This document shows positions 1 to 64,000 of a stretch of 64,000 bases of DNA, in pieces. Source of the stretch: Selaginella tamariscina (Eukaryota; Streptophyta; Lycopodiopsida; Selaginellales; Selaginellaceae); the NCBI GenBank assembly GCA_003024785.1, contig PUQB01000561.1, positions 1 to 64,000 on the forward strand, written 5' to 3'. The position numbers and the translations under genes are program-made. The first letter of the stretch is position 1; each line of letters begins with the position of its first letter. The notes under the pieces are model-generated. The model worked only from the letters and a program-made list of their open reading frames with translations. It was not told the DNA's origin and searched no databases.

Positions 1-770
1 TACTCCCATGGAAACCAACGTTCAGCTCAGTCATTTGCAGCAGCCGCAGTATGAGGAGGAGAGGTTGGAGATGGCCCAAGTGCCCTATCGACAGGCAGTC
101 GGGTGTTTGATTTATCTAGCCATTTCCACGAGGCCAGACTTGGCATTTGCAGTGGGAGTAGTCTCCAGGTTTCTGGAGAATCCAGGAGCAGCTCATTGGT
201 CTGTAGTGAAAGCGATCATGAGGTACTTGCGAGGTACAACAAGCTTTAGTCTCATATGGAAGAGTCAACCGTGGTCAACTGAGTTTGACCCGAGAGATGG
301 AGCTGTTTGGATTCACCAACTCTGACTGGGCTGGAGACAAAGACTCAAGAGATCAACCTTGGTTATTTGTTTTTTCTAGATAGAGGCTTGATCAGTTGGA
401 GTAGCAAGAGACAAAGCATTGTTGCTTTGTTGTCCACAGAGGCTGAGTATATTTCAGCCACAGTAGCAACTCAGGAGGCAGTCTGGCTTCAAGAGTTGTT
501 GAAGGAGATGAAGTTCAAAATCAGCAAGCCACTGGTTCTATACTGTGATAATGAGTGCAATTGAATTGTCAAAGAACCCAAAGTTCCACGGGAGAACCAA
601 GCATTTGAGATCAAGGTTCACTTCATCAGGGCAGGTTCTAGAACAAGATTTGGCTCAAGTATCTTCCCACAGAGGAGATGACTACTGATATCATGACCAA
701 GCCTTTGACCAGGGACAAGTTTCAGCTGCATCGTGAGAAGATGAAGGTTCAAGACTCTCACGGCTGAGTG
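1..770 (+). pseudogene. Ty1/copia pol relic: end of reverse transcriptase and RNase H
   Basis: A decayed 3' end of a copia polyprotein that enters from the left edge of the window. The first frame (8-325) carries the copia RT/RNase H linker with the words YRQAVGCLIYLAISTRPDLA and MRYLRGT. After a frame change near 310 the RNase H follows, with TNSDWAGD, WSSKRQSIVALLSTEAEYIS and VLYCDNE. Further frame changes lead to the usual copia C-terminus (TKPLTRDKFQLHR-like, about 690-745). At least three frame breaks and an in-frame stop make it non-functional. Just downstream, the purine-rich GCTGAGTGTGAG is followed by TGTTGAG at 775, a reasonable polypurine tract and LTR start; the far end of that LTR was not found. 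The family call is firm; lineage within copia is not resolved. Confidence 0.9.
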
Positions 771-774
771 TGAG

Positions 775-2440
775 TGTTGAGAAACCAGCCTTGAGTCTAG
801 TTGGACTCAGATAAAAATTGTATATAGTATATACAGAAAATAAAAAAAAATAGTTTGTAGGGATTTTAGCTGCTCATCCCAAGAATGAGATCCGTTTTTT
901 TCTAACAGTGAAGCTGCTGCAGTGATAATATATTCAATGTCCACGATGATTATGAGAATAAACTGGAATGGTACAATCAATAAAAAATCCAAGGTGCATA
1001 TCTTGGCCAAGTTAGATTATTATCGAACCAAAGGTAATTGCCCAGCGTGAGGATCTCATGCATTTGAATCATTTGAGAGTAGCTGAACACTAAAAAACAT
1101 AGCAATGCAATAATTCCATATCCCCTGAATTAGTAAAAATGTTCTTATCCTTATATATATAGATAGATAGATAGAGAGAGAGAGAGTTTTAAGATTTAAT
1201 AAATCTAGTTGAATTAATACAAATGTGGGAATTTCTGTAATTTGCTGTAAAAACCATAGAAAAAAATGACGTTAATGAATCTTCTTGGATTATTTCTGCA
1301 CTTGAATATGTCGTGCTTAGTTAGCACTTATTGGCTTTTAGTTACACGATCGTACGTGACTTGTATACGCTGCATTTAGTTCGTCAACATCTCTAAATCC
1401 GACAAAATCGCTTGTTCTAGTTCACGGAGCTAGAGCATCCACCCCAGGAGAGTAGTTTGACTTCATTAACTGTAAGCTGTTTATTATTCATTTGCAATTG
1501 AAAAACAAATCTTACTTATCTATTCATATTTTAGGAATTTGTTAAAAAAAAATGGGATTTGTAGATGTCTTCCAGCTATCTTTGGTATCCAACTGGCATA
1601 TTGTCACTGCAACAATAGGAGCCGGTCTCCTCAATCTTGAGAGTGTCATGTCCAGCTTGACCTGGTAAAACGAAGTATAAGAAATCGATCCATGTCTTTA
1701 ACCAGTATATACTTGAAGTAAGAGTGCATATGTATGTATGTACATACGGTCGCGGGAATACATAGTATTAGTCTCCAAGAGCATTTACATGTGTGCACAA
1801 TCACATTAACCCACGCCTGCCAAATTACGGACATTTGCACATTTTTAAATTCAAGCAGATTTATTAGATCTTAATTGCATACGTGTGTGTATGTATGTTT
1901 CAAATTAAACGGTATGGTTGCCAGGCTAAAACGAGGGGAGGATGGCAAGTTTGTTAAGGACAAGGAGGATGTAAATTAAAAATATGTTTTCAAGTTAACT
2001 ATAATACATTATATATAGTTTAACTATAATATGTTATTATAGTACATATATACATACACTTTAAATGTTTTGTTGCATATGTACAAGATGTGGAAATTTT
2101 AATACACATTGGAGAAGAGTGTGACCATGAACTGTCTCTATATACATATGCACATGTTTGCATTATCTACACTCACTCACTCACACACTCTCTCTCTCTC
2201 TCTCACACACACACACAATAATACTATAGAATGACTTTGGATAATTATAACTTAACCTACGGACATTATTGTAATTATACTCAGACTAATTAACATAGTT
2301 GTTATCTTTAAGATAATAATTAAATGGGGTATAATATCTATTGTCAAATGGGGCATTCACTACACATAAACACATGCAATATAAATTTATTGTTGTTATT
2401 CTTGACTTGGTGAGTCCCTTTACTCAATTATTATTTAACA
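775..2440. other. Non-coding stretch, probably part copia LTR then AT-rich spacer
   Basis: No coding signal. The first few hundred bases may be the 3' LTR of the copia relic, beginning TGTTGAG at 775. A GATA/GA microsatellite lies at about 1152-1186 and a TC/AC microsatellite at about 2170-2217. The rest is AT-rich with no recognised motif. Confidence 0.5.
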
Positions 2441-2554
2441 TGGTGAGTTTATTTTAAAGCTCATCTGCATAATAGGTGAAATATGACTCTCTATAAATGG
2501 TGAGTTTATTCTGAAGCTTATCTGCATAATAGGTGAAATATGACTCTCTACAAT
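2441..2554. repeat. 57-bp tandem duplication
   Basis: Two adjacent copies (2441-2497 and 2498-2554) starting TGGTGAGTTTATT and ending near GACTCTCTA differ at only a few positions. They lie inside what is probably the LTR of the minus-strand gypsy relic, whose polypurine tract is at about 2813. Confidence 0.85.
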
Positions 2555-2610
2555 GCTTCTTTATACAGGGTATTTATACAAGGTCACTATCTTGGAATTA
2601 TAGTCTATAA

Positions 2611-2812
2611 TTGTAGATAACCATGCCAAAATTAGAATCCACATGGTTGTAGATAACCATGCCAAGATTAGAGTCCATGTGGCTACAGATAACCATGCCA
2701 ATTAGAGTCACATGACTATAGATAACCATGCCGAGATTAGAGTCCATGTGGCTGTAGATAGCCATGTCAAGATTAGAGTCCATGTGGTTGTAGATAATCA
2801 TGTGCCATGACA
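2611..2812 (-). repeat. 36-bp minisatellite, 5.5 units, within a presumed gypsy LTR
   Basis: Units start at 2611, 2647, 2683 (33 bp), 2716, 2752 and 2788, with a core like GATAACCATGCCAAGATTAG. Because the period is a multiple of three, the minus strand stays open and reads a 12-residue repeat (MVIYNHMDSNLG-like). This is very likely a by-product and not a protein. The array ends at ATGACA followed by a pyrimidine run. On the minus strand that reads as a polypurine tract followed by TGTCAT, so the array would sit at the very start of U3. Confidence 0.85.
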
Positions 2813-2826
2813 TCATCCCCCCTTCA
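2806..2826 (-). other. Polypurine tract and LTR edge of minus-strand gypsy relic
   Basis: Read on the minus strand, GAAGGGGGGATGA is followed directly by TGTCATGG. This is the usual polypurine-tract/TG junction at the 3' LTR of a gypsy element. The same layout (GAGGAGGGGATGA then TGTAAG) occurs in the intact element ending at 37233, which supports the call. Confidence 0.65.
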
Positions 2827-4740
2827 GGATTCGTACTCTACCTATTAGGACTGTGCTTTTCCTTGTACAAATGTCTATTGGTGGAATGAAAGCAGTCGAC
2901 ACACATGTGCAACATGTTGGGACTCTTGTACACCATTATAATGTCTCATGCAATATGCTCGTGTTCCTAATTGCTCCTCAACACTCCAAGGTTCAATCTA
3001 ACAAGGTTGAAGTCCTGCTGCATGAGTTTGATCCCCTAGCTTCGGGAACTTGAATAAAACCAAATCTCTAACTTGGTATTGAGGTGGAACTTTATGTTCT
3101 TGATTATAAGTCTTGCGTTGGTACTCTTGAGCTTGGGCTAACTAGTTTCTGCCTTATGCATGAAAGCAAAGAAAGAACTGGTTCAAATGCTCCAACCATA
3201 TCCGCCCATCCACATTGTGTCTCTTAAGGATTCAAGTTAATTGTCGGTGGCAGCACAAGCTCACGAGCTCATGACCATACAAAGCCTTAAATGGGGAAAT
3301 GTTTGTTGACTTGTGAGGGGCCAAAACATAAGCGAATTAGAGATAAGAAAGCCACATATCCCAATCTATATGGTTGAGATTTACATACTTGACAAGTATG
3401 TCTTTGAAAGTTTTATTTAGTTGCTCCACCAAACCATCAGTCTCATAATAATAAGTTGATGCAAAGGATGGGCGATTTGCAATCATCTCATTAACAAGGC
3501 TATTGCTTCTACTATAGGGCTAGGACCTTGATTCAATAGGATTCACTCGGGACAACTATGTCACAACACCACATGAGCCAACAACAATTTGATAATAGAA
3601 GTTACTGTAGCATCCGACAAAGCATACACTTCCACCCATCGAGTCAATTAATTAAAACACAATAATAATGTAATGATTACCAAACTGCAATACGAGAAAT
3701 GGCCCCATGATGTTATAAGCTATCACCTCAAAGGGTGAGAAACCCAAATCGATTCTAAATCTGCAACATAAGGAACTGTATACACATTATGCCATTGACA
3801 ATCGAACATGTAAGAATGTACTCATGTAGGTCTTGCCAAAGTTGGGGCCAATATAAATACTGATAAATCCTCTCAAGACATATTGGAATCCCATATTTCT
3901 GGACATCATGTTGTCATAAAAGAACTGCAACAAGGAATTGATGTAAACTACAGCGCCACCACACAACACTCAGACCCATCCCCAATGAACACGAGCATAC
4001 CATCCAACATCTTGAATGATCATGCATAAGCACGAAAGTTAAAATCCTTGCAAGGGACATTGCCGCTTGGGACTTCTTGTAACCTCCAGATCCACGGCTC
4101 AATCTTCTTGGCCTCCACGATGTCTTCTCGACTAGGAAGCATGTGCTTAAGAAGTACAACACTATAGGTGCAGCCACTGCTACAGGAGCTTGGGACAACA
4201 CATTCACGGTCGACATGCTAGACCCAGGCTGATGAACAACCCAAAACTGATAACCTTAAAGAATTCACATTCCTCCTTTTCATGATCGAGTTGACTACTA
4301 CATGATCCGTCTCCAACAAGGTGTCTGAGCCATGTGAGTAGGCACAAAACTTCTATAATGCTCATATCATTGCCAAACATTTCTTATCCATGGTGGAATA
4401 ATTTTTTTGGGCATCACTGAGGGTTCAACTTGCATAAGTGATTGGGTATTGATGTTCGTCTGAAGTTTCCTCATCAAATTGCACCAAACCGATGTTTAAA
4501 GTATTGGTCCTAAAAATGAAGGATCTCTCGAAGTCCAAATACTATAACAAAGGTGGAGATCCTAGTAAAGCTTTGACATACTCAAATGCCTTCTTACGTT
4601 TTCAGACTACAGGAATTGAGCTCCTTGTTTCAACAATCCTAGTAGTGGGGCTATAAGATATGAAAACCAAGGAATAAATCTTGCTAAATAATTTGCTTTC
4701 CCAAGAAATGTCCTATTCATTCTAGTAATGCAAAGCATTT
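2813..4740 (-). pseudogene. Ty3/gypsy pol relic: RNase H and integrase, 3' part only
   Basis: Minus-strand remains of a gypsy polyprotein scattered over several frames. From right to left: end of RT/connection (FLGKANYLARFIPW, about 4690-4735); RNase H (PITYASRTLSDAQKNYSTMD-like words, then LETDHVVV, about 4250-4640); a linker (IEPWIWRLQEVPSGNVPC, about 4040-4140) that closely resembles the one in the 32.3-37.2 kb element; and an integrase core (MGPF, RWVEVYALSDATV, TDGLVEQLNKTFKDI, about 3200-3760) with a C-terminal tail near 3060-3150. Many stops and frameshifts. Gag, protease and most of RT are missing, so the right boundary at about 4740 is a truncation. Confidence 0.85.
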
Positions 4741-6880
4741 TGTATGAAATCCTTTATATATGTAATCTTGTGTATAAGTTATCTAGTGAGTAATCTAACA
4801 TGGCATGTGGCCAAAATAAATTCACGTCTTTGACTTCGGAGACTAGTCAGGAGGTCTAAATGTGAATAGAACTATAAGTGTATGAGATATATATTGTAGT
4901 CGGGAAGGTTATCCTAACATTGTTTCCTGGGAGAAATCCTATGAAATAATTGGTATAAACTCAAATGTAAACTTAACATGGAAACTCTAGAAAAAAGAAC
5001 GTCATCGTCATCCATATGAATGTCAATGAGTCTACTTTCACTCAAATAGCCTAAAGTATCTCATGCACCTCCAAAAGAAGTGGACGTGGTCATAGATGTA
5101 AATGTTACAGGCATATTAAAAACTCAATTAATATATTTACTATAGCAAAATAAATCCTACTGAAGATTCATGCCTTCCCGAACAATATGTGGGATTCATT
5201 TGGTCGAAGCCCAAGTCTTATATAACTTGGTATTAACATGTTAAAAGTTTAACAATAATATGGAATTAAACTCGCAATTTTGAATATGTTTCTAATTAAA
5301 TATTGACCTTCGTACACATCAAAACCAATGTCTATTTGGAATCATCCTTGGTATTGTGAAATTTGAGTCCAAATTGTTATAAACTTCTTTTATGTTTTCT
5401 TTTCATTAATCAACAAGATTAACATCTTGTTCACCTTGTTAACAATTCTATTTAAATTTATTAAGACGCATATGTAATTTTTTATAACTTTATATTTTCT
5501 AGCATGTAGTTCCGACAATGAAATATGATGGATTTTTAATGTATGAATATGAATGTAAAAGTAATGAAAATAATTATTAATTATTTTCTAAATTATTTTA
5601 ATTCTAAAAACATGTGTATAAAAGTAATTGAAAGTCTGAACTCTAAACTATCAAGGAAATTACAGGTTTGTCAACTTAAAAAGTGAGATGTTTATTAAAT
5701 CCTATTACTAAAGCTGGTACACCTACGATTTACTCAATCAGAACAAAGTTTAAGCTATCATTAACTTTTATATATATATACTTTTAAAAATTCATATATT
5801 TATAAATTTATTATTATTATTATTATTCTTGTGTTCATATTCAAACATAAATAATTAATTATATCTGGTTGTCTAAAATGCATGTTAGAAAATATAAACA
5901 AATTTAAATGAAATTTATGATATGATTTTTTAATGCTTATGTAAAATAAAATTAACAAAATGAATAACAAAGTAAACTTATGCTATTTACTTGTGGTTGA
6001 TGAGTTATATTTGAATATATAATAAACAATTTAATTATAAATGTATTATATAATTTATAAATATAAGTATTTATGTTTACATATATTCTCTTAATATCTG
6101 TGTTTAAAATTATTTTACAAGTTTCTTTTCATTCTCTAAGCCATTTCAAATTAAGCAGTAACTAGTGCAACTAAAAAGTTAAAACTCATCAAATCATTAG
6201 TGTTGATAATTTCAGAATAAATCGTAACAAAAAAACAGTTATTTAATTTATGGAACACATCTAAGCTAACACAACATATATATTTATATATAAATAAGTG
6301 TAGAAATAACCTGAGAAGAATTTATTAACGTCATTTATATAAACATTTTTACAAAGTGCAATATACGGAATAACACTTTGTGGACGCCCAAATAAATTAT
6401 TAAAATCCTAACTAATAATTTTTTTGACTGAAAATTAATTAGACATAATTTGTTGTTTTTTATAAACTTCTAATGGCTATCCGATGAGGAGAGGAACGTT
6501 CCCTATAACATCTATTGATTAACTTTAGTTTATTAAATTAAGGCTTAACTAACAAAATAAAGAAATACTTACTTGATTTATTAACAATGAGAAGCTTATG
6601 CCGTGTGAAGGAATTATTTAAGCTTGGCTTTAATGATAATAACAAATTAAATCTCTAAATTATTACTATGAGAACATATTAAAATAAACTTATTTTTAAT
6701 ATTTTTAATATTTGTAATAGCATATTAACCAACGGATTAGCTTACATTTTAATGAAGTTATATATATAAGTTTATTCAATGTATATGTGTCCGATATGAA
6801 CACCCATCAATGCCGTCTTAGATTCCATTAATGATTTTTATAAATTTTATTCCATGGTTATCTTAAATTCTGAGTTAAAG
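4741..6880. other. AT-rich DNA, nothing recognised
   Basis: About 2.1 kb of very AT-rich sequence with poly-A, poly-T and TA runs and a TAT trinucleotide stretch near 5810-5830. No open frame of substance, RNA gene, LTR or terminal repeat was recognised. Confidence 0.6.
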
Positions 6881-7265
6881 TTCTATTTAGAAGTAAATTA
6901 TCAAGTGAAGAATAATAATTGAGTTAAGAGTAAAATAAAGTATAATAATTGGTCTGAGGGTTGAGTTTAAAATTTAGATTAATAAAATTAAGCTAATGAT
7001 TTAACTTAGGAATAAACTCACTAGATTAAAAATAAATTAGAAAAATAATTAAGTTAAAGGTTCAGTTAAGAGTTAATAATAAATAGGTTAATGATTTAAA
7101 TTAAAATAAACTTACTAGGTTAAGGATAATAATTGAGTTAGATTTAATTAAAGATAAACTTAAGGACTAACTTATTGATAAATTGGAGGTTAAGGATCAA
7201 CTTACCATATTAAAGATTATAAATTGAGTTAAGTGTCTAATTGAGGATAAATTGATTAGATTATC
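6880..7265. repeat. Degenerate TTAAG-type simple repeat field
   Basis: Repeated variants of GAGTTAAG, AGGATAAACTTA and GGTTAA recur at irregular 20-60 bp spacing. They resemble an old, strongly diverged tandem array with no coding content. Confidence 0.6.
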
Positions 7266-7445
7266 ATATTTTTCAACATGTTTTAGTTGAGCTTGATGAA
7301 TTAGATTGCTCTTGTAAGGGATTCACAAGGTGTGCAACAGAATGCAATCCACACTTTTCAACTACAAATCCTCATGTTCATCTTGAGTTCTTCAAGGGGG
7401 AAACTAAAGCGGACGTGTACCATTGGTGGAACACTCTAAAGGATT

Positions 7446-7489
7446 GCTGATATAATAGTATCCCCATGCTGATATAATAGTATCCCCAT
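7446..7489. repeat. 22-bp exact tandem duplication
   Basis: GCTGATATAATAGTATCCCC plus two further bases occurs twice back to back (7446-7467 and 7468-7489) with no mismatch, so it arose recently within an otherwise old relic. Confidence 0.9.
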
Positions 7490-8454
7490 TGCTGATTGGC
7501 AAACAATTTGTCCCAAGTAGGCTTTTAATAAGCCAAAGGATTTCGCTGCAACTTTTTTGAACTCCATGACTTGAAGCAATTATAGAAGAAACCGTTAGCG
7601 ATTCAGGATCAAGTTTTAAAAACCTTGTTAATCTTATAGATTCGAACATGATAGAATGCGTGCGACTGGGTTTGATGTGGCCTGCTCTTCATCCCAACTT
7701 GGTTGGCTTGCTAAAAGGATTTTGTCCCCAAACCATGGAGGAAAGTGTTGAGGATTTTGCAACAATTTGAGAACACATTGGAAGAATCACAACATGTTTG
7801 TCCTGTTCTTGTGACTATGCCCACTCTCGGACATTCTATGACCTTCAATCCTATCCCAATGGAAGTGGGTGTTGTTCAAATGGAGACCAAGTCCTTAGGC
7901 CGGGGTAGAGGATGAGGCCAATTGGCTAATCAAGGTCGTGACCAAGGGTGCAACATTCATGTTATGAGTCCAGGGATGGGGAAATGTTGCAAGATTGTGT
8001 CGAATCAAGGCTAGGTAGCCGCCATCAAACTTGAAGCAGAAGTTGTTGAGATGTTGCCTCAACCAAAAAACGAGGAGTAGTGTCTAGGGTATCATAGGAT
8101 CTAGGCACTAGGTCTATTTCATTACCTTTGAGGAATCCGACTACTACATTTAGTAAGCACTTTCCTAAAGTACCATTGTTTTTTCATGCTTGTGCAGCCA
8201 TAGGAGATGCTGAGCATTTCATGTTTGTGTTCTTGAGCATGGTAGAAGGAACTCTTGTTTTGGTGTTGGTGGATTCCGAATTTACCATCTCTTCCATTAA
8301 TTGTTCGATAGTTAAGTCCTTGCACTTGCACACAATTCCTATCCAGTGGATTATGACATTGGTGTTTGCTGATAAGAAATCCTCTGCTCAATCACATTTG
8401 AATTGCACACGTGCCTTTGGTGTTGGGAGTATTATCATGTGCTTCTATTGCAGG

Positions 8455-8741
8455 TGATGCCAAGCCAAGTTCATGACACTATCATGGGTGTCAATTGGCG
8501 GCTGACGTATGTGATGATGTGGTTGATGACGTGTGTGATGACATGGCTGCGGACGTATGTGTTGACGGGTCTATTGAGGAGGTGTATAACGGGGAAGATG
8601 AGGTGTATATAGAGTTTTGATGTAGCTAGAGAGGTAGTTAAGCGGCGTAGAACGTAGAGGAGAAAAACTTAGAATTGTTCGTTGTATTTAACCCCATGAA
8701 TAAACTTCTAACATTCCATATCAATTGGCTCTGTGTTGTCA
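8455..8741 (+). mobile_element. Possible LTR-like insertion between protease and RT
   Basis: The segment begins TGATGCC, ends TTGTCA, and interrupts the gypsy relic between protease and RT. It carries three TGACG motifs (8503, 8527, 8563) and a TGACA variant (8539), a TATATAG box at about 8606 and an AATAAA at 8699. That order is expected of U3-R-U5 in an LTR. TGACG is the core bound by TGA-type bZIP factors in plants. No matching target-site duplication is visible (GCAGG against AGGCG), so the boundaries are unproven. Confidence 0.4.
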
Positions 8742-9506
8742 AGGCGAGATGTGATTTTAAGACATGCACTCTATATGTCCCATGAGGCTCGTTGTTGCGG
8801 GCCACAAGTTGTGCACCACAAAGAGGTTGCTATAGTGTGGTAGGATGTCATGATGACCAAGAGGAACCTTCTCTAGAGTAGTGAGCTAAGGACATCAAGA
8901 ACCTATTGGTGAAATATCCAAACTTGTTCCAGCCCATTGTAGGAGCTGTGAATTCCCTATTGAACACTTTGCATCACATCCAGCCGATGCAGCTTGACCA
9001 ATCACAATGGGGCTAAGGCAACGTTCCCCAAAAGAAAAGGCTATCTTGAATTGTTGTGTGCGTGAGATGTTGGAGTTGAAGGTGATCCATAAGTCTCGAA
9101 GTCCTTGGGCAATAGAACCACACTTAGTTCAAAAGTCGGTTGGGACTGAACGTTTCACTATTGATTTCCGACCTTGAATGATGTCTCCGTTCCAGATTTG
9201 TATCTACTACCACAAGTGGATGATTTGGTTGATGCACTAGGGAACAATCGTTACTTCACCATCCTCGACATGGCTTTAGGCTATTGGCATATCCTTATGG
9301 CCCTTGATGATGCAAAAAAGACACCTTTAGGCTTATAAATTCATTGTCATGCCATTTGGATTGGTCGGGCCCACGCAACCTTTTAAAGGATGATGAATGA
9401 ACTATTGGAAGGACTGGAAGGTTTTGCTTGTGCATGACCTCATGATCCACTCAACTCCGTTGGGGGCACTTTCAGTAGTTAAGCAGGTCTTGAGTGATTG
9501 AAGCGG

Positions 9507-10049
9507 TGTTAACATGGGCAGAAATCACTGTTCACAGTGTAGGAAAAGCTTTCCCAAGTAAAGGACATGGGATTTCGATTTACAATAGTTATATATATAC
9601 TTATCTCGTCTCTAAGGTCAAGGATACGATTTTGCTTTGGCCATTGCCATGTTATAACACTTATAAGATAATTTTCTCATAGGACAAGCATATATTCACT
9701 ATATATATATATTATATAATATATATAATCATGCACTTGTATTACTAAATGATTACAAAAGATAACAAGTGTGGAGACTTCTTTCCTAGAGATCCTCTCT
9801 CTCCCATGCATTCCTCTCCATAGCTCTCCATAACCTTCATAGCCTTCTCTCTCTCTCCCTTCTTGCCCTAGCTTGCCCTAACTGAATCATGATCTGCTCC
9901 AACTGTCATAACAGTTTGTTTCCTGCATGCGTAGGATATTTTCTATAACCGTAGGATTTTTCCTACTGCACCTTTCCTATAAGCTTTTCTCCAATGTAGG
10001 AAAGTTTAATGAATGTAATTCCTACATGCTCTATTTTTTGTTCTTAACA
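9507..10049 (-). repeat. Left (3') LTR of the defective gypsy element
   Basis: Runs from TGTTAACATG to TTCTTAACA. It is alignable with the right LTR over most of its length, including the shared stretch AGATCCTCTCTCTCCCATGC and a TA-rich microsatellite near 9700-9725. The region 9900-10000 repeats GGATTTTTCCTA-like words, also seen in the right copy. Confidence 0.85.
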
Positions 10050-10330
10050 CTATTCCCCAGCTTGAATCCTGCAATGTCCTCAATACATCTATCCTAGCCT
10101 TCCTTATGATGTTGACTTTCATGATACTTTGGATTTTCCTCTTTGTGCTTTTGAAAGTTGTTCCTCTCTTTCTTAAATTCTTGATTGGAAGTTGATATTT
10201 TAAGTTGTAGCACTTCATTTTCTTCAAAATGTTCCTTAGGTTCACTATTTGTTTTTTCTTCTTGTTCTTGAATAATTTTCTTTCTTGAATAGTTTCTTCT
10301 TCTTGTTCCTGAATAGTTTTTCTTTCCTAT
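10050..10330 (-). other. Internal segment between polypurine tract and truncated RT
   Basis: Starts with the polypurine tract (minus-strand CAAGCTGGGGAATAG at 10050-10064). A 79-codon lysine-rich minus-strand frame (10006-10245) overlaps it. No known domain was recognised. It may be the remaining end of a 3' accessory region, joined to the RT by a large internal deletion. Confidence 0.45.
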
Positions 10331-10690
10331 TTATTAGGCTCATCCTTTGTAAACGGAATAGGAAAAACATCCTTTTTCGTGGCATCATTTAACTTCTTGT
10401 AATTACACATACTCTCAATTTCCCATTCTTCTTAAGAAAATCACAAGTGGTAATAATCATTGTACACCTTGTATAGGATAAATGAAACCAACATTTAACA
10501 GCTTATCTATCTCCTCCTTAACAAGCTATGCATAATTAGGATTCATCCTATATGCTCTTTATTTCATAGGTTCACTTCCTGATAATAATTGTATAATGTG
10601 TGTACATAATTTATGAAGTATGTCTTTAAGATCTTTATAAGACCAAGCAAAAACATCTAGATACTTTTGAAGTAAGTTCATTCCTTTTTC
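10330..10690 (-). pseudogene. RT N-terminal fragment of the defective gypsy element
   Basis: Minus-strand words VFAWSYKDLKD, YRMNPNY, IDKLLNVGFIYPI, KKNGKLR and LNDATKKDVFPIPFTK follow the RT N-terminus of the 20.87-29.97 kb element (VFAWSYEDLKG, YRMNPTF, VDKLLQAGFIYPI). The frame then stops. The YxDD box and everything after it are missing. Confidence 0.8.
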
Positions 10691-10999
10691 TCGGAATTCC
10701 TTATCTAATTCCTAAATAATAAATAAGATTTTAGTCTCGTTTTTTATACTTGCTTTAAAGGTTTTATAGTATACACATATGTATACTCTATAGGCTTTTC
10801 CTGTAAATTAATTTCATACGGGATTGTTTATAGAACTTTTCATGTAATCCAGACTTGTCGTTTTCCTTCTGCTGAATAGTTTTTTTTCCTTTCAACACTA
10901 CATGAAGGTTAATATTTATTAGGACCTTCAAGTCAGGATATGCTTTCAGGATTTCTACTTCCTCCCCATCATCTAACTCATTAAATCAATCATATCCTT

Positions 11000-11420
11000 C
11001 TAAAACATAGGTTGATTTTTCTTTTTAACATACCTTTTAGTATGATTATAGATCACTGGTTTTCCTTCTCCTTCTTCCAGCGTCATCTTTCATGTTCCCC
11101 AATCCTGTATCACTTTTGCAAATTTCAGCCAAGGTCTACCTAATAACTTGGTATATACAGTGTTTTTCCTTCCATTTGGAGGACAACGAGTGACACCTTA
11201 TACTTAAGACTTTTTATGATATATAGTTACTCCTCTCACTATACTTACAGGCTTCACATTTTTTTGATTTGCCATTTTAAAATTAAAAGGAGCAGGCTTA
11301 ATGGGTCCTAAACCCATTTTCTTACAAGCATGCTCTTCTATAAAGTTAACTCTTGAGCTTCCATGTATAAGTGCTTATTTATCTTATATTTACCAATGTA
11401 TGCTGTGATACTTGGTACAT
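11000..11420 (-). pseudogene. Protease relic of the defective gypsy element
   Basis: Minus-strand words RVNFIEEHACKKMGLGPIKP, FKMANQKNVKP and LLGRPWLKFAKVIQDW align with the protease of the 20.87-29.97 kb element (GVNIIEEQICKQLGLGPIEN, LLGRPWLRDAKV). The active-site IDGG of that relative reads IHGS here, so the catalytic aspartate is lost. Confidence 0.75.
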
Positions 11421-11989
11421 ACCCATCATAATCACCTTCTTTTTCATAATGTTTCTCTACTCAGTGAATCTCTTGTCCTGTATAAATAGGTAAAGATTTG
11501 GAATAATATTTAATATTTGCAGAATTTAATTTTAATATATGAGGCAATATGTATTAATTGTCCCAACGTGATTATGATTTCTTGACTCAATGCACTTTGA
11601 GCCATTGAATCTGCCACATGTCCTAAATCTACTTCACAGTAATACTTTGTTTTACAAGAATATTCTATCTTATAAGAATATTCTGTTCCATAAGAGTATT
11701 CTGTCACATGAATATCCTTTTCTCTAGAATATTCCTTCTAAAAATAGAATTAGTTATTTTTAGATCTTTAAGTTTATTTATTAGTTGTTTTTCATCATCT
11801 AAGATATACTCAGAGAGATTCTCATTCTTGAAGATGAATGTTCATCTTTTCTTATGTCTGCATACTATTTTGTGATAGATATATAGAATTTCCTTTACAG
11901 TAAGGTATTCATGTTTCTGATTTTTATTTTTATACAGGTTACTGCTCTCACGACAAGATGATTTTCTACTTCTCTCTCCTCCACATCAA

Positions 11990-13048
11990 TTAATCTAGCT
12001 CTAGGCTGACATTTAAGAGCATTATTTGAAGTAGACAGTTGATTCTTAAGACAATTTGAAGAAATATGTTCTTTTTTCCCACATGTATAACATGTAAGAT
12101 TACTTGAATTCCTTCTTTATATTTCTCCTTGTTTATAATCATTTTGATCTCATAAACTTCTTTTCTTGGATAGGACCTATTTGGTCCTCTGTAGGAAGTT
12201 TCATTCCTTCCCATATTAGGCTTATATGATGGAACATAGTTAGTTTGATTCCTTTCATACATCTTATCATTTCTTATATAAGGAGCATCCCTTCTATTAT
12301 TGACATGATTTTTATTTCTTCCTTCCTGCTAATTCTCAATATTTGCCATAATATAGCTTCCTATTATGAGATGGGAATATATTAACAGAGGTTGTCTCAC
12401 AGGAAGCGGCTTGTCATATCGACCTTCCTTTCTTCCTTCTCTTTCCACATGTGCTACGTTTTGATTAAGGAAATACTGCTGAATGTCCTTCTTTATCATA
12501 TATTTGACATTTTGACAACTTTATCTACATTCATCTACAGTATGCCTAGGATTTTTGCACTTGGCATACTTTGACATCCAATTCCTTATACATAAAACTA
12601 CTTTTTAAGGATTTTAACAACTGTAATAGCATTTTCTCATTAGTTTTATAATCCTGAACCTTAATAGGTTCTTCCTCATCATATGAACTATCCTTGAGGA
12701 TTTCATTTTTTCTTTAGTTATATTCTCTATTTGTCTTCTTTTTTCTCATAATCTTTTAAATGATTTACAAGATCTTCTCTGTTTATTTTTTGAATGGTAT
12801 TACATAATGGCTTCTGCAATCCTTGCTTATACCATTGAAGCAAAGCATCTTCTTTAACATATAGTTTATATTTCTTTTTATGCTTCTTAAAACGGTGTGT
12901 ATATTCTTCTATAATTTCAGTTTTTGCTTGTAGAATATTCATGAGCTTCTCTAAATGCTCTTCAGGCACCTCTTCTTTCTTAAAATATTCTTTGAAAGCT
13001 TATGTCACTTTCTCATAATCTTCTCTCAAATCTTTCTTAATTCATAAT
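11990..13048 (-). pseudogene. Gag relic with one CCHC knuckle, interrupted by a nested element
   Basis: The frame at 12727-12969 (LEKLMNILQAKTEIIEEYTH and following, charged and helical) resembles the gag of the neighbouring element in position and composition. A zinc knuckle, C-x2-C-x4-H-x4-C, can be read near 12020-12110 across a frame break (CGKK, HISSNC). Upstream gag continues at 19333-19960 beyond the nested element; one 5-bp sequence, ATAAT, is present on both sides of it. Confidence 0.7.
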
Positions 13049-13684
13049 TGTCAAGCCACGATCCAGGAATCAGGAAGAGAGTAAGATTCCAAGAACAGGA
13101 AGGCTTGACTCAGGAACAGGACCGAGAGCAGGATGGAACTAGGAACAGGGACATGACAGATCCAGGAGCAAGACAGGATCAGGATAGGATCCGGGAGCAA
13201 GACAGGATCCAGGAGTAAGACAGAAACAGGACAAGATCCGGGAACAAACAGGAGCAGGATAAGATCCAGGAGCAGGACAGGATCCAAGGCAGGACAGGAA
13301 ACAAGACAAGAACAAGACAAGACGAGATTGATCGTAGTAAGACTGTGTTGATAGTAACTGATTGTACAACAATTAGGTCGGAGCTTTTATGCTCACAACT
13401 CCAAGAACTAATCTAGGCATGAGTGCTAAAAGTGGTTGCATGCATGCAAAGTGACTGCATGCATGCAAAGGCTAAGATGAGTCCACATGTCCCTTATCCT
13501 CTAGGCATATCCTGTGGCATATCCTATAGGAATATCCTGCAACCGTATCCTGTGTCCGGAATCCTGGTAGGAATATCCTGTAGGAAAATCCTGCAACCCA
13601 TATCCTGTATCCGGAATCCTGTAGGAAAGTCCTGCAACCCATGTCCTGTATCCGGAATCCTGTATTCTGTATCGGGTCGTGACA
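13049..13684 (-). repeat. Left (3') LTR of the chromovirus
   Basis: Length 636 bp, slightly shorter than the right LTR because of indels in an internal purine-rich minisatellite (about 13080-13320, period near 12, CAGGAGCAGGA-like). The other half (about 13490-13680) is built of TATCCTGTA and GGAATCCTG words. Contains TTGATAGTAACTG at 13348-13360. Confidence 0.95.
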
Positions 13685-13700
13685 GCACCTCCTCCCTAAA
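13685..13700 (-). other. Polypurine tract of the chromovirus overlapping the pol stop codon
   Basis: Minus-strand TTTAGGGAGGAGGTGC directly precedes the 3' LTR. The pol stop codon TAG (13698-13696) lies inside it, so coding sequence runs to within 12 bases of the LTR. Confidence 0.85.
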
Positions 13701-14131
13701 GACGAGTTCCACGAGTCTTGGGACCTGGTTTAGCAGGATAATGCCGATGGAAGGCAGCAACCTTGGAAGAAGCATGGAGTAAGTTGGATGCAGGTTCCCA
13801 AGTGCGATCAGTAGGCATACCCTTTCCAATCCACCAAGTATTGGAGTTGTGGACGATGAAGACGAGAATCAAGGATGGCTGCAACTTCGTACTCAGGTTC
13901 AGTGTCAATGACCACAGGAGGGGGAGGAGAAGAAACACGACCGGGAAGAGAAGAAGGATGATACGGCTCCAACGAGGTGTGAAACACAGGATGAAGTTTC
14001 ACCGTGGATGGTAACTCGAGTCGGAAAGCTACAGGATTTACCTCCGCCACGATCCTGTAAGGGCCCAATCGTTGAAAATCCAACTTAGAAGAAGGCCTGT
14101 TGGTGCGAATGTGTCGACGAAGAAGCCACAC
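13696..14131 (-). pseudogene. Integrase C-terminus (GPY/F) and chromodomain
   Basis: The minus-strand frame 14131-13808 carries FQRLGPYRIVAEVN, the GPY/F module, then LHPVFHTSLEPYH, a linker and the first half of a chromodomain (EYEVAAILDSR, LQYLVDWKGY). The second half (TWEPASNLLHASSKV) continues in another frame to the stop at 13696, so one base has been gained or two lost near 13810. Chromodomains of this family bind methylated histone H3 tails and steer integration into heterochromatin. The aromatic residues expected in the fold (Y of EYEV, W of DWKGY, W of TWEP) are all present. Confidence 0.9.
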
Positions 14132-15400
14132 GAGATCACCAATCTTGTATGCAGGTGCCGGCTGACGGTGAGCATCAGCATGATGCTTGTATCGTTCCTG
14201 TGCCTGCTGAAGATGAACCTGGAGATCATCCTGTACCTGCCGAAGATGCTGAAGACGATCCTGTACTGCAGGAGCGGAAGAAGGAGAAGCGGAGGAGCAA
14301 AGTCAAAACGTGGATGGTGGCCTGTAAGAGCAAAGAAAGGTGTCTGTCCTGTAGATGCGTGAATGGAGTTGTTGTAGGCAAACTCCGCCATTGGAAGAAG
14401 GTCCAACCAGTTGTCCTGCTGGTAACTGATGAAGCAACGAAGATACTGTTCAAGGTCTGAATTGTGCGTTCGGACTGCCCATCGGTTTGTGGGTGATATC
14501 CTGAAGAAAGATCCGCTTTAACCTGTAGACTCCGAAGAAGCTCTCGCCAAAACTTGGACATGAATTGTGGACCTCGATCGGAAACAATGCTCTCAGGAAG
14601 ACCATGATGTCGGAACACCTCACGGATCACCAACTCGGCAGTTGTCTGACCTGTAGCTGTCTTGTTGCAGGGTAGGAAATGAGCCTGCTTGGTGAAACGG
14701 TCAACCACCACAAGAACTGCATCGAATCCACGAGAAGGAGGAAGATCTGTGAGGAAATCCATAGAAATGGATCTCCAAGGAGCAGAAGGAACAGGAAGAG
14801 GACGAAGAAGACCAGAGGGTGCATGATGAGGCATCTTCGACCTGCTACAAGTGTCACAACTCCGTACAAACCTCTCCACAAAACCTCGCAACCCAGGCCA
14901 CCAATAGTTGCGAGTCACCAACTCCACTGTCTTGGCCACACCAAAATGTCCTGTAGCCGGGGTATCATGACAATCCTGTACCACACGAGTCCTGGAAATA
15001 CCAACAGGAACGTACAGGAGACCTTCCCGGTACAGGAGTCCATCCTGTATGGTGAACAGGTTGTAGTCTGGACGGGAACTGGAGGAAGAGGAACTTGCAA
15101 CGTCAGGATGAATGTGTGAGAACACATTCTTTGCCAAGTCGTCTGTAGCCAACTGCGAACGGACGTCCTGTAGGAGTGTTGAATTTGCTGGAGCCTGATG
15201 AACCTGCAGTGCCGCAAGCCGGAATCGATCAGGACCCAACAACACTTGCCTTTGACAGTCAAATGCAGGATCGCCCGGGCTTGGTGCAAGGTAAGAGCGC
15301 CTAGACAATGCGTCCGCCTTGCCATTCCGAAAACCGGGCCTGTAGACGATGACGAAGTCAAAACGTGATAGGAACCGCCCACCTAGCCTGTCGCCGACTG
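14040..15400 (-). pseudogene. Chromovirus integrase
   Basis: Minus-strand integrase with an HHCC zinc-binding domain (HDTPATGHFGVAKTVE, then CDTCSRSK) and a DDE core: D in MDFLTDLPPSRG, D in IVSDRGPQFMSKF, E in YHPQTDGQSERTIQTLN. The frame breaks just after the E motif near 14380. The following words WLDLLPMAEFAYNNSIH and GQTPFF are in a different frame. All catalytic residues survive, so decay is recent. Confidence 0.92.
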
Positions 15401-15890
15401 AGAACTCGAGCCGTTTGAAAGTACTCCAGGTTCTTGTGATCCGTAAGAACTTGTACAGGATGTGCAGCACCTTCCAGGAAATGCCGCCACTCCTCAAACG
15501 AATCCACAATGGCCTTGAGTTCCTTGTCATGAATCTCGTAATTGATCTCCGCCGACAGGAACTTACGAGAGTGAAAAGCTACAGGATGAAGCAACTTGTC
15601 CTCTCCAACTTGCGATAGGACGGATCCTACTGCAAAATCCGAGGCATCTGCTTCAATGAAGAAAGGATGAGAAGGGTCAGGATGTGCTAAAATCGGAGCT
15701 GTCGTGAAACGTCCTTGAGTGTTGTGAACGCGTGTTCCGCCTTGTCGGACCAAGAGAAAAGCCCTGTGCGCTTGGTGAGTTCTGTGAGTGGAAGTACACG
15801 CTTGGAGAAGTCCTGTATGAACCGCCTGTAGAAGTTTGCAAAGCCAAGGAAACATTGTACATCTCGTACCGACTTGGGCCTCTCCCACTC
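15350..15890 (-). pseudogene. Chromovirus RNase H
   Basis: Minus-strand frame reading [45 protein letters not shown] and [11 protein letters not shown]. These are the usual catalytic D-E-D positions. A frame break near 15400 separates it from integrase (ADALSRRSYL). Confidence 0.9.
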
Positions 15891-16640
15891 CACGATGGTC
15901 TTCACCTTGTGCATGTCCATGGAAACGCCAGCAGGAGAGACGATGTAGCCCAAGAACTCCACCGAATCCCTATCGAAAAAACACTTCTCCAACTTCGCGT
16001 ACAGGCCATGCTCGCGAAGCCGCTCTAGAACTAGTCGTACATGCTTGTCATGTGCCGCCTGGTCCTTGGAGAAAATCAAGATGTCGTCGAGGTAGATCAC
16101 CACAAACTGGTCCAAGAAGTCACGAAAGATGTCGTTCACCATGTGTTGGAACACGGCTGGGGCATTGGTAAGGCCGAAAGGCATTACCGTGTACTCAAAA
16201 TGTCCATACCTTGTACGAAAGGCAGTCTTCCACTCATCGCCGGGACGAATCCGTACAAGGTTGTAGGCCCCTCGTAAGTCGATCTTCGTGAACACCTTTG
16301 CTCCTCGCAGCCGATCGAGAAGTTCCGGGATCAATGGCAACGGGTACCGATTCCGAATGGTGACTTGATTCAAACCCCTGTAGTCCACAACCAAACGTAA
16401 ACTCCCATCCTTCTTCTTGACAAAGAAGATAGCTCCTGCAGGGGACTTTGAGTGACGAATGAAGCCGGATGCCAAGTTGTCCTCGATGTACTGACGAAGA
16501 ACCTCCAACTCTGTGGGTGACAATGCATAAATCGGTCCGAATGGTGGAGTCTTTCCTTCCGCAAGATCAATAGGACAGTCGTAGGACCTGTGAACAGGAA
16601 GAACTGCAGCCTTGTGCTTGTCAAAAACGTCCTTAAAGTC
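15690..16640 (-). pseudogene. Chromovirus reverse transcriptase
   Basis: The minus-strand frame 16523-15687 contains [47 protein letters not shown] and the catalytic YLDD box in [13 protein letters not shown], then [13 protein letters not shown] and [15 protein letters not shown]. The frame is unbroken through the catalytic core, with a frame change near 15760 at the start of RNase H. Confidence 0.95.
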
Positions 16641-16799
16641 GTGATACTTGGATGGTAGGGAAGAAGGAGGAGAAGGAGAAGGAGAGAAGGAGATTGAAAA
16701 ACAGGAGAGTCGGATACAGGAAAGGTAGAAGAGGACGTAGGAGTTACTTGAAAGGCAAAAAGGTGGAAAGGAGCAGGATCAGTGGCGAGTTCATGCATG

Positions 16800-17864
16800 G
16801 TAGTGGTAAGAACTCGGAGAGGAGAAGGAGGGAGCTGTGACTGAAAAAGAGGAAGGATCTTGGGGGTGGAACAGAAGCAGGGTAACAGAAAGAGCAGGAT
16901 TGGAAAAAACCTTGTGGGTGTTGATGAGTGTACAGGATTGGAAGAATCCTGTACAGGAGTCCGTGGTTGCGCAGGAGGGAAAAGCCTGCGAATGTGCTGA
17001 CGAATCAACAGGAGGTGGATCCTGTTGAGGAGGAACCTTCGACACTGATACAGGATTGGAAGAACCCTGTACAGGACACCGCAAACTTACAGGAGTGGAG
17101 AGAGCCTGCGGATGTGCTGAGGAACTGACATGAGGTGAATCCTGTCGAGGAGGAGTCTTCAACACTGGTACAGGAACAGGCACGGTCAATCCTGTAGCTT
17201 GTACTGCCTCAGATACTAAGGATGTATCCTGCACACAGGAAGGTACAGGATTGATCCTAGCTGTCGGAGAGGAAAACGTGAGCGTCCTAGACCTCCAGTC
17301 GATCTGCGGATTTGCAACAACGAACCATGGCATGCCCAAAATGATGGGAGTCGACCGAGTCTTGATCAAGTTGAAGGAAATTGAACAGTTGAATGTGCCA
17401 TACTGCAGGAGAGAGGTTCGGTAGCATGGGTAACTGCCCAGAAGCAATAGACGCCCATCGGCCACCTCTACAGGAACTGCACGCTTCAACTTCACCACCG
17501 AAATGCCATGTTGAGTTGCAAACGTGTCATCCATGAAGCATGCATTTGCACCAGTGTCTAACAAGGCAAACTCCATGAGCTCTCGATTATTAAGATGAAT
17601 GTGTACAGGAAACTTAAGTGATGGATGGTATGAGCAGCACCAATGGAGCCTGCACCTACGTCCAACTTCGCGGCTCCTAGACGAAGTGGACATTGGAGTT
17701 TTCCGACTGAACTTCAGCTTCAACTTCACGCGTCTTGAAGTTCCTGGCTTTAATAGGACAATCTGCCACCTTGTGTCCTGCTCCACCACAATACAAGCAC
17801 AGGTTCTCACTGCGACGACGTTGCTTCTCAGCAGCGGAAAGAGAGCCACGCTTGGATTTCTCAA
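16800..17864 (-). pseudogene. Chromovirus protease and long low-complexity linker
   Basis: Retropepsin active site in FALLDTGANACFM, followed by a flap region and IILGMPWFVVANPQIDW. The 200 residues that follow are Pro/Ser/Val-rich (VPVPVPVLKTPPRQD and repeats), built from an imperfect in-frame repeat. In this linker the DNA word TACAGGA and the palindrome CCTGTACAGG (16948, 17066) are especially dense. Confidence 0.85.
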
Positions 17865-18574
17865 CCTCCATAGGAACTACTCCAGAAGGTGGTGCAGGAA
17901 CATGTACCACAGCTGCAGGATTGGTTTGCAGGAACTTGACGGGATCTTTCCTGACGACGCTCGAACAAACGGTTGTCGCAACGAAAGCTTGTTGCATGAT
18001 CTCGACCAATGCAGTCTCATCCCATGGAATGTTCATGCAAAGTTGCTGAAATTCGGATGCATAGACGGAAGCTGGTCGGGATCCTTGAGTGAGCTTCCGT
18101 AACTTCGTGCATGCAGAACGGTACTTATCAGGATTTTCAAAACAGGCTTCAAAGGCAGCCACAAAACCTTCAAAGTCTTCCATCAATGGGTCGTCACGCT
18201 CCAGCAAGGAGCAACCCAAGCTTGTGGAGATCCACTTAGTAAGGATGCCAAAAGACCCACCTTTGAGCATCAGTCGAGTAGCGCTGTGGTTGCATACGAA
18301 TCAAGAGCCGGATCTGATTCAGGAAACCTTGGAAATCGGCACGATTGCCACTGAACTTCTCTGGCATGCTAACCTTCGGCTCCGAAGAAAAGTTCGATGA
18401 AGAGGGAACCACTGATGCCTGGGAGAGAGCCTGTGCAGTAGCCTTGGAGGATGCATCAGTAGCTGCATGTGCCGCATTGGTGAAACCTTGTAGGTCGGTG
18501 ACCACTTGGCGCAAAGTGGCCAGCTCATGAAGTAACATTTGGTGCTCGCATTGAAAGCGCTCAAAATCAGCCAT
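17677..18574 (-). pseudogene. Chromovirus gag with one zinc knuckle
   Basis: Start codon at 18574 (MADFERFQCEHQ), 78 bases inside the primer-site region. A frameshift near 18260 separates the N-terminal part from the capsid-like region (FEGFVAAFEACFENPDKYRS) and the nucleocapsid with CLYCGGAGHKVADC, a standard C-x2-C-x4-H-x4-C knuckle. The length, about 290 residues, is normal for a chromovirus gag. Confidence 0.88.
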
Positions 18575-18651
18575 GATCTAGGAAAGAAAGAGGGGAAAAT
18601 GAAAGAAAAGAATCAAGAAAAAGGTAACTGGGAAAACGGAGAACTATGAAG

Positions 18652-18666
18652 CAGTTACTATCAAAC
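18652..18666 (-). promoter_or_regulatory. Self-complementary primer-binding site of the chromovirus
   Basis: Directly inside the 5' LTR, 18652-18664 reads CAGTTACTATCAA on the plus strand. The same LTR carries the exact complement TTGATAGTAACTG at 18995-19007. In the element's RNA (minus strand) the two would pair over 13 bases. No TGG-starting tRNA-type site lies here. This is the arrangement of Tf1-type self-priming, in which the RNA 5' end serves as primer. Confidence 0.75.
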
Positions 18667-19332
18667 TGTCAAGCCACGATCCAGGAATCAGGAGAGAGCA
18701 GGATTCCAAGAACAGGAAGGCTTGACTCAGGAACAGGACCGAGAGCAGGACGGAAGTAGGAACAGGGACAGGACAGATCCAGGAGCAAGACAGGATCAGG
18801 ATAGGATCGGGAGCAAGACAGGATCCAGGAGTAAGACAGAAACAGAACAGAATTCAGAAACAAGACAGGAGCAGGACAGGATCCGAAAGCAGGACAGATC
18901 CAGGAGCAGGACAGGAAACAAGAGCGAGACAGGAGCAGGACAGGAAACAAGACAAGAACAAGACAAGACGAGATTGATCGTAGTAAGACTGGTGTTGATA
19001 GTAACTGATTGTACAAACAATTAGGTCGGAGCTTTTATGCTCACAACTCCAAGAGCTAATCTAGGCATGAGTGCTAAAGTGGTTGCATGCATGCAAAGTG
19101 ACTGCATGCATGCAGAGGCTAAGATGAGTCCACATGTCCCTTATCCTCTAGGCATATCCTGTGGCATATCCTGTAGGAATATTCTGCAACCGTATCCTGT
19201 GTCCGGAATCCTGGTAGGAATATCTTATAGGAAAGTCCTGCAACCCATATCCTATATCCGGAAATCCTGTAGGAAAGTCCTGCAACCCATATCCTGTATC
19301 CGGAATCATGTATTCTGTATCGGGTCGTGACA
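18667..19332 (-). repeat. Right (5') LTR of the chromovirus
   Basis: Length 666 bp. On the minus strand it starts TGTCACGACCCGATACAG and ends GGCTTGACA. It has the same two halves as its partner: TCCTGTA-rich U3 and a purine-rich minisatellite (about 18720-18965) in R/U5. The palindromic words TGCATGCATGCA occur twice near 19085-19115. Confidence 0.95.
19001..19040 (-). promoter_or_regulatory. Predicted core promoter and transcription start of the chromovirus
   Basis: On the minus strand GCATAAAAGC (19040-19031) is a TATA-type box. Thirty bases downstream begins CAGTTACTATCAA (19007), the sequence that can pair with the primer site. Box-to-start spacing of about 30 is usual for RNA polymerase II, so the predicted RNA 5' end coincides with the self-priming sequence. 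Confidence 0.65.
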
Positions 19333-19962
19333 ATAATATCAATTAGATGCATTTCCTTTAATGTGTGAGGAAATATAAGCAACTTATCTACATTGCTTGC
19401 TTTATATAACTTCATAACTTCCTCAAACTGCAATAAGTGTCTTTTAGGATTTTCCTTCTTTCATGCGGAAAATATTGGGTACATCAATGTGCCTCCCAAC
19501 ATTCCAAAGAAAGTGTTATATTATACATTTTGGTGGGCTTTCTCTACCACCTTCCTCCTCACTAAGAGGGAAACTTCCAAGAGATACTCCTCTCGGCTAC
19601 TATGAAATCCTCTTTTCCGAGGAGTTCCTTCCAACTTTCTTCTCCTGCAGTTTGATAATCACCGCATTGTATATCCTCCACACCTTTAGTGGCACTTTCT
19701 CCTATTTGATTAATGAGTCTTATAAGAGCTTCTTACCTATTAGTAAGATATATTTACTCAGCAAGGACAACCTCTCTCTCGGCTTGCCTATTATCTCTCT
19801 TTCTATTAAAGATGAATTAGGATTATAATACCTCCAAAGCTCCATCCATCATCATATATACACACTGTTTTTTCTCACTTAAGTTTTACTTCTTTTAGAG
19901 CTATTTCACATATATCACTTCTCACTTAAGAATTTCACAAATTCCTACACAACAATGGCGAA
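19333..19962 (-). pseudogene. N-terminal gag part and leader of the defective gypsy element
   Basis: Continuation of the host element's gag on the other side of the nested insertion, with minus-strand words LLIFPHTLKEMHLIDI just before the junction. Further right the frame is broken, and the sequence becomes the untranslated leader up to the primer-binding site. Confidence 0.55.
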
Positions 19963-19980
19963 ATCCCTCTTTGGTCGCCA
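19963..19980 (-). promoter_or_regulatory. Primer-binding site of the defective gypsy element
   Basis: Minus-strand TGGCGACCAAAGAGGG, 2 nt inside the right LTR. The element at 20.87-29.97 kb has TGGCGACCACGGAGGG at the same place, so both were probably primed by the same tRNA. The tRNA was not identified. Confidence 0.75.
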
Positions 19981-19982
19981 TG

Positions 19983-20200
19983 TGTTAACATGAAAGAACT
20001 TTCTTGTGTGCAGAAATCATTGTTCACAGCGTAAGAAAAGCTTTCCCATGTTAAAGGTTATGGGATTTCGACCTACAATAGCTCTATATGTACTTATTTT
20101 GTCTCTAAGGTCAAGGATAGGATTTTGCTTTGGCCATTTGCCACGTTATAGCACTTATAAGATATCTTTCTCATAAGAACAAGCAATATTTATTATATTT

Positions 20201-20238
<38 letters not shown>

Positions 20239-20860
20239 CATGCACTTGCATTACTAAATGATTACAAAAGATAACAAGTGTGGAGACTTACTTCTTTCCT
20301 AGAGATCCTCTCTCTCCCATGCATTCCTCTCCATAGCTCTCCATAGCCTTCATAGTCTTCTCTCTCTCCCTTCTTGCCCCAACTTGCCCTAACCATAATT
20401 ACATCCTGCTCAACCGTTATAACCGTTTGTTTCTTGCATGCATAGGATATTCCTACAGCTATAGGATTTTTCCTATACCTATAGGATTTTTCCTACTGCA
20501 CCTTTCTTATGAGCTTTCCTCCACCATAGGAGAAGAAACACAATGTACCTCCTTGAAGTACTTAAGATTCATGAAGATGATGGCGTGATGGCGTGATCCC
20601 AAGAAGATCCTGGCAGTGCATAAATTCCCAGATATTCATGGTGTGGAGATTTAGTTTCTATCATGCCTTTTCATTCTATATCCCCTTTTGCCATGTCTAT
20701 CCAACTACCATAACCATCTCCCACCCTATCCCATAAGATTTTTTTCCATTCAAGAGTTTATATTACTAAGGATTTCCTACTTTGTAGGTTTTCTTGTGGA
20801 CTTGCTACCTCTTATTCCTTTAAGGTAGGTTATCTTACATGTTTTTTCTGACATTCAACA
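19983..20860 (-). repeat. Right (5') LTR of the defective gypsy element, longer than its partner
   Basis: Matches the left LTR from TGTTAACATG to about 20527, then holds about 330 bp absent from the left copy. It ends in ACATGTTTTTTCTGACATTCAACA-like sequence that resembles the left LTR end. Either this copy gained an insertion or the left one lost it. The alternative is that the LTR stops near 20527 and the rest is unrelated. A (TA)n run lies at about 20200-20236. Confidence 0.6.
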
Positions 20861-20871
20861 TTAGTGTATTC

Positions 20872-21452
20872 TGTTAAACCCGTAATTTTCCTACTCTCCG
20901 TACTTCGATAAACCCGTACTAAGGGTCTGCCGGATTAAATTACGGACGTAATCAGACATCAGAAAATCAGGAAAGAGGGTAAGGATGGCAAGGTATATAG
21001 CAGTAGCAGTACTACGAATCCCGTCATAGTACTGGAAAACAAGAATAGTATACTACATCACAGAAATATGAGTAAGAGATAGACGTATTGAGAGAGAAAG
21101 GAAACTTATATTATGTCCGCTCACGGTACATAGTACAATACAACAGTATACTCGGGATGCCCTTCTAGTCCTTATTTGGCCTATTTATACCCGTACTAGC
21201 AGTTACCATAACTGCCTCCTAGCCTTATCCATTCGGTTACTATAACTCCTTATCCTTATCCATAAATGCCGTACTCCGCTTTTACCATATTGCGGTGTCG
21301 CCCCGTATTGGGTGGTGCATCAGTAACTCGTACTCCGATATATTCCTTTCCACTCTCGGTTTTCCATAATATATATTATTTTTGATATTTTCCCATTTAC
21401 ATTGCCCATGAAATAACAAGAAATTCTACTAATGTCTAACTATGCTCCTAAA
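20872..21452 (-). repeat. Left (3') LTR of the 20.87-29.97 kb element
   Basis: Begins TGTTAAACCCGTAATTTTCC, near-identical to the right LTR over its whole length. Its inner edge reads AT in place of the expected TG, one of few differences. High identity between LTRs indicates a fairly recent insertion. Confidence 0.95.
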
Positions 21453-21464
21453 TCCCCCCAAACT
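21451..21464 (-). other. Polypurine tract of the 20.87-29.97 kb element
   Basis: Minus-strand AGTTTGGGGGGATT immediately upstream of the 3' LTR. Confidence 0.85.
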
Positions 21465-23640
21465 GGAAGTGTTGCATCGTCCCGATGCAACCTTATGATG
21501 TGCCCGCATTGTGCGCACATAGAACTGTGAAGCCCTTCAACTTGAGATTTTCTTCACGTAACTTCCGTACTTCTTCCGCATCATCCGATGTTTGGGTTGC
21601 GCCGGGTTGAAGTCGCTGACCTTCTCATTACTACGGACTTGCTCAACTAATGTATGCACGGTATCCATAAGTACCTTGTTTGATCGTACAACCGACGTAT
21701 TGATATTCGACTGCTCCGAATACTGCTTGTCAAGCGTGTTGCAACGGTCATGAAGCTGCTGATTGAAAGTAGCTTCCGCGTGTTGAAGTGCTATCTGCTG
21801 CATAATACCATCAAAGACATTGCGAAGATGAGTGAGCTGACCTTCAATTGTCGTATCCTGTGGTGGGTCTTGTGGTGGCAGTCCGGGGTGAAGCTGTCTG
21901 GTCACGAGTGCGCTTCAAACTTCTCGAGACATCGCGCTCTTGTCGATCCGAAGCGTGATGACCCATCTGCTGTATCGGTGAATAGGGCTGTTGCGGGTGC
22001 TCCTCTTTATCGTATTCGTTGTTGTTCTTGGTAGATAGTCCAGGTGTTGGTCCTGCCAAATTCGGTTCTTGTCCGAATGTCGTACTGTGGACTCCCGTAC
22101 ATGCTGCACTGGAGGTCTACCTGAGGGGGTATGATATGAGTAGATGTACCTGCCGTAGTTTGGTGGTGACGGAACTACGGGAGGATTCGTACTAGTGAAT
22201 GGCACAGAATCGTCATACTCCATGGGTTGTGGAACTCGGTCTGTAGCCGTATTATGATCTGATAGTGCTGTACCATCACCTGTCGTATGTGGTACAGAAG
22301 TTGATGCTGTCTTATTTCGCATTCTCCGTTGATCTCCTCGTGGTAATGGTCTCCGCTGTAGCACTTGATCATCCCCTTCATCCTCATCCAAAAGCCGGAT
22401 TACGATTTCGGGCTTCTTTGTCTGTGGCTCCTCTAGCTTTCGTGGATTGTGTCGCGGTCGCTTCTTTGTTTTTGTTGGTAGTGGCGCATCCAAATTACGG
22501 ACATCAAACACATTATCAGGATACTGATTCGTTAACCCAACCAAAAACCTATTCGCAATGTAATTACCGGTGTACCTTCAGGTGCTAAGTCACATACGTA
22601 ATATTCAGACTGGTAAATATGATGTAGCACTGAAATACTGTCGTTTCCTTGTCCTTGCCTTTCGGTTGTGCAGCGTTCAACTCCCGTAGTAGCCCTACTA
22701 CGACTAGTTCCCCCAATCTGGTTTCTGTCCCTGCTCAGATTGGTGATAAACATACCCGATCTCCTTGTTGAATCCTGCTGGTGTTTTGCGGAAAGCGAAG
22801 GCAGTTGTAATAGCCTTAATACGTCCCTTATGCGGTTCTCGCAGGATTGATGTTGGTGCCGCATTTGCCGTCTTTTGTTTTTGCCAAAACTTGTCCATGT
22901 TATCGTTAATGTTGAACATATGTATGGACTTGTGGAATTGGATCATAAGCAATATCTGGTTCTAAATCTAAACAGATTGCGAATGAGCTTACTTGAAAAC
23001 GCAAATGCTCCACCCTGTAGTTGCAAAGCCTTGTATTGTGGTAGATACGCCTTAATCGCCTGATCGACCAAATGTTCCCCTTGTTGGTCCAATCGCTTGT
23101 GCACGAATATTTCGAAATATCGCTCTAGCTCATCTCAATCCATTCGCGAATGTCCGAAATCAGTGTTGCTGGACGAACAATCCGATACAGCACTGGCGCA
23201 AGTGGAATTGACACCGCTGGCTCCGATTGGGAATCGACATTGACCCCTGTTGCCGAATTGCTTGTCGTATCAGTATACTCATCCATGGATTCCATACGCG
23301 CCCTTGAAATAGAAGAAGAGAGGAAAGAAAGAAAATTGAAGTTGGAAATGACGAAGAAACTAAGGAAGAATTTTGAAACCCTATTGAGTGCTGGCGGCGC
23401 CGAGTACCCTTAACTTATACTCCGAAAATTTATGGTCTGTCAATTTCTGCGCAGCTGCCCACGTGTCAAATTAGATTGGTTGTTGTGTAATTTCCTTGGT
23501 TTTCGATAGATTTGATAGGAAATATCTCATCATTGGATTTTGCATTCCTCGGACTTGTCGCTATCTTGGATTCTGTCCTTCGCTCGTGTGACTTATTCTG
23601 TTGATGTTTCGAGAAGATTCTGCTGACGTCGACCTCCAAC
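21465..23640 (-). pseudogene. Accessory coding region between integrase and 3' LTR
   Basis: About 2.2 kb of minus-strand coding-like sequence in several frames. They are a frame at 22864-22532, a 209-codon frame 22544-21915 that is rich in Pro, Arg and Thr with basic runs (KTKKRPRHNPRK), and a 122-codon frame 21905-21537 with coiled-coil-like composition (LRNVFDGIMQQIALQHAEA). Upstream words GEHLVDQAIKAYLPQYKALQ and FEIFVHKRLDQQ lie near 23000-23100. No transmembrane segment or envelope-like feature was seen, and no known domain was recognised. Such 3' regions are known in Athila (env-like) and Tat/Ogre elements. Whether this one is homologous to either cannot be said by eye. Confidence 0.5.
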
Positions 23641-23799
23641 TAGCTACACATTTTTCCTTATCGTCTTCCGAGTTACGATTTGATCGTATTCCGTGTTAAT
23701 GTTTAATACTGATATGTCTGTGTCCATCGGATCGTGCTCCGTATTCCGGATCATTCGAGATCTTCTGCTGGCTTGTTCGTTGTATATTTCCGTACTCGA

Positions 23800-24910
23800 T
23801 TCATATTCGTAGTAAGTATGACTCTTGTTGTACATCCATCAATATGACCGTATTGTTTTCTCGTATGTCGGTAATTATATACGGTCCCTGCCATTTGGAC
23901 TTGAATTTATGACCAATCGGTCGAAGATTCCCTTGATAATGCCATACCATGTCTCCGACTCGGAATAAAGGTCGTCGTTGTACCGTCGTAAACGATCGTG
24001 CCATGCCTTAATACGGGTTTGTATAGCTTGTATATTAAAAACTGCTTGTTGCCGTTTTTCATCAAGTTTTTCTAGTTGTAGTAGCCGTTGCTTAACTTGC
24101 TCTGCTTCCCCAATGCCGTATTCAAGTGACATCCGTAATGATGGTATAATATACTCTATAGGAGTAATTGCTTCCAATCCATATGTAAGTTGAAATGGAG
24201 TAAACTTTGTGGCCACTTTATACGTAGTACGATATGCCCATAATGCTGATGGAAGTTTTTCATCCCAATTCTTACGATTAGTGTTTACTATCTTGGTTAG
24301 TACTGTCTTCAATATTTTGTTGTAGCCTCTGCCTGTCCGTTTCCTTGTGGATAATACGCAGTAGAGGTGTAATGTTTTACTAAATACTCGTTGCAAAGTA
24401 CTTTGATGACGTTGTTAACGAAATGACTTCCTTGATCACTGATAAGTTCCATTGGGGCGCCAAATCGTACTACGATATTCTCATAGATAAACTTAGCTAC
24501 CCGTATTGCATCAATGCGATAGCCTCTGCCCATTTAGTAACATAATCCGTGAGTACCAATATATATTGATTCCGCTTACTACTTTTAGGATTGATTGGTC
24601 CCATGAAATCCATTCCCCATTTCATAAATGGAGCTAATGGTTCCGTTGGATGCAATGGTTGTACTTGATGATGTGGAGCTGGTTGGTGTTCGTTGCATTT
24701 CAAACACTTTTGACAATAGTCGATAGCGTCCTTGAATAACGTGGCCACCATAATCCAGACTGTAATATTTTTTGCTGTTAATGTTCCTGCAAAATGTCCG
24801 CCATGTTCTCCAGAATGAGCTTCCCGTAATACGGTCTGTACTTCTTCCATTGGCACACACCTCCTTAACACTTCATCTTTGCCTTTCTTATATAATATAC
24901 CTGACACTAT
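23800..24910 (-). pseudogene. Integrase of the 20.87-29.97 kb element
   Basis: The minus-strand frame 24907-24497 carries the zinc-binding part ([29 protein letters not shown]) and the first catalytic D ([11 protein letters not shown]). The second D is in LISDQGSHFVNNV and the glutamate region is QGNGQAEATTK. The next frame continues KNWDEKLPSALWAYRTTYK and a GPY-like C-terminus (FKSKWQGPYIITDI). Frame breaks occur near 24500 and 24390. Motifs are complete. Confidence 0.9.
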
Positions 24911-24989
24911 GCAGTATGGCTTACATCGTAATACGAGTTGCTTTCGCTGCTGCGTTGTCGCGTACTTAATCGGTGCTGTTCCAGTAGTT

Positions 24990-25830
24990 AAGAAATATTT
25001 AATATCTTGCAGATATCCTTCGTAATTTCCTGCTTTGGTGGTTGTTCCTGTTGTACCTGGAATAAGTTAGCATCTGGTAATTCATCATTCACGCCAACAC
25101 CTTCTTCGTCATTCGTAATTCGACTTAGGAAATCTGCTTGTTGGTGTAATTTGCCTGGTTTGTGAATGATTTGAAAATCGAACTCCTGTAATAATAAAAA
25201 CCAGCGTACTAATCTTCCTTCTAGCTTAGTCTTGCTTAGCAAATGTGTCAAAGCTTGATGATCAACAATGAACTTGACTTTGTTTGCAAGTAAATAATGT
25301 CGAAATTTCTTTGCTGCATAAACCATTCCGAGAGCTCTTTTTCCGTAGTCGTGTAATTTTCTTCCGCAGGTGCTAATCGTCGACTTGCGTAATATAATGG
25401 TCGATCTTTCCCATCCTCTTGGGTTTGCGTTAATATGCATCCAATAGCGTATGACGATGCATCCACTTGTACATGAAACTCCTGTTGCCAATTTGGACTC
25501 GCTAAGATAGGAGCCTTCATTAACGCATGCTTCAGTGTATTGAAACTCTGTTCGCATTCCGCATCCCATTTGAATGGTTGTGTTTTCCTCAACAGCATTG
25601 TTAATGGCTTCGCTATTGCTGCATAATTTTTAATAAACCTTCGATGATATCCCATCTTCCTAAAAGCCGTCGTACTCCACTTACGTCTTTAGGTGGTTGC
25701 ATTGTTTGTATAACTTTGATTTTATCTTGATCCACCATTATTCCGTCCTTGCAGATAATGTGTCCAAGCAAAATCCCTGATCTCACGGAAAACACGCACT
25801 TCTCCGGATTAAGAGCTATATTGTTCAATC
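24990..25830 (-). pseudogene. RNase H of the 20.87-29.97 kb element
   Basis: Minus-strand frames with VQVDASSYAIGCILTQTQED, LYYASRRLAPAEENYTTTEK, ALGMVYAAKKFRHYL and FIVDHQALTHLL give the catalytic positions. These are followed by the tether GRLVRWFLLLQEFDFQI and KLHQQADFLSRI. A break near 25330 shifts frames. Confidence 0.88.
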
Positions 25831-26477
25831 GGCATTTCCCAAAACATTTAGTAAACAGTCCAAGTGTATATCTTGCGCTCCATAAATACTGAAATCATCC
25901 AAGAAAACTTTCATAAACGTGGTCAAATAATCCCGAAATGTTTCGCTAACCAAACGTTGAAAGGTAAATGGCGCATTACATAGCCCAAAAGGCATCACAC
26001 GATACGCATATGTACCCCAAGGACTGATGAATGCCGTTTTCGGTTGATCCTCAGGATCTACTTGAACTTGGTTGTATCCTGAAAATCCATCCAGAAAAGA
26101 ATACATTTCATGTCCTGCTACTGTATCCAACAATTCTTCGGTGAATGGTATTGGGTACGTATCTCGCCTCGTTACATCATTCAACTTCTTATAATTAACA
26201 CAGATACGTAATTTGCCATTCTTCTTTGGGACTACGACTATCGGTGATAACCATGCGGGTTTTCAATTGGATATATGAATCCGGCCTGTAATAATTTGTC
26301 CACTTCTTCTCTCACTTTCGCTAAAAATGTTGGATTCATTCGATATGCTTGCTGTTTCCTCGGAACTGCATGTGGTAATAATTCTATCTTATGAGTGCAA
26401 ATCGTAGGTGGAACTCCCTTAAGATCTTCATAGCTCCATGCAAAAACATCTGCATTTTGACGTAGTACGGATATCAA
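25825..26477 (-). pseudogene. Reverse transcriptase of the 20.87-29.97 kb element
   Basis: DVFAWSYEDLKG and VDKLLQAGFIYPIENP in one minus-strand frame, then a 1-base break near 26240, then LNDVTRRDTYPIPFTEELL, MPFGLCNAPFTFQRL and the catalytic FLDD box (KVFLDDFSIYG). FLDD is an accepted variant of YxDD. Confidence 0.9.
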
Positions 26478-26509
26478 TTGTCTTCGGTATTCCGGCTCGA
26501 GATCAACTG

Positions 26510-27346
26510 CTATTCGTACTTTTCGTGGTCCATATTCACTTGTTTTAATTTCAACTTCTTCAGTCTTCTCATTCGTAGTAATTTCCAGTTTTTGTTGAGT
26601 ATGCTTTGTTCATGCTCCGTCTCGAATTGTAGCTGCTGCTGCACAGGTTGTTTAAACTTATCCGTTAGTCCAAGAGTATTCATGTGTTGGTGTTGTTGAT
26701 CACTAGTTACTGTCTTGTCCATGTTTTCTTCTTCCGGCGTCATCTGGTATAAATCCGCTTGTGCTATCTCTATAAGGTCTGGATTACTTTCGAATAGGAG
26801 TTTTTCTTCTTCTCTATTCAAACCGTAATGCCAGTCGAAATCCTCCATTTGCAATGGTCGGGTCGGTCGTCCTATTGGTTTCTTCTGCTGCGTTCGAACA
26901 ACCGCTTCTCGTCCACTCTTATAGAGTACCATTTCGTCATGCTCCCAATTGTGTCGTACTTTCGCATCCCTTAACCATGGTCTTCCCAATAATATCTGGT
27001 ATGGTTTACTAGTCTGCTCGATACGTAATACGACTAAAGACACTTTAAACTTGATTCCTGCAATTTCCATACACACAGATCTGATTATACCAATGGGTCT
27101 TACTTTCCTCTGATCAGCCATCCGTACCAAGAAAGGCGCATTTTCAATAGGCCCCAGTCCCAATTGTTTACAAATCTGTTCTTCAATTATGTTGACTCCT
27201 GAACCTCCATCAATGGGTATATTCTGAATATTGTTTTTACCAATTCGAGCCGTAATCATTGGCACCTCCTCATCCCAGTCCTTCTCATCTGTAAAAACTT
27301 CCGTGGTATTCACTCCTACCTGACTTGTATCGCCTTGAACATCCAA
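26510..27346 (-). pseudogene. Protease of the 20.87-29.97 kb element with a DGGSG active site
   Basis: An open frame of 278 codons on the minus strand. The active-site region reads IPIDGGSGVNIIEEQ in place of the usual D-[ST]-G-A, with the flap region and LLGRPWLRDAKV downstream. The C-terminal part is acidic, then strongly basic (RMRRLKKLKLK). The DGG form may be a lineage trait, since the relative at 11.0-11.4 kb has an equivalent site that has since mutated. Confidence 0.8.
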
Positions 27347-27539
27347 AGCACTTGTTATCTGTGTCGTAAAAATGGTGCTAATGTCAATAACTCCTTTATA
27401 GTTAACTGTACAGGTTGTTGCAGAATCACCGCCACAATACGATCTCCAAGTGGTACTGTTGATGTAGATTGCTGTGACTGTGTGCTTACTTCATTAATTG
27501 TCGAATCTTGACTTTCCCCTTGTTGTATTTTCTGAATTT

Positions 27540-29171
27540 GATCAGTTACGTTGTACTGTAGCCTTTTCTTTCTCCCAATTCTTCCGTATTGGTTCCTCTT
27601 TGTTTGGCTCCATTCGTACTCGCTTGGCTCGTGTTACCGCATACGTCTCAGTTGAGGGTAATTCTGCATCTTGCTCCCATTTACACTCGAAATTTTGTTC
27701 TTGATACTCATCTGGTAAGTTATCCTCTTGTTGAACTTCAATTCTCCGTGTCGCTGGTTCAGTGGATGATGTTCCGGTGTTAAATTCACGTTGCGGACAT
27801 TCTGATGAATAATGTCCCAACTCTCCACATGTGTAACAGCGAATATTGTTAAGTCGATTACATTCAGTAGAATAGTGTCCTTTTTTCCACATCTAAAACA
27901 TGTCACATTTGGATTCTGTCCTCGTAATGCTGGTGGAGGTGGTATTGGTGGTAATAACGGTGGTCCTAACTGTGCCGGAGCTGGTAACAAAGGTTGTCCT
28001 CTGCGTGGTATATCCATATTATTATTTTGTCGGTATAATGCTCCAGATTCACGGGGAAATCTCCTTCCATTTCCATTTCTGCGTTCCCCATTATACGATC
28101 TTTGTGGATATCGTATGAATTAGCATTCCGATTGTTGTTCCATCTAGGTTGTGATGGAAAATTGTCAGTACGTCCCATGTTCCGACATTGCCTCGCTTCA
28201 TGACCTATTCCTCCACACATCTGACATTTGGGTATCTTACATTCAGAAGAATTATGCCCCTCATTTTTGCATGTTGTGCAAAATACTGCTTTGGTTCTTG
28301 ATCGTATTTCGCTATCCTTCCGGTATTGCCTTCTTGTTTCCCGTTCATCTTCATCTACATATTTTGGGGTATCACCACTTCAAGTTGTTCTGCCTCTTTA
28401 ATTGCTTCAATAAATCAGGCGGTTTGATCAGTCGTACTTGAAGCTGTAAATTGTCTCGTAATCCATTGATATACCATTTCTTTGCAAGTTTATCACTGAT
28501 ATCTCCGACCTCGCAGCGATTATATAATCTCCAAATCGTCGAGTGTAATCCTCCACTGCCTCAGTAGGTCCTTGTCGTATTTCTTGCAACTGCACTGTCG
28601 GATCTCGTTTTCGATACTTTCGTACATAATAATTCCTGAATACTGTAAGTAGTACACTGTACTTATCAATTGTGTTAGCATTTTCGTAATACCAATCGCT
28701 AGCATCTCCCTTCAACGTAAATGGAAATATTCGTAATTTCTCATCTTCATCCTTGATTTCATTGGCTATGCACGCCTTCTCAAACTGCTGAATATGCCGA
28801 TTCGTATCTTCATTCTCAAGACCTGAAAAAGTAGCTGGTATACCTTCCCCGTAATTGTTAATGTTCCCATCTCATCCGGTAATTCTTCTAACAATTGTTC
28901 CCAGTTTCCTCGCGTTGATATTCGGGACTCTCGTCACTTCCCTGATTCACGTCCTTCTCTCCTGTGCTTCACCGCACTTTGTCGTTTGTTGCTCCTGTCC
29001 TCGAGCTTCGGCTTGTTCCTTTCTTTTCTGTTCCTCACGTTCTTCAATCCTCTGCCGTGTCTCTATTACTGCTTGTCGCCGTACATACCGCTCCTCACGT
29101 TCTCTTTGCTGTCTCTGCTTAATTTCTTCATATCTTTGGCGTTCTGCAAGAATACGTCGATAATCATCCAT
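27540..29171 (-). pseudogene. Gag of the 20.87-29.97 kb element with four zinc knuckles
   Basis: Starts near 29171 (MDDYRRILAERQRYEE), a highly charged coiled-coil-like N-terminus of about 70 residues. A capsid-like region follows at about 28860-28430 (KGDASDWYYENANTIDKYSV, VEDYTRRFGDYI). The nucleocapsid holds four CCHC units: CTTCKNEGHNSSEC and CQMCGGIGHEARQC (28285-28185), CFRCGKK...HYSTEC across a frame break (about 27905-27860), and CYTCGELGHYSSEC (about 27845-27800). Spacing in each is C-x2-C-x4-H-x4-C. Frameshifts occur near 28430, 27990 and 27880. Confidence 0.85.
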
Positions 29172-29370
29172 TCACCTACTATAAGCCACAGATCCATTCT
29201 CACGAGGTCTTCGGCTCACTTTGCTCCCTTTTCGCCATAGCTACACCAAACGCATCCAAGACTCTCGCCTAGTCTCAATCTTTTTCCTTTCGTCACAACT
29301 CCTTTGAGTATCAATCTGCCTCTCCTGCTACATATTACAAACACATTATCAATCACCTACTAACACGACC

Positions 29371-29388
29371 ATCCCTCCGTGGTCGCCA
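29371..29388 (-). promoter_or_regulatory. Primer-binding site of the 20.87-29.97 kb element
   Basis: Minus-strand TGGCGACCACGGAGGG, 2 nt inside the 5' LTR. It matches the primer site of the 9.5-20.86 kb element at 14 of 16 positions. Confidence 0.8.
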
Positions 29389-29390
29389 TA

Positions 29391-29969
29391 TGTTAAACCC
29401 GTAATTTTCCTACTCTCCGTACTTCGATAAACCCGTACTAAGGGTCTGTCGGATTGAATTACGGACGTAATCAGACATCAGAAAATCAGGAAAGAGGGTA
29501 AGGATGGCAAGGTGTATAGCAGGTAGCAGTACTACGGATCCCGTCATAGTACTGGAAAACAAGAATAGTATACTACATCACAGAAATATGAGTAAGAGAT
29601 AGACGTATTGAGAGAGAAAGGAAACTTATATTATGTCCGCTCACGGCACATAGTACAATACAACAGTATACTCGGGATGCCCTTCTAGTCCTAATCTGGC
29701 TATTTATACCCGTACTAGCAGTTACCATAACTGCCTCCTAGCCTTATCCATTCGGTTACTATAACTCCTTATCCTTATCCATAAATGCCGTACTCCGCTT
29801 CTACCGTATTGCGGTGTCGCCCGTATTGCGGTGGTGCATCAGTAACTCGTACTCCGATATATCCTTTCCACTCTCGGTTTTCCATAATATATATTGTTTT
29901 TGATATTTTCCCATTTACATTGCCATGAAATAACAGAAATTCTACTAATGTCTAACTATGCTCCTAACA
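29391..29969 (-). repeat. Right (5') LTR of the 20.87-29.97 kb element
   Basis: Runs from TGTTAAACCC to CTCCTAACA, 579 bp. It differs from the left copy by scattered substitutions and small indels only. Confidence 0.95.
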
Positions 29970-29999
29970 ATTCCCAAACACTCTTTGAATGCCTCATCG

Positions 30000-30094
30000 A
30001 CTTCAACTCCATTGCTTCAGTGCCAAATTACTTCAGCTCCATTACTTTAGCGCAACTTACTTCAACTCCATTACTTTAGTGCCAATTTACTTGC
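30000..30094. repeat. Three-unit 29/30-bp tandem repeat
   Basis: Units start at 30000, 30030 and 30059 with the core ACTTCAACTCCATTACTTTA. A single related unit lies near 31600. It adjoins the outer edge of the gypsy element. Confidence 0.85.
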
Positions 30095-30408
30095 TTCTTT
30101 CAAGGTGGATGGCTTCTACACAAGTGCCAGGTTCTTCGTCATCCCTTTGATAATAGTCACAACTTATCAAACACCTCATCTTTAAGAAGGATGTTTACCT
30201 CCCACTCACATTGAAAAAGCTGATAATCGTAATCTAGAAGAGAATGAATTAAAGACAAAATAGTGGGCAAGATAAATCTAGCAAAAAAAACCTTCTTATT
30301 AGGTACAATGAGCCCTAATTATCACATGGTGTGGCCTTAAGTGGTCGACCAAGGTTCATCACATTTGCTAGTTTGCAGAATTCAACCCCTTTAATTTGGA
30401 GCTAATTT
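30095..30408. other. Spacer, nothing recognised
   Basis: No coding signal or structured repeat seen. Confidence 0.5.
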
Positions 30409-30409
30409 A

Positions 30410-30490
30410 GGTGGCTCCACTAATGGAGCCACCCAACTATGCATGTCATGCATCATGCATATCATTCATTCATGATATGCATGAGTTGGG
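30410..30490. repeat. Two adjoining hairpin-forming palindromes
   Basis: GGTGGCTCCA, 4-nt loop, TGGAGCCACC (30410-30433) is a perfect 10-bp stem. Overlapping it, CCCAACT (30432-30438) and AGTTGGG (30484-30490) enclose a TGCAT-rich stretch with ATGATATGCATGA on the 3' side complementary to the 5' side. Function unknown. Confidence 0.75.
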
Positions 30491-31060
30491 TTGTACGTAA
30501 CATATGAGTATAAATAAAATAAAAATTAATTATTATTATTATAAGGTGGAGGAACTTCTGGTTATACATCTTTACATGTTTTGTAAAAAATATGAAAAGA
30601 ATCTCCCTTTCTCTACAACCTAAAATAAATATAATAATTAGGAAATTAATTTAAATTAAAAATAATTACCTTTTATGCCACATGTACTCCTAAAAATAAC
30701 TCTTATAAAATTGTTTCCTTGTATGATGTCTTATAAAATGTTTTTAGCTCTTTATTTGATTCAATTCACACCTAATAACTTGATCAACAAAATGCTGAGA
30801 TGATTTACTGTAAAATAATTAATTAATTATTAATTAATCATTAATTAAGTATTAAGATTAATTAGCTGTTGCTATAATGCCCTAGGGAACCACTAGGGCA
30901 ACGAACCCCCAACATGTAGAGGCCCCGTCACATTTGCCCAATTGGTCTATAACTTCTTCCCTATCTTGTTGCTATAATGGATTGTTTTTTAGCGTCTAAT
31001 TCTAATAGATAGCTTATGGTAGATAGGAACTCAAAAGAGTGTGCATGATTTGCATTGATG
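30491..31060. other. AT-rich spacer with TTAAT run
   Basis: An ATTAATTA-rich stretch at about 30805-30870. No gene recognised. Confidence 0.5.
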
Positions 31061-31345
31061 AGAGAAAAGAAGCTTCTGCAGGATAAATCCACGCACGGTT
31101 CGATGAGCGCAAGAAGTTTTGATGGCACAAATAACTTACGATGCCAAGGAGGTTTGGCTAGAAAAATCATGCTAGGATCGCAGAAGGCATCAACGGATAA
31201 CCTATTCGAACCCAGAAGGATAGATCCCACCATGGCATGAAAGGCACCAATGGTTGGGTAGGATAAATCTCGTCAATGAATGGTGATGGCGAGAATGTGT
31301 CAATAGGATAAATCTTGCTAAGGTCCAAGAAGGGGAAAAAGCATG
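31060..31345 (-). repeat. Small reverse-orientation array of GGATAAATC units
   Basis: Units such as CAGGATAAATCCACG, AGGATAGATCCCACCATGG, GGGTAGGATAAATC and ATAGGATAAATCTTGC recur every 50-70 bp, linked by GGCACCAATGGTT and AAGAAGG words. Read on the minus strand they match the larger array at 48.28-49.3 kb (GATTTATCC, AACCATTGGTGCC), so the two loci share one repeat family. Confidence 0.7.
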
Positions 31346-32300
31346 GCGGATTAATATCATCAACACACATTGATGGTGAGAAGGCTATAGTTATCTAGGA
31401 ATGATTCTATCAACTTCTACTTGGTTCACTACTGCTTAAGGACTCCACTAAGAAGAGGGGAGACAAACGATGTCTCTTTTAATGTTTGCATGCCAGAGAT
31501 TGTTGGCAGCCATCATTTGAACATATCTTAGTTCGCCAGTTTCAGTAAATCCTGGCTACTCGTACATTTGACTCGATCTTCATCTGCTCTTTGGAGTGCC
31601 TGATTGACTCAACTCCATTACCTTGTTGTGCTCATGTTGATTTGCAGCTCACATAGAAAATTTTGCTATCCACGATGAGGTAAGAAGCTTTTGTGGAATC
31701 CACACAGTTTGATGAGGCAAGAAGGTTTTGTGTTTAACCTAATTAGATCATAGTAATTCATTATAAACATATTTAAGCTACAAAATATTCTTTACAAATA
31801 TGTAAATTTTATTTTTAAACCTTATAAAGTATTATCATAAATTCACAAAACTTTTTAAACTGTAAGATTACGAATCCTTTTTGACATTAGAACTTTATAT
31901 ATGTATACACGCACACACACATTGTATGTATGTAATATATGCATAGTGTATACATAATATTATGTAGATGTATTTTACATAATCTACATTGTGTGTTTTG
32001 TGTATATGTATTTTTAATAATATATATAAGTTATGCACAAAGTTATATAATCCTTGATTTTTAAATATATAAAAAGCTAATAAAACTTTAATATTTATTA
32101 TCTATGTGAATATATGTATAATGATTCTAGATTTATATACTATACATCTTTATACTAAAAATCAAAGATATTACTTTTATATATTTAAAATTAATAATAT
32201 TATTTTCATATATTAAAATAATCAAAGAATATTACTCTTATATATTTAAAATTAAATAATATTATTTTCATATATCTAAAAATATTAAAGAATATTATTC
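31346..32300. other. Spacer grading into a TA-rich 60-bp repeat
   Basis: No gene. At about 32160-32300 an AT-rich unit (ATTACTCTTATATATTTAAA) repeats with a period near 60. The gypsy element at 32301 has inserted into this array, which resumes at 37234. Confidence 0.55.
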
Positions 32301-32461
32301 TGTAAGATCCACGTGTACAGTTGCATGTGCACATACTATTATTAGCGTAGTGTATTTGAATAGCTTTCGGATTGGATTCAATCTGGACCATTCGCTCTTG
32401 TATATAAGTTAGGGTTTCTGACTAATGGATGTGCACATTTTCTATATTCCGAGCTCTCACA
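32301..32461 (+). repeat. Left LTR (161 bp) of the compact gypsy element
   Basis: Contains CACGTG (a G-box core) near its start, a TATATAAG box at about 32400 and ends CTCACA. It is very short for a gypsy LTR. Confidence 0.92.
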
Positions 32462-32699
32462 TTGGTGGAGGTGAGGGCATCTCTAATTGTCCCTACAAAG
32501 TACTCGAATTTGTGTCTTTTTATCGATTTTCTTTATCTTTTTAGATTCTAGCTTTTCCATTGTCTAAATCTATTCCTTTTCTTGTAGATTTTGTCTTTTC
32601 TTCGTCCATGATCCACAATAGGCAAGTGGAGCAATTACTCATGCAGTTGTTGGATGCCATGCGTATGCAATTGAACAATCACTCTCAGCTGATGGCAGC

Positions 32700-33190
32700 A
32701 TTCATAGCCTAGGTACTCCTCCTGCTCATGTTGCAAACCCTTGCGTCTGGCCGGATTTTTTTTGCGGAAATTCTGGAGATGATGTGTACCATTGGTTTGA
32801 CCACTTCACTGTGGTTGCCACATATCATTCGTGGGACGGTGCTCAGTGTTTGCGCGAGTTTCATACTTGTCTTCAAGGGACAACATTGCAATGGTACAAT
32901 GGTCTGACGTTGCAACTTGTGGAGATTGGAGTATTCTTCCAGAGATCTTCAAACATGCATTTAGGCATGCGGACAACTATGATGATGCTTTTCAACAGTT
33001 GCATCGTATTCGTCAGGAGCCATCTGAGTTGGTGATGCAGTTTGGTGTTCGCTTTCGAAGCCTTTTGCTGCGTGTAGAACCTAACATGTTGGAACGCATT
33101 AAGTTAGTATGTTGTGGGCAACACTTCGTCAAGACCTTGTGGGGCTTGTGCATGCACTAGCTCCAGTGACTCTTGACGATGCTTTGAGGC
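32700..33190 (+). pseudogene. Gag of the compact gypsy element
   Basis: FCGNSGDDVYHWFDHFTVVA, YHSWDGAQCLREFHTCLQG and the capsid-like segment LHRIRQEPSELVMQFGVRFR in neighbouring frames. A frame change falls near 32900. The nucleocapsid region (33300-33420) is weak: only a partial CDEVGHT-like knuckle can be read. Confidence 0.75.
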
Positions 33191-33639
33191 TAGCACAATG
33201 ATATGAGTCATCACCTCTCCCACTTGCACCTTCATGTGCTCTCATTCCACTTCATGTTGGGGATGGACCTGCTCCAATGAGGTTGAGGTTGTTGCCGCTC
33301 ATGTACCAGCACAAAGGTTGGGCCCGTGGACGAGGACGGGACGTGTAGTTTGTTGTTGGGCATGTGACGAGGTTGGACACACGTATCGGCGCTATTAACG
33401 GTTTCTCGATTGGCGTCCCCCATTTCTAGGGTGAAGGCCATGGCATCAACAACGTCCGGTTGGTGCTGCTACAGTGGAAGATTGTGATGCGGTGGATCTT
33501 CTGGGAAACGACGAATCGCATGAGTAAAGGAGGGTCCTCATGCGAATAAATTAGTGACCCCTCCGTCTTTCTTTTGGGAGTATGATCAAGGGGTTCACTC
33601 GGCACCAAATCACCCGTCTTCACTTTTCAAGCTCGATTA

Positions 33640-33930
33640 ATCACATGCCACATTCTATTTTCCTTTCAGTGTTGGTGGATACAGGTTTGAATTTGTCCTC
33701 TATTTCTCAATCTGTTGCTACACGTTGCATCCTTCATTTGCGTCATGGGTAGAACCAGTCTTCATTCTATATGGCAATGGACACACTCATGCTTGTTCGC
33801 GGATGAAGTTGACATTGTTGTTCGTGTGGACGATCGTGAGCTTGAGCTTCAGTCTTTGTGGTGGCACCGAGTCAAGCCTTTCACCTTATCCTTGGTATGG
33901 ATTGGTTGACTCGCAATCATGCCATAAAAA
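33640..33930 (+). pseudogene. Protease of the compact gypsy element
   Basis: VLVDTGLNLSSISQSVATR gives an intact D-T-G site near 33672. The later words FHLILGMDWLTRNHA give the C-terminal hydrophobic motif in another frame. Confidence 0.8.
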
Positions 33931-34079
33931 GTCTCCCCCTGTTTGACTCTCCCTCGTCTTCTTACTTCTATTCCACTCGTCCATCTGCTTCCACCTCTGC
34001 TTCCATCACTTTTGTCTCACCCCTATTTCCAACCATTTTCCCTTCATGCTCTTCCTTTCCTTCTCTGGACCCATCAGAT

Positions 34080-35110
34080 GATCGTCGTGCTGCAGTTGTT
34101 GATCAACTCAAGAAGGAGTATGCTGATCTTTTCAACTTCGACTTGTTATTTGGGCCAAGATTGCAACACGCCATCCTATTCCAACTGGAGATGCTAGGCC
34201 AATCAAGGTACCTGTTTGGCACCGGTCACCAAAGGAGCTCAAGATCTTACAAGCGAATGTCAAAGAGATGTTGGAGAAGGGTGTTATCCAAAAATCTCGA
34301 AGTCCTTGGGCGTGCGAACCTCATATTGTGACGAAGCCTGATGGGAGTGTTTGTTTCCGCATTGACTATTGCCCATTAAATGAGGAGCAGGACAAGGCGC
34401 ATGACAGGAACTAGGAACTCAGGAGTCAGGAGTAGGACAAGGGAGCTTGACTCATCTGCTCCAAAATCAAGGAAAATGCAGGATTTCCAGATTTTCGGCT
34501 GCAGAATGCAAGGGAAATGACTTTTCTCATACTGCAGACCTTTTGGATCGACTGGGGCGGAGCCGTTGGTTCACCAAGTTAGATCTCGCATCTGGATATT
34601 GGCAAGTTCCGATGGCTGACATGGACATTCCCAAGACTGCTTTTCGGACACCATTTGGCCTGTACGAGTTCTTGGTGATGCCTTTCGGTTTGAGCAATGC
34701 TCCAGCAACTTTCCAACGTATGATGGACGAGGTTCTTTGCGACATGCCGGAGGTGACTGCCGATTTCATCGATGATGTTTTGATCCATTCGGATGGAACG
34801 TGGAGGAGCATGTCGGTGATGTACGTAAGGTTTTGGATCGGCTGCGGGAAGTTGGTTTGAAGTTGAAGCCATCTAAGTGTGTGTTTGGATCAAAGGACAC
34901 CACTTATCTGGGTTATCGCATTTCACGTGAAGGTTTGCAAGTCGATCCTGACAAACTAGTTGCAGTTTTGAAGTTCCCTACGCCAAAGTGTGTGAATGAT
35001 GTGCAACGCTTTCTTGGCAAGGTACAATATCTGGGTCGTTTTGTGGATCATCTTTCAGATCGTACTGCACCGTTGCGCGCGTTGTTGAAATCGTCAATGA
35101 CTTCTTTTGT
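34080..35110 (+). pseudogene. Reverse transcriptase of the compact gypsy element
   Basis: The N-terminal part ends CFRIDYCPLNE at about 34385. About 120 bp of unrelated sequence follows. The domain then resumes with DLLDRLGRSRWFTKLDLASG, MPFGLSNAPATFQRM and the catalytic FIDD box (TADFIDDVLIHSDG), and after a frame change continues LGYRISREGLQVDPDKLVAV and VQRFLGKVQYL. The inserted piece replaces the usual dozen residues that contain RKDSYPLP. Confidence 0.88.
34383..34530 (+). other. Filler sequence inside the RT, resembling chromovirus LTR
   Basis: GAGCAGGACAAGG, CAGGAGTCAGGAGTAGGACA and GAGCTTGACTC are purine-rich words typical of the chromovirus LTR at 18.70-18.96 kb (AAGGCTTGACTCAGG, GAGCAGGAC). 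No terminal repeats or target duplication are visible, so it may be repair filler and not a clean insertion. Confidence 0.5.
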
Positions 35111-35139
35111 TTGGTCTAAGGATTGCAAGCAGGCATTTG

Positions 35140-35580
35140 CAGATCTCAAAGAGTTGTTGACGACTCCTCCAGTTTTGGCGTACCCGGATTACACCCGTCC
35201 TTTCATCTTGCGTGTAGATGCTTCTGACATCGGCCTCGGGGGTATTGATGCAGGAGAGTACGAGTGTTCCTGGCCAACGACATCCCATTGCGTACATCAG
35301 CCGTACATTGCAGCCAGCAGAGGTGAATTACTCCACGACAGAAAAGGAGTGTCTAGCAGCAGTTTTTTGAGAAGCTCCATGCCTACTTGCATGGTTCGCG
35401 GACGTTGTTGGAAGGCGATCATGCAGCAGTCACTTCGTTGTTGAAAAAAAGAATTTGATTGGGTACTGCTCGGTGGGCCTTGAAACTTCAAATTTACGAC
35501 TTTGAAGTTGTTCATCGTCCAGGAAGTTCCATGGCTGATGCTGATGCTCTTTCTCGGGCTCCTCTTCCACCTTCTCTCTC
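35140..35580 (+). pseudogene. RNase H of the compact gypsy element
   Basis: FILRVDASDIGLGG in one frame, then PIAYISRTLQPAEVNYSTTE and KECLAAV in the next. The ending is KLQIYDFEVVHRPGSSMADA, followed by DALSRAPL. Confidence 0.82.
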
Positions 35581-35749
35581 TTCTGTTGCCCCAGAGGAAC
35601 CAGTTGTTCCAGCTTCAGTGGACTTTTTGGATGAAGATTCCGTACCATCAGCAGTTGCTGTGCTTGACGTTCAGTGTCCGCAGAATGCAGAGTTAGATTT
35701 GCCGTCTTTGGATGAGGTTCGGGAAGCTCAAAAGGTTGAGCCGTGGATT

Positions 35750-36950
35750 CGAAGGCTTCGTGATGGGTTTGAGAATCCTGCATCACTTGCTGATGACTTG
35801 CCTTTCAGGCATTTACATTCGCAGTATCGCCTTCAGGATGACCTTCTTTATTTTGTGGGGACTGATCCAGATGATCCTTTGCGGTTGGTGGTGCCTTCAA
35901 TCTTCATTCCACGCTTCCTCCATGCTTACCATGACTCTCCTATTCTTGGCGGGCACATGGGACATCGTCGGGTGATGGAGAAGCTGCGCAGATCTTTCTA
36001 TTGGCCGGAGTTGCGAGGAGATGTGATTCGGTATGTGCGCTATGTGTGGTGCCAAGCTCGCAATACTCCCCCATGTGCTTCGGAAGGACGGTTGGAGTCA
36101 ATTGCAGTTTCTCGTCCGTTTGAATTGGTGGCATTTGATTTGATGGGACCTTTTCCGCGGTCAACTGCTGGTAACGAGTACGTTATTATTGCTTCTGATT
36201 ACCTAACTCGTTGGGTAGAAGTTGGTGCTCTTGCTAGTGCGACTGCTTCTGCTGTTGGTCAGTTTCTCCTGAATCGGGTCGTGTTTCAGCATTCTTGTCC
36301 GGAGCGAATTCTCTCGGATAATGGTCCATTTATGGCTGAGGCATTTCATGTTTTGAATCTCGATTAGGGATACGCCACACTTTCACAAGTGCTTATCATC
36401 CTCAGACAGATGGTTTAGTGGAACGGCTCGTCAGAACCTTCAAGGGGATGATCGCAAGTATGTGAACTTTCAACATTCGATTGGGATGGTTATCTGCCGT
36501 CTCTCCGATATGCTTATGTCACTGGAGTTCAAAGTTCCATTGGTACTTCCCATATAAGCTCTTGTATGGTCATGACCCGGTGTTGCCAACGGAGTTGGGT
36601 TTGCCTTCTCGGTTACCGAGCTGCTGATGCTAGGTCGTGGGATCGGTATCTGACGAGCATTCTTCCATTGGTTCGTGCGGAGTCAGCAGAACACTTGGGC
36701 CGCGTACAAGTAGGACAACAACAACGCTACAACTCGCATCATCGTCCTCCTGGGAGTACAAGGTTGATGAACTGGTGTTGGTTCGTTTTCCCAAGCTTAC
36801 GGTACGTGGTTTAGCTAAGAGTCTCCTTCCTCAGTGGAAAGGACCGTATCGAGTGCTACGGCAAGTAGGGCCACAGGTTTATGAGGTTCGGCACGACATT
36901 CAACCCGATCCTCCGGAATTGTACATGTACAACGGTTGAAGCATTTTGTG
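35750..36950 (+). pseudogene. Integrase of the compact gypsy element
   Basis: Zinc-binding region HDSPILGGHMGHRRVMEKLR. The first of the paired cysteines is replaced (YVRYVWCQARN). Catalytic D in FDLMGPFPRST, second D in ERILSDNGPFM, then a stop at 36365 and the glutamate in TDGLVERLVRTFKGM in another frame. The C-terminal GPYRVLRQVGPQVYEV module ends near 36940 without a chromodomain. Confidence 0.88.
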
Positions 36951-37057
36951 CAACGGGAACAAGTTGTGCCGCCTACAGATCCACCAGTGCCTCCTCCTGA
37001 TGTTCCTCCAGATCCGGGCCCGTCTACAAGAGAACCCTAACCAACTTACACCCTTCC

Positions 37058-37072
37058 GAGAGGAGGGGATGA
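37058..37072 (+). other. Polypurine tract of the compact gypsy element
   Basis: GAGAGGAGGGGATGA directly abuts the right LTR. Confidence 0.88.
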
Positions 37073-37233
37073 TGTAAGATCCACGTGTACGGCTGCATGT
37101 GCACATACTATTATTAGCGTAGTGGATTTTGATAGCCGTCGGATTGGATTCAATCTGGACCACTCGCTCTTGTATATAAGTTAGGGTTTCTGAACTAATG
37201 GATATACACATTTCTATATTCCGAGCTCTCACA
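37073..37233 (+). repeat. Right LTR (161 bp) of the compact gypsy element
   Basis: The same length as the left copy and nearly identical to it, so the insertion is young compared with the many internal frame breaks. This suggests the element was already defective when it moved, or that parts have been gene-converted. Confidence 0.92.
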
Positions 37234-38731
37234 ATCTTATATTTAAAAATTAAATAAATTATTTTATATATTTAAAAATCAAATGACATTATAACCAAAC
37301 TTATATTGATATACATATACACCAACACACAATCTTTATATATTATATGATGTAGTGACACAAACAACAATGTATGTATATTATAAGGTGGTAGGGAGGT
37401 TTAGTGTCTAGCATTTAGGGTTTAGATTTTAGAACTTTCCTTGCGTTTAGGGTATAGAAGTTAGTGTTTAGAATCTAAGGGTAGCATTTTGGATCTATAC
37501 ACACACTCATTATTCATCTTTTTTTCTCTTCACTATATTAAATTACTTGTAAGCATACTTATTATGTATATTAAGAGTCATCTCGAATTGTTTTTATAAA
37601 ATATTATCAATAACCCTTAAAACTATATACACATTTATATTTATAAATTCTTTATCACATGTAAATATACTACCTCTACTTGCTTGATTAACTTAATTCT
37701 CCCAATCATATTAAATATATGTATGTACATTTATGTTTATTTTTATGTAAATAAGATATCCATTGTGTATGAGTGTTGTGGATGTGTTTTTTAGGTTATT
37801 AAATACTTGCCTGATATGTTTACTACTTATGTATGTTCATCTTTTAATTTATGTGCAAATGCATTGTTTGATATGTGTTGTTTCATAGTCTTACATGGCA
37901 TATGTGTGTGTCTTACTTTTAAATTCTTCTTATGATAAGTTTATACATTTACGTTTATACACATTTAGACATTTATATATTTTATACATTCATACATAAA
38001 TTTATACATTAACTCATTTCCATTTATTTACATCTATTAAATTTATACATTTACATGTTACAAAATTTATTTACATTTATTGAATTTATACATTTTTTCA
38101 ATATATTTATACCCATTTATCAAACATTTACATTTATCATATATATTATACAATCACTAAATATTATTGACAATATTATATTTATTTAGCATTAATATAT
38201 ATTTTCTTTTTAGGTTAGGGATTTTACTTGTTAAGTTTTCTTGAAAAAGTAGGCAGTAGTGCTTAGGGTGTGGTGCATACGTAGTAGCAAGAGAGTAAGA
38301 AGAATGGTTAGAGCATTTTGGCAGCAAAAATAGATGTAGGAAGCTGACAATAGCCAGATCTGGAGTAGCAAGAACTTGACAACATGAATGGTTGTAGCAA
38401 AGTGTAAAAACCTAGATCTACATATATATGTAATTATTTATTCACAAATATATATGTATAAGTATACATGTCAAAGTTACCTAGTGCCAAATGTAGTTTG
38501 CCAAATGCTAACATTGGAAACTCTCTCTAGAAACCCACAAAATCTAATAAATTAATTCATGTTACGAACCCATCTCTTAAAACTCAAACCTCAATTGGCT
38601 AGGTCCACAGACGAGCTCACCTTGTGAGTTAGGATGCATGGGTAACTGAGCTACAAATATTGTTCTTAACTTGACTTGGAGTAAGGCCTCAACCACTATT
38701 TTAGCATAACGTGAACTTGGGCAATGCCTTT
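37234..38731. other. AT-rich spacer with degenerate telomere-like and TTTATACA words
   Basis: No gene. Between 37385 and 37500, TTTAGGG and TTTAGGGT words recur (about 37416, 37455). A long field of TTTACAT and TTTATACA variants fills 37930-38160. Neither is a clean array. Confidence 0.5.
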
Positions 38732-38914
38732 TGTCACGACCCGCACTTTTGCATGCATGCAGAGGCTAAGATGAGTCCACATGTCCCTTATCCTCTGTAG
38801 GAATATCCTGCAACCGAATCCTATGTCCGGAATCCTGGTAGGAGTATCCTGTAGGAAAATCCTGCAACCCATATCCTGTATCCGGAATCCTGTATTCTGT
38901 ATCGGGTTGTGACA
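38732..38914 (-). mobile_element. 183-bp internally deleted solo LTR of chromovirus type
   Basis: Begins TGTCACGACCCG and ends CGGGTTGTGACA, flanked by a perfect 5-bp duplication CCTTT (38727-38731 and 38915-38919). From TTTTGCATGCATGCAGAGG onward it matches the U3 half of the chromovirus LTR (about 19085-19332). Its left end corresponds to the LTR's left end with three differences. About 450 bp of the LTR interior, including the promoter and the self-priming sequence, is absent. Confidence 0.88.
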
Positions 38915-39320
38915 CCTTTCAGGCTTGCAAGCAAATTATCGAACAAGAGGAGTTAGCTCACTCCTTGGATGAGACGTACCCAGACTCAAGGGCGTAATCT
39001 TGTTAACATTAAGGGTAAGCTAACCTAAAGATGGGACATATCTCTATTGTTTGGAAGTTGAGGCGGTGAATGTCATAGTTCTAAACCTAGTGGGTTAACC
39101 ACCTAGGTAAAGATTGTGGGATATGTGAGAAAGACCAAGCAGACTGGGTCATCATGAGTAGGGACCTCTCATAAATACAAATTGGCCTTTTGCATTGTTG
39201 GCTTAAGGAGAGAGGTAAAGATTATGATATTTAGTATCAAAGTGGTTCTGGGTTGGATTTCCATTAGGGACAAGTTTGTGTTATTATGTAAACTCATACA
39301 CCAAGTGAGCGGGCTAATCC
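38915..39320. other. Spacer, nothing firm
   Basis: A stretch near 39228 (TATCAAAGTGGTTCTGGGTT) vaguely resembles a tRNA-Met-type primer site, but no LTR edge adjoins it. Confidence 0.4.
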
Positions 39321-39870
39321 TCACCAGTGATGTTGACGTCGAGAATAACGAACTCTCTTTTGAACTCAAACTACCATAGTGATGCTAATGTTATCCTTGC
39401 TTTTGAACTTAAGAACTTCCACTACATATCCTATCATAGTGATGCTGACGTCATTTCTCATGCTTGCATCGGTAAGAGGATACGAGCTCTCTTTTGAATT
39501 CAAGAACTTTCACTACATGATGTCATTTCTCATGTTTGCATCAGTAGTAGAATAACAAGCTCTCTTTTGAACTTAAGAATTTTCACTACATATTCTACCA
39601 CAATGATGCTGACGTTGTTTCTCATGCTTACATATGTAGGAGATAATGGGCTCTCTTTTGAACTCAAGAACTTTCACTAAATATACTATTTAATATATGT
39701 GACAGAGGCATTTAAAGCGTGGGGTTAGAGCAATCTTAGGGTTAGGTCAACCCTAGGGGTGTTTTTAATCATAACTTTCACTACATATCCTATTTAATAT
39801 ATGTGATAGAGGCGTTTCAGACGTGGGGTTAAGGCAACCTTAGGGGTGTTTCTACTCATATCTAACATCC
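39320..39870. repeat. Tandem repeats of two types
   Basis: Four to five irregular units (starts near 39330, 39382, 39443, 39521, 39606) share GATGCTGACGTCATTTCTCA and CTCTCTTTTGAACTCAAGAA. Two longer units follow (from about 39678 and 39780) with TATTTAATATATGTGACAGA and GTGGGGTTA. TGACGT occurs in most first-type units. Confidence 0.8.
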
Positions 39871-40210
39871 CTAACTCACCAAACCAAATGAGATGAGACA
39901 TGAAAAATGAGAATAAGAGTTTTCTAAAAGGTAAGTGCTACCTTCACGGGACCCCATTCTAAAAATAACAGCAAAAAGTTATTTTAAAAATAACATTTAT
40001 AATTTGTGATTGTAACAAGAGGTGAGAGATTTAACTGTTATTGTTTGTTGTTATTTATAACAAGTAATATGTGATGAAGTGTAAACAAGATAAAATACAT
40101 GTTATTTTTAATTTGATATGTTTTTTAAATAGGGCTTGTATTTGTTACTTATTTGAGTATTATGTTTTAGTTATAAATTTATTATTTACATATATCTTTT
40201 AGTTATGTTA
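39871..40210. other. AT-rich spacer upstream of transposase-like relic
   Basis: No feature recognised. Confidence 0.45.
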
Positions 40211-42640
40211 GGTTTTCAAGTATGGCACTTGCGAACAAAGTAATTTGTCAGTGCAAGTGTGTCAAAGTGAGGAATGTGGCTATAAATTGGTTCCTAGACC
40301 AACAAGGGATTATCATAGAAAGCGCGACAAGCAGTTGTTGCATGTAGCATCTTCAAGAAAAAGGTTTACAAATGTTTACAGGATTTGTAGATGTCAACTT
40401 TGTAAAGCTAACTAGGTGGGGTGCAATACTCTAGAATAGGATGGGCAGCATTTGGTTGCGCGGATGTTAAAAGAAAAATACTTCAATCAGCAAGCAGGGG
40501 GTTCCTTACAACAAAAAAACACAGGTTCATTTACAACGAAGAAACACAAGAAACATTGCCAAATACAAGGGAGAATAAAATAGATGATGGCATGCATGTT
40601 GAGGTGGTGTATGGAGCCACTGCCACACAAATTGCAGTACAAATCCATTTGATGATCTAGATTTTGATACAGTTGCATCCACATAAAGGATTGCTGACGT
40701 GAATGATGTTGTTTTATTCTCTATTCTTGACCTTGCAAGTTTTTTTGAACAACACAAAGCACCTGAAGCATTAGCTAATGAAGTCTACAAACTGCTTTTC
40801 AAAGAAGATGGACTTGCATCAAAGATAGCTTTGTTAAACAGCTGGTTAGGGAAGTTAAATGGTCATAAGGTTCCAAGTAGTGTGAAGACTATGAAACGCT
40901 TCTGCTGAGATAAAGACGATGAAGCTCAAGTCACTAAAGCAAACCGGGTGTCATGTGCTTCATTTTTAAACATCCGCAAGGATGCAAAGCAGTTCATGTA
41001 CATCCCTCTTGCAGCTAGGCTTCAAATGCTAGTGTAAACAAGAACAATAGGTTTCCTACAGCCATGGCGAGAGAGAAAGGATTGGCTTGGAAAACATACG
41101 CATGAGCAACCTTCAAAATGCAAGAGTTTTGGCATGGTAGCATGTGGCATGAGTATCAATTGTTTTTCACTCCAGGTGCATAGTGGAAACTTCCACAACA
41201 ATGTCCCACCTACAAGACAATGTTCCACTGCTGGCCAATTGAACACAACGTTGTTGCTACATGTTCAGAGAATGAAGCATGACTTGCTCTATCTGTGGTA
41301 ACATCTTTATGTACTCTGGGGCATATGTGGAGGGTGATCCCAGAAACCTTGCTGTGATCATTCATTTGGACAAGTTTCAGGCCACAAGTACGAGAACAAG
41401 GAGCACCATGTCTTTGAACATTCAAGTGGTAAACGGTGGTAAGAACGCTATTCCAAAGGTTAAACACATGGTTCTACCAGTTATGTTATTTATAACTGAA
41501 GATCTTCAGATGGTCCTAACAAGTACAATCTTTATCTACAACTTCTAGTTGCGGAGTTGAATGATTTGTTTGTCGAAGGAACTCCAGTTTAGTATGCAAT
41601 TGATGTCCCTGGCTTACAACTTGATAGATCTTTCAACTTACGCGTCTTGACACTTGCTGTTGTTGGAGACCATCCGGCTCAATGTGATATTACAAAACTG
41701 TCACAAGGTACATTTTCACTTCCAAACTTTTTCTTTTTTAATCTTATAACAATAGGCGGATTGCTACCTTGCCGATATTGTCATGTACGTTGTGAAAATG
41801 GAGGTAAGTTTGAGATGTTTGGCTAAAGACTAGAGAACTAGATCCTCTTTGCACTCAAGCTGATTATGAAAGTTGTCTACAAAAAGGAACAAAGGAGAAG
41901 AGACACAAAGAGAGACAAGTGTACGTGGATCAACAGAATTATATAGTTTGGTCACTACACAGGCTTTCAAGATTGTTGGTGATGTTACTATAAACGTAAT
42001 GCATCACTTAGCTCTGGGAGTTCTAAAGAAGGCACATGAAAGTTGCTGGGAAGAGATCTCTTCACAGACTTCTAAAAGAATTTTAACAACCAGGTTGGAG
42101 ACTACTTTGGAGCATAGAACACTTTACCTCCATAAGAAACGTGCTCCTAAAAATCCTACATGCAGACCAAGTAATTGGAAAGGAGATGAACACTAGACTT
42201 TCAATGTTGTCTATAGCCTCTATGTTTTGGAAGGACTTGTAAATCCTGCTCTATGGGACATTTTACAAGTATGTAAATATGTGCTGCATGTACTTACAAC
42301 TGAAAATAATATGTATGCAGGTGCTATCAGCCATAACAAAATTATTCTATGATTACAGTAGAACTCATGGCTAGAATGAAGAAACAATATCAACTGCAAG
42401 GACTCTTCTTTTTTCATGGCATATTAGATCAAATATTGCTTTTGGAAACAACAAATCTATTGTTCAACATATGGTTGGCGCAGCTCACATGTTGCTAGAT
42501 GTTGAGCGATTTGGTCATCATGACTTGTTATGGTGCCGATTTGAACGCTTCTTTGCTACAGTGAATCGTATCTGCACAAACCAAAAAGAAATGGAAATAT
42601 CCTTCACCAGAGCATTACAAAGGTATGCTTTCATTGTTTT
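40210..42640 (+). pseudogene. Relic 1 of a large transposase-like gene (CMC/Tnp2-like)
   Basis: Plus-strand coding words in shifting frames. First a Cys-rich start (VICQCKC, then CGYKLVPRPTRDYH, about 40240-40310) and ICRCQLCKA. Next SFFEQHKAPEALANEVYKLL (40740-40800), KDAKQFMYIPLAARLQML, VEGDPRNLAVIIHLDKFQAT (about 41330), LNDLFVEGTPV, LTLAVVGDHPAQCDI and LPCRYCHVRC. Last, HLALGVLKKAHESCWEEIS, NVVYSLYVLEGLV and FGHHDLLWCRFERFFATVNR (about 42510-42570). The order (early cysteines, LxxDxF segment, PALCD/CxxC-like segment, late domain ending near a [WF]CxxxER motif) resembles Tnp2-type transposases of CACTA/CMC elements. Homology to relic 2 is clear; the family call is an inference. Confidence 0.6.
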
Positions 42641-42706
42641 TTTTTAAGATTATGTATTAAAATATTTTGCAGAACCTTTTTACAATGTTAATGAACTTGA
42701 AATCTA

Positions 42707-43393
42707 TTGACTGTGATGGATTACTTCCTACTACGTGATGGGAAAAGCTTGTTGCATTACATATGCGTTCCAACACAAACTTTAGCAAAGAACATACGTC
42801 TGTTTAGCAAGCACACATGCTGGGATCAGTTCGTTAGCAAAAGTATAGCCGTTGGAAGGTCTACCAAGAGACATGTATCAAAGGAGGAAGAAGAAGCTTT
42901 AGCAACGTTTAGATATGAGTTGTCATCTAAGACCATAGAAAGGTACTCATCGGTACTTGTAGCTGACACGATCTTTAGTGAGGGGGACTACATTGTTGTT
43001 GAAGCTCCAGACAATTTGCTTGAGTACATTGCGAAGCTGGAGTTTGTATTCACAGCAAACATTTGTATAGGGATGGTTATGTTCTTTGCAGGTGAGTACA
43101 TGCGGTATAGTGTAGTGGATGGAGAGGTTGAGGTTGACGCTGCTACCGGGATGAGAATTCTGCACAAAGAAGTTGAAGGATTTGATTATAGCAGCATTTT
43201 GCCAATGTCTAAGATACTTAGAGAAATATGTGTGCTACCTTGTAGTGATGGTAAGAGACCAGGATATAAGATTGCAATGGAGACAAGAATAGTTGAACTG
43301 CCAAAGGTATTGTTGAAGCTTGGTAAACCTGGCATTGTTCCAGTCTGGCCTCGAGATGGAGAAGTTGTGGAAATGTACACTCCCATCAGTTAA
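42707..43393 (+). CDS. 228-codon open frame following the transposase-like relic
   Basis: The longest clean non-retroviral frame in this part (starts MTVMDYFLLRDGKSLLHYIC, ends EVVEMYTPIS). No known domain recognised. The core is mixed alpha/beta in composition with acidic patches (KEEEEALATFRYELSSKTIE). It lies 70 bases after the relic's last recognised motif across a pyrimidine-rich stretch that could be an intron, so it is probably the C-terminal exon of the same gene. Relic 2 has a different sequence at the matching place, a B3 domain fragment. It is probably an intact exon of a dead gene. Confidence 0.45.
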   Translation: MTVMDYFLLRDGKSLLHYICVPTQTLAKNIRLFSKHTCWDQFVSKSIAVGRSTKRHVSKEEEEALATFRYELSSKTIERYSSVLVADTIFSEGDYIVVEAPDNLLEYIAKLEFVFTANICIGMVMFFAGEYMRYSVVDGEVEVDAATGMRILHKEVEGFDYSSILPMSKILREICVLPCSDGKRPGYKIAMETRIVELPKVLLKLGKPGIVPVWPRDGEVVEMYTPIS

Positions 43394-43912
43394 AAATGGT
43401 ACGCTCTTATTGACACTGTTAATGTTGGAGACAAACAAGTATATATTACGTGGTTGCAAGCAACAGGTTCTTATTGAAAATTACAAGGAGAAAGAACCAC
43501 AAGAATGAGAAAGTATCCCTAAGCTGGACCTTAACCTAATAAATTTGGCTTTGGGGTTGGCATTCCTAGCTCTTGGTGGAGCTCCGTTGCATGGAGGCAA
43601 GACGAAGTGGAAAAAAGTTTTTATTCCGACAAATAAAATACACTTATAATTATCATCTATAATTATTTGTAATGAAATTATTATCTGTAATAATATATAT
43701 CTATAATTTCCTAGTTCAACTGAATTCACCATGTAGGTAACGGTTGTTATTTTATATTGTATTAAAAGTAAATGTAATTAAATGAAGCTTTTAAATAATA
43801 AACATATGTTTATTTTAAAAATTCAAATGTAAGTAAATAAAACTATTAAATAAACATATGTCTTTTTTAGACTTCCCAAGTATAATTAGAGTCTCTTATA
43901 AAGACACATTTA

Positions 43913-45540
43913 ATGATGGTGAGTGGTGTTCAGTCGGTAGAGCGCTCTCCAAAGTATCATAAATTCTCTCAATCTTCATCTCCATCTTCATCTCCGAGCT
44001 CTCCTACTAAGCTTCTATCTCCCACTCCATTGTGTTCTCCAACTGTTGTGTTAAGCAGCCGTTCGATGTCATCCATAAGTTTGTTGGAGGAGAGCAAAGC
44101 TTGGGATAGCAAGGCTTTGTTCACCCATATCAAGCAACATTTCCATGGTGCACCGGAGGACTTGGATAGCATTTATTTTGTTTTGGTAAGCCAAAAGATC
44201 CGTGGCTCTAGCTTTGTTCACCTCGACATTGAGCACTGGGTTAAGTTGGGCCTTTGTTATGGGTCAGCTGCGGAGCTTTTTAGCATAGCAAAGAGTTTGA
44301 AGGTGGTGAACCCCAAGCAAACACCTTCCAACGTCAACAAAAATAGTCATGTGTCTCAATCACCTACCCAAGCGTCTCCGGAGACAAGAGTGAAACGACA
44401 TTCAAAGAGGTACAAAAGGGTGGAAAAGAAGCATAAATATGGTCTCATGGTCCGTGGGGAGGTGCCTTCAAAAGAAGTTTTATTCAAGAACTACAACTTC
44501 AACTCACACAGCAGATTGATGCGGTTGGCTAGGAGGAACAATATGAGCAAATGTTTGGGAACTTAAGGAGATCCGGCTGGCATGCGAAGAGCGGTTTCCA
44601 CTTTTTGATCGTGTGGGTTTTGGAAAAAATGAAAAAGAGAATTTGCTGCACAGGAAGCTTTGGCAAAAGAGCTTGTTAGCACGGGAAGATGCAGCCCATT
44701 GTCTTTGAAGGTCATGAACCATTTACAACTCCTGTGGAGTGGGTCTCTCAACCCATTGCAATATTCCTGCATGGGAAACGTCAAAGGCTCCAACAAACAT
44801 TAACACAATCAAGGACAATTCATACTCACTCATATACTTACAATGTTTCAGAGGTGGTTCTTGTAGGTTTCAAGAAAGTACTTGACTTGGAACACGTAGA
44901 ATTCTGCCAGCAACTCTTCAGGAATAGGAGGAAGCGGGAACCATTCTTTATAAAGCGTGAGGTGCTTGTGGGACGTGGAGTTGTTCAAAGCTGGTACATG
45001 GAATCCAACATATAATGTTGAAGGTGAAGGTAAGTAAAGTTAGCAGCCTCAATTCTGGAGCGTTTGTACCTCTCATGGGCTCAGAAGCATCACAAATTAC
45101 TGAGGAAGTAAAGTTTTACCTTTTACATGTGTTTTCTAGATATATCTAATGTGTACATATATTTGTAGGAAGTTGTTACTTGGCCTGATGTCTCACAATC
45201 ATTTACCTTTTACATGTGTTTTCTAGATATATCTAATGTGTACATATATTTGTAGGAAGTTGTTACTTGGCCTGATGTCTTACTGATTGTGAGATGGATA
45301 GCAACTTTCTTAAAGTGGACTGTTGTGCCGATGAAGAAGTGCCAGCATCAAAGAGGCTAAAGATGAGACGTCGTATTGTGCCAGATGTAAGTAGCATTGC
45401 ATAGTTCTCTTTAAAGTTATATATGTGCACACTTGTTTTAGCAGGTAATGAAGGTGATAATGAAGAGAAACGATCGGAGAAAAGCCGAAGAAAAAGAGTG
45501 AAGTAACAGTCACGACCTTGGAGGTGATTTGAAGTAGTAT
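43913..45540 (+). pseudogene. Multi-exon gene fragment with Ser-rich start, SAM-like segment and basic tail
   Basis: The first frame (43913-44566, 217 codons) starts with a Ser/Pro-rich region (SSSPSSSPSSPTKLLSPTP). A segment WDSKALFTHIKQHF to HWVKLGLCYGSAAELFSIAK follows, which has the hydrophobic pattern of a SAM domain (G-x2-hydrophobic, LGL, ending helix). The next is a basic region (KRHSKRYKRVEKKHKYG). A second frame (44689-45015) continues EGHEPFTTPVEWVSQPIAIF and VLVGRGVVQSWYMES. Likely splice signals (GTAAGT at 45388, TTTTAGCAG near 45440) join KRLKMRRRIVPD to GNEGDNEEKRSEKSRRKRVK, a nuclear-localisation-like tail ending at about 45506. It could be the second gene of the adjacent transposon. 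The SAM call is weak. Confidence 0.4.
45115..45280 (+). repeat. 87-bp tandem duplication spanning a splice acceptor
   Basis: Two 79-bp identical copies (45115-45193 and 45202-45280) separated by 8 bases. Each contains ATATATTTGTAG followed by GAAGTTGTTACTTGGCCTGA, so an intron 3' end and exon start are duplicated. Confidence 0.92.
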
Positions 45541-45662
45541 TTTTTCTTTGTTATGTTTTATGATTTTTGTTGCTAGGAGAAGGAGCAGGAGCAAGAGCTT
45601 ACGCAAGAAATAAAATGGAACATGATGATGAGCCAAAGTACATCATGATCACTCTTTTGATG

Positions 45663-47739
45663 TTAGTGTACTTATGTTTAAGCGTAGCAACTGTCACTAG
45701 ATACCTCGAGAAATTCTAGGTAAAGCACGGGAACCCCAAATAATGGTTTATATGTGGTTTTATAATATGTTTTCCTACCTTACACATACATGTTATTAAA
45801 AATGACAAGTTCTGGTCACAATAACATATGGCTTTTTTAACGATTATTTTTGAAAGTTACTTTTAGTAGTTACTTCTTATTATGTTTTATTGATATTTAT
45901 AAAGTATAAATTTATATTGCTGTTACAATATAAAAACACAACAACATCAATAATATTTTAGATTTCTTTATATGTAACTTCAAATTATGTTTTTTTTATT
46001 AATTCAGCTAAAAATATAACGTATTAAACACATGTGTTTTATATAGAAATTAACCACTCAATTAATTTTAAAAATAAAACACATATATCATTTTTGTAAG
46101 TAAACATTTTTAGTTACATCTAGAAAATACATAATAGGACTACTTAAAACGTTGTTGATTTTAATAAAATACTTATATTTTATTACTGTTATCAAAAGTT
46201 TACACATTGAGTTTAGTCCATTTAGCCTTCTTCGTCTTCATATTCAATACGCATTTGTCTGAGACGGATGCTCTCTTCAACAAAAAGGTGTAGAGCACTA
46301 GTGGTTCCAAATCTATCCAACCTATGTATGTTTACGGTTCAGTCTTTGTCATTGTATTGAGATAGGTTCTTAGCTTTTTCCTTGTCAAGTTTGGGATGAT
46401 CACGTTGCACATTGTCTCAATCTCTGCTTTTGTTCTCTTTTTCACAAGATCAATAAAGTCCAATGGAAGCTGCATGTAAAATTGTTAACCAAAATACCAA
46501 TTAAACAACAAACTTACCTTCTGAAATGGTTCAACTGTCTTAATCTTACACCGTGGCCATCGGATGAACACTCCACGATAAGTTAAACACTTTCTCAAGT
46601 TGGAACAATCGGGATCCCTGAATCAACCTTCATACGCTCATATCCTGGCAAGATAGCTATTACAAAAAGTGCAACATCATGATCCCCCAGAGGCCTACAT
46701 GCAAAAGAGTGATCATGATGTTGCACTTTTTGTAATAGCTATCTTGCCAGGATATGAGCGTATGAAGGTTGATTCAGGGGATCCCGATTGTTCCAACTTG
46801 GGAAAGTGTTTAACTTATCGTGGAGTGTTCGTCCGATGGCCACGGTGTAAGATTAAGACAGTTGAACCATTTCAGAAGGTAAGTTTGTTGTTTAATTGGT
46901 ATTTGGTTAACAATTTTACATGCAGCTTCCATTGGACTTTATTGATCTTGTGAAAAAGAGAACAAAAGCAGAGATTGAGACAATGTGCAACGTGATCATC
47001 CCAAACTTGACAAGGAAAAAGCTAAGAACCTATCTCAATACAATGACAAAGATTGAACCGTAAACATACAATAGGTTGGATAGATTTGGAACCACTAGTG
47101 CTCTACACCTTTTTTGTTGAAGAGAGCATTCGTCTCAGACAAATGCGTATTGAATATGAAGACTGGAAGAAGGCTAAATGGACTGAACTCAATGTGTGTA
47201 ACTTTTGATAACAGTAATAAAATATAAGTATTTTACTAAAATCAACAACGTTTTATAAGTAGTCCTATTATGTATTTTATAGATGTAACTAAAAATGTTT
47301 ACTTTAAAAAATGATATATGTGTTTTATTTGTAAAATTAATTGAGTGGTTAATTTCTATAAAACACATGTGTTTAATACATATATTTTTTAGCTGAATTA
47401 ATAAAAAAAAACATAATTTGAAGTTACATATAAAGAAATCTAAAATATTATTGATGTTGTTGTGTTTTTATATTGTAACAACAATATAAATTTATACTTT
47501 ATAAATATATTAATAAAACATAATAAGAAGTAACTACTAAAAAGTAACTTTCAAAATAATCGTTAAAAAAGCCATATGTTATTGTGACCAGAACTTGTCA
47601 TTTTTAATAACATGTATGTGTAAGGTAGGAAAACATATTATAAAATCACATATAAACCATTATTTGGGTTCCCGTTCTTTACCTAGAATTTCTCGAGGTA
47701 TCTAGTGACAGTTGCTACGCTTAAACATAAGTACACTAA
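45663..47739. repeat. 2.08-kb near-perfect inverted repeat (1.02-kb arms, 26-bp spacer)
   Basis: Left arm 45663-46684, right arm 46711-47739, spacer 46685-46710. The outer ends are TTAGTGTACTTATG and CATAAGTACACTAA; the inner ends are GCAACATCATGATC and GATCATGATGTTGC. Arms differ by scattered substitutions and 1-bp indels, for example CCTATGTATG against CCTATTGTATG and GTTCATCC against GTTCGTCC. The right arm read on the plus strand holds a spliced coding fragment; the left arm holds the same in antisense. No direct duplication flanks it (TGATG against GCAAG). A transcript across it would fold into one long, almost perfect double strand. Confidence 0.95.
46711..47062 (+). pseudogene. Two-exon coding fragment in the right arm of the inverted repeat
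   Basis: Exon words DVALFVIAILPGYERMKVDS, GKCLTYRGVFVRWPRCKIKT and VEPFQK, a 47-nt intron (46879-46925, GTAAGT to TGCAG), then LPLDFIDLVKKRTKAEIETM and NLTRKKLRTYLNTMTKIEP, stop near 47062. Hydrophobic and basic residues are spaced like a folded protein, but no family was recognised. A perfect antisense copy lies in the other arm (about 46330-46684). It may be a piece of the neighbouring transposon-like gene. Confidence 0.5.
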
Positions 47740-47834
47740 GCAAGGTTGTTTCTCATTACATTTATAGTTTGGTAAGTAACCACAGTCAACGTCCAAAATA
47801 TAAAGGAGTCATAATAAAAACTATGATAATATGT

Positions 47835-48115
47835 ATGTTGTGTATATATGTATATATATATATATATATATTATATATAAGATCTTATTTGCCACATCTG
47901 GTGTGTAAAATGTATATACACAAACATGTATAAGCTGTGTATATATTTGTAAGTATACACAAACATATATATGTGTATAAATCCATTTGAATGAGTGTAT
48001 TTGTATATATATGATAAATAATATCTTATTTGATACATTTTGAGTATATATGTGTATACGTAGACATATATGTATAAGTATACACAAACATGTATGTATT
48101 TATATTCATAGTGTT
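47835..48115. repeat. TATATG/TATACACA-type microsatellite field
   Basis: A (TA)n run at about 47845-47878, followed by irregular units with GTATACACAAACATGTAT, recurring near 47918, 47950 and 48070. Confidence 0.8.
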
Positions 48116-48280
48116 TTGTGTGACATATATGTATTTATAGTGAACAAAGAAGTATATGTATGCATGTGAGTGAGTGTGGATATGTATTTATAATGTTATT
48201 TATATTGAACATAAAAGAAGATTAATCAGAATTATGTCCACTTAATAAATCTTAGAATATTCCTCTCCATTTAAGGGTTT

Positions 48281-49300
48281 GGTGGGATTTATTCCTCTCC
48301 AAGGATTTATCCCATAAATGTCTTCTTGCCATCAATGTCTCGCCCTCCTTGTACCTTGGTAGGATTTATCTTACCAATGCCTTTATACCATCAATGGGCA
48401 TCGGCAAGATTAACCCTGTTTATGATTTATCCTATGCAACCATTGGTGCCTTCTAATGCCTAGAATCGCTATCCCCAATTGCATAGGCGGGATTTTTCCC
48501 ACCCATTCTTTCTTGCCTTCCCCGATCTCGATAGGATTTATCATGTTGAATCCTTCTTGCCTCCTCAAAGCAGCAGGATTTCATAGAAACCTTTGTACCC
48601 TCCTTGGAAGGATAAATCCTCTCCTCTCCATGGAGGGCAAGAAGGCTTCGGAGGGATAAATCTTGCATGCTTTGAGGAGGGCATGAAGGTTTTGATAGGA
48701 TAAATTCTACCCTCTGGAGTTTCCTGTTGAAACCTTGATGTCTTTCATGGATCTGGTGGGATTTATCCCACCTAACCATAACCATTAGTGCTTTCTATTG
48801 CACACGGTGGAATTTATCCCACCGAAGCCATCTTATCATTTCCATTTGTCAATAAGATTATCCTTCCCAACCATTATAGCCTTTTGAGTCCAATGGCATG
48901 AGTTATCCACACAACCATTGGTGCCTTATGAGGCCCACGATAGGATTTATCTGGACGACTTTGATAGCAACATTACTTGACACTATGAGCTTCCCATTTA
49001 TTTTAAAAATATGGTTATGTTAATTCCACAATCCCACAACCCAAAATATATCTTGATGTTGTCTTCAAAGTCTCATGCATGCAATATAATTAACATCAGT
49101 TTACCAAGGATAGTAATCCTTTGTTGAAGATGGCAAGGTGGCTTCGGTCGGGTTACAACAAGTAGACAAGTAAGACAATGGAACTATAATTAGTAGCCTA
49201 GAGTCTACAAATGCACATAGCATAGGTGAGATGGCTACAAAACATTTTGTGTGACACCGCCATGAACTAAGAAAATATGGTAGGACTTATCCTGCCCACT
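48281..49300 (+). repeat. Degenerate array of palindromic GGATTTATCC units
   Basis: At least a dozen units spaced 45-65 bp, best seen at 48281, 48303, 48355, 48421, 48486, 48529, 48573, 48608, 48650, 48695, 48759, 48808, 48937 and 49279. The clearest cores are palindromes such as GGTGGGATTTATCCCACC (48759). Between cores lie ACCATTGGTGCCTTCT and CCTTCTTGCC words. Some units (48608-48710) are in the reverse sense. A smaller copy lies at 31.06-31.35 kb. No open frame or terminal repeat explains it. Confidence 0.75.
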
Positions 49301-51240
49301 ATTTCATTTATTAATTCCTTCACCTATAGAAAGTTGAAGAAACTGCAACTATCAACTTTTCTGAGGTGGGTGGGAGTTAGACATCCTTCATGATGATGAC
49401 ATCTTTATTGATGATGTTGGTTTGTTGCATTGAGGATGAGGTGTTCGATAAGTGAGTGACCACGATGAGAACATTCATGATGAAGAAGAAACTGACACAT
49501 ATGGAGAAGCTGTTCATCTTGGAAAACCGTTCAAAACTTATAAAAAGAACTTATGTTAGAAAGCTGATTGCAAGTACTCAAGGCCATGATTATGTAAAGC
49601 CATGAACAATGCTCACAAGAGGCATACCCAACTTAGTTGTGAGTGTGATTCATAACTTGACATGGATGAGGCACTAGATTGATAAGGCACTAAATTAATG
49701 AAACATAAAGGACATGTGTGCAAATGAATTATCAAATTTAAAAAGTTTAGTTAACTCCTTAATGCAATGTATATTCAACAAAAATGTATATTCACCAATG
49801 ATAACGGTAAATTGATCTTTAAGGTGTGACATATTTCCACAAGTTACAAGTTAAAAGAACATGAAGAGTGTGCATTATTGACACAAGCCAAGATTAGTCA
49901 ACAAGGAGAAAGTAATATATTTTTTTCAAAGACACTAGTATGTTAGCTACATCTACTTTATTTAATTTACACGATGAAACATCCCCTCCCCACCCACATA
50001 TTAAGTAAACTTTAAGTGGGTTGGCACTACCTTGCATTAAGTGTGAGTTTAACCTCATCAACTTCATTACCCCTAAACCCTACCCCAACTCTTAAGGCAA
50101 CCTTAAAGAAGGGCTAGAATTCATTATGGATCTTGACATGAACTTAGAATTAATTATGGATTTTGATATGAGTGGTAAGAGGAAGAGAAGTTCCAAAAAG
50201 TAAAGTTTGTCTTCAGATAATGTTTTATATAATACCATCTCAACAACTTAATTATACTAAGTAGAGTTATTTAATAATTAGCTTAGCGAAAAAATGAGTC
50301 CTCAGTCTTCCATGTTGGATTATTATTGATTTACTTTGTCTTGTTCTCCAATTTTAATTATGTCCATTAAATTTTATGATATATTACAGTGGTATAATTT
50401 TGTATGTGGTTCATGTTAATAGTAATGGTGATCTTTCTTTCTATCCCATAGTGTTTGTGGTATTGCTGAGTTATATTTCAGCAATGATATAGGTCCATGT
50501 TATTTAACTTTGAACTTATGTCTCATCAGTCGGTCATACACTCTCGTGATAGTACTATACCAAAGCAAGCCGAATGTTCCCACACATTCGAGTGGTTGAA
50601 ATTTTAAACACAATAATACATTTATGCTGCATGAGATCAGATGCATTCATTAAATCTTTGGCCCTACAAAGTTAATCTCAATTCAAGTTTCACATGTTCA
50701 TTTTAAAGGCTATGCTTCAATCCATGAGATACGATCGTTAAAGGATAGTAAAGACACATAAATTCCTCATGTTCATAATTAGAGTCTCTATACTAGTATT
50801 TAATGACATGGCAGTTCAATTGTAATTAGGTATTATGATAAGATGTGAGTTCTTCTGTGGTACACTTTTATTGAACTTGGCCGAGCTTAATCATAATCAT
50901 AACAATAATCATCCTTTATTGGACCTGCCACTTAGATTTGCCAAAAGACATGACAAATGCTTCTTTCCATAAGTAATAACACATGCCTCCAGAATTTAAC
51001 AGCTAAAACACTAGCTTCTCCTGTATATTAGCATACATAATAGCTTGTGCATCTTCAAGTGTTCACTGGCTATAGAGTTATCAAACAATGGCTGTAAGTC
51101 TTCCCAGTTTGGAAGCTGCTTCCTCTCCTCCTTGTTCTTTGTTGTGCATCTGTTGATCCTCCTATGGAGCTGGAGACCAAAAGCTGCAAGGTTTTTGTAT
51201 AGTGTTCATCCCAAACTTTGTCCTTACTGAAATGTTTTTT
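49301..51240. other. Intergenic DNA, nothing recognised
   Basis: Mixed AT-rich sequence. Short frames around 49380-49600 do not resemble any family known to me. No repeats with clear boundaries. Confidence 0.5.
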
Positions 51241-52065
51241 AGGCCTTCACGCCTCCCATGTGCATTCATTCCAAAGAAGCAGGATCCTTTCCAGTTGTGC
51301 AGGTAACTAACTATTCACCATGTGCAATTCTTCCTCTATACTTGTGCATTGGAAAACAGACTATTGGAAGTTTGATATTAGTTTTCAACTCCGAACTGCA
51401 GTTGCATTCCTTGATTGGCTCCCCATCAACTTGCAATCTCTCATCAAACCAGTGCGCGATCCTACCATCAACTGTAGCAAACTTGACCAAGATGGGACAT
51501 TCTAAGGTTTGGTAAGATTGTATTTGCTCAAGCACTTGGCATTGGAACATGAGTCAACAGCGGTCATTGACGTCGACCCAATTGACCGAACCACTCTAGC
51601 AGTAGTCGTCTCAGATAACCCCAACTTTCAATCCCTCGATAGGGGCCAAGGACCGAATGGCCTTGTTTCATGTGCTCCTAGAGACCAAGGCTAGAAGGCT
51701 TTCGTCCGAGATGTGTCCACTCCAGTGAGTTACTTGTTTATGGCGGCTAAGGATGGGCATATAGACTTTCCTCAACAATGGGGTCGAAATCTAGCAGTCA
51801 AGGTTTTGCAGGTTAACGAGAAAGAGCAAAGAGAATTGCTAGCACTATGGTTGTGGCATTTCTCAAGGCGACGCTGCTGGATGATTGCAGCGAACTTGAC
51901 AATGCAATTCTTAGTGATGACTTTGTGGAAGCTCACGAAAATATGACATGCTCTGGTCCATGTCCCATGCTGTTCATCATAAATAATATAAAATCTGTGT
52001 TTTTCTTTTTTTTTGAAGGGTGCTTTACACCAAAGACACCTTTATCTGGTCTTGGACTATGAATT
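51240..52065 (+). pseudogene. CLH-like: Chlorophyllase-like pseudogene
   Basis: Chlorophyllase removes phytol from chlorophyll; it is an alpha/beta hydrolase with a GHSxGG serine elbow. Here KEAGSFPVVQ (about 51275), LDWLPINLQSLI (51410), LTKMGHSK then GKIVFAQALGIG (51490-51545, with a frame change inside the elbow), VIDVDPIDRTT (51560), SCAPRDQG, VSYLFMAAKDGHIDF (51720) and MVVAFLKATLLDDCSELDNA (51845) follow the family order: nucleophile serine, Asp in DPID and His in KDGHIDF. At least five frameshifts and stops, and loss of the segment after the substrate loop, make it inactive. No nearby intact copy is seen. Identification rests on ordered motifs, not on an alignment. Confidence 0.75.
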
Positions 52066-52640
52066 GTTCTTTTAAAACAAAAAGGAGAAAGAAAAAAACA
52101 TATAGAAAACCTTCACCATGATGGAACATAGTCATTTTAATTTATGTAAATCTCTACTATATATATATATATAGCTATTCATTATTCATATAATATAGCT
52201 ATATATTTTCTTAAGTTAATGTAGTGTTTAGTTGTAGTTTGTATATGACATTGTATTTAATAGAAAACAAATAGATTATTTTGGTAAAACAATATATAAC
52301 CTTTTGCATGTAATAACTATTTAATACTATAAGTTGTATTAATGTGTTTTAATGTTATTTTTTTATATTAGATTTTTTTCATTACTATTCATTATATATC
52401 ACTTCCAATTGTAAATAAATGTTAAGCTACAAATAATATGATATTTAGTTCAAATTAATTATGTATAATTTACAACTATATATTCCACTTGAGAACCTTG
52501 GACTTATCATGACCATTATTGGACCGGGAAAGAACTAAGATTGCTATGGCCTAGCCACTAGTAGCCCTTTTGCCCCCATCCAATGGCAGGTCTACCAAAG
52601 TTGGCATCAAAACACACAAACCTATTGGTTTATCTTCATT
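52066..52640. other. AT-rich spacer, nothing recognised
   Basis: TA-rich runs and A-rich stretches (52075-52110) only. Confidence 0.5.
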
Positions 52641-55075
52641 GCAAATCATCCACAAATAGGTTCAACAAATAAGGGTATTTGCAAATGTAGGGTATGTGTA
52701 ATTGATCCTTATGAATTTAAGGTTATTCCCATAAGTACTAGAGATTATCATAGTAGTAGGGAATGTTTGCTATTGCATGTTGGACCAAACCGAAGTTTAA
52801 AGACAAAAGTGAAGTTTTGTAAATGTGCTATATATAAAGCCAAAGATCCTTAATAAGATGAAGTGCAATATATAAGTAGTGATTACAAAAGACATGTTAC
52901 AACTCTAGAATTTAATAATGAAGGCAAGGTTGGAACTTGTTATGAATTAAGATAAAGAAAAGGATGATAGTTCTTTCATGAAAACAATGTTAGTATTGAA
53001 GAGGATTTCATGTTACATGTATTGTTAAATGTTTATCTAATGACTAAGCTTTATGTAGCAAATGAGAATGAACCTCCACCTTTTGAAGATGTAAAAGTTA
53101 ACGAAAGTGAAGATGTTTTATACTCTTTGGTGGGTCTTGGTAGTGTGTTTGAACAACACAAAGCTCTATAAGCATTAGCAGATGAGGTTTATAAACTTTG
53201 TTTAGTGAAGGATGTCTAGTACGTAAGATAATTGTTTTGGGCAAATGGACATGCACTTTGAATGGTCATAAAGTTCCAACAAATGCAAAAACAATGAAAT
53301 AGTTTTGCGAAGACTTTGAGCACTTGAAATTGAAAATATATTATATGCTATCACAAGAACAAACAACTTTATGTTTCTTTAGAATTCTTAAATGATGAAG
53401 TAAATCTAGCCAAGGTTAACCAGATGACATGTGATATTTATTGTAACATCAGAAGAGATGCACAACATTTCATGTACACATCCCACTGGCTCCATACTTA
53501 AGAATGTTAGCATCAACAAAAATAGTTACATGGAGCTTCTTATAATTATGGAAAGAGAAGAAGCAATGGCTTGAGGAGTTTTAAGTATGAACCTTTAGTA
53601 TTGAAAGAGTTTGGCATGGTACAAAGTGGTGTGACTTCCAAGTGTTTTTCATAGTTGGTGCAAAGTGGAGGCTCCCTTAATAATGTTCCAATTGCAATGC
53701 TTCTTCTCATTATTGGGAAATTGAGCATAAGGTAACTTTAGACGGTTTGAAGACATGCGTTTAGTGTGCTAACAACTTTCAATACACTAAAATTTATATT
53801 GATGATGATCCAAGAAACCTAAGAGTCGTACTTCATTTAAACAAATTTCGAACGACTACTACAAGGACCATGAGCATTATGTCATACAACCTATAAATAA
53901 TTAATATAGTTTAGAATAATAAGAGTGATATGCTTTATAGTACTTCCATGTATGTTATTTTCCATGGAAGATTTACATGTTGGAATCAATGAGTAAGACA
54001 TCCACATACAGATACTTATATAATAAGAACTAAATGACTTATTTAAGACTAGTACAAGTGTTGAGTAAGGGATGGACTTGCTAGAGTTAGGATTAAAAAG
54101 AATTTTAACATGGCATTGCATATTTGACACTAGCATGTGGTGGAGACCATCTTGCTCAATGTAATATCTCAAAACTTGAAAATGATACATATTAGAGTGT
54201 CATTGTTTTTGTTTTTTCTTTGTTCCTAGAGCATTGGTTTTTTCTTTTTACACAATTTAGTGTGGAAAAGGAGATAAGTATGAAGACTCTTGTTGAAACT
54301 ATGATTTTAAACTCTTTAAGAACAGCTGATGACTTGGAAACAAGGCTAGATTTGCTTGTTACATGTAGGCAAACTCAAGACAAACATGTGTTAGAGGAAG
54401 ATCTCAGAGTTTGATGCTCTATGAAAAACTCACATGTTCCAAGTTATAGGAGATGCATGCAACTATGGATATAATGCCTCATATTGGTCTCAAGATAGTT
54501 AAGAAGGTTCATGACACATGTTGGCAAGAGGTAACAACAAAGGCAACAAAAAGACAAATGACTTTAAGACCAAAACAAGTTCTACAACACGGAACTGCTT
54601 ATCTACTTTCAAAACGTACTCTTGAGAATACAAAACCCATCCAGGTGAAGACCTAAATTATGAACCCATGGTTGCAAGTTTAAAATTTGGAAAGTAGACA
54701 AGCATCAAACTTTAGTGCAATTTACAGTCTATATGTGCTTGAAGGTCTTGCTTATGGGACATTTTATAGATGAATGTTTATGTTACATTAAGGGACATTT
54801 TATAGATGAATGTTTATGTTATTTAATATAAGATACATAATTCTTTTGACATGTTGTCTCTTTCATCTTTTGTGACTACACACACATCAATGGCTTAACT
54901 AAAGAGGCCATGAGAACAAAACAAACTCTACTTCATTCATGGTGAGTTAGATGGATAATTGCTTTTGGCAAGAACAAGTCCATCATAAAACACATGGTTT
55001 AGTGTAGCTCATATGCTTTTGAATGATGTCTTGGACATTATGACTTGCTATTGGTGTTATTGTTTTGAGAGGTTT
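52640..55075 (+). pseudogene. Relic 2 of the transposase-like gene
   Basis: Same gene as relic 1, more decayed. Matching pairs: FKVIPISTRDYHSSRECLLL (52715-52790) against the PRPTRDYHRKRDKQLLH segment; GSVFEQHKAL then ALADEVYKL (53140-53200); DDDPRNLRVVLHLNKFRTTT (53800-53850) against the PRNLAVIIHLDKF segment; MPHIGLKIVKKVHDTCWQEV (54470-54530) against HLALGVLKKAHESCWEEI; and YWCYCFERFLFIMSSF (55040-55090) against LLWCRFERFFATVNR. Same strand, about 12.4 kb apart. There are many stops. A 36-bp-offset duplication lies at 54756-54821. Confidence 0.6.
54756..54821 (+). repeat. 30-bp exact direct repeat, offset 36 bp
   Basis: GGGACATTTTATAGATGAAT plus ten more bases occurs identically at 54756 and 54792. 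Confidence 0.9.
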
Positions 55076-55113
55076 TTGTTTATCATGAGTTCTTTCATCA
55101 AAGTGATTTGTTG

Positions 55114-55281
55114 TTTGATGATGATATTGTCATAGCAACATCTTGTGGTTCATGGCACTTAAGAATCATGCAATGTGGTTCCGATGTGTATTTTGAAAAG
55201 GGTTGGAGGCAGTTCTCTAAACACAATTATTTATCTGAAGATGATTTTATAATCTTCAAGCTTTATCACCAACCAATATGA
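55114..55281 (+). pseudogene. B3 DNA-binding domain fragment
   Basis: A 55-codon frame ending TGA contains TSCGSWHLRIMQ, DVYFEKGWRQFSKHNYLSED and DFIIFKLYHQP. This is the central and C-terminal pattern of plant B3 domains (W-x-V/L-x-hydrophobic, YFxxGWxxFxxxN-xL-xxxDFxxFxY). The N-terminal strand of the domain is not readable upstream. It sits where relic 1 has its 228-codon frame, so it is either a captured host fragment or a real C-terminal part of the transposon protein. B3 domains are known only from green plants, which supports the plant origin of the window. Confidence 0.7.
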
Positions 55282-55469
55282 GAGCAAAGATTTATGCTTC
55301 ATCTGATGTTCCAAAGGATTTTGTCAACAATATACTACATGTAATATGCTTTTATCATATTTAAAGTCTGAATACAATAATTTATATATGCCAATATAAA
55401 TAATGCATATGTACATAGTGCATACTTTGTAACATGATATGATTATATTAATTATATATATTAGCCTAA

Positions 55470-55925
55470 ATATGTATTGTCGACCCATATCTATTTATGT
55501 AATATAGTATAATTTGTGGAGTAGTGTTTGTGCATTGTATATACATATGAAATGATTGTCTATGTAATATATAATATTGCAGTTTGCCAATATCTATCTG
55601 TCTGTTACAGTATTATCTCCTATACAAGAGTATTTTTGCAATGTATATAGTCATATGTACTTCATGCAAACACTCTGTGATACCATTATATGTATAATAT
55701 ATTTATGCATATAAAATAATATATGTGTACACTATATTGAACATTGTTTGTGCATTGTATATGCAAATATATCATATATTATGCACTGCACAAATCTGTC
55801 TATGTAATACAGTATTGCCGTCCAACCATATATTATATATGTCTATTAAATGCAATATAACACGCGGGGCAAATTGTTTGTGCAATGTATTATGTATATG
55901 CATATATACTAAGGGAAGAGTCTGT
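55470..55925. repeat. Degenerate repeat field, about 110-140-bp period
   Basis: TTTGTGCATTGTATAT recurs near 55527, 55748 and 55879, and GTCTATGTAATA recurs near 55558 and 55798. Linked TATTGCCGTC/TATTGCAGTT words support three to four diverged units. Confidence 0.65.
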
Positions 55926-56098
55926 GCATATTTGTCTTTTAATTAAAATACTAAAGTCTTACGCATATATCTTTCTATTGATACAATAGTAATCTATATT
56001 GCATGAATGATGTAGAAGAGTGATAGGAAGTCAACACATAAAGTCACTGAATAGTCTGAACAACAACAAATCACCATGGTAGCACAACAAATCACCGA

Positions 56099-56225
56099 TC
56101 CACAAGGTCCACCTTGTAAGAAAACCAACAATCCACACAGTCCAACATGTAACAAAACCACCAATCCACAACATCCACCCTGTAACAAAGCCACAACCAA
56201 CAAGGTCCACCATGTAACAAGACGT
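56099..56225 (-). repeat. 33-bp tandem repeat, about four units
   Basis: Units at 56099, 56132, 56165 and 56198 with the core CCACCNTGTAACAAAACCA. The 33-bp period keeps all frames in phase, so the minus strand has long open frames with an 11-residue Trp/Gly/Cys-rich repeat (55994-56461). This is most likely an artefact of the period, not a gene. Confidence 0.85.
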
Positions 56226-56461
56226 ATTTGCCCAACCACCCTGTAAAAACAGCCAATTGAAGTGCCAATCCAAGCCAACATGAAGAAACTAACAAAACTA
56301 ATACGGCAGTCTATGATACATATATTTTTATGTGTAGTTAGTTGTATTAATTCTCTGAGTTTGATCCAGAAGGGTATGAATAGTTCTAATTGGCGTAGGA
56401 CAAAGTCAGATTTTGACAAGGAAGCAATTGAAACACCTTCAACTAAAAAGTTGATAGACAA

Positions 56462-59400
56462 GAAGCGAGTACCACATATAGTGGTGGCTAGAGGATGACA
56501 TTTGTGAAGTCAAGGAACATGTGCACAAGAGATGGTCTTTTGTGGCCCCTAATGAACCCCATGTAGAACCTCCTTGTTATACACTACTTGAGGGCAAGCA
56601 ACCCCATCTTGAATCTGCTAGTCGTGCCATTCTTCAATGATGAAGTCAATAGCACATCAAACCACAAGCATATGAAGAAGCATCTAAATTTAGTCTGAAC
56701 ATCCCATAGTTATCTTACATTTCACACATAACTCCTTCAACATGCTAGTGAGTAACTATGCATGTGTGAGTGTGTGTTTGTATTGGTTCTTTTCTTTAAA
56801 ATTACTTCTCCTCATTAACAGTAGTTGAGAGTAAGACAGACAGAGAGTGAGAGAGAAAATGCAAGAGAGACTGAGAGAGATAAACAAAGATACAATTGTT
56901 AAACAATATGTATAGAGAGTTATATTTAATTCAAATTTGAGTGTGTGTCACTATTTTAGAATTTTTAGGGGATTCCTAAGGAGTTCATGACATCTATCTA
57001 GATCCAGTCACACATATCACATTGATAGACAAAAAAGGAGATACTCATCAAGGTGTCTTAATGCACTTGCCAAGGATGAAAGCGCATGAAGATATAAGGG
57101 TAGATATGGAGAAGGTTGAAAAAGATGTGTAGAAGAGATGAAAATGGATCTAAAGGATGTACTAGTACTTGAAACTGTGAATAGAATGACTTGCAAGCTT
57201 CATTTATTCCCTAGGAAAGGCTATTGATCTTCTTATTGTCTTAGAGACTTAGTCATAGAGCTATGTTTCCTTCATAAATTATAATTGTTTCAAGACAATT
57301 TTTTCCTTGTCGAAATTTAATTTTCAATATTTATATATATATATATATAATATTCCAGATCTATGTATAATATATTGCACTAGAGACTCATCAAAGAGAA
57401 ATGAGACATGTAGATGATAAGCTCTTGATGCACTTTACATTTGACTCCCACTTCAAGAATCCCTTTCTTGGTTTTTGCTCTTCCTTTCCAAACATGAACT
57501 TTTAATCACTATTGCAAAATGTGTGCAGCTCAACCACAACTATGATGTTTGATGGTACCATACTGTAAAAACCCGACAAAAGCAATGTTTGTGATCTCAT
57601 TTTCAATGACAAATACTGAATTGAACAAACAAGCTGTGTCCGATCCAATGAATGCAAGTAATAGATAGTTTACGATGTGACCCCAGTTCCAGCCATGCTT
57701 TGCCACATTGTGGAAGTGTATGAGTAAGCATAATATAATAATATATATAATATCAACATTGTATAATGGAATATACTTAGAGACTCATAGTATATTCCAA
57801 TATTTGATAGTATATACCATATTTTCTTTAAGAAATCAAAATCAATAGACCTAAACCAATGTGAATAAAACCAATGATTTCTGGTTTATGGTCCTGGAAA
57901 ATCATTGTTTTCAAATGGTTCATTCTTTTGTTTTTCTAAATCGTGACATTTCTTTGTGTTTTTGCATGTAAATGCCCATTGACTTCCACTTAAAAATAAA
58001 TAGCAAAAGGGAGCCAAAAACAAAAATGATGTGTTCTAGAGTGATTCTCAATATCACATTCTACCAAACTCAAGAAGTACATGAAAAGCATGACATTCTT
58101 AGAGCCTTGGACATACAAATAGTGGAAAGACCATAAAGTTCCTGGTTTGTACAAATACTTAAGATTAAATATTTTCTTATAGATGATGTTTGAACAAAGC
58201 CAAATGGGAAGATGAAAATGATGAATGTAAGTTCTATTAATGAGCTTCTTTGACATGTGCTAAAATAAGGGTTTGAAATCATTATTAATTATTATAAATT
58301 TTTAGTTAAATAATATTACTAAACAGCAATATTTTTTAATAATATTTTGGTATGGAACTTTGTTAAAATCATCAATAACAATTCCAAAAAGAATATTATT
58401 TTTATATATAAGTTATTTCTGTACTCTTTGAAGATTATAGTTTGTTTTTGTTTATTACTTTAATAAAATATAGTAATTTTTGCAAAAGTCATACCATTGA
58501 CCTTTGTAGCTTTTGATATAAACTACACTATTAAATAATGTTATTAAGCTACATATCTAAGTTAAATAATATTAAATTATGGAACTAAGTTATAATACAA
58601 ATAATTGTGTGTTTCTAATATGGTTTTGTGCTGAATTTGTATTTTAGCTATAGGTGGTTGAGAACAATGGTTTTTGACATAAAACTATGAATAAATGTCA
58701 TCATTTTAGGGTCCTTGTGCTAACACGCTTGTAAATTCAATAGCAAAGATGAGTTATTCTTATGTGTTTGCAATAAATTCATAGTTAATTACATATGAAG
58801 TTAATTAAATGTAATTTTAATATTATTTATACATATAACCATTTGGCTTATAATATAACATAAAGGTTTACATTTTATTGCATGTTGCTTTGTATTCATT
58901 CGATTAAACGCAATTTCACATGGGACTCTTAATTTTAATATAAAATATATGCCTTAAGTGATTATTATTCTATTTAATTAAAATAAAGAACATATGTGTA
59001 CATTAATTTAAATCTTTTTTATCTATAATATTTTTTTTTTTTCTTTCTTAAATTAATAAATATGGATCATATCATCAATGCAATGATCCACCTTGTAAAA
59101 ATTAATATGTAAATAAAAAAGTAATATTCTATATTACTAGTTTGATTACTTTTGAAACAAATAAGATTCTATATTATATATAATAAATAATCTTTATCCA
59201 TATGCATAAGTAAAGATTTTAATGTGTGATAATATTGATATAATTAATGTTGGTCCATTGACACTTACTTATTTTAAAAGTAAGAATGAATTTATGAGTT
59301 TTTTTAATTTGATTAATACTTATATTTAAATTTAGGTCTTTTCACACCAACTATTACGTTAAATTACATTAATAACATGAATTTAACATAACTATTGAGT

Positions 59401-61004
59401 TCATTTCACACATAATATCGTTAAATTAATTAACGGTCTATTGAGATATGAAATTAAATTCACATTTGTATATATTAAATTATGTTATATAACTAAAGTA
59501 TGTTATTTTATATAACCTAAAGCATGTCCCTTTGTGAAAATATTACATTTTAAAGCATATTGTTTAACATAACTATTGTATGTTTAAAACCAAGACGATA
59601 ATGAAATAATTAAATTTTTTAAAATATAATGTGTAATAAATATTTATATGATCAACTTTTATGAATAATGTTTAATCGTTCATATAGTTAAATTCATACA
59701 TAATTTAAGCATAAGAAATTTAATCACATGATATTATTAACACATTATACATAAGAGATTTGATCGCACGAATATTATTTTTATCAAGTGTACACATTTA
59801 TAAACATGTGCATTATCTTATAAATTTATACTACATATAAATGTTTTAATACACACAGTAATTCTAATTATATGTCACATGATAAATCTTAATTCATGTA
59901 TTACATGGTAAGTTTTAAGAAATGACAATTTTTATAATATACTAAAAAATTTAAATATTAAAAATATTTTAAATATGTACTTTTAGTATTATCCCTTCCT
60001 TTATAACGAGATTTACTGATATAATGAATATGAAACTAAATATGTATTTAATTAAAAATATAATAAAAGGGTGAGAAGGATAAACACGATTTATTAAAGA
60101 AATTGAACTAATAAATAATAAGATGAATTTAAAATAAATCAAATAAATGAATTTTTAAAAGAATTAAAATAAGAAGCTCAAAATTATATGACTTATTATG
60201 TGATATTTGGAATAATTAAGTTGGGATGAATCTTGATTTACATTATTCATCAATTTAATAATTAAGAAATTGAATTGTTATGATAAGATAACAAAGTATT
60301 TGAGATTAATACATCTTAAATAAATTATTTGGATAAAATAATTATGAAGATCAAGAGGTAATGAAATATATCGAAAGTTAAATATTATATTATGTAGTTT
60401 ATTATCTACATGAATCCAATAGGTACATGTTATAGAGTAACATTTATATAATAGTTTACCTGAGAACCCTTATCGAATATAAAAAAAATAAATCTTACTA
60501 TTTGTCCAGTGTTATAAATGATTTTATTATAATTTTGTTGAGCATGTGGTTCTAATATGATTGAGATGTGCACAAAAAAAAAACATAAATAATTATCTTT
60601 ATGATAATTTTTATTAATAGCATCATGGAGTGATCTATGCTGTTGAATATATTTTTAATTTTAAACAAATAAATAACTAGGACTCATATGAATGATTAAA
60701 TCTGTGAAGTATACACTTTTTATTTTATACAAATAAATAGTTAAATCTACATATTTCTTAAATGAAATAACAACCAATACAAAAAATAAATAATTGAAAG
60801 CATGTTTCATTTATAAGATTATAAGGTAGTGTAGAACAATGCAAGTTAAATGTAATATAATTATTAATTATTACATCAACTATGCATAACAAATCTTTAA
60901 AAATTTAACCAGCCTAATTTGATTAAGAAATGATTTTGTAAATTTTTTGTTTTTCATTTTTTACGTATTTTTCATCCGTTAAATATATATTTGGCTTGAA
61001 GAGG

Positions 61005-61038
<34 letters not shown>

Positions 61039-61400
61039 GTATGTACATGTATATATGTTGTGTGTGTAAATTTAATACGTTCCTTCCATCACACACTTAG
61101 AAAGCTACATATAATAAGACATATATATTTACAGAATATAGATTGAATTTATGAAGATAACTAGCTCGTAATACTATATTAATGATTTTAAAGAGCTTGA
61201 TTTATAATTTAAAAGAATGTATAAGTATAATTAAATATTTAAAATAATATAAACAATGTATATTTTTAATGATTGTTCTTAAATTCTAAAAATTATATTA
61301 AATTACGGGCATTACTACTATTATTAGACAGCGCATCACACCTTTAAGAACACGCTATATAGAGAGATGATAGATAGAGATATGTTTATGATAAATTAAA
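56462..61400. other. AT-rich intergenic DNA, nothing recognised
   Basis: About 4.9 kb of AT-rich sequence with simple repeats: GAGA-rich at about 56835-56885, TA at about 57335-57350 and (TA)n at 61007-61037. No coding region, LTR pair or RNA gene was recognised. The last few hundred bases may include the 3' untranslated region of TFIIB. Confidence 0.5.
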
Positions 61401-61432
61401 GTGAAATAGCATTTATACACACCTTGCAAATC

Positions 61433-62313
61433 TTAAGGCTGCAGGAGCCTTTTCAAGTCTTCAGGCTTGCAAAACCATTCAGGAACCAATCTCGCCGCAT
61501 GCGGACGCAAATAATTGTACGAGTTCTTTATAGTTGCCTCTGCAACACCAGCAACTCGCGATATATCTGTCCACAATTCCAACAATATAAATATATATTG
61601 TGTATATACACATATATTGCATGTATGTAATATCGTGAATGTACAACACAGGCCTACTATCCGCTAAACAGTCAGCTTCCTAACTACCGTCCCCAAGAGA
61701 GCTTTGTGCGTGTGCGAAATACTTAGTGAAAGTCACATACCTTTCAGAGGCTTCTTGTCGTCAAGAAGTGAGATCATATAGATAGCTGCTGCCGCAATAG
61801 AAATTGGACTCTTTCTGCAAGTACATCAAATAATATGATAAATCAATATTATAAATCAGTATAATTAATATGTACCTGATATCTAGCTCCTCCACTTTTT
61901 TCACTGTCTCGGTAGCAGCTCTTACAGCCTGGTTACTCATTCCCAAATGGAACAGAAACGTCTCTGAAGAAGAAAGGAACAAACACTTATTGTCTAATAT
62001 ATGATGCTATACTGCTTAACGACATATAAGAGTTATAAGACACTTCGAGGGAAATACAATAGAGTAAGGCTGACGATACATCGTATATCTAAGAAATGTG
62101 TAGGCGCGCCCTCATATACACACATACATGAACATAGATTTTCTGGGTGTGTGTACTTACCAGGAAGTCACCAGCATGAATGGAGCCCATGGACAAAGAT
62201 TTTCCCATGTCTTCCTCTAATCGTTTAACAATAAAATTGGTTGCTCGTCCAATCTCCTTCTTAGAGGCTCCGTTAGCAACAGAGTGAATTTCTGCGCACA
62301 AACAAGCATGTCA

Positions 62314-62375
<62 letters not shown>

Positions 62376-63448
62376 CCTGTATATAGTTTATATATAACTG
62401 ATTTAATATTATATGTGTGTTATACTGAAAGATACGACAGTATCTGCGTGTCTACATCTACGTATCATACCTTTAAAAGTTCGAGGTTTATCTTCTTGCC
62501 TACACGCAATATACAAACAGGCAGCTAAGATAGCCTCCTGGCTCCTCCCCCTTATCGATTTCATATCCTCTACTTTCTTGTAAATCTCGTCCGCACGATC
62601 CTTCACACACAAAACGTGTCTGTATTTTAATATACCATAAAATACTACAGTTTATTTAATTAACCTTGCATAAGCTCACTACACATGTTCTGGCAGTTAG
62701 TTAATAGTTAAGGGGTACTACATGATCGTGTAAGTGAACTGAATATGAACTTACTGAGACAGGAGTAATTATCCAGGAGAACGATAGCTGGGAATTTTTG
62801 TCATACACGATGACAAAAATTCCCAGCTATCGTTCTCCTGGATAATTATTCCGTAAATGGAACTTACGAGATACGAATATAACAGCAAAAAAACAGCAAA
62901 CAGCAATGCAACAAAAAGACACTACATACATGTATATGACCAGAAAGTCTACAATAAAAGCCCAAATCTTAAATAATCTACACAACTTACGAGAGAATTA
63001 ACTAGAATAATACGAACCTTGATAGTGGAGACCAATCCTAATCTACAAAAGAAAGAAAACAAGAGTTAAAAAAGGCAAAAGACAGAAAAATGTATACTGA
63101 CCGATCAGCCATGGTCCCAATTGTCTTGAAAGCAGCGAGAAGAACACGGTCGGGGTTAGTCCCATGATTCTGCCACTTCCCGAGGACAGCAAAATCCCCT
63201 TGAGACCCGTTACCTCTTGAAATAGTGGTAGAGAGACCTCCGTCAGTGAGGAGCGGGTTCGAAGGGCCACCCACACGAACAGGATCGTTCGAACCAGAGT
63301 CGTCCGAGAACGTACGCCATTCAGAGCTCTCGTCTATGAAATGCGCCTCAAGAACGAGGCCGCATTCCATACACACCGTATCTCCTGCCGCATGATCTAC
63401 GACTATGTCCACCTCTCGTCGGCAATCCGGACACACAGTCTTCTGCAT
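61433..63448 (-). CDS. TFIIB: Transcription initiation factor IIB, seven coding exons
   Basis: TFIIB bridges TBP on the promoter and RNA polymerase II in the nucleus. Exons (minus strand): 63448-63102, 63042-63018, 62600-62471, 62291-62161, 61963 or 61961 to 61876, 61814-61741, 61566-61433, all with GT...AG introns and compatible phases. The product is about 308 residues, the usual TFIIB length. The zinc ribbon uses C6, C9, C26 and C29 ([19 protein letters not shown]). The B-reader follows ([21 protein letters not shown]). Two cyclin folds follow ([40 protein letters not shown]). The ATG is chosen because the zinc ribbon follows directly. Exon 5 lacks one base relative to the conserved RRFCSHLGMSN, and the neighbouring AG acceptor restores frame. 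This is TFIIB itself, not Brf, since no C-terminal extension exists. Confidence 0.93.
62315..62374. repeat. (TA)n microsatellite in TFIIB intron 3
   Basis: About 60 bp of uninterrupted TA in the intron between exons 3 and 4. Confidence 0.95.
62766..62848. repeat. Perfect hairpin: 39-bp arms, 5-nt loop, in TFIIB intron 2
   Basis: 62766-62804 and 62810-62848 are exact reverse complements around ACACG. The stem includes GAACGATAGCTGGGAATTTT. It lies in the 417-nt intron between the 25-nt exon and exon 3. The size fits a young microRNA-like foldback, a tiny inverted-repeat element, or a fold-back sequencing artefact. Confidence 0.95.
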
Positions 63449-63490
63449 TCTCGCGTCTCCTGATGAAGAGCTTTCGATTCCCTGTGTCCT

Positions 63491-64000
63491 CTACAAAGAT
63501 TGTTGATGCGTTAGAAAGAAAACGGAGACTTTCCACATCTTACCTGAACTGCTCCTCTGCGACGAGGATTTCCGACTCTCTGCGAGATTATCGATGAATT
63601 AGCAAGAAAAAAAGAGAATTTCGATATCTTACCTTATCCCTCCTCGCTGCTCCTCAGCGATGATCCTCCAACGAACAAATGCGACGATTTTGAGCTGCCT
63701 GTGTCCTGTACACAAGATTATCGAGGAATTAGGGAGAAATGAAGAGATTTGCGACTTAGTACCTGCTGAAATTGATTGTGTGTGGCAAAGATTATCGATT
63801 TGCAGACAGCGCTGCTGTTCTATGGTTCACAATTGCGAGATTTTGTGAGAAATGTGAGGATTTCCATACAGAATTCAAGATTTTTTTCGATTCCTCACCT
63901 GATCTTTCTTGCGAGACGCCTCGATTGAGACGCAGTTACTCAGTGGCGCCGTTGCCTTGCTCTCTCTCCCCTCACTAGGGTAAAAGCTAGAAACTAGGGC
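63491..64000 (-). promoter_or_regulatory. TFIIB 5' leader with duplicated exon-intron modules
   Basis: Read on the minus strand, splice-like signals define introns 63898-63706 (193 nt, GTGAGG to TACAG), 63632-63580 (53 nt, GTAAGATATCG to CGCAG) and 63543-63491 (53 nt, GTAAGATGTGG to TGTAG). They separate non-coding exons 63705-63633 and 63579-63544 from the first coding exon. The two 53-nt introns and the last 57 nt of the first are copies of one another (TCTTGCTAATTCATCGATAA-like core). The flanking exon pieces also repeat (GACACAGG, GAGGAGCAG). No TATA box was found at the right edge; the promoter is probably at or beyond the window end. Confidence 0.6.

Follow-up and report, generated by a model that had tools for sequence, protein, structure and literature searches.

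The window, that is, the whole stretch of 64,000 nucleotides that was analysed, carries on its minus strand a Ty3/gypsy element framed by ATAAT duplications, which were read directly at 13044-13048 (3' side of the element) and 19333-19337 (5' side). Its LTRs, the 5' LTR of 666 bp at 18667-19332 and the 3' LTR of 636 bp at 13049-13684, both have the form TG...CA, and the K2P distance between them is 0.039. Between the LTRs, and on the same strand, open reading frames and Pfam matches place gag in two overlapping frames (17680-18571, with the Retrotrans_gag match in the second), followed by a frame with aspartic protease matches (16794-17876), the reverse transcriptase (RT; 15690-16778, found also by protein search and placed in a tree), RNase H (15361-15969), the integrase with its H2C2 and rve domains (14229-15578) and, at 13811-14302, the integrase C-terminal SH3_Tf2-1 domain (E 4.8e-17) together with the first half of a chromodomain. 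The Chromo match scores 25.6 bits against a cut-off of 25.1 and covers positions 1-28 of the 53 in the profile, since the frame breaks there; comparison of the chromodomain with solved structures gave no match. A likely polypurine tract, AGGGAGGAGG, was recognised by eye at 13688-13697 (minus strand), 3 nt before the 3' LTR. As the coding region is distributed over several frames, this copy of the element is probably dead. Scans of the window with Rfam at the gathering score and with ARAGORN under the bacterial code returned nothing.

The same window contains, at approximately 63490-61436 on the minus strand, a TFIIB gene with introns, which is 86% identical to that of Selaginella moellendorffii and 80% identical to that of Diphasiastrum. 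Besides one partial Brassica row these are the best matches among the best 120 of 1,240 that were listed, and judging from this gene the host is a lycophyte near Selaginella. Other retroelements lie in the window as well. A second Ty3/gypsy element occupies 20872-29970, with direct repeats at an offset of 8516-8520 that enclose minus-strand fragments of protease, RT, RNase H and integrase, and the remnant of a further one lies on the plus strand at 34405-36367. Finally, a 183-bp insertion at 38732-38914, between copies of CCTTT, resembles a portion of the U3 in the element's LTR (81% similarity); it starts with TGTCACGACCCG and ends with CGGGTTGTGACA, lacks the TATA and primer region and, on these features, is a short solo LTR or a non-autonomous relative.

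In the sense direction the 5' LTR ends in TTGACA at 18667, followed by GT and then by the site TTGATAGTAACTG, which occupies the position of a primer-binding site. As read in the window, the letters at 18652-18664 are CAGTTACTATCAA, and their exact reverse complements are found at 18995-19007 in the 5' LTR and at 13348-13360 in the 3' LTR. The preliminary description of this DNA had reported this 13-nt complement, and when the window was read and searched again the coordinates proved to be the same, as did the TATA-type box GCATAAAAGC (19031-19040, minus strand), which it had put about 30 bases upstream of the LTR copy and whose CATAAA begins 32 nt upstream of where the pairing starts. It had also let the site adjoin the 5' LTR; the location near the LTR end holds, but the distance is 2 nt and not 0 nt. 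Searched over both strands of the window with at most one mismatch, CAGTTACTATCAA has exactly these three matches (shuffle mean 0.20). For complements that begin no further than 6 nt from the LTR end, dinucleotide shuffling of the LTR (5,000 rounds) gave at most 11 nt and shuffling of the leader (5,000 rounds) at most 10 nt, against the 13 nt observed. The LTR stretch with which the primer-binding site can pair starts where the spacing from the TATA box places the RNA 5' end, and this stretch is the predicted 5' end of the element's RNA. A tRNA 3' end used as primer requires TGG in the site. The 30 nt that follow the 5' LTR contain no TGG, in agreement with the earlier remark that the site is not of the tRNA type, and a tRNA 3' end therefore cannot be the primer.

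The two sites were compared among copies in the host assembly (300.7 Mb in 1,391 contigs). A search with the LTR was scored for 40 of 4,345 candidates and a search with the RT for 112 of 19,998; the RT matches so listed are all 93-100% identical, and many of them are 97-100% identical in protein to the window copy. The 40 LTR places and 20 leader regions chosen from the RT list, one of them shared, gave 59 places, of which 14 were dropped, as no site could be recognised past their LTR (solo or 3' LTRs, or rearranged copies), and 45, including the window copy, were kept. Primer and site pair at all 13 positions in 32 copies, at 12 in another 11, and at 11 and 10 in one copy each. Watson-Crick pairs fill 569 of the 585 cells, whereas sites shuffled among copies gave a mean of 556.7 and reached 569 in none of 20,000 rounds; with pair 13 omitted, the value observed for pairs 1-12 was reached in 53 of 20,000. 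Since the copies have a common ancestry, the cells are not independent events.

Compensatory changes were found at two positions. Pair 13 is C:G in 31 copies, T:A in 5 and a mismatch or gap in 9, so that T:A replaces C:G in five copies; the association of C/T with G/A at this pair has a Fisher p of 0.001 in the 21 copies with G or A, the table being drawn from the first set of 26 copies with complete primer and site, five of which fall outside it. Pair 6 is T:A in 42 copies, a gap in one and the compensatory A:T in two (L108 and L115), which look like one subfamily. Some copies also carry one-sided changes, which look like damage after insertion. Nine of the 13 copies that do not pair throughout fail at pair 13 (five C:C, two T:G, one T:C and one gap), and the exact first base is therefore uncertain. 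The TATA box is invariant across the aligned copies (mean 39.8); the primer window does not exceed the LTR average in conservation (percentile 0.46), owing to variation at its first and eleventh bases.

A scan of genome contigs for relatives of the element yielded 25 loci, all of them in prokaryote records and taken as eukaryotic contamination; a search of viral contigs confirmed none. Six of these relatives (L001, L002, L003, L007, L008 and L019) have the same layout: a primer of 11-12 nt, ending in CAA, starts 31-33 nt from a TATA box, and a site that is its exact complement lies 2 nt past an LTR end that reads TGACA (TAACA in L019). Their primers are ACTCTTGATCAA, AAGGCGAACAA (in three), AAGGTGAACAA and CAGTCTCGACAA, that is, four sequences other than that of the window element, each with its exactly matching site. 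Directly after the primer the window element has CACCAGTC (18987-18994, minus strand), and five of the six relatives have CACCAGTT or CACAAGTT at this place, L008 being different. When a complement of at least 11 nt was sought with CA nearby and a TATA box at 30-34 nt, 7 of 26 sequences (the 25 loci and the element) had the complete arrangement, against an average of 0.03 in 60 shuffled sets; dropping the TATA condition left the same seven and raised the shuffled average to 1.07. Many of the remaining 19 are contigs too short upstream of the RT, and some are not. A bare search for complements also returned chance-like matches, such as 13 nt in L022 and 11 nt in L016, and because of these, and of the 1.07 per shuffled set without the TATA box, the context is required. 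The more distant L017, with a 14-nt pair between leader and 3' LTR and no TATA box in register, was kept out of the seven, and L006 retains the site and a U3 arm with a 5'-LTR primer that no longer matches fully.

Our results show that primer and site change together, among the copies and among the relatives. The co-variation to which the preliminary description had tied its reading is thus present at both levels, as compensatory changes within the family (45 copies) and between families, and both support the Tf1-like self-priming that it had inferred. We propose that the element very probably primes from the 5' end of its own RNA. By analogy with Tf1, the genomic RNA would fold its first 12-13 nt back onto the site, RNase H would nick after the ...CAA, and the freed 3' OH would prime minus-strand DNA. 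The new plus strand would then copy the primer, and in this way the binding site would be rewritten in each cycle as the complement of the RNA 5' end, so primer and site would stay in step. If the plus strand copies the primer, the complementarity should not extend past the RNA 5' end; its end lies 31-33 nt from the TATA box in each of the seven elements.

Among other explanations, the one that survives best is that the family formerly self-primed and no longer does, the match being inherited. The window copy is indeed frame-broken and its LTRs are 3.9% apart. Nevertheless, the many RT copies 97-100% identical in protein to it (among the 112 of 19,998 that were scored) and the subfamilies carrying matched new pairs argue that self-priming continued during the spread of the family, and we consider such a relic unlikely. 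It is less probable still, and by our estimate quite improbable, that the inverted repeat is kept for a leader structure serving translation, packaging or transcription control while priming is done otherwise. Compensatory changes show the pairing and not the step that uses it, and a second helix forms too; however, in all seven elements one arm is placed as a primer-binding site would be, 2 nt away from the end of the LTR, and the other coincides with the RNA 5' end predicted from the TATA box, where the complementarity stops, and no alternative primer site was seen. Priming by a tRNA, through its 3' end or as an internal half-tRNA, with the complement as a by-product, is in our estimate very improbable: tRNA-Met is used by most plant chromoviruses and half-tRNA primers occur in plant copia elements (PMC6317226, available text), but besides the missing TGG the primers of the relatives vary and yet always match their own LTR, which a fixed tRNA does not explain.

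Self-priming from the RNA 5' end is also consistent with the predicted structure of the leader RNA. In each of the seven leaders that were folded, the mean pairing probability of primer and site is 0.94-0.96. A second helix, between the sequence following the primer and the end of the LTR, is better than in shuffled sequences (p <= 0.022) in five of the seven, namely the element and four of the six relatives, and is unsupported in L008 (p 0.53) and L019 (p 0.27). In the window element the U5-IR-like 5' arm CTACGATC (18976-18983, minus strand) pairs with GATCGTGG (18674-18681, minus strand), close to the LTR end, and GTC pairs with GAC (E -16.1, p 0.016); an unconstrained fold of its leader does not choose this helix. 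A third, 'pretzel' helix, sought in the 30 nt after the site and in about 80 nt after the primer, is unsupported in all seven (best p 0.070; 0.97 in the window element). In Tf1 and Tj1, similarly, the RNA 5'-end primer is complementary to a site by the 5' LTR, and sequence adjacent to the primer-binding site forms a second helix with sequence after the primer (PMC10085805 and PMC4600332, in the text available). Tf1 is described there as having, and needing, three helices (PMC10085805), whereas the third is unsupported here, so the likeness to Tf1 holds in two of three structural respects. The window element further differs from Tf1 and Tj1 in its spacer of 330 nt between primer and site and in that its priming is predicted from sequence. 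This spacer is 108-153 nt in the six relatives. The U5 of the window element (18689-18986, minus strand) is expanded by a degenerate repeat, and from the end of the primer to the end of the LTR the sense strand is 73% C+T.

Self-primed elements must keep the primer copy of the 3' LTR from pairing with the binding site. Five relatives (L002, L003, L007, L008 and L019) have a U3/R hairpin, with a stem of 12-13 positions and a loop of 4 nt (one mismatch in L007), that extends across the predicted start and over most of the primer. Its folding z scores are -3.6 to -6.2, matched by 0 to 13 of 5,000 U3 shuffles, and the sequence of the U3 arm changes along with primer and site, so that in these five the covariation is three-way. 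Since transcripts include the U3 arm only at the 3' LTR, such a hairpin would mask the 3' primer copy and leave the 5' copy free. With the U3 arm, the predicted openness of the 3' primer copy falls from 0.45-0.73 to 0.11-0.18 in four of the five and from 0.20 to 0.14 in L008; it also drops in L001, which lacks the stem (0.87 to 0.55), and does not drop in the window element (0.54 to 0.63). A U3/R hairpin was considered and rejected for the window family, where three forms gave z scores of -1.09, 0.53 and 0.39 and 272 of 5,000 shuffles equalled it. Being absent in L001 and not significant in the window family, the hairpin is not universal, and as L002, L003, L007 and L019 are closely related there are two or three independent cases at most. 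Masking by this hairpin is a tentative suggestion for the relatives, one we hold to be rather improbable.

We classify the element, whose host is a Selaginella-like lycophyte, as a Ty3/gypsy chromovirus and place it in the Tf1/sushi assemblage (plant Tcn1-type). The 120 listed of 7,961 matches to its RT include unnamed metagenome proteins of up to 76% identity, and those among them that are named come from vertebrates, fungi and a few angiosperms. In a quick RT tree of 95 of 140 rows (very short rows omitted), the element groups with eight others at SH-aLRT 95, within an assemblage that includes frog, fish, reptile and fungal sequences. A branch of length 0.81 (SH-aLRT 100) splits the 90 rows that include it from two Tanacetum rows, one of Lotus, L018 and L021. 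The Tanacetum and Lotus rows, from which the element is thus far removed, we take to be tRNA-primed plant chromoviruses. The proteins retrieved included no named Tcn1 or PpatensLTR2 sequence, and the probable assignment to the plant Tcn1 clade is based on the RT placement, the host and the chromodomain. With that clade (PpatensLTR2, SM-Tcn1) the element shares the chromodomain Ty3/gypsy type, a Selaginella-like host and an RT on the Tf1/sushi side. It would also share self-priming, which Neumann and others predicted for the majority of plant Tcn1 elements and, in the available text, for no other plant chromovirus group (PMC6317226). The Tekay, Reina, Galadriel and CRM chromoviruses have overall the same gag-pol domain order with a chromodomain but use tRNA sites (same text), unlike the window element, which is a Tf1/sushi-type element of a non-seed plant and not an ordinary tRNA-primed plant chromovirus. 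Self-priming is likewise predicted in plants for the TAR-lineage Ty1/copia elements Houba and Osr-1 (PMC6317226, available text), which belong to another superfamily, whereas ours is Ty3/gypsy with a chromodomain.

Where do the relatives come from? Nine of the chromovirus contigs (L001-L007, L019 and L025), and with them five of the six relatives (L001, L002, L003, L007 and L019), are in a bin named uncultured Trichormus, a genus that includes Trichormus azollae, the cyanobiont of Azolla. This bin has 16 matches to PPR_2, 15 of them above the cut-off, and there are none in the L008 bin or in any of 14 control genomes. For an 828-aa PPR frame of the bin the best named relatives, after its own record, are the ferns Ceratopteris and Adiantum (about 33% identity), with Diphasiastrum and Cryptomeria lower in the list. 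These matches suggest that the contigs are probably Azolla DNA. None of the contigs seen joins a retroelement to a fern gene, neither the bin of L001 nor that of L008 yielded a plant TFIIB, which is uninformative, and L019, which has a GC-rich, bacteria-like stretch, may be chimeric. That five of six relatives lie in a bin with fern-like genes suggests that the group also occurs in fern DNA. Earlier work differs in this respect: in a PCR survey Tcn1-like clones came from Selaginella alone among the lycophytes, ferns and horsetails tested, PCR failure being allowed for (PMC2864245), and in a later survey all listed members of the clade are from mosses and club-mosses (PMC6317226), each as far as its available text goes.

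Self-priming in this group had already been predicted in print, and the element described here is a further case, for which the evidence is stronger than one copy alone could give. Compensatory changes in 45 copies, together with six relatives that carry four further primer sequences, now back what had been a prediction for plant Tcn1-type elements. Because the family is abundant and many of its RT copies are nearly identical, the living plant could be searched directly for the ends of its RNA and cDNA. For SM-Tcn1 of S. moellendorffii, with an LTR of 440 bp against the 666 bp found here, Novikova and others reported evidence of neither tRNA priming nor self-priming (PMC2864245, available text); the present element, with its clear self-priming pair, is a clear case from a Selaginella-like plant, a setting in which the element described first had shown none.
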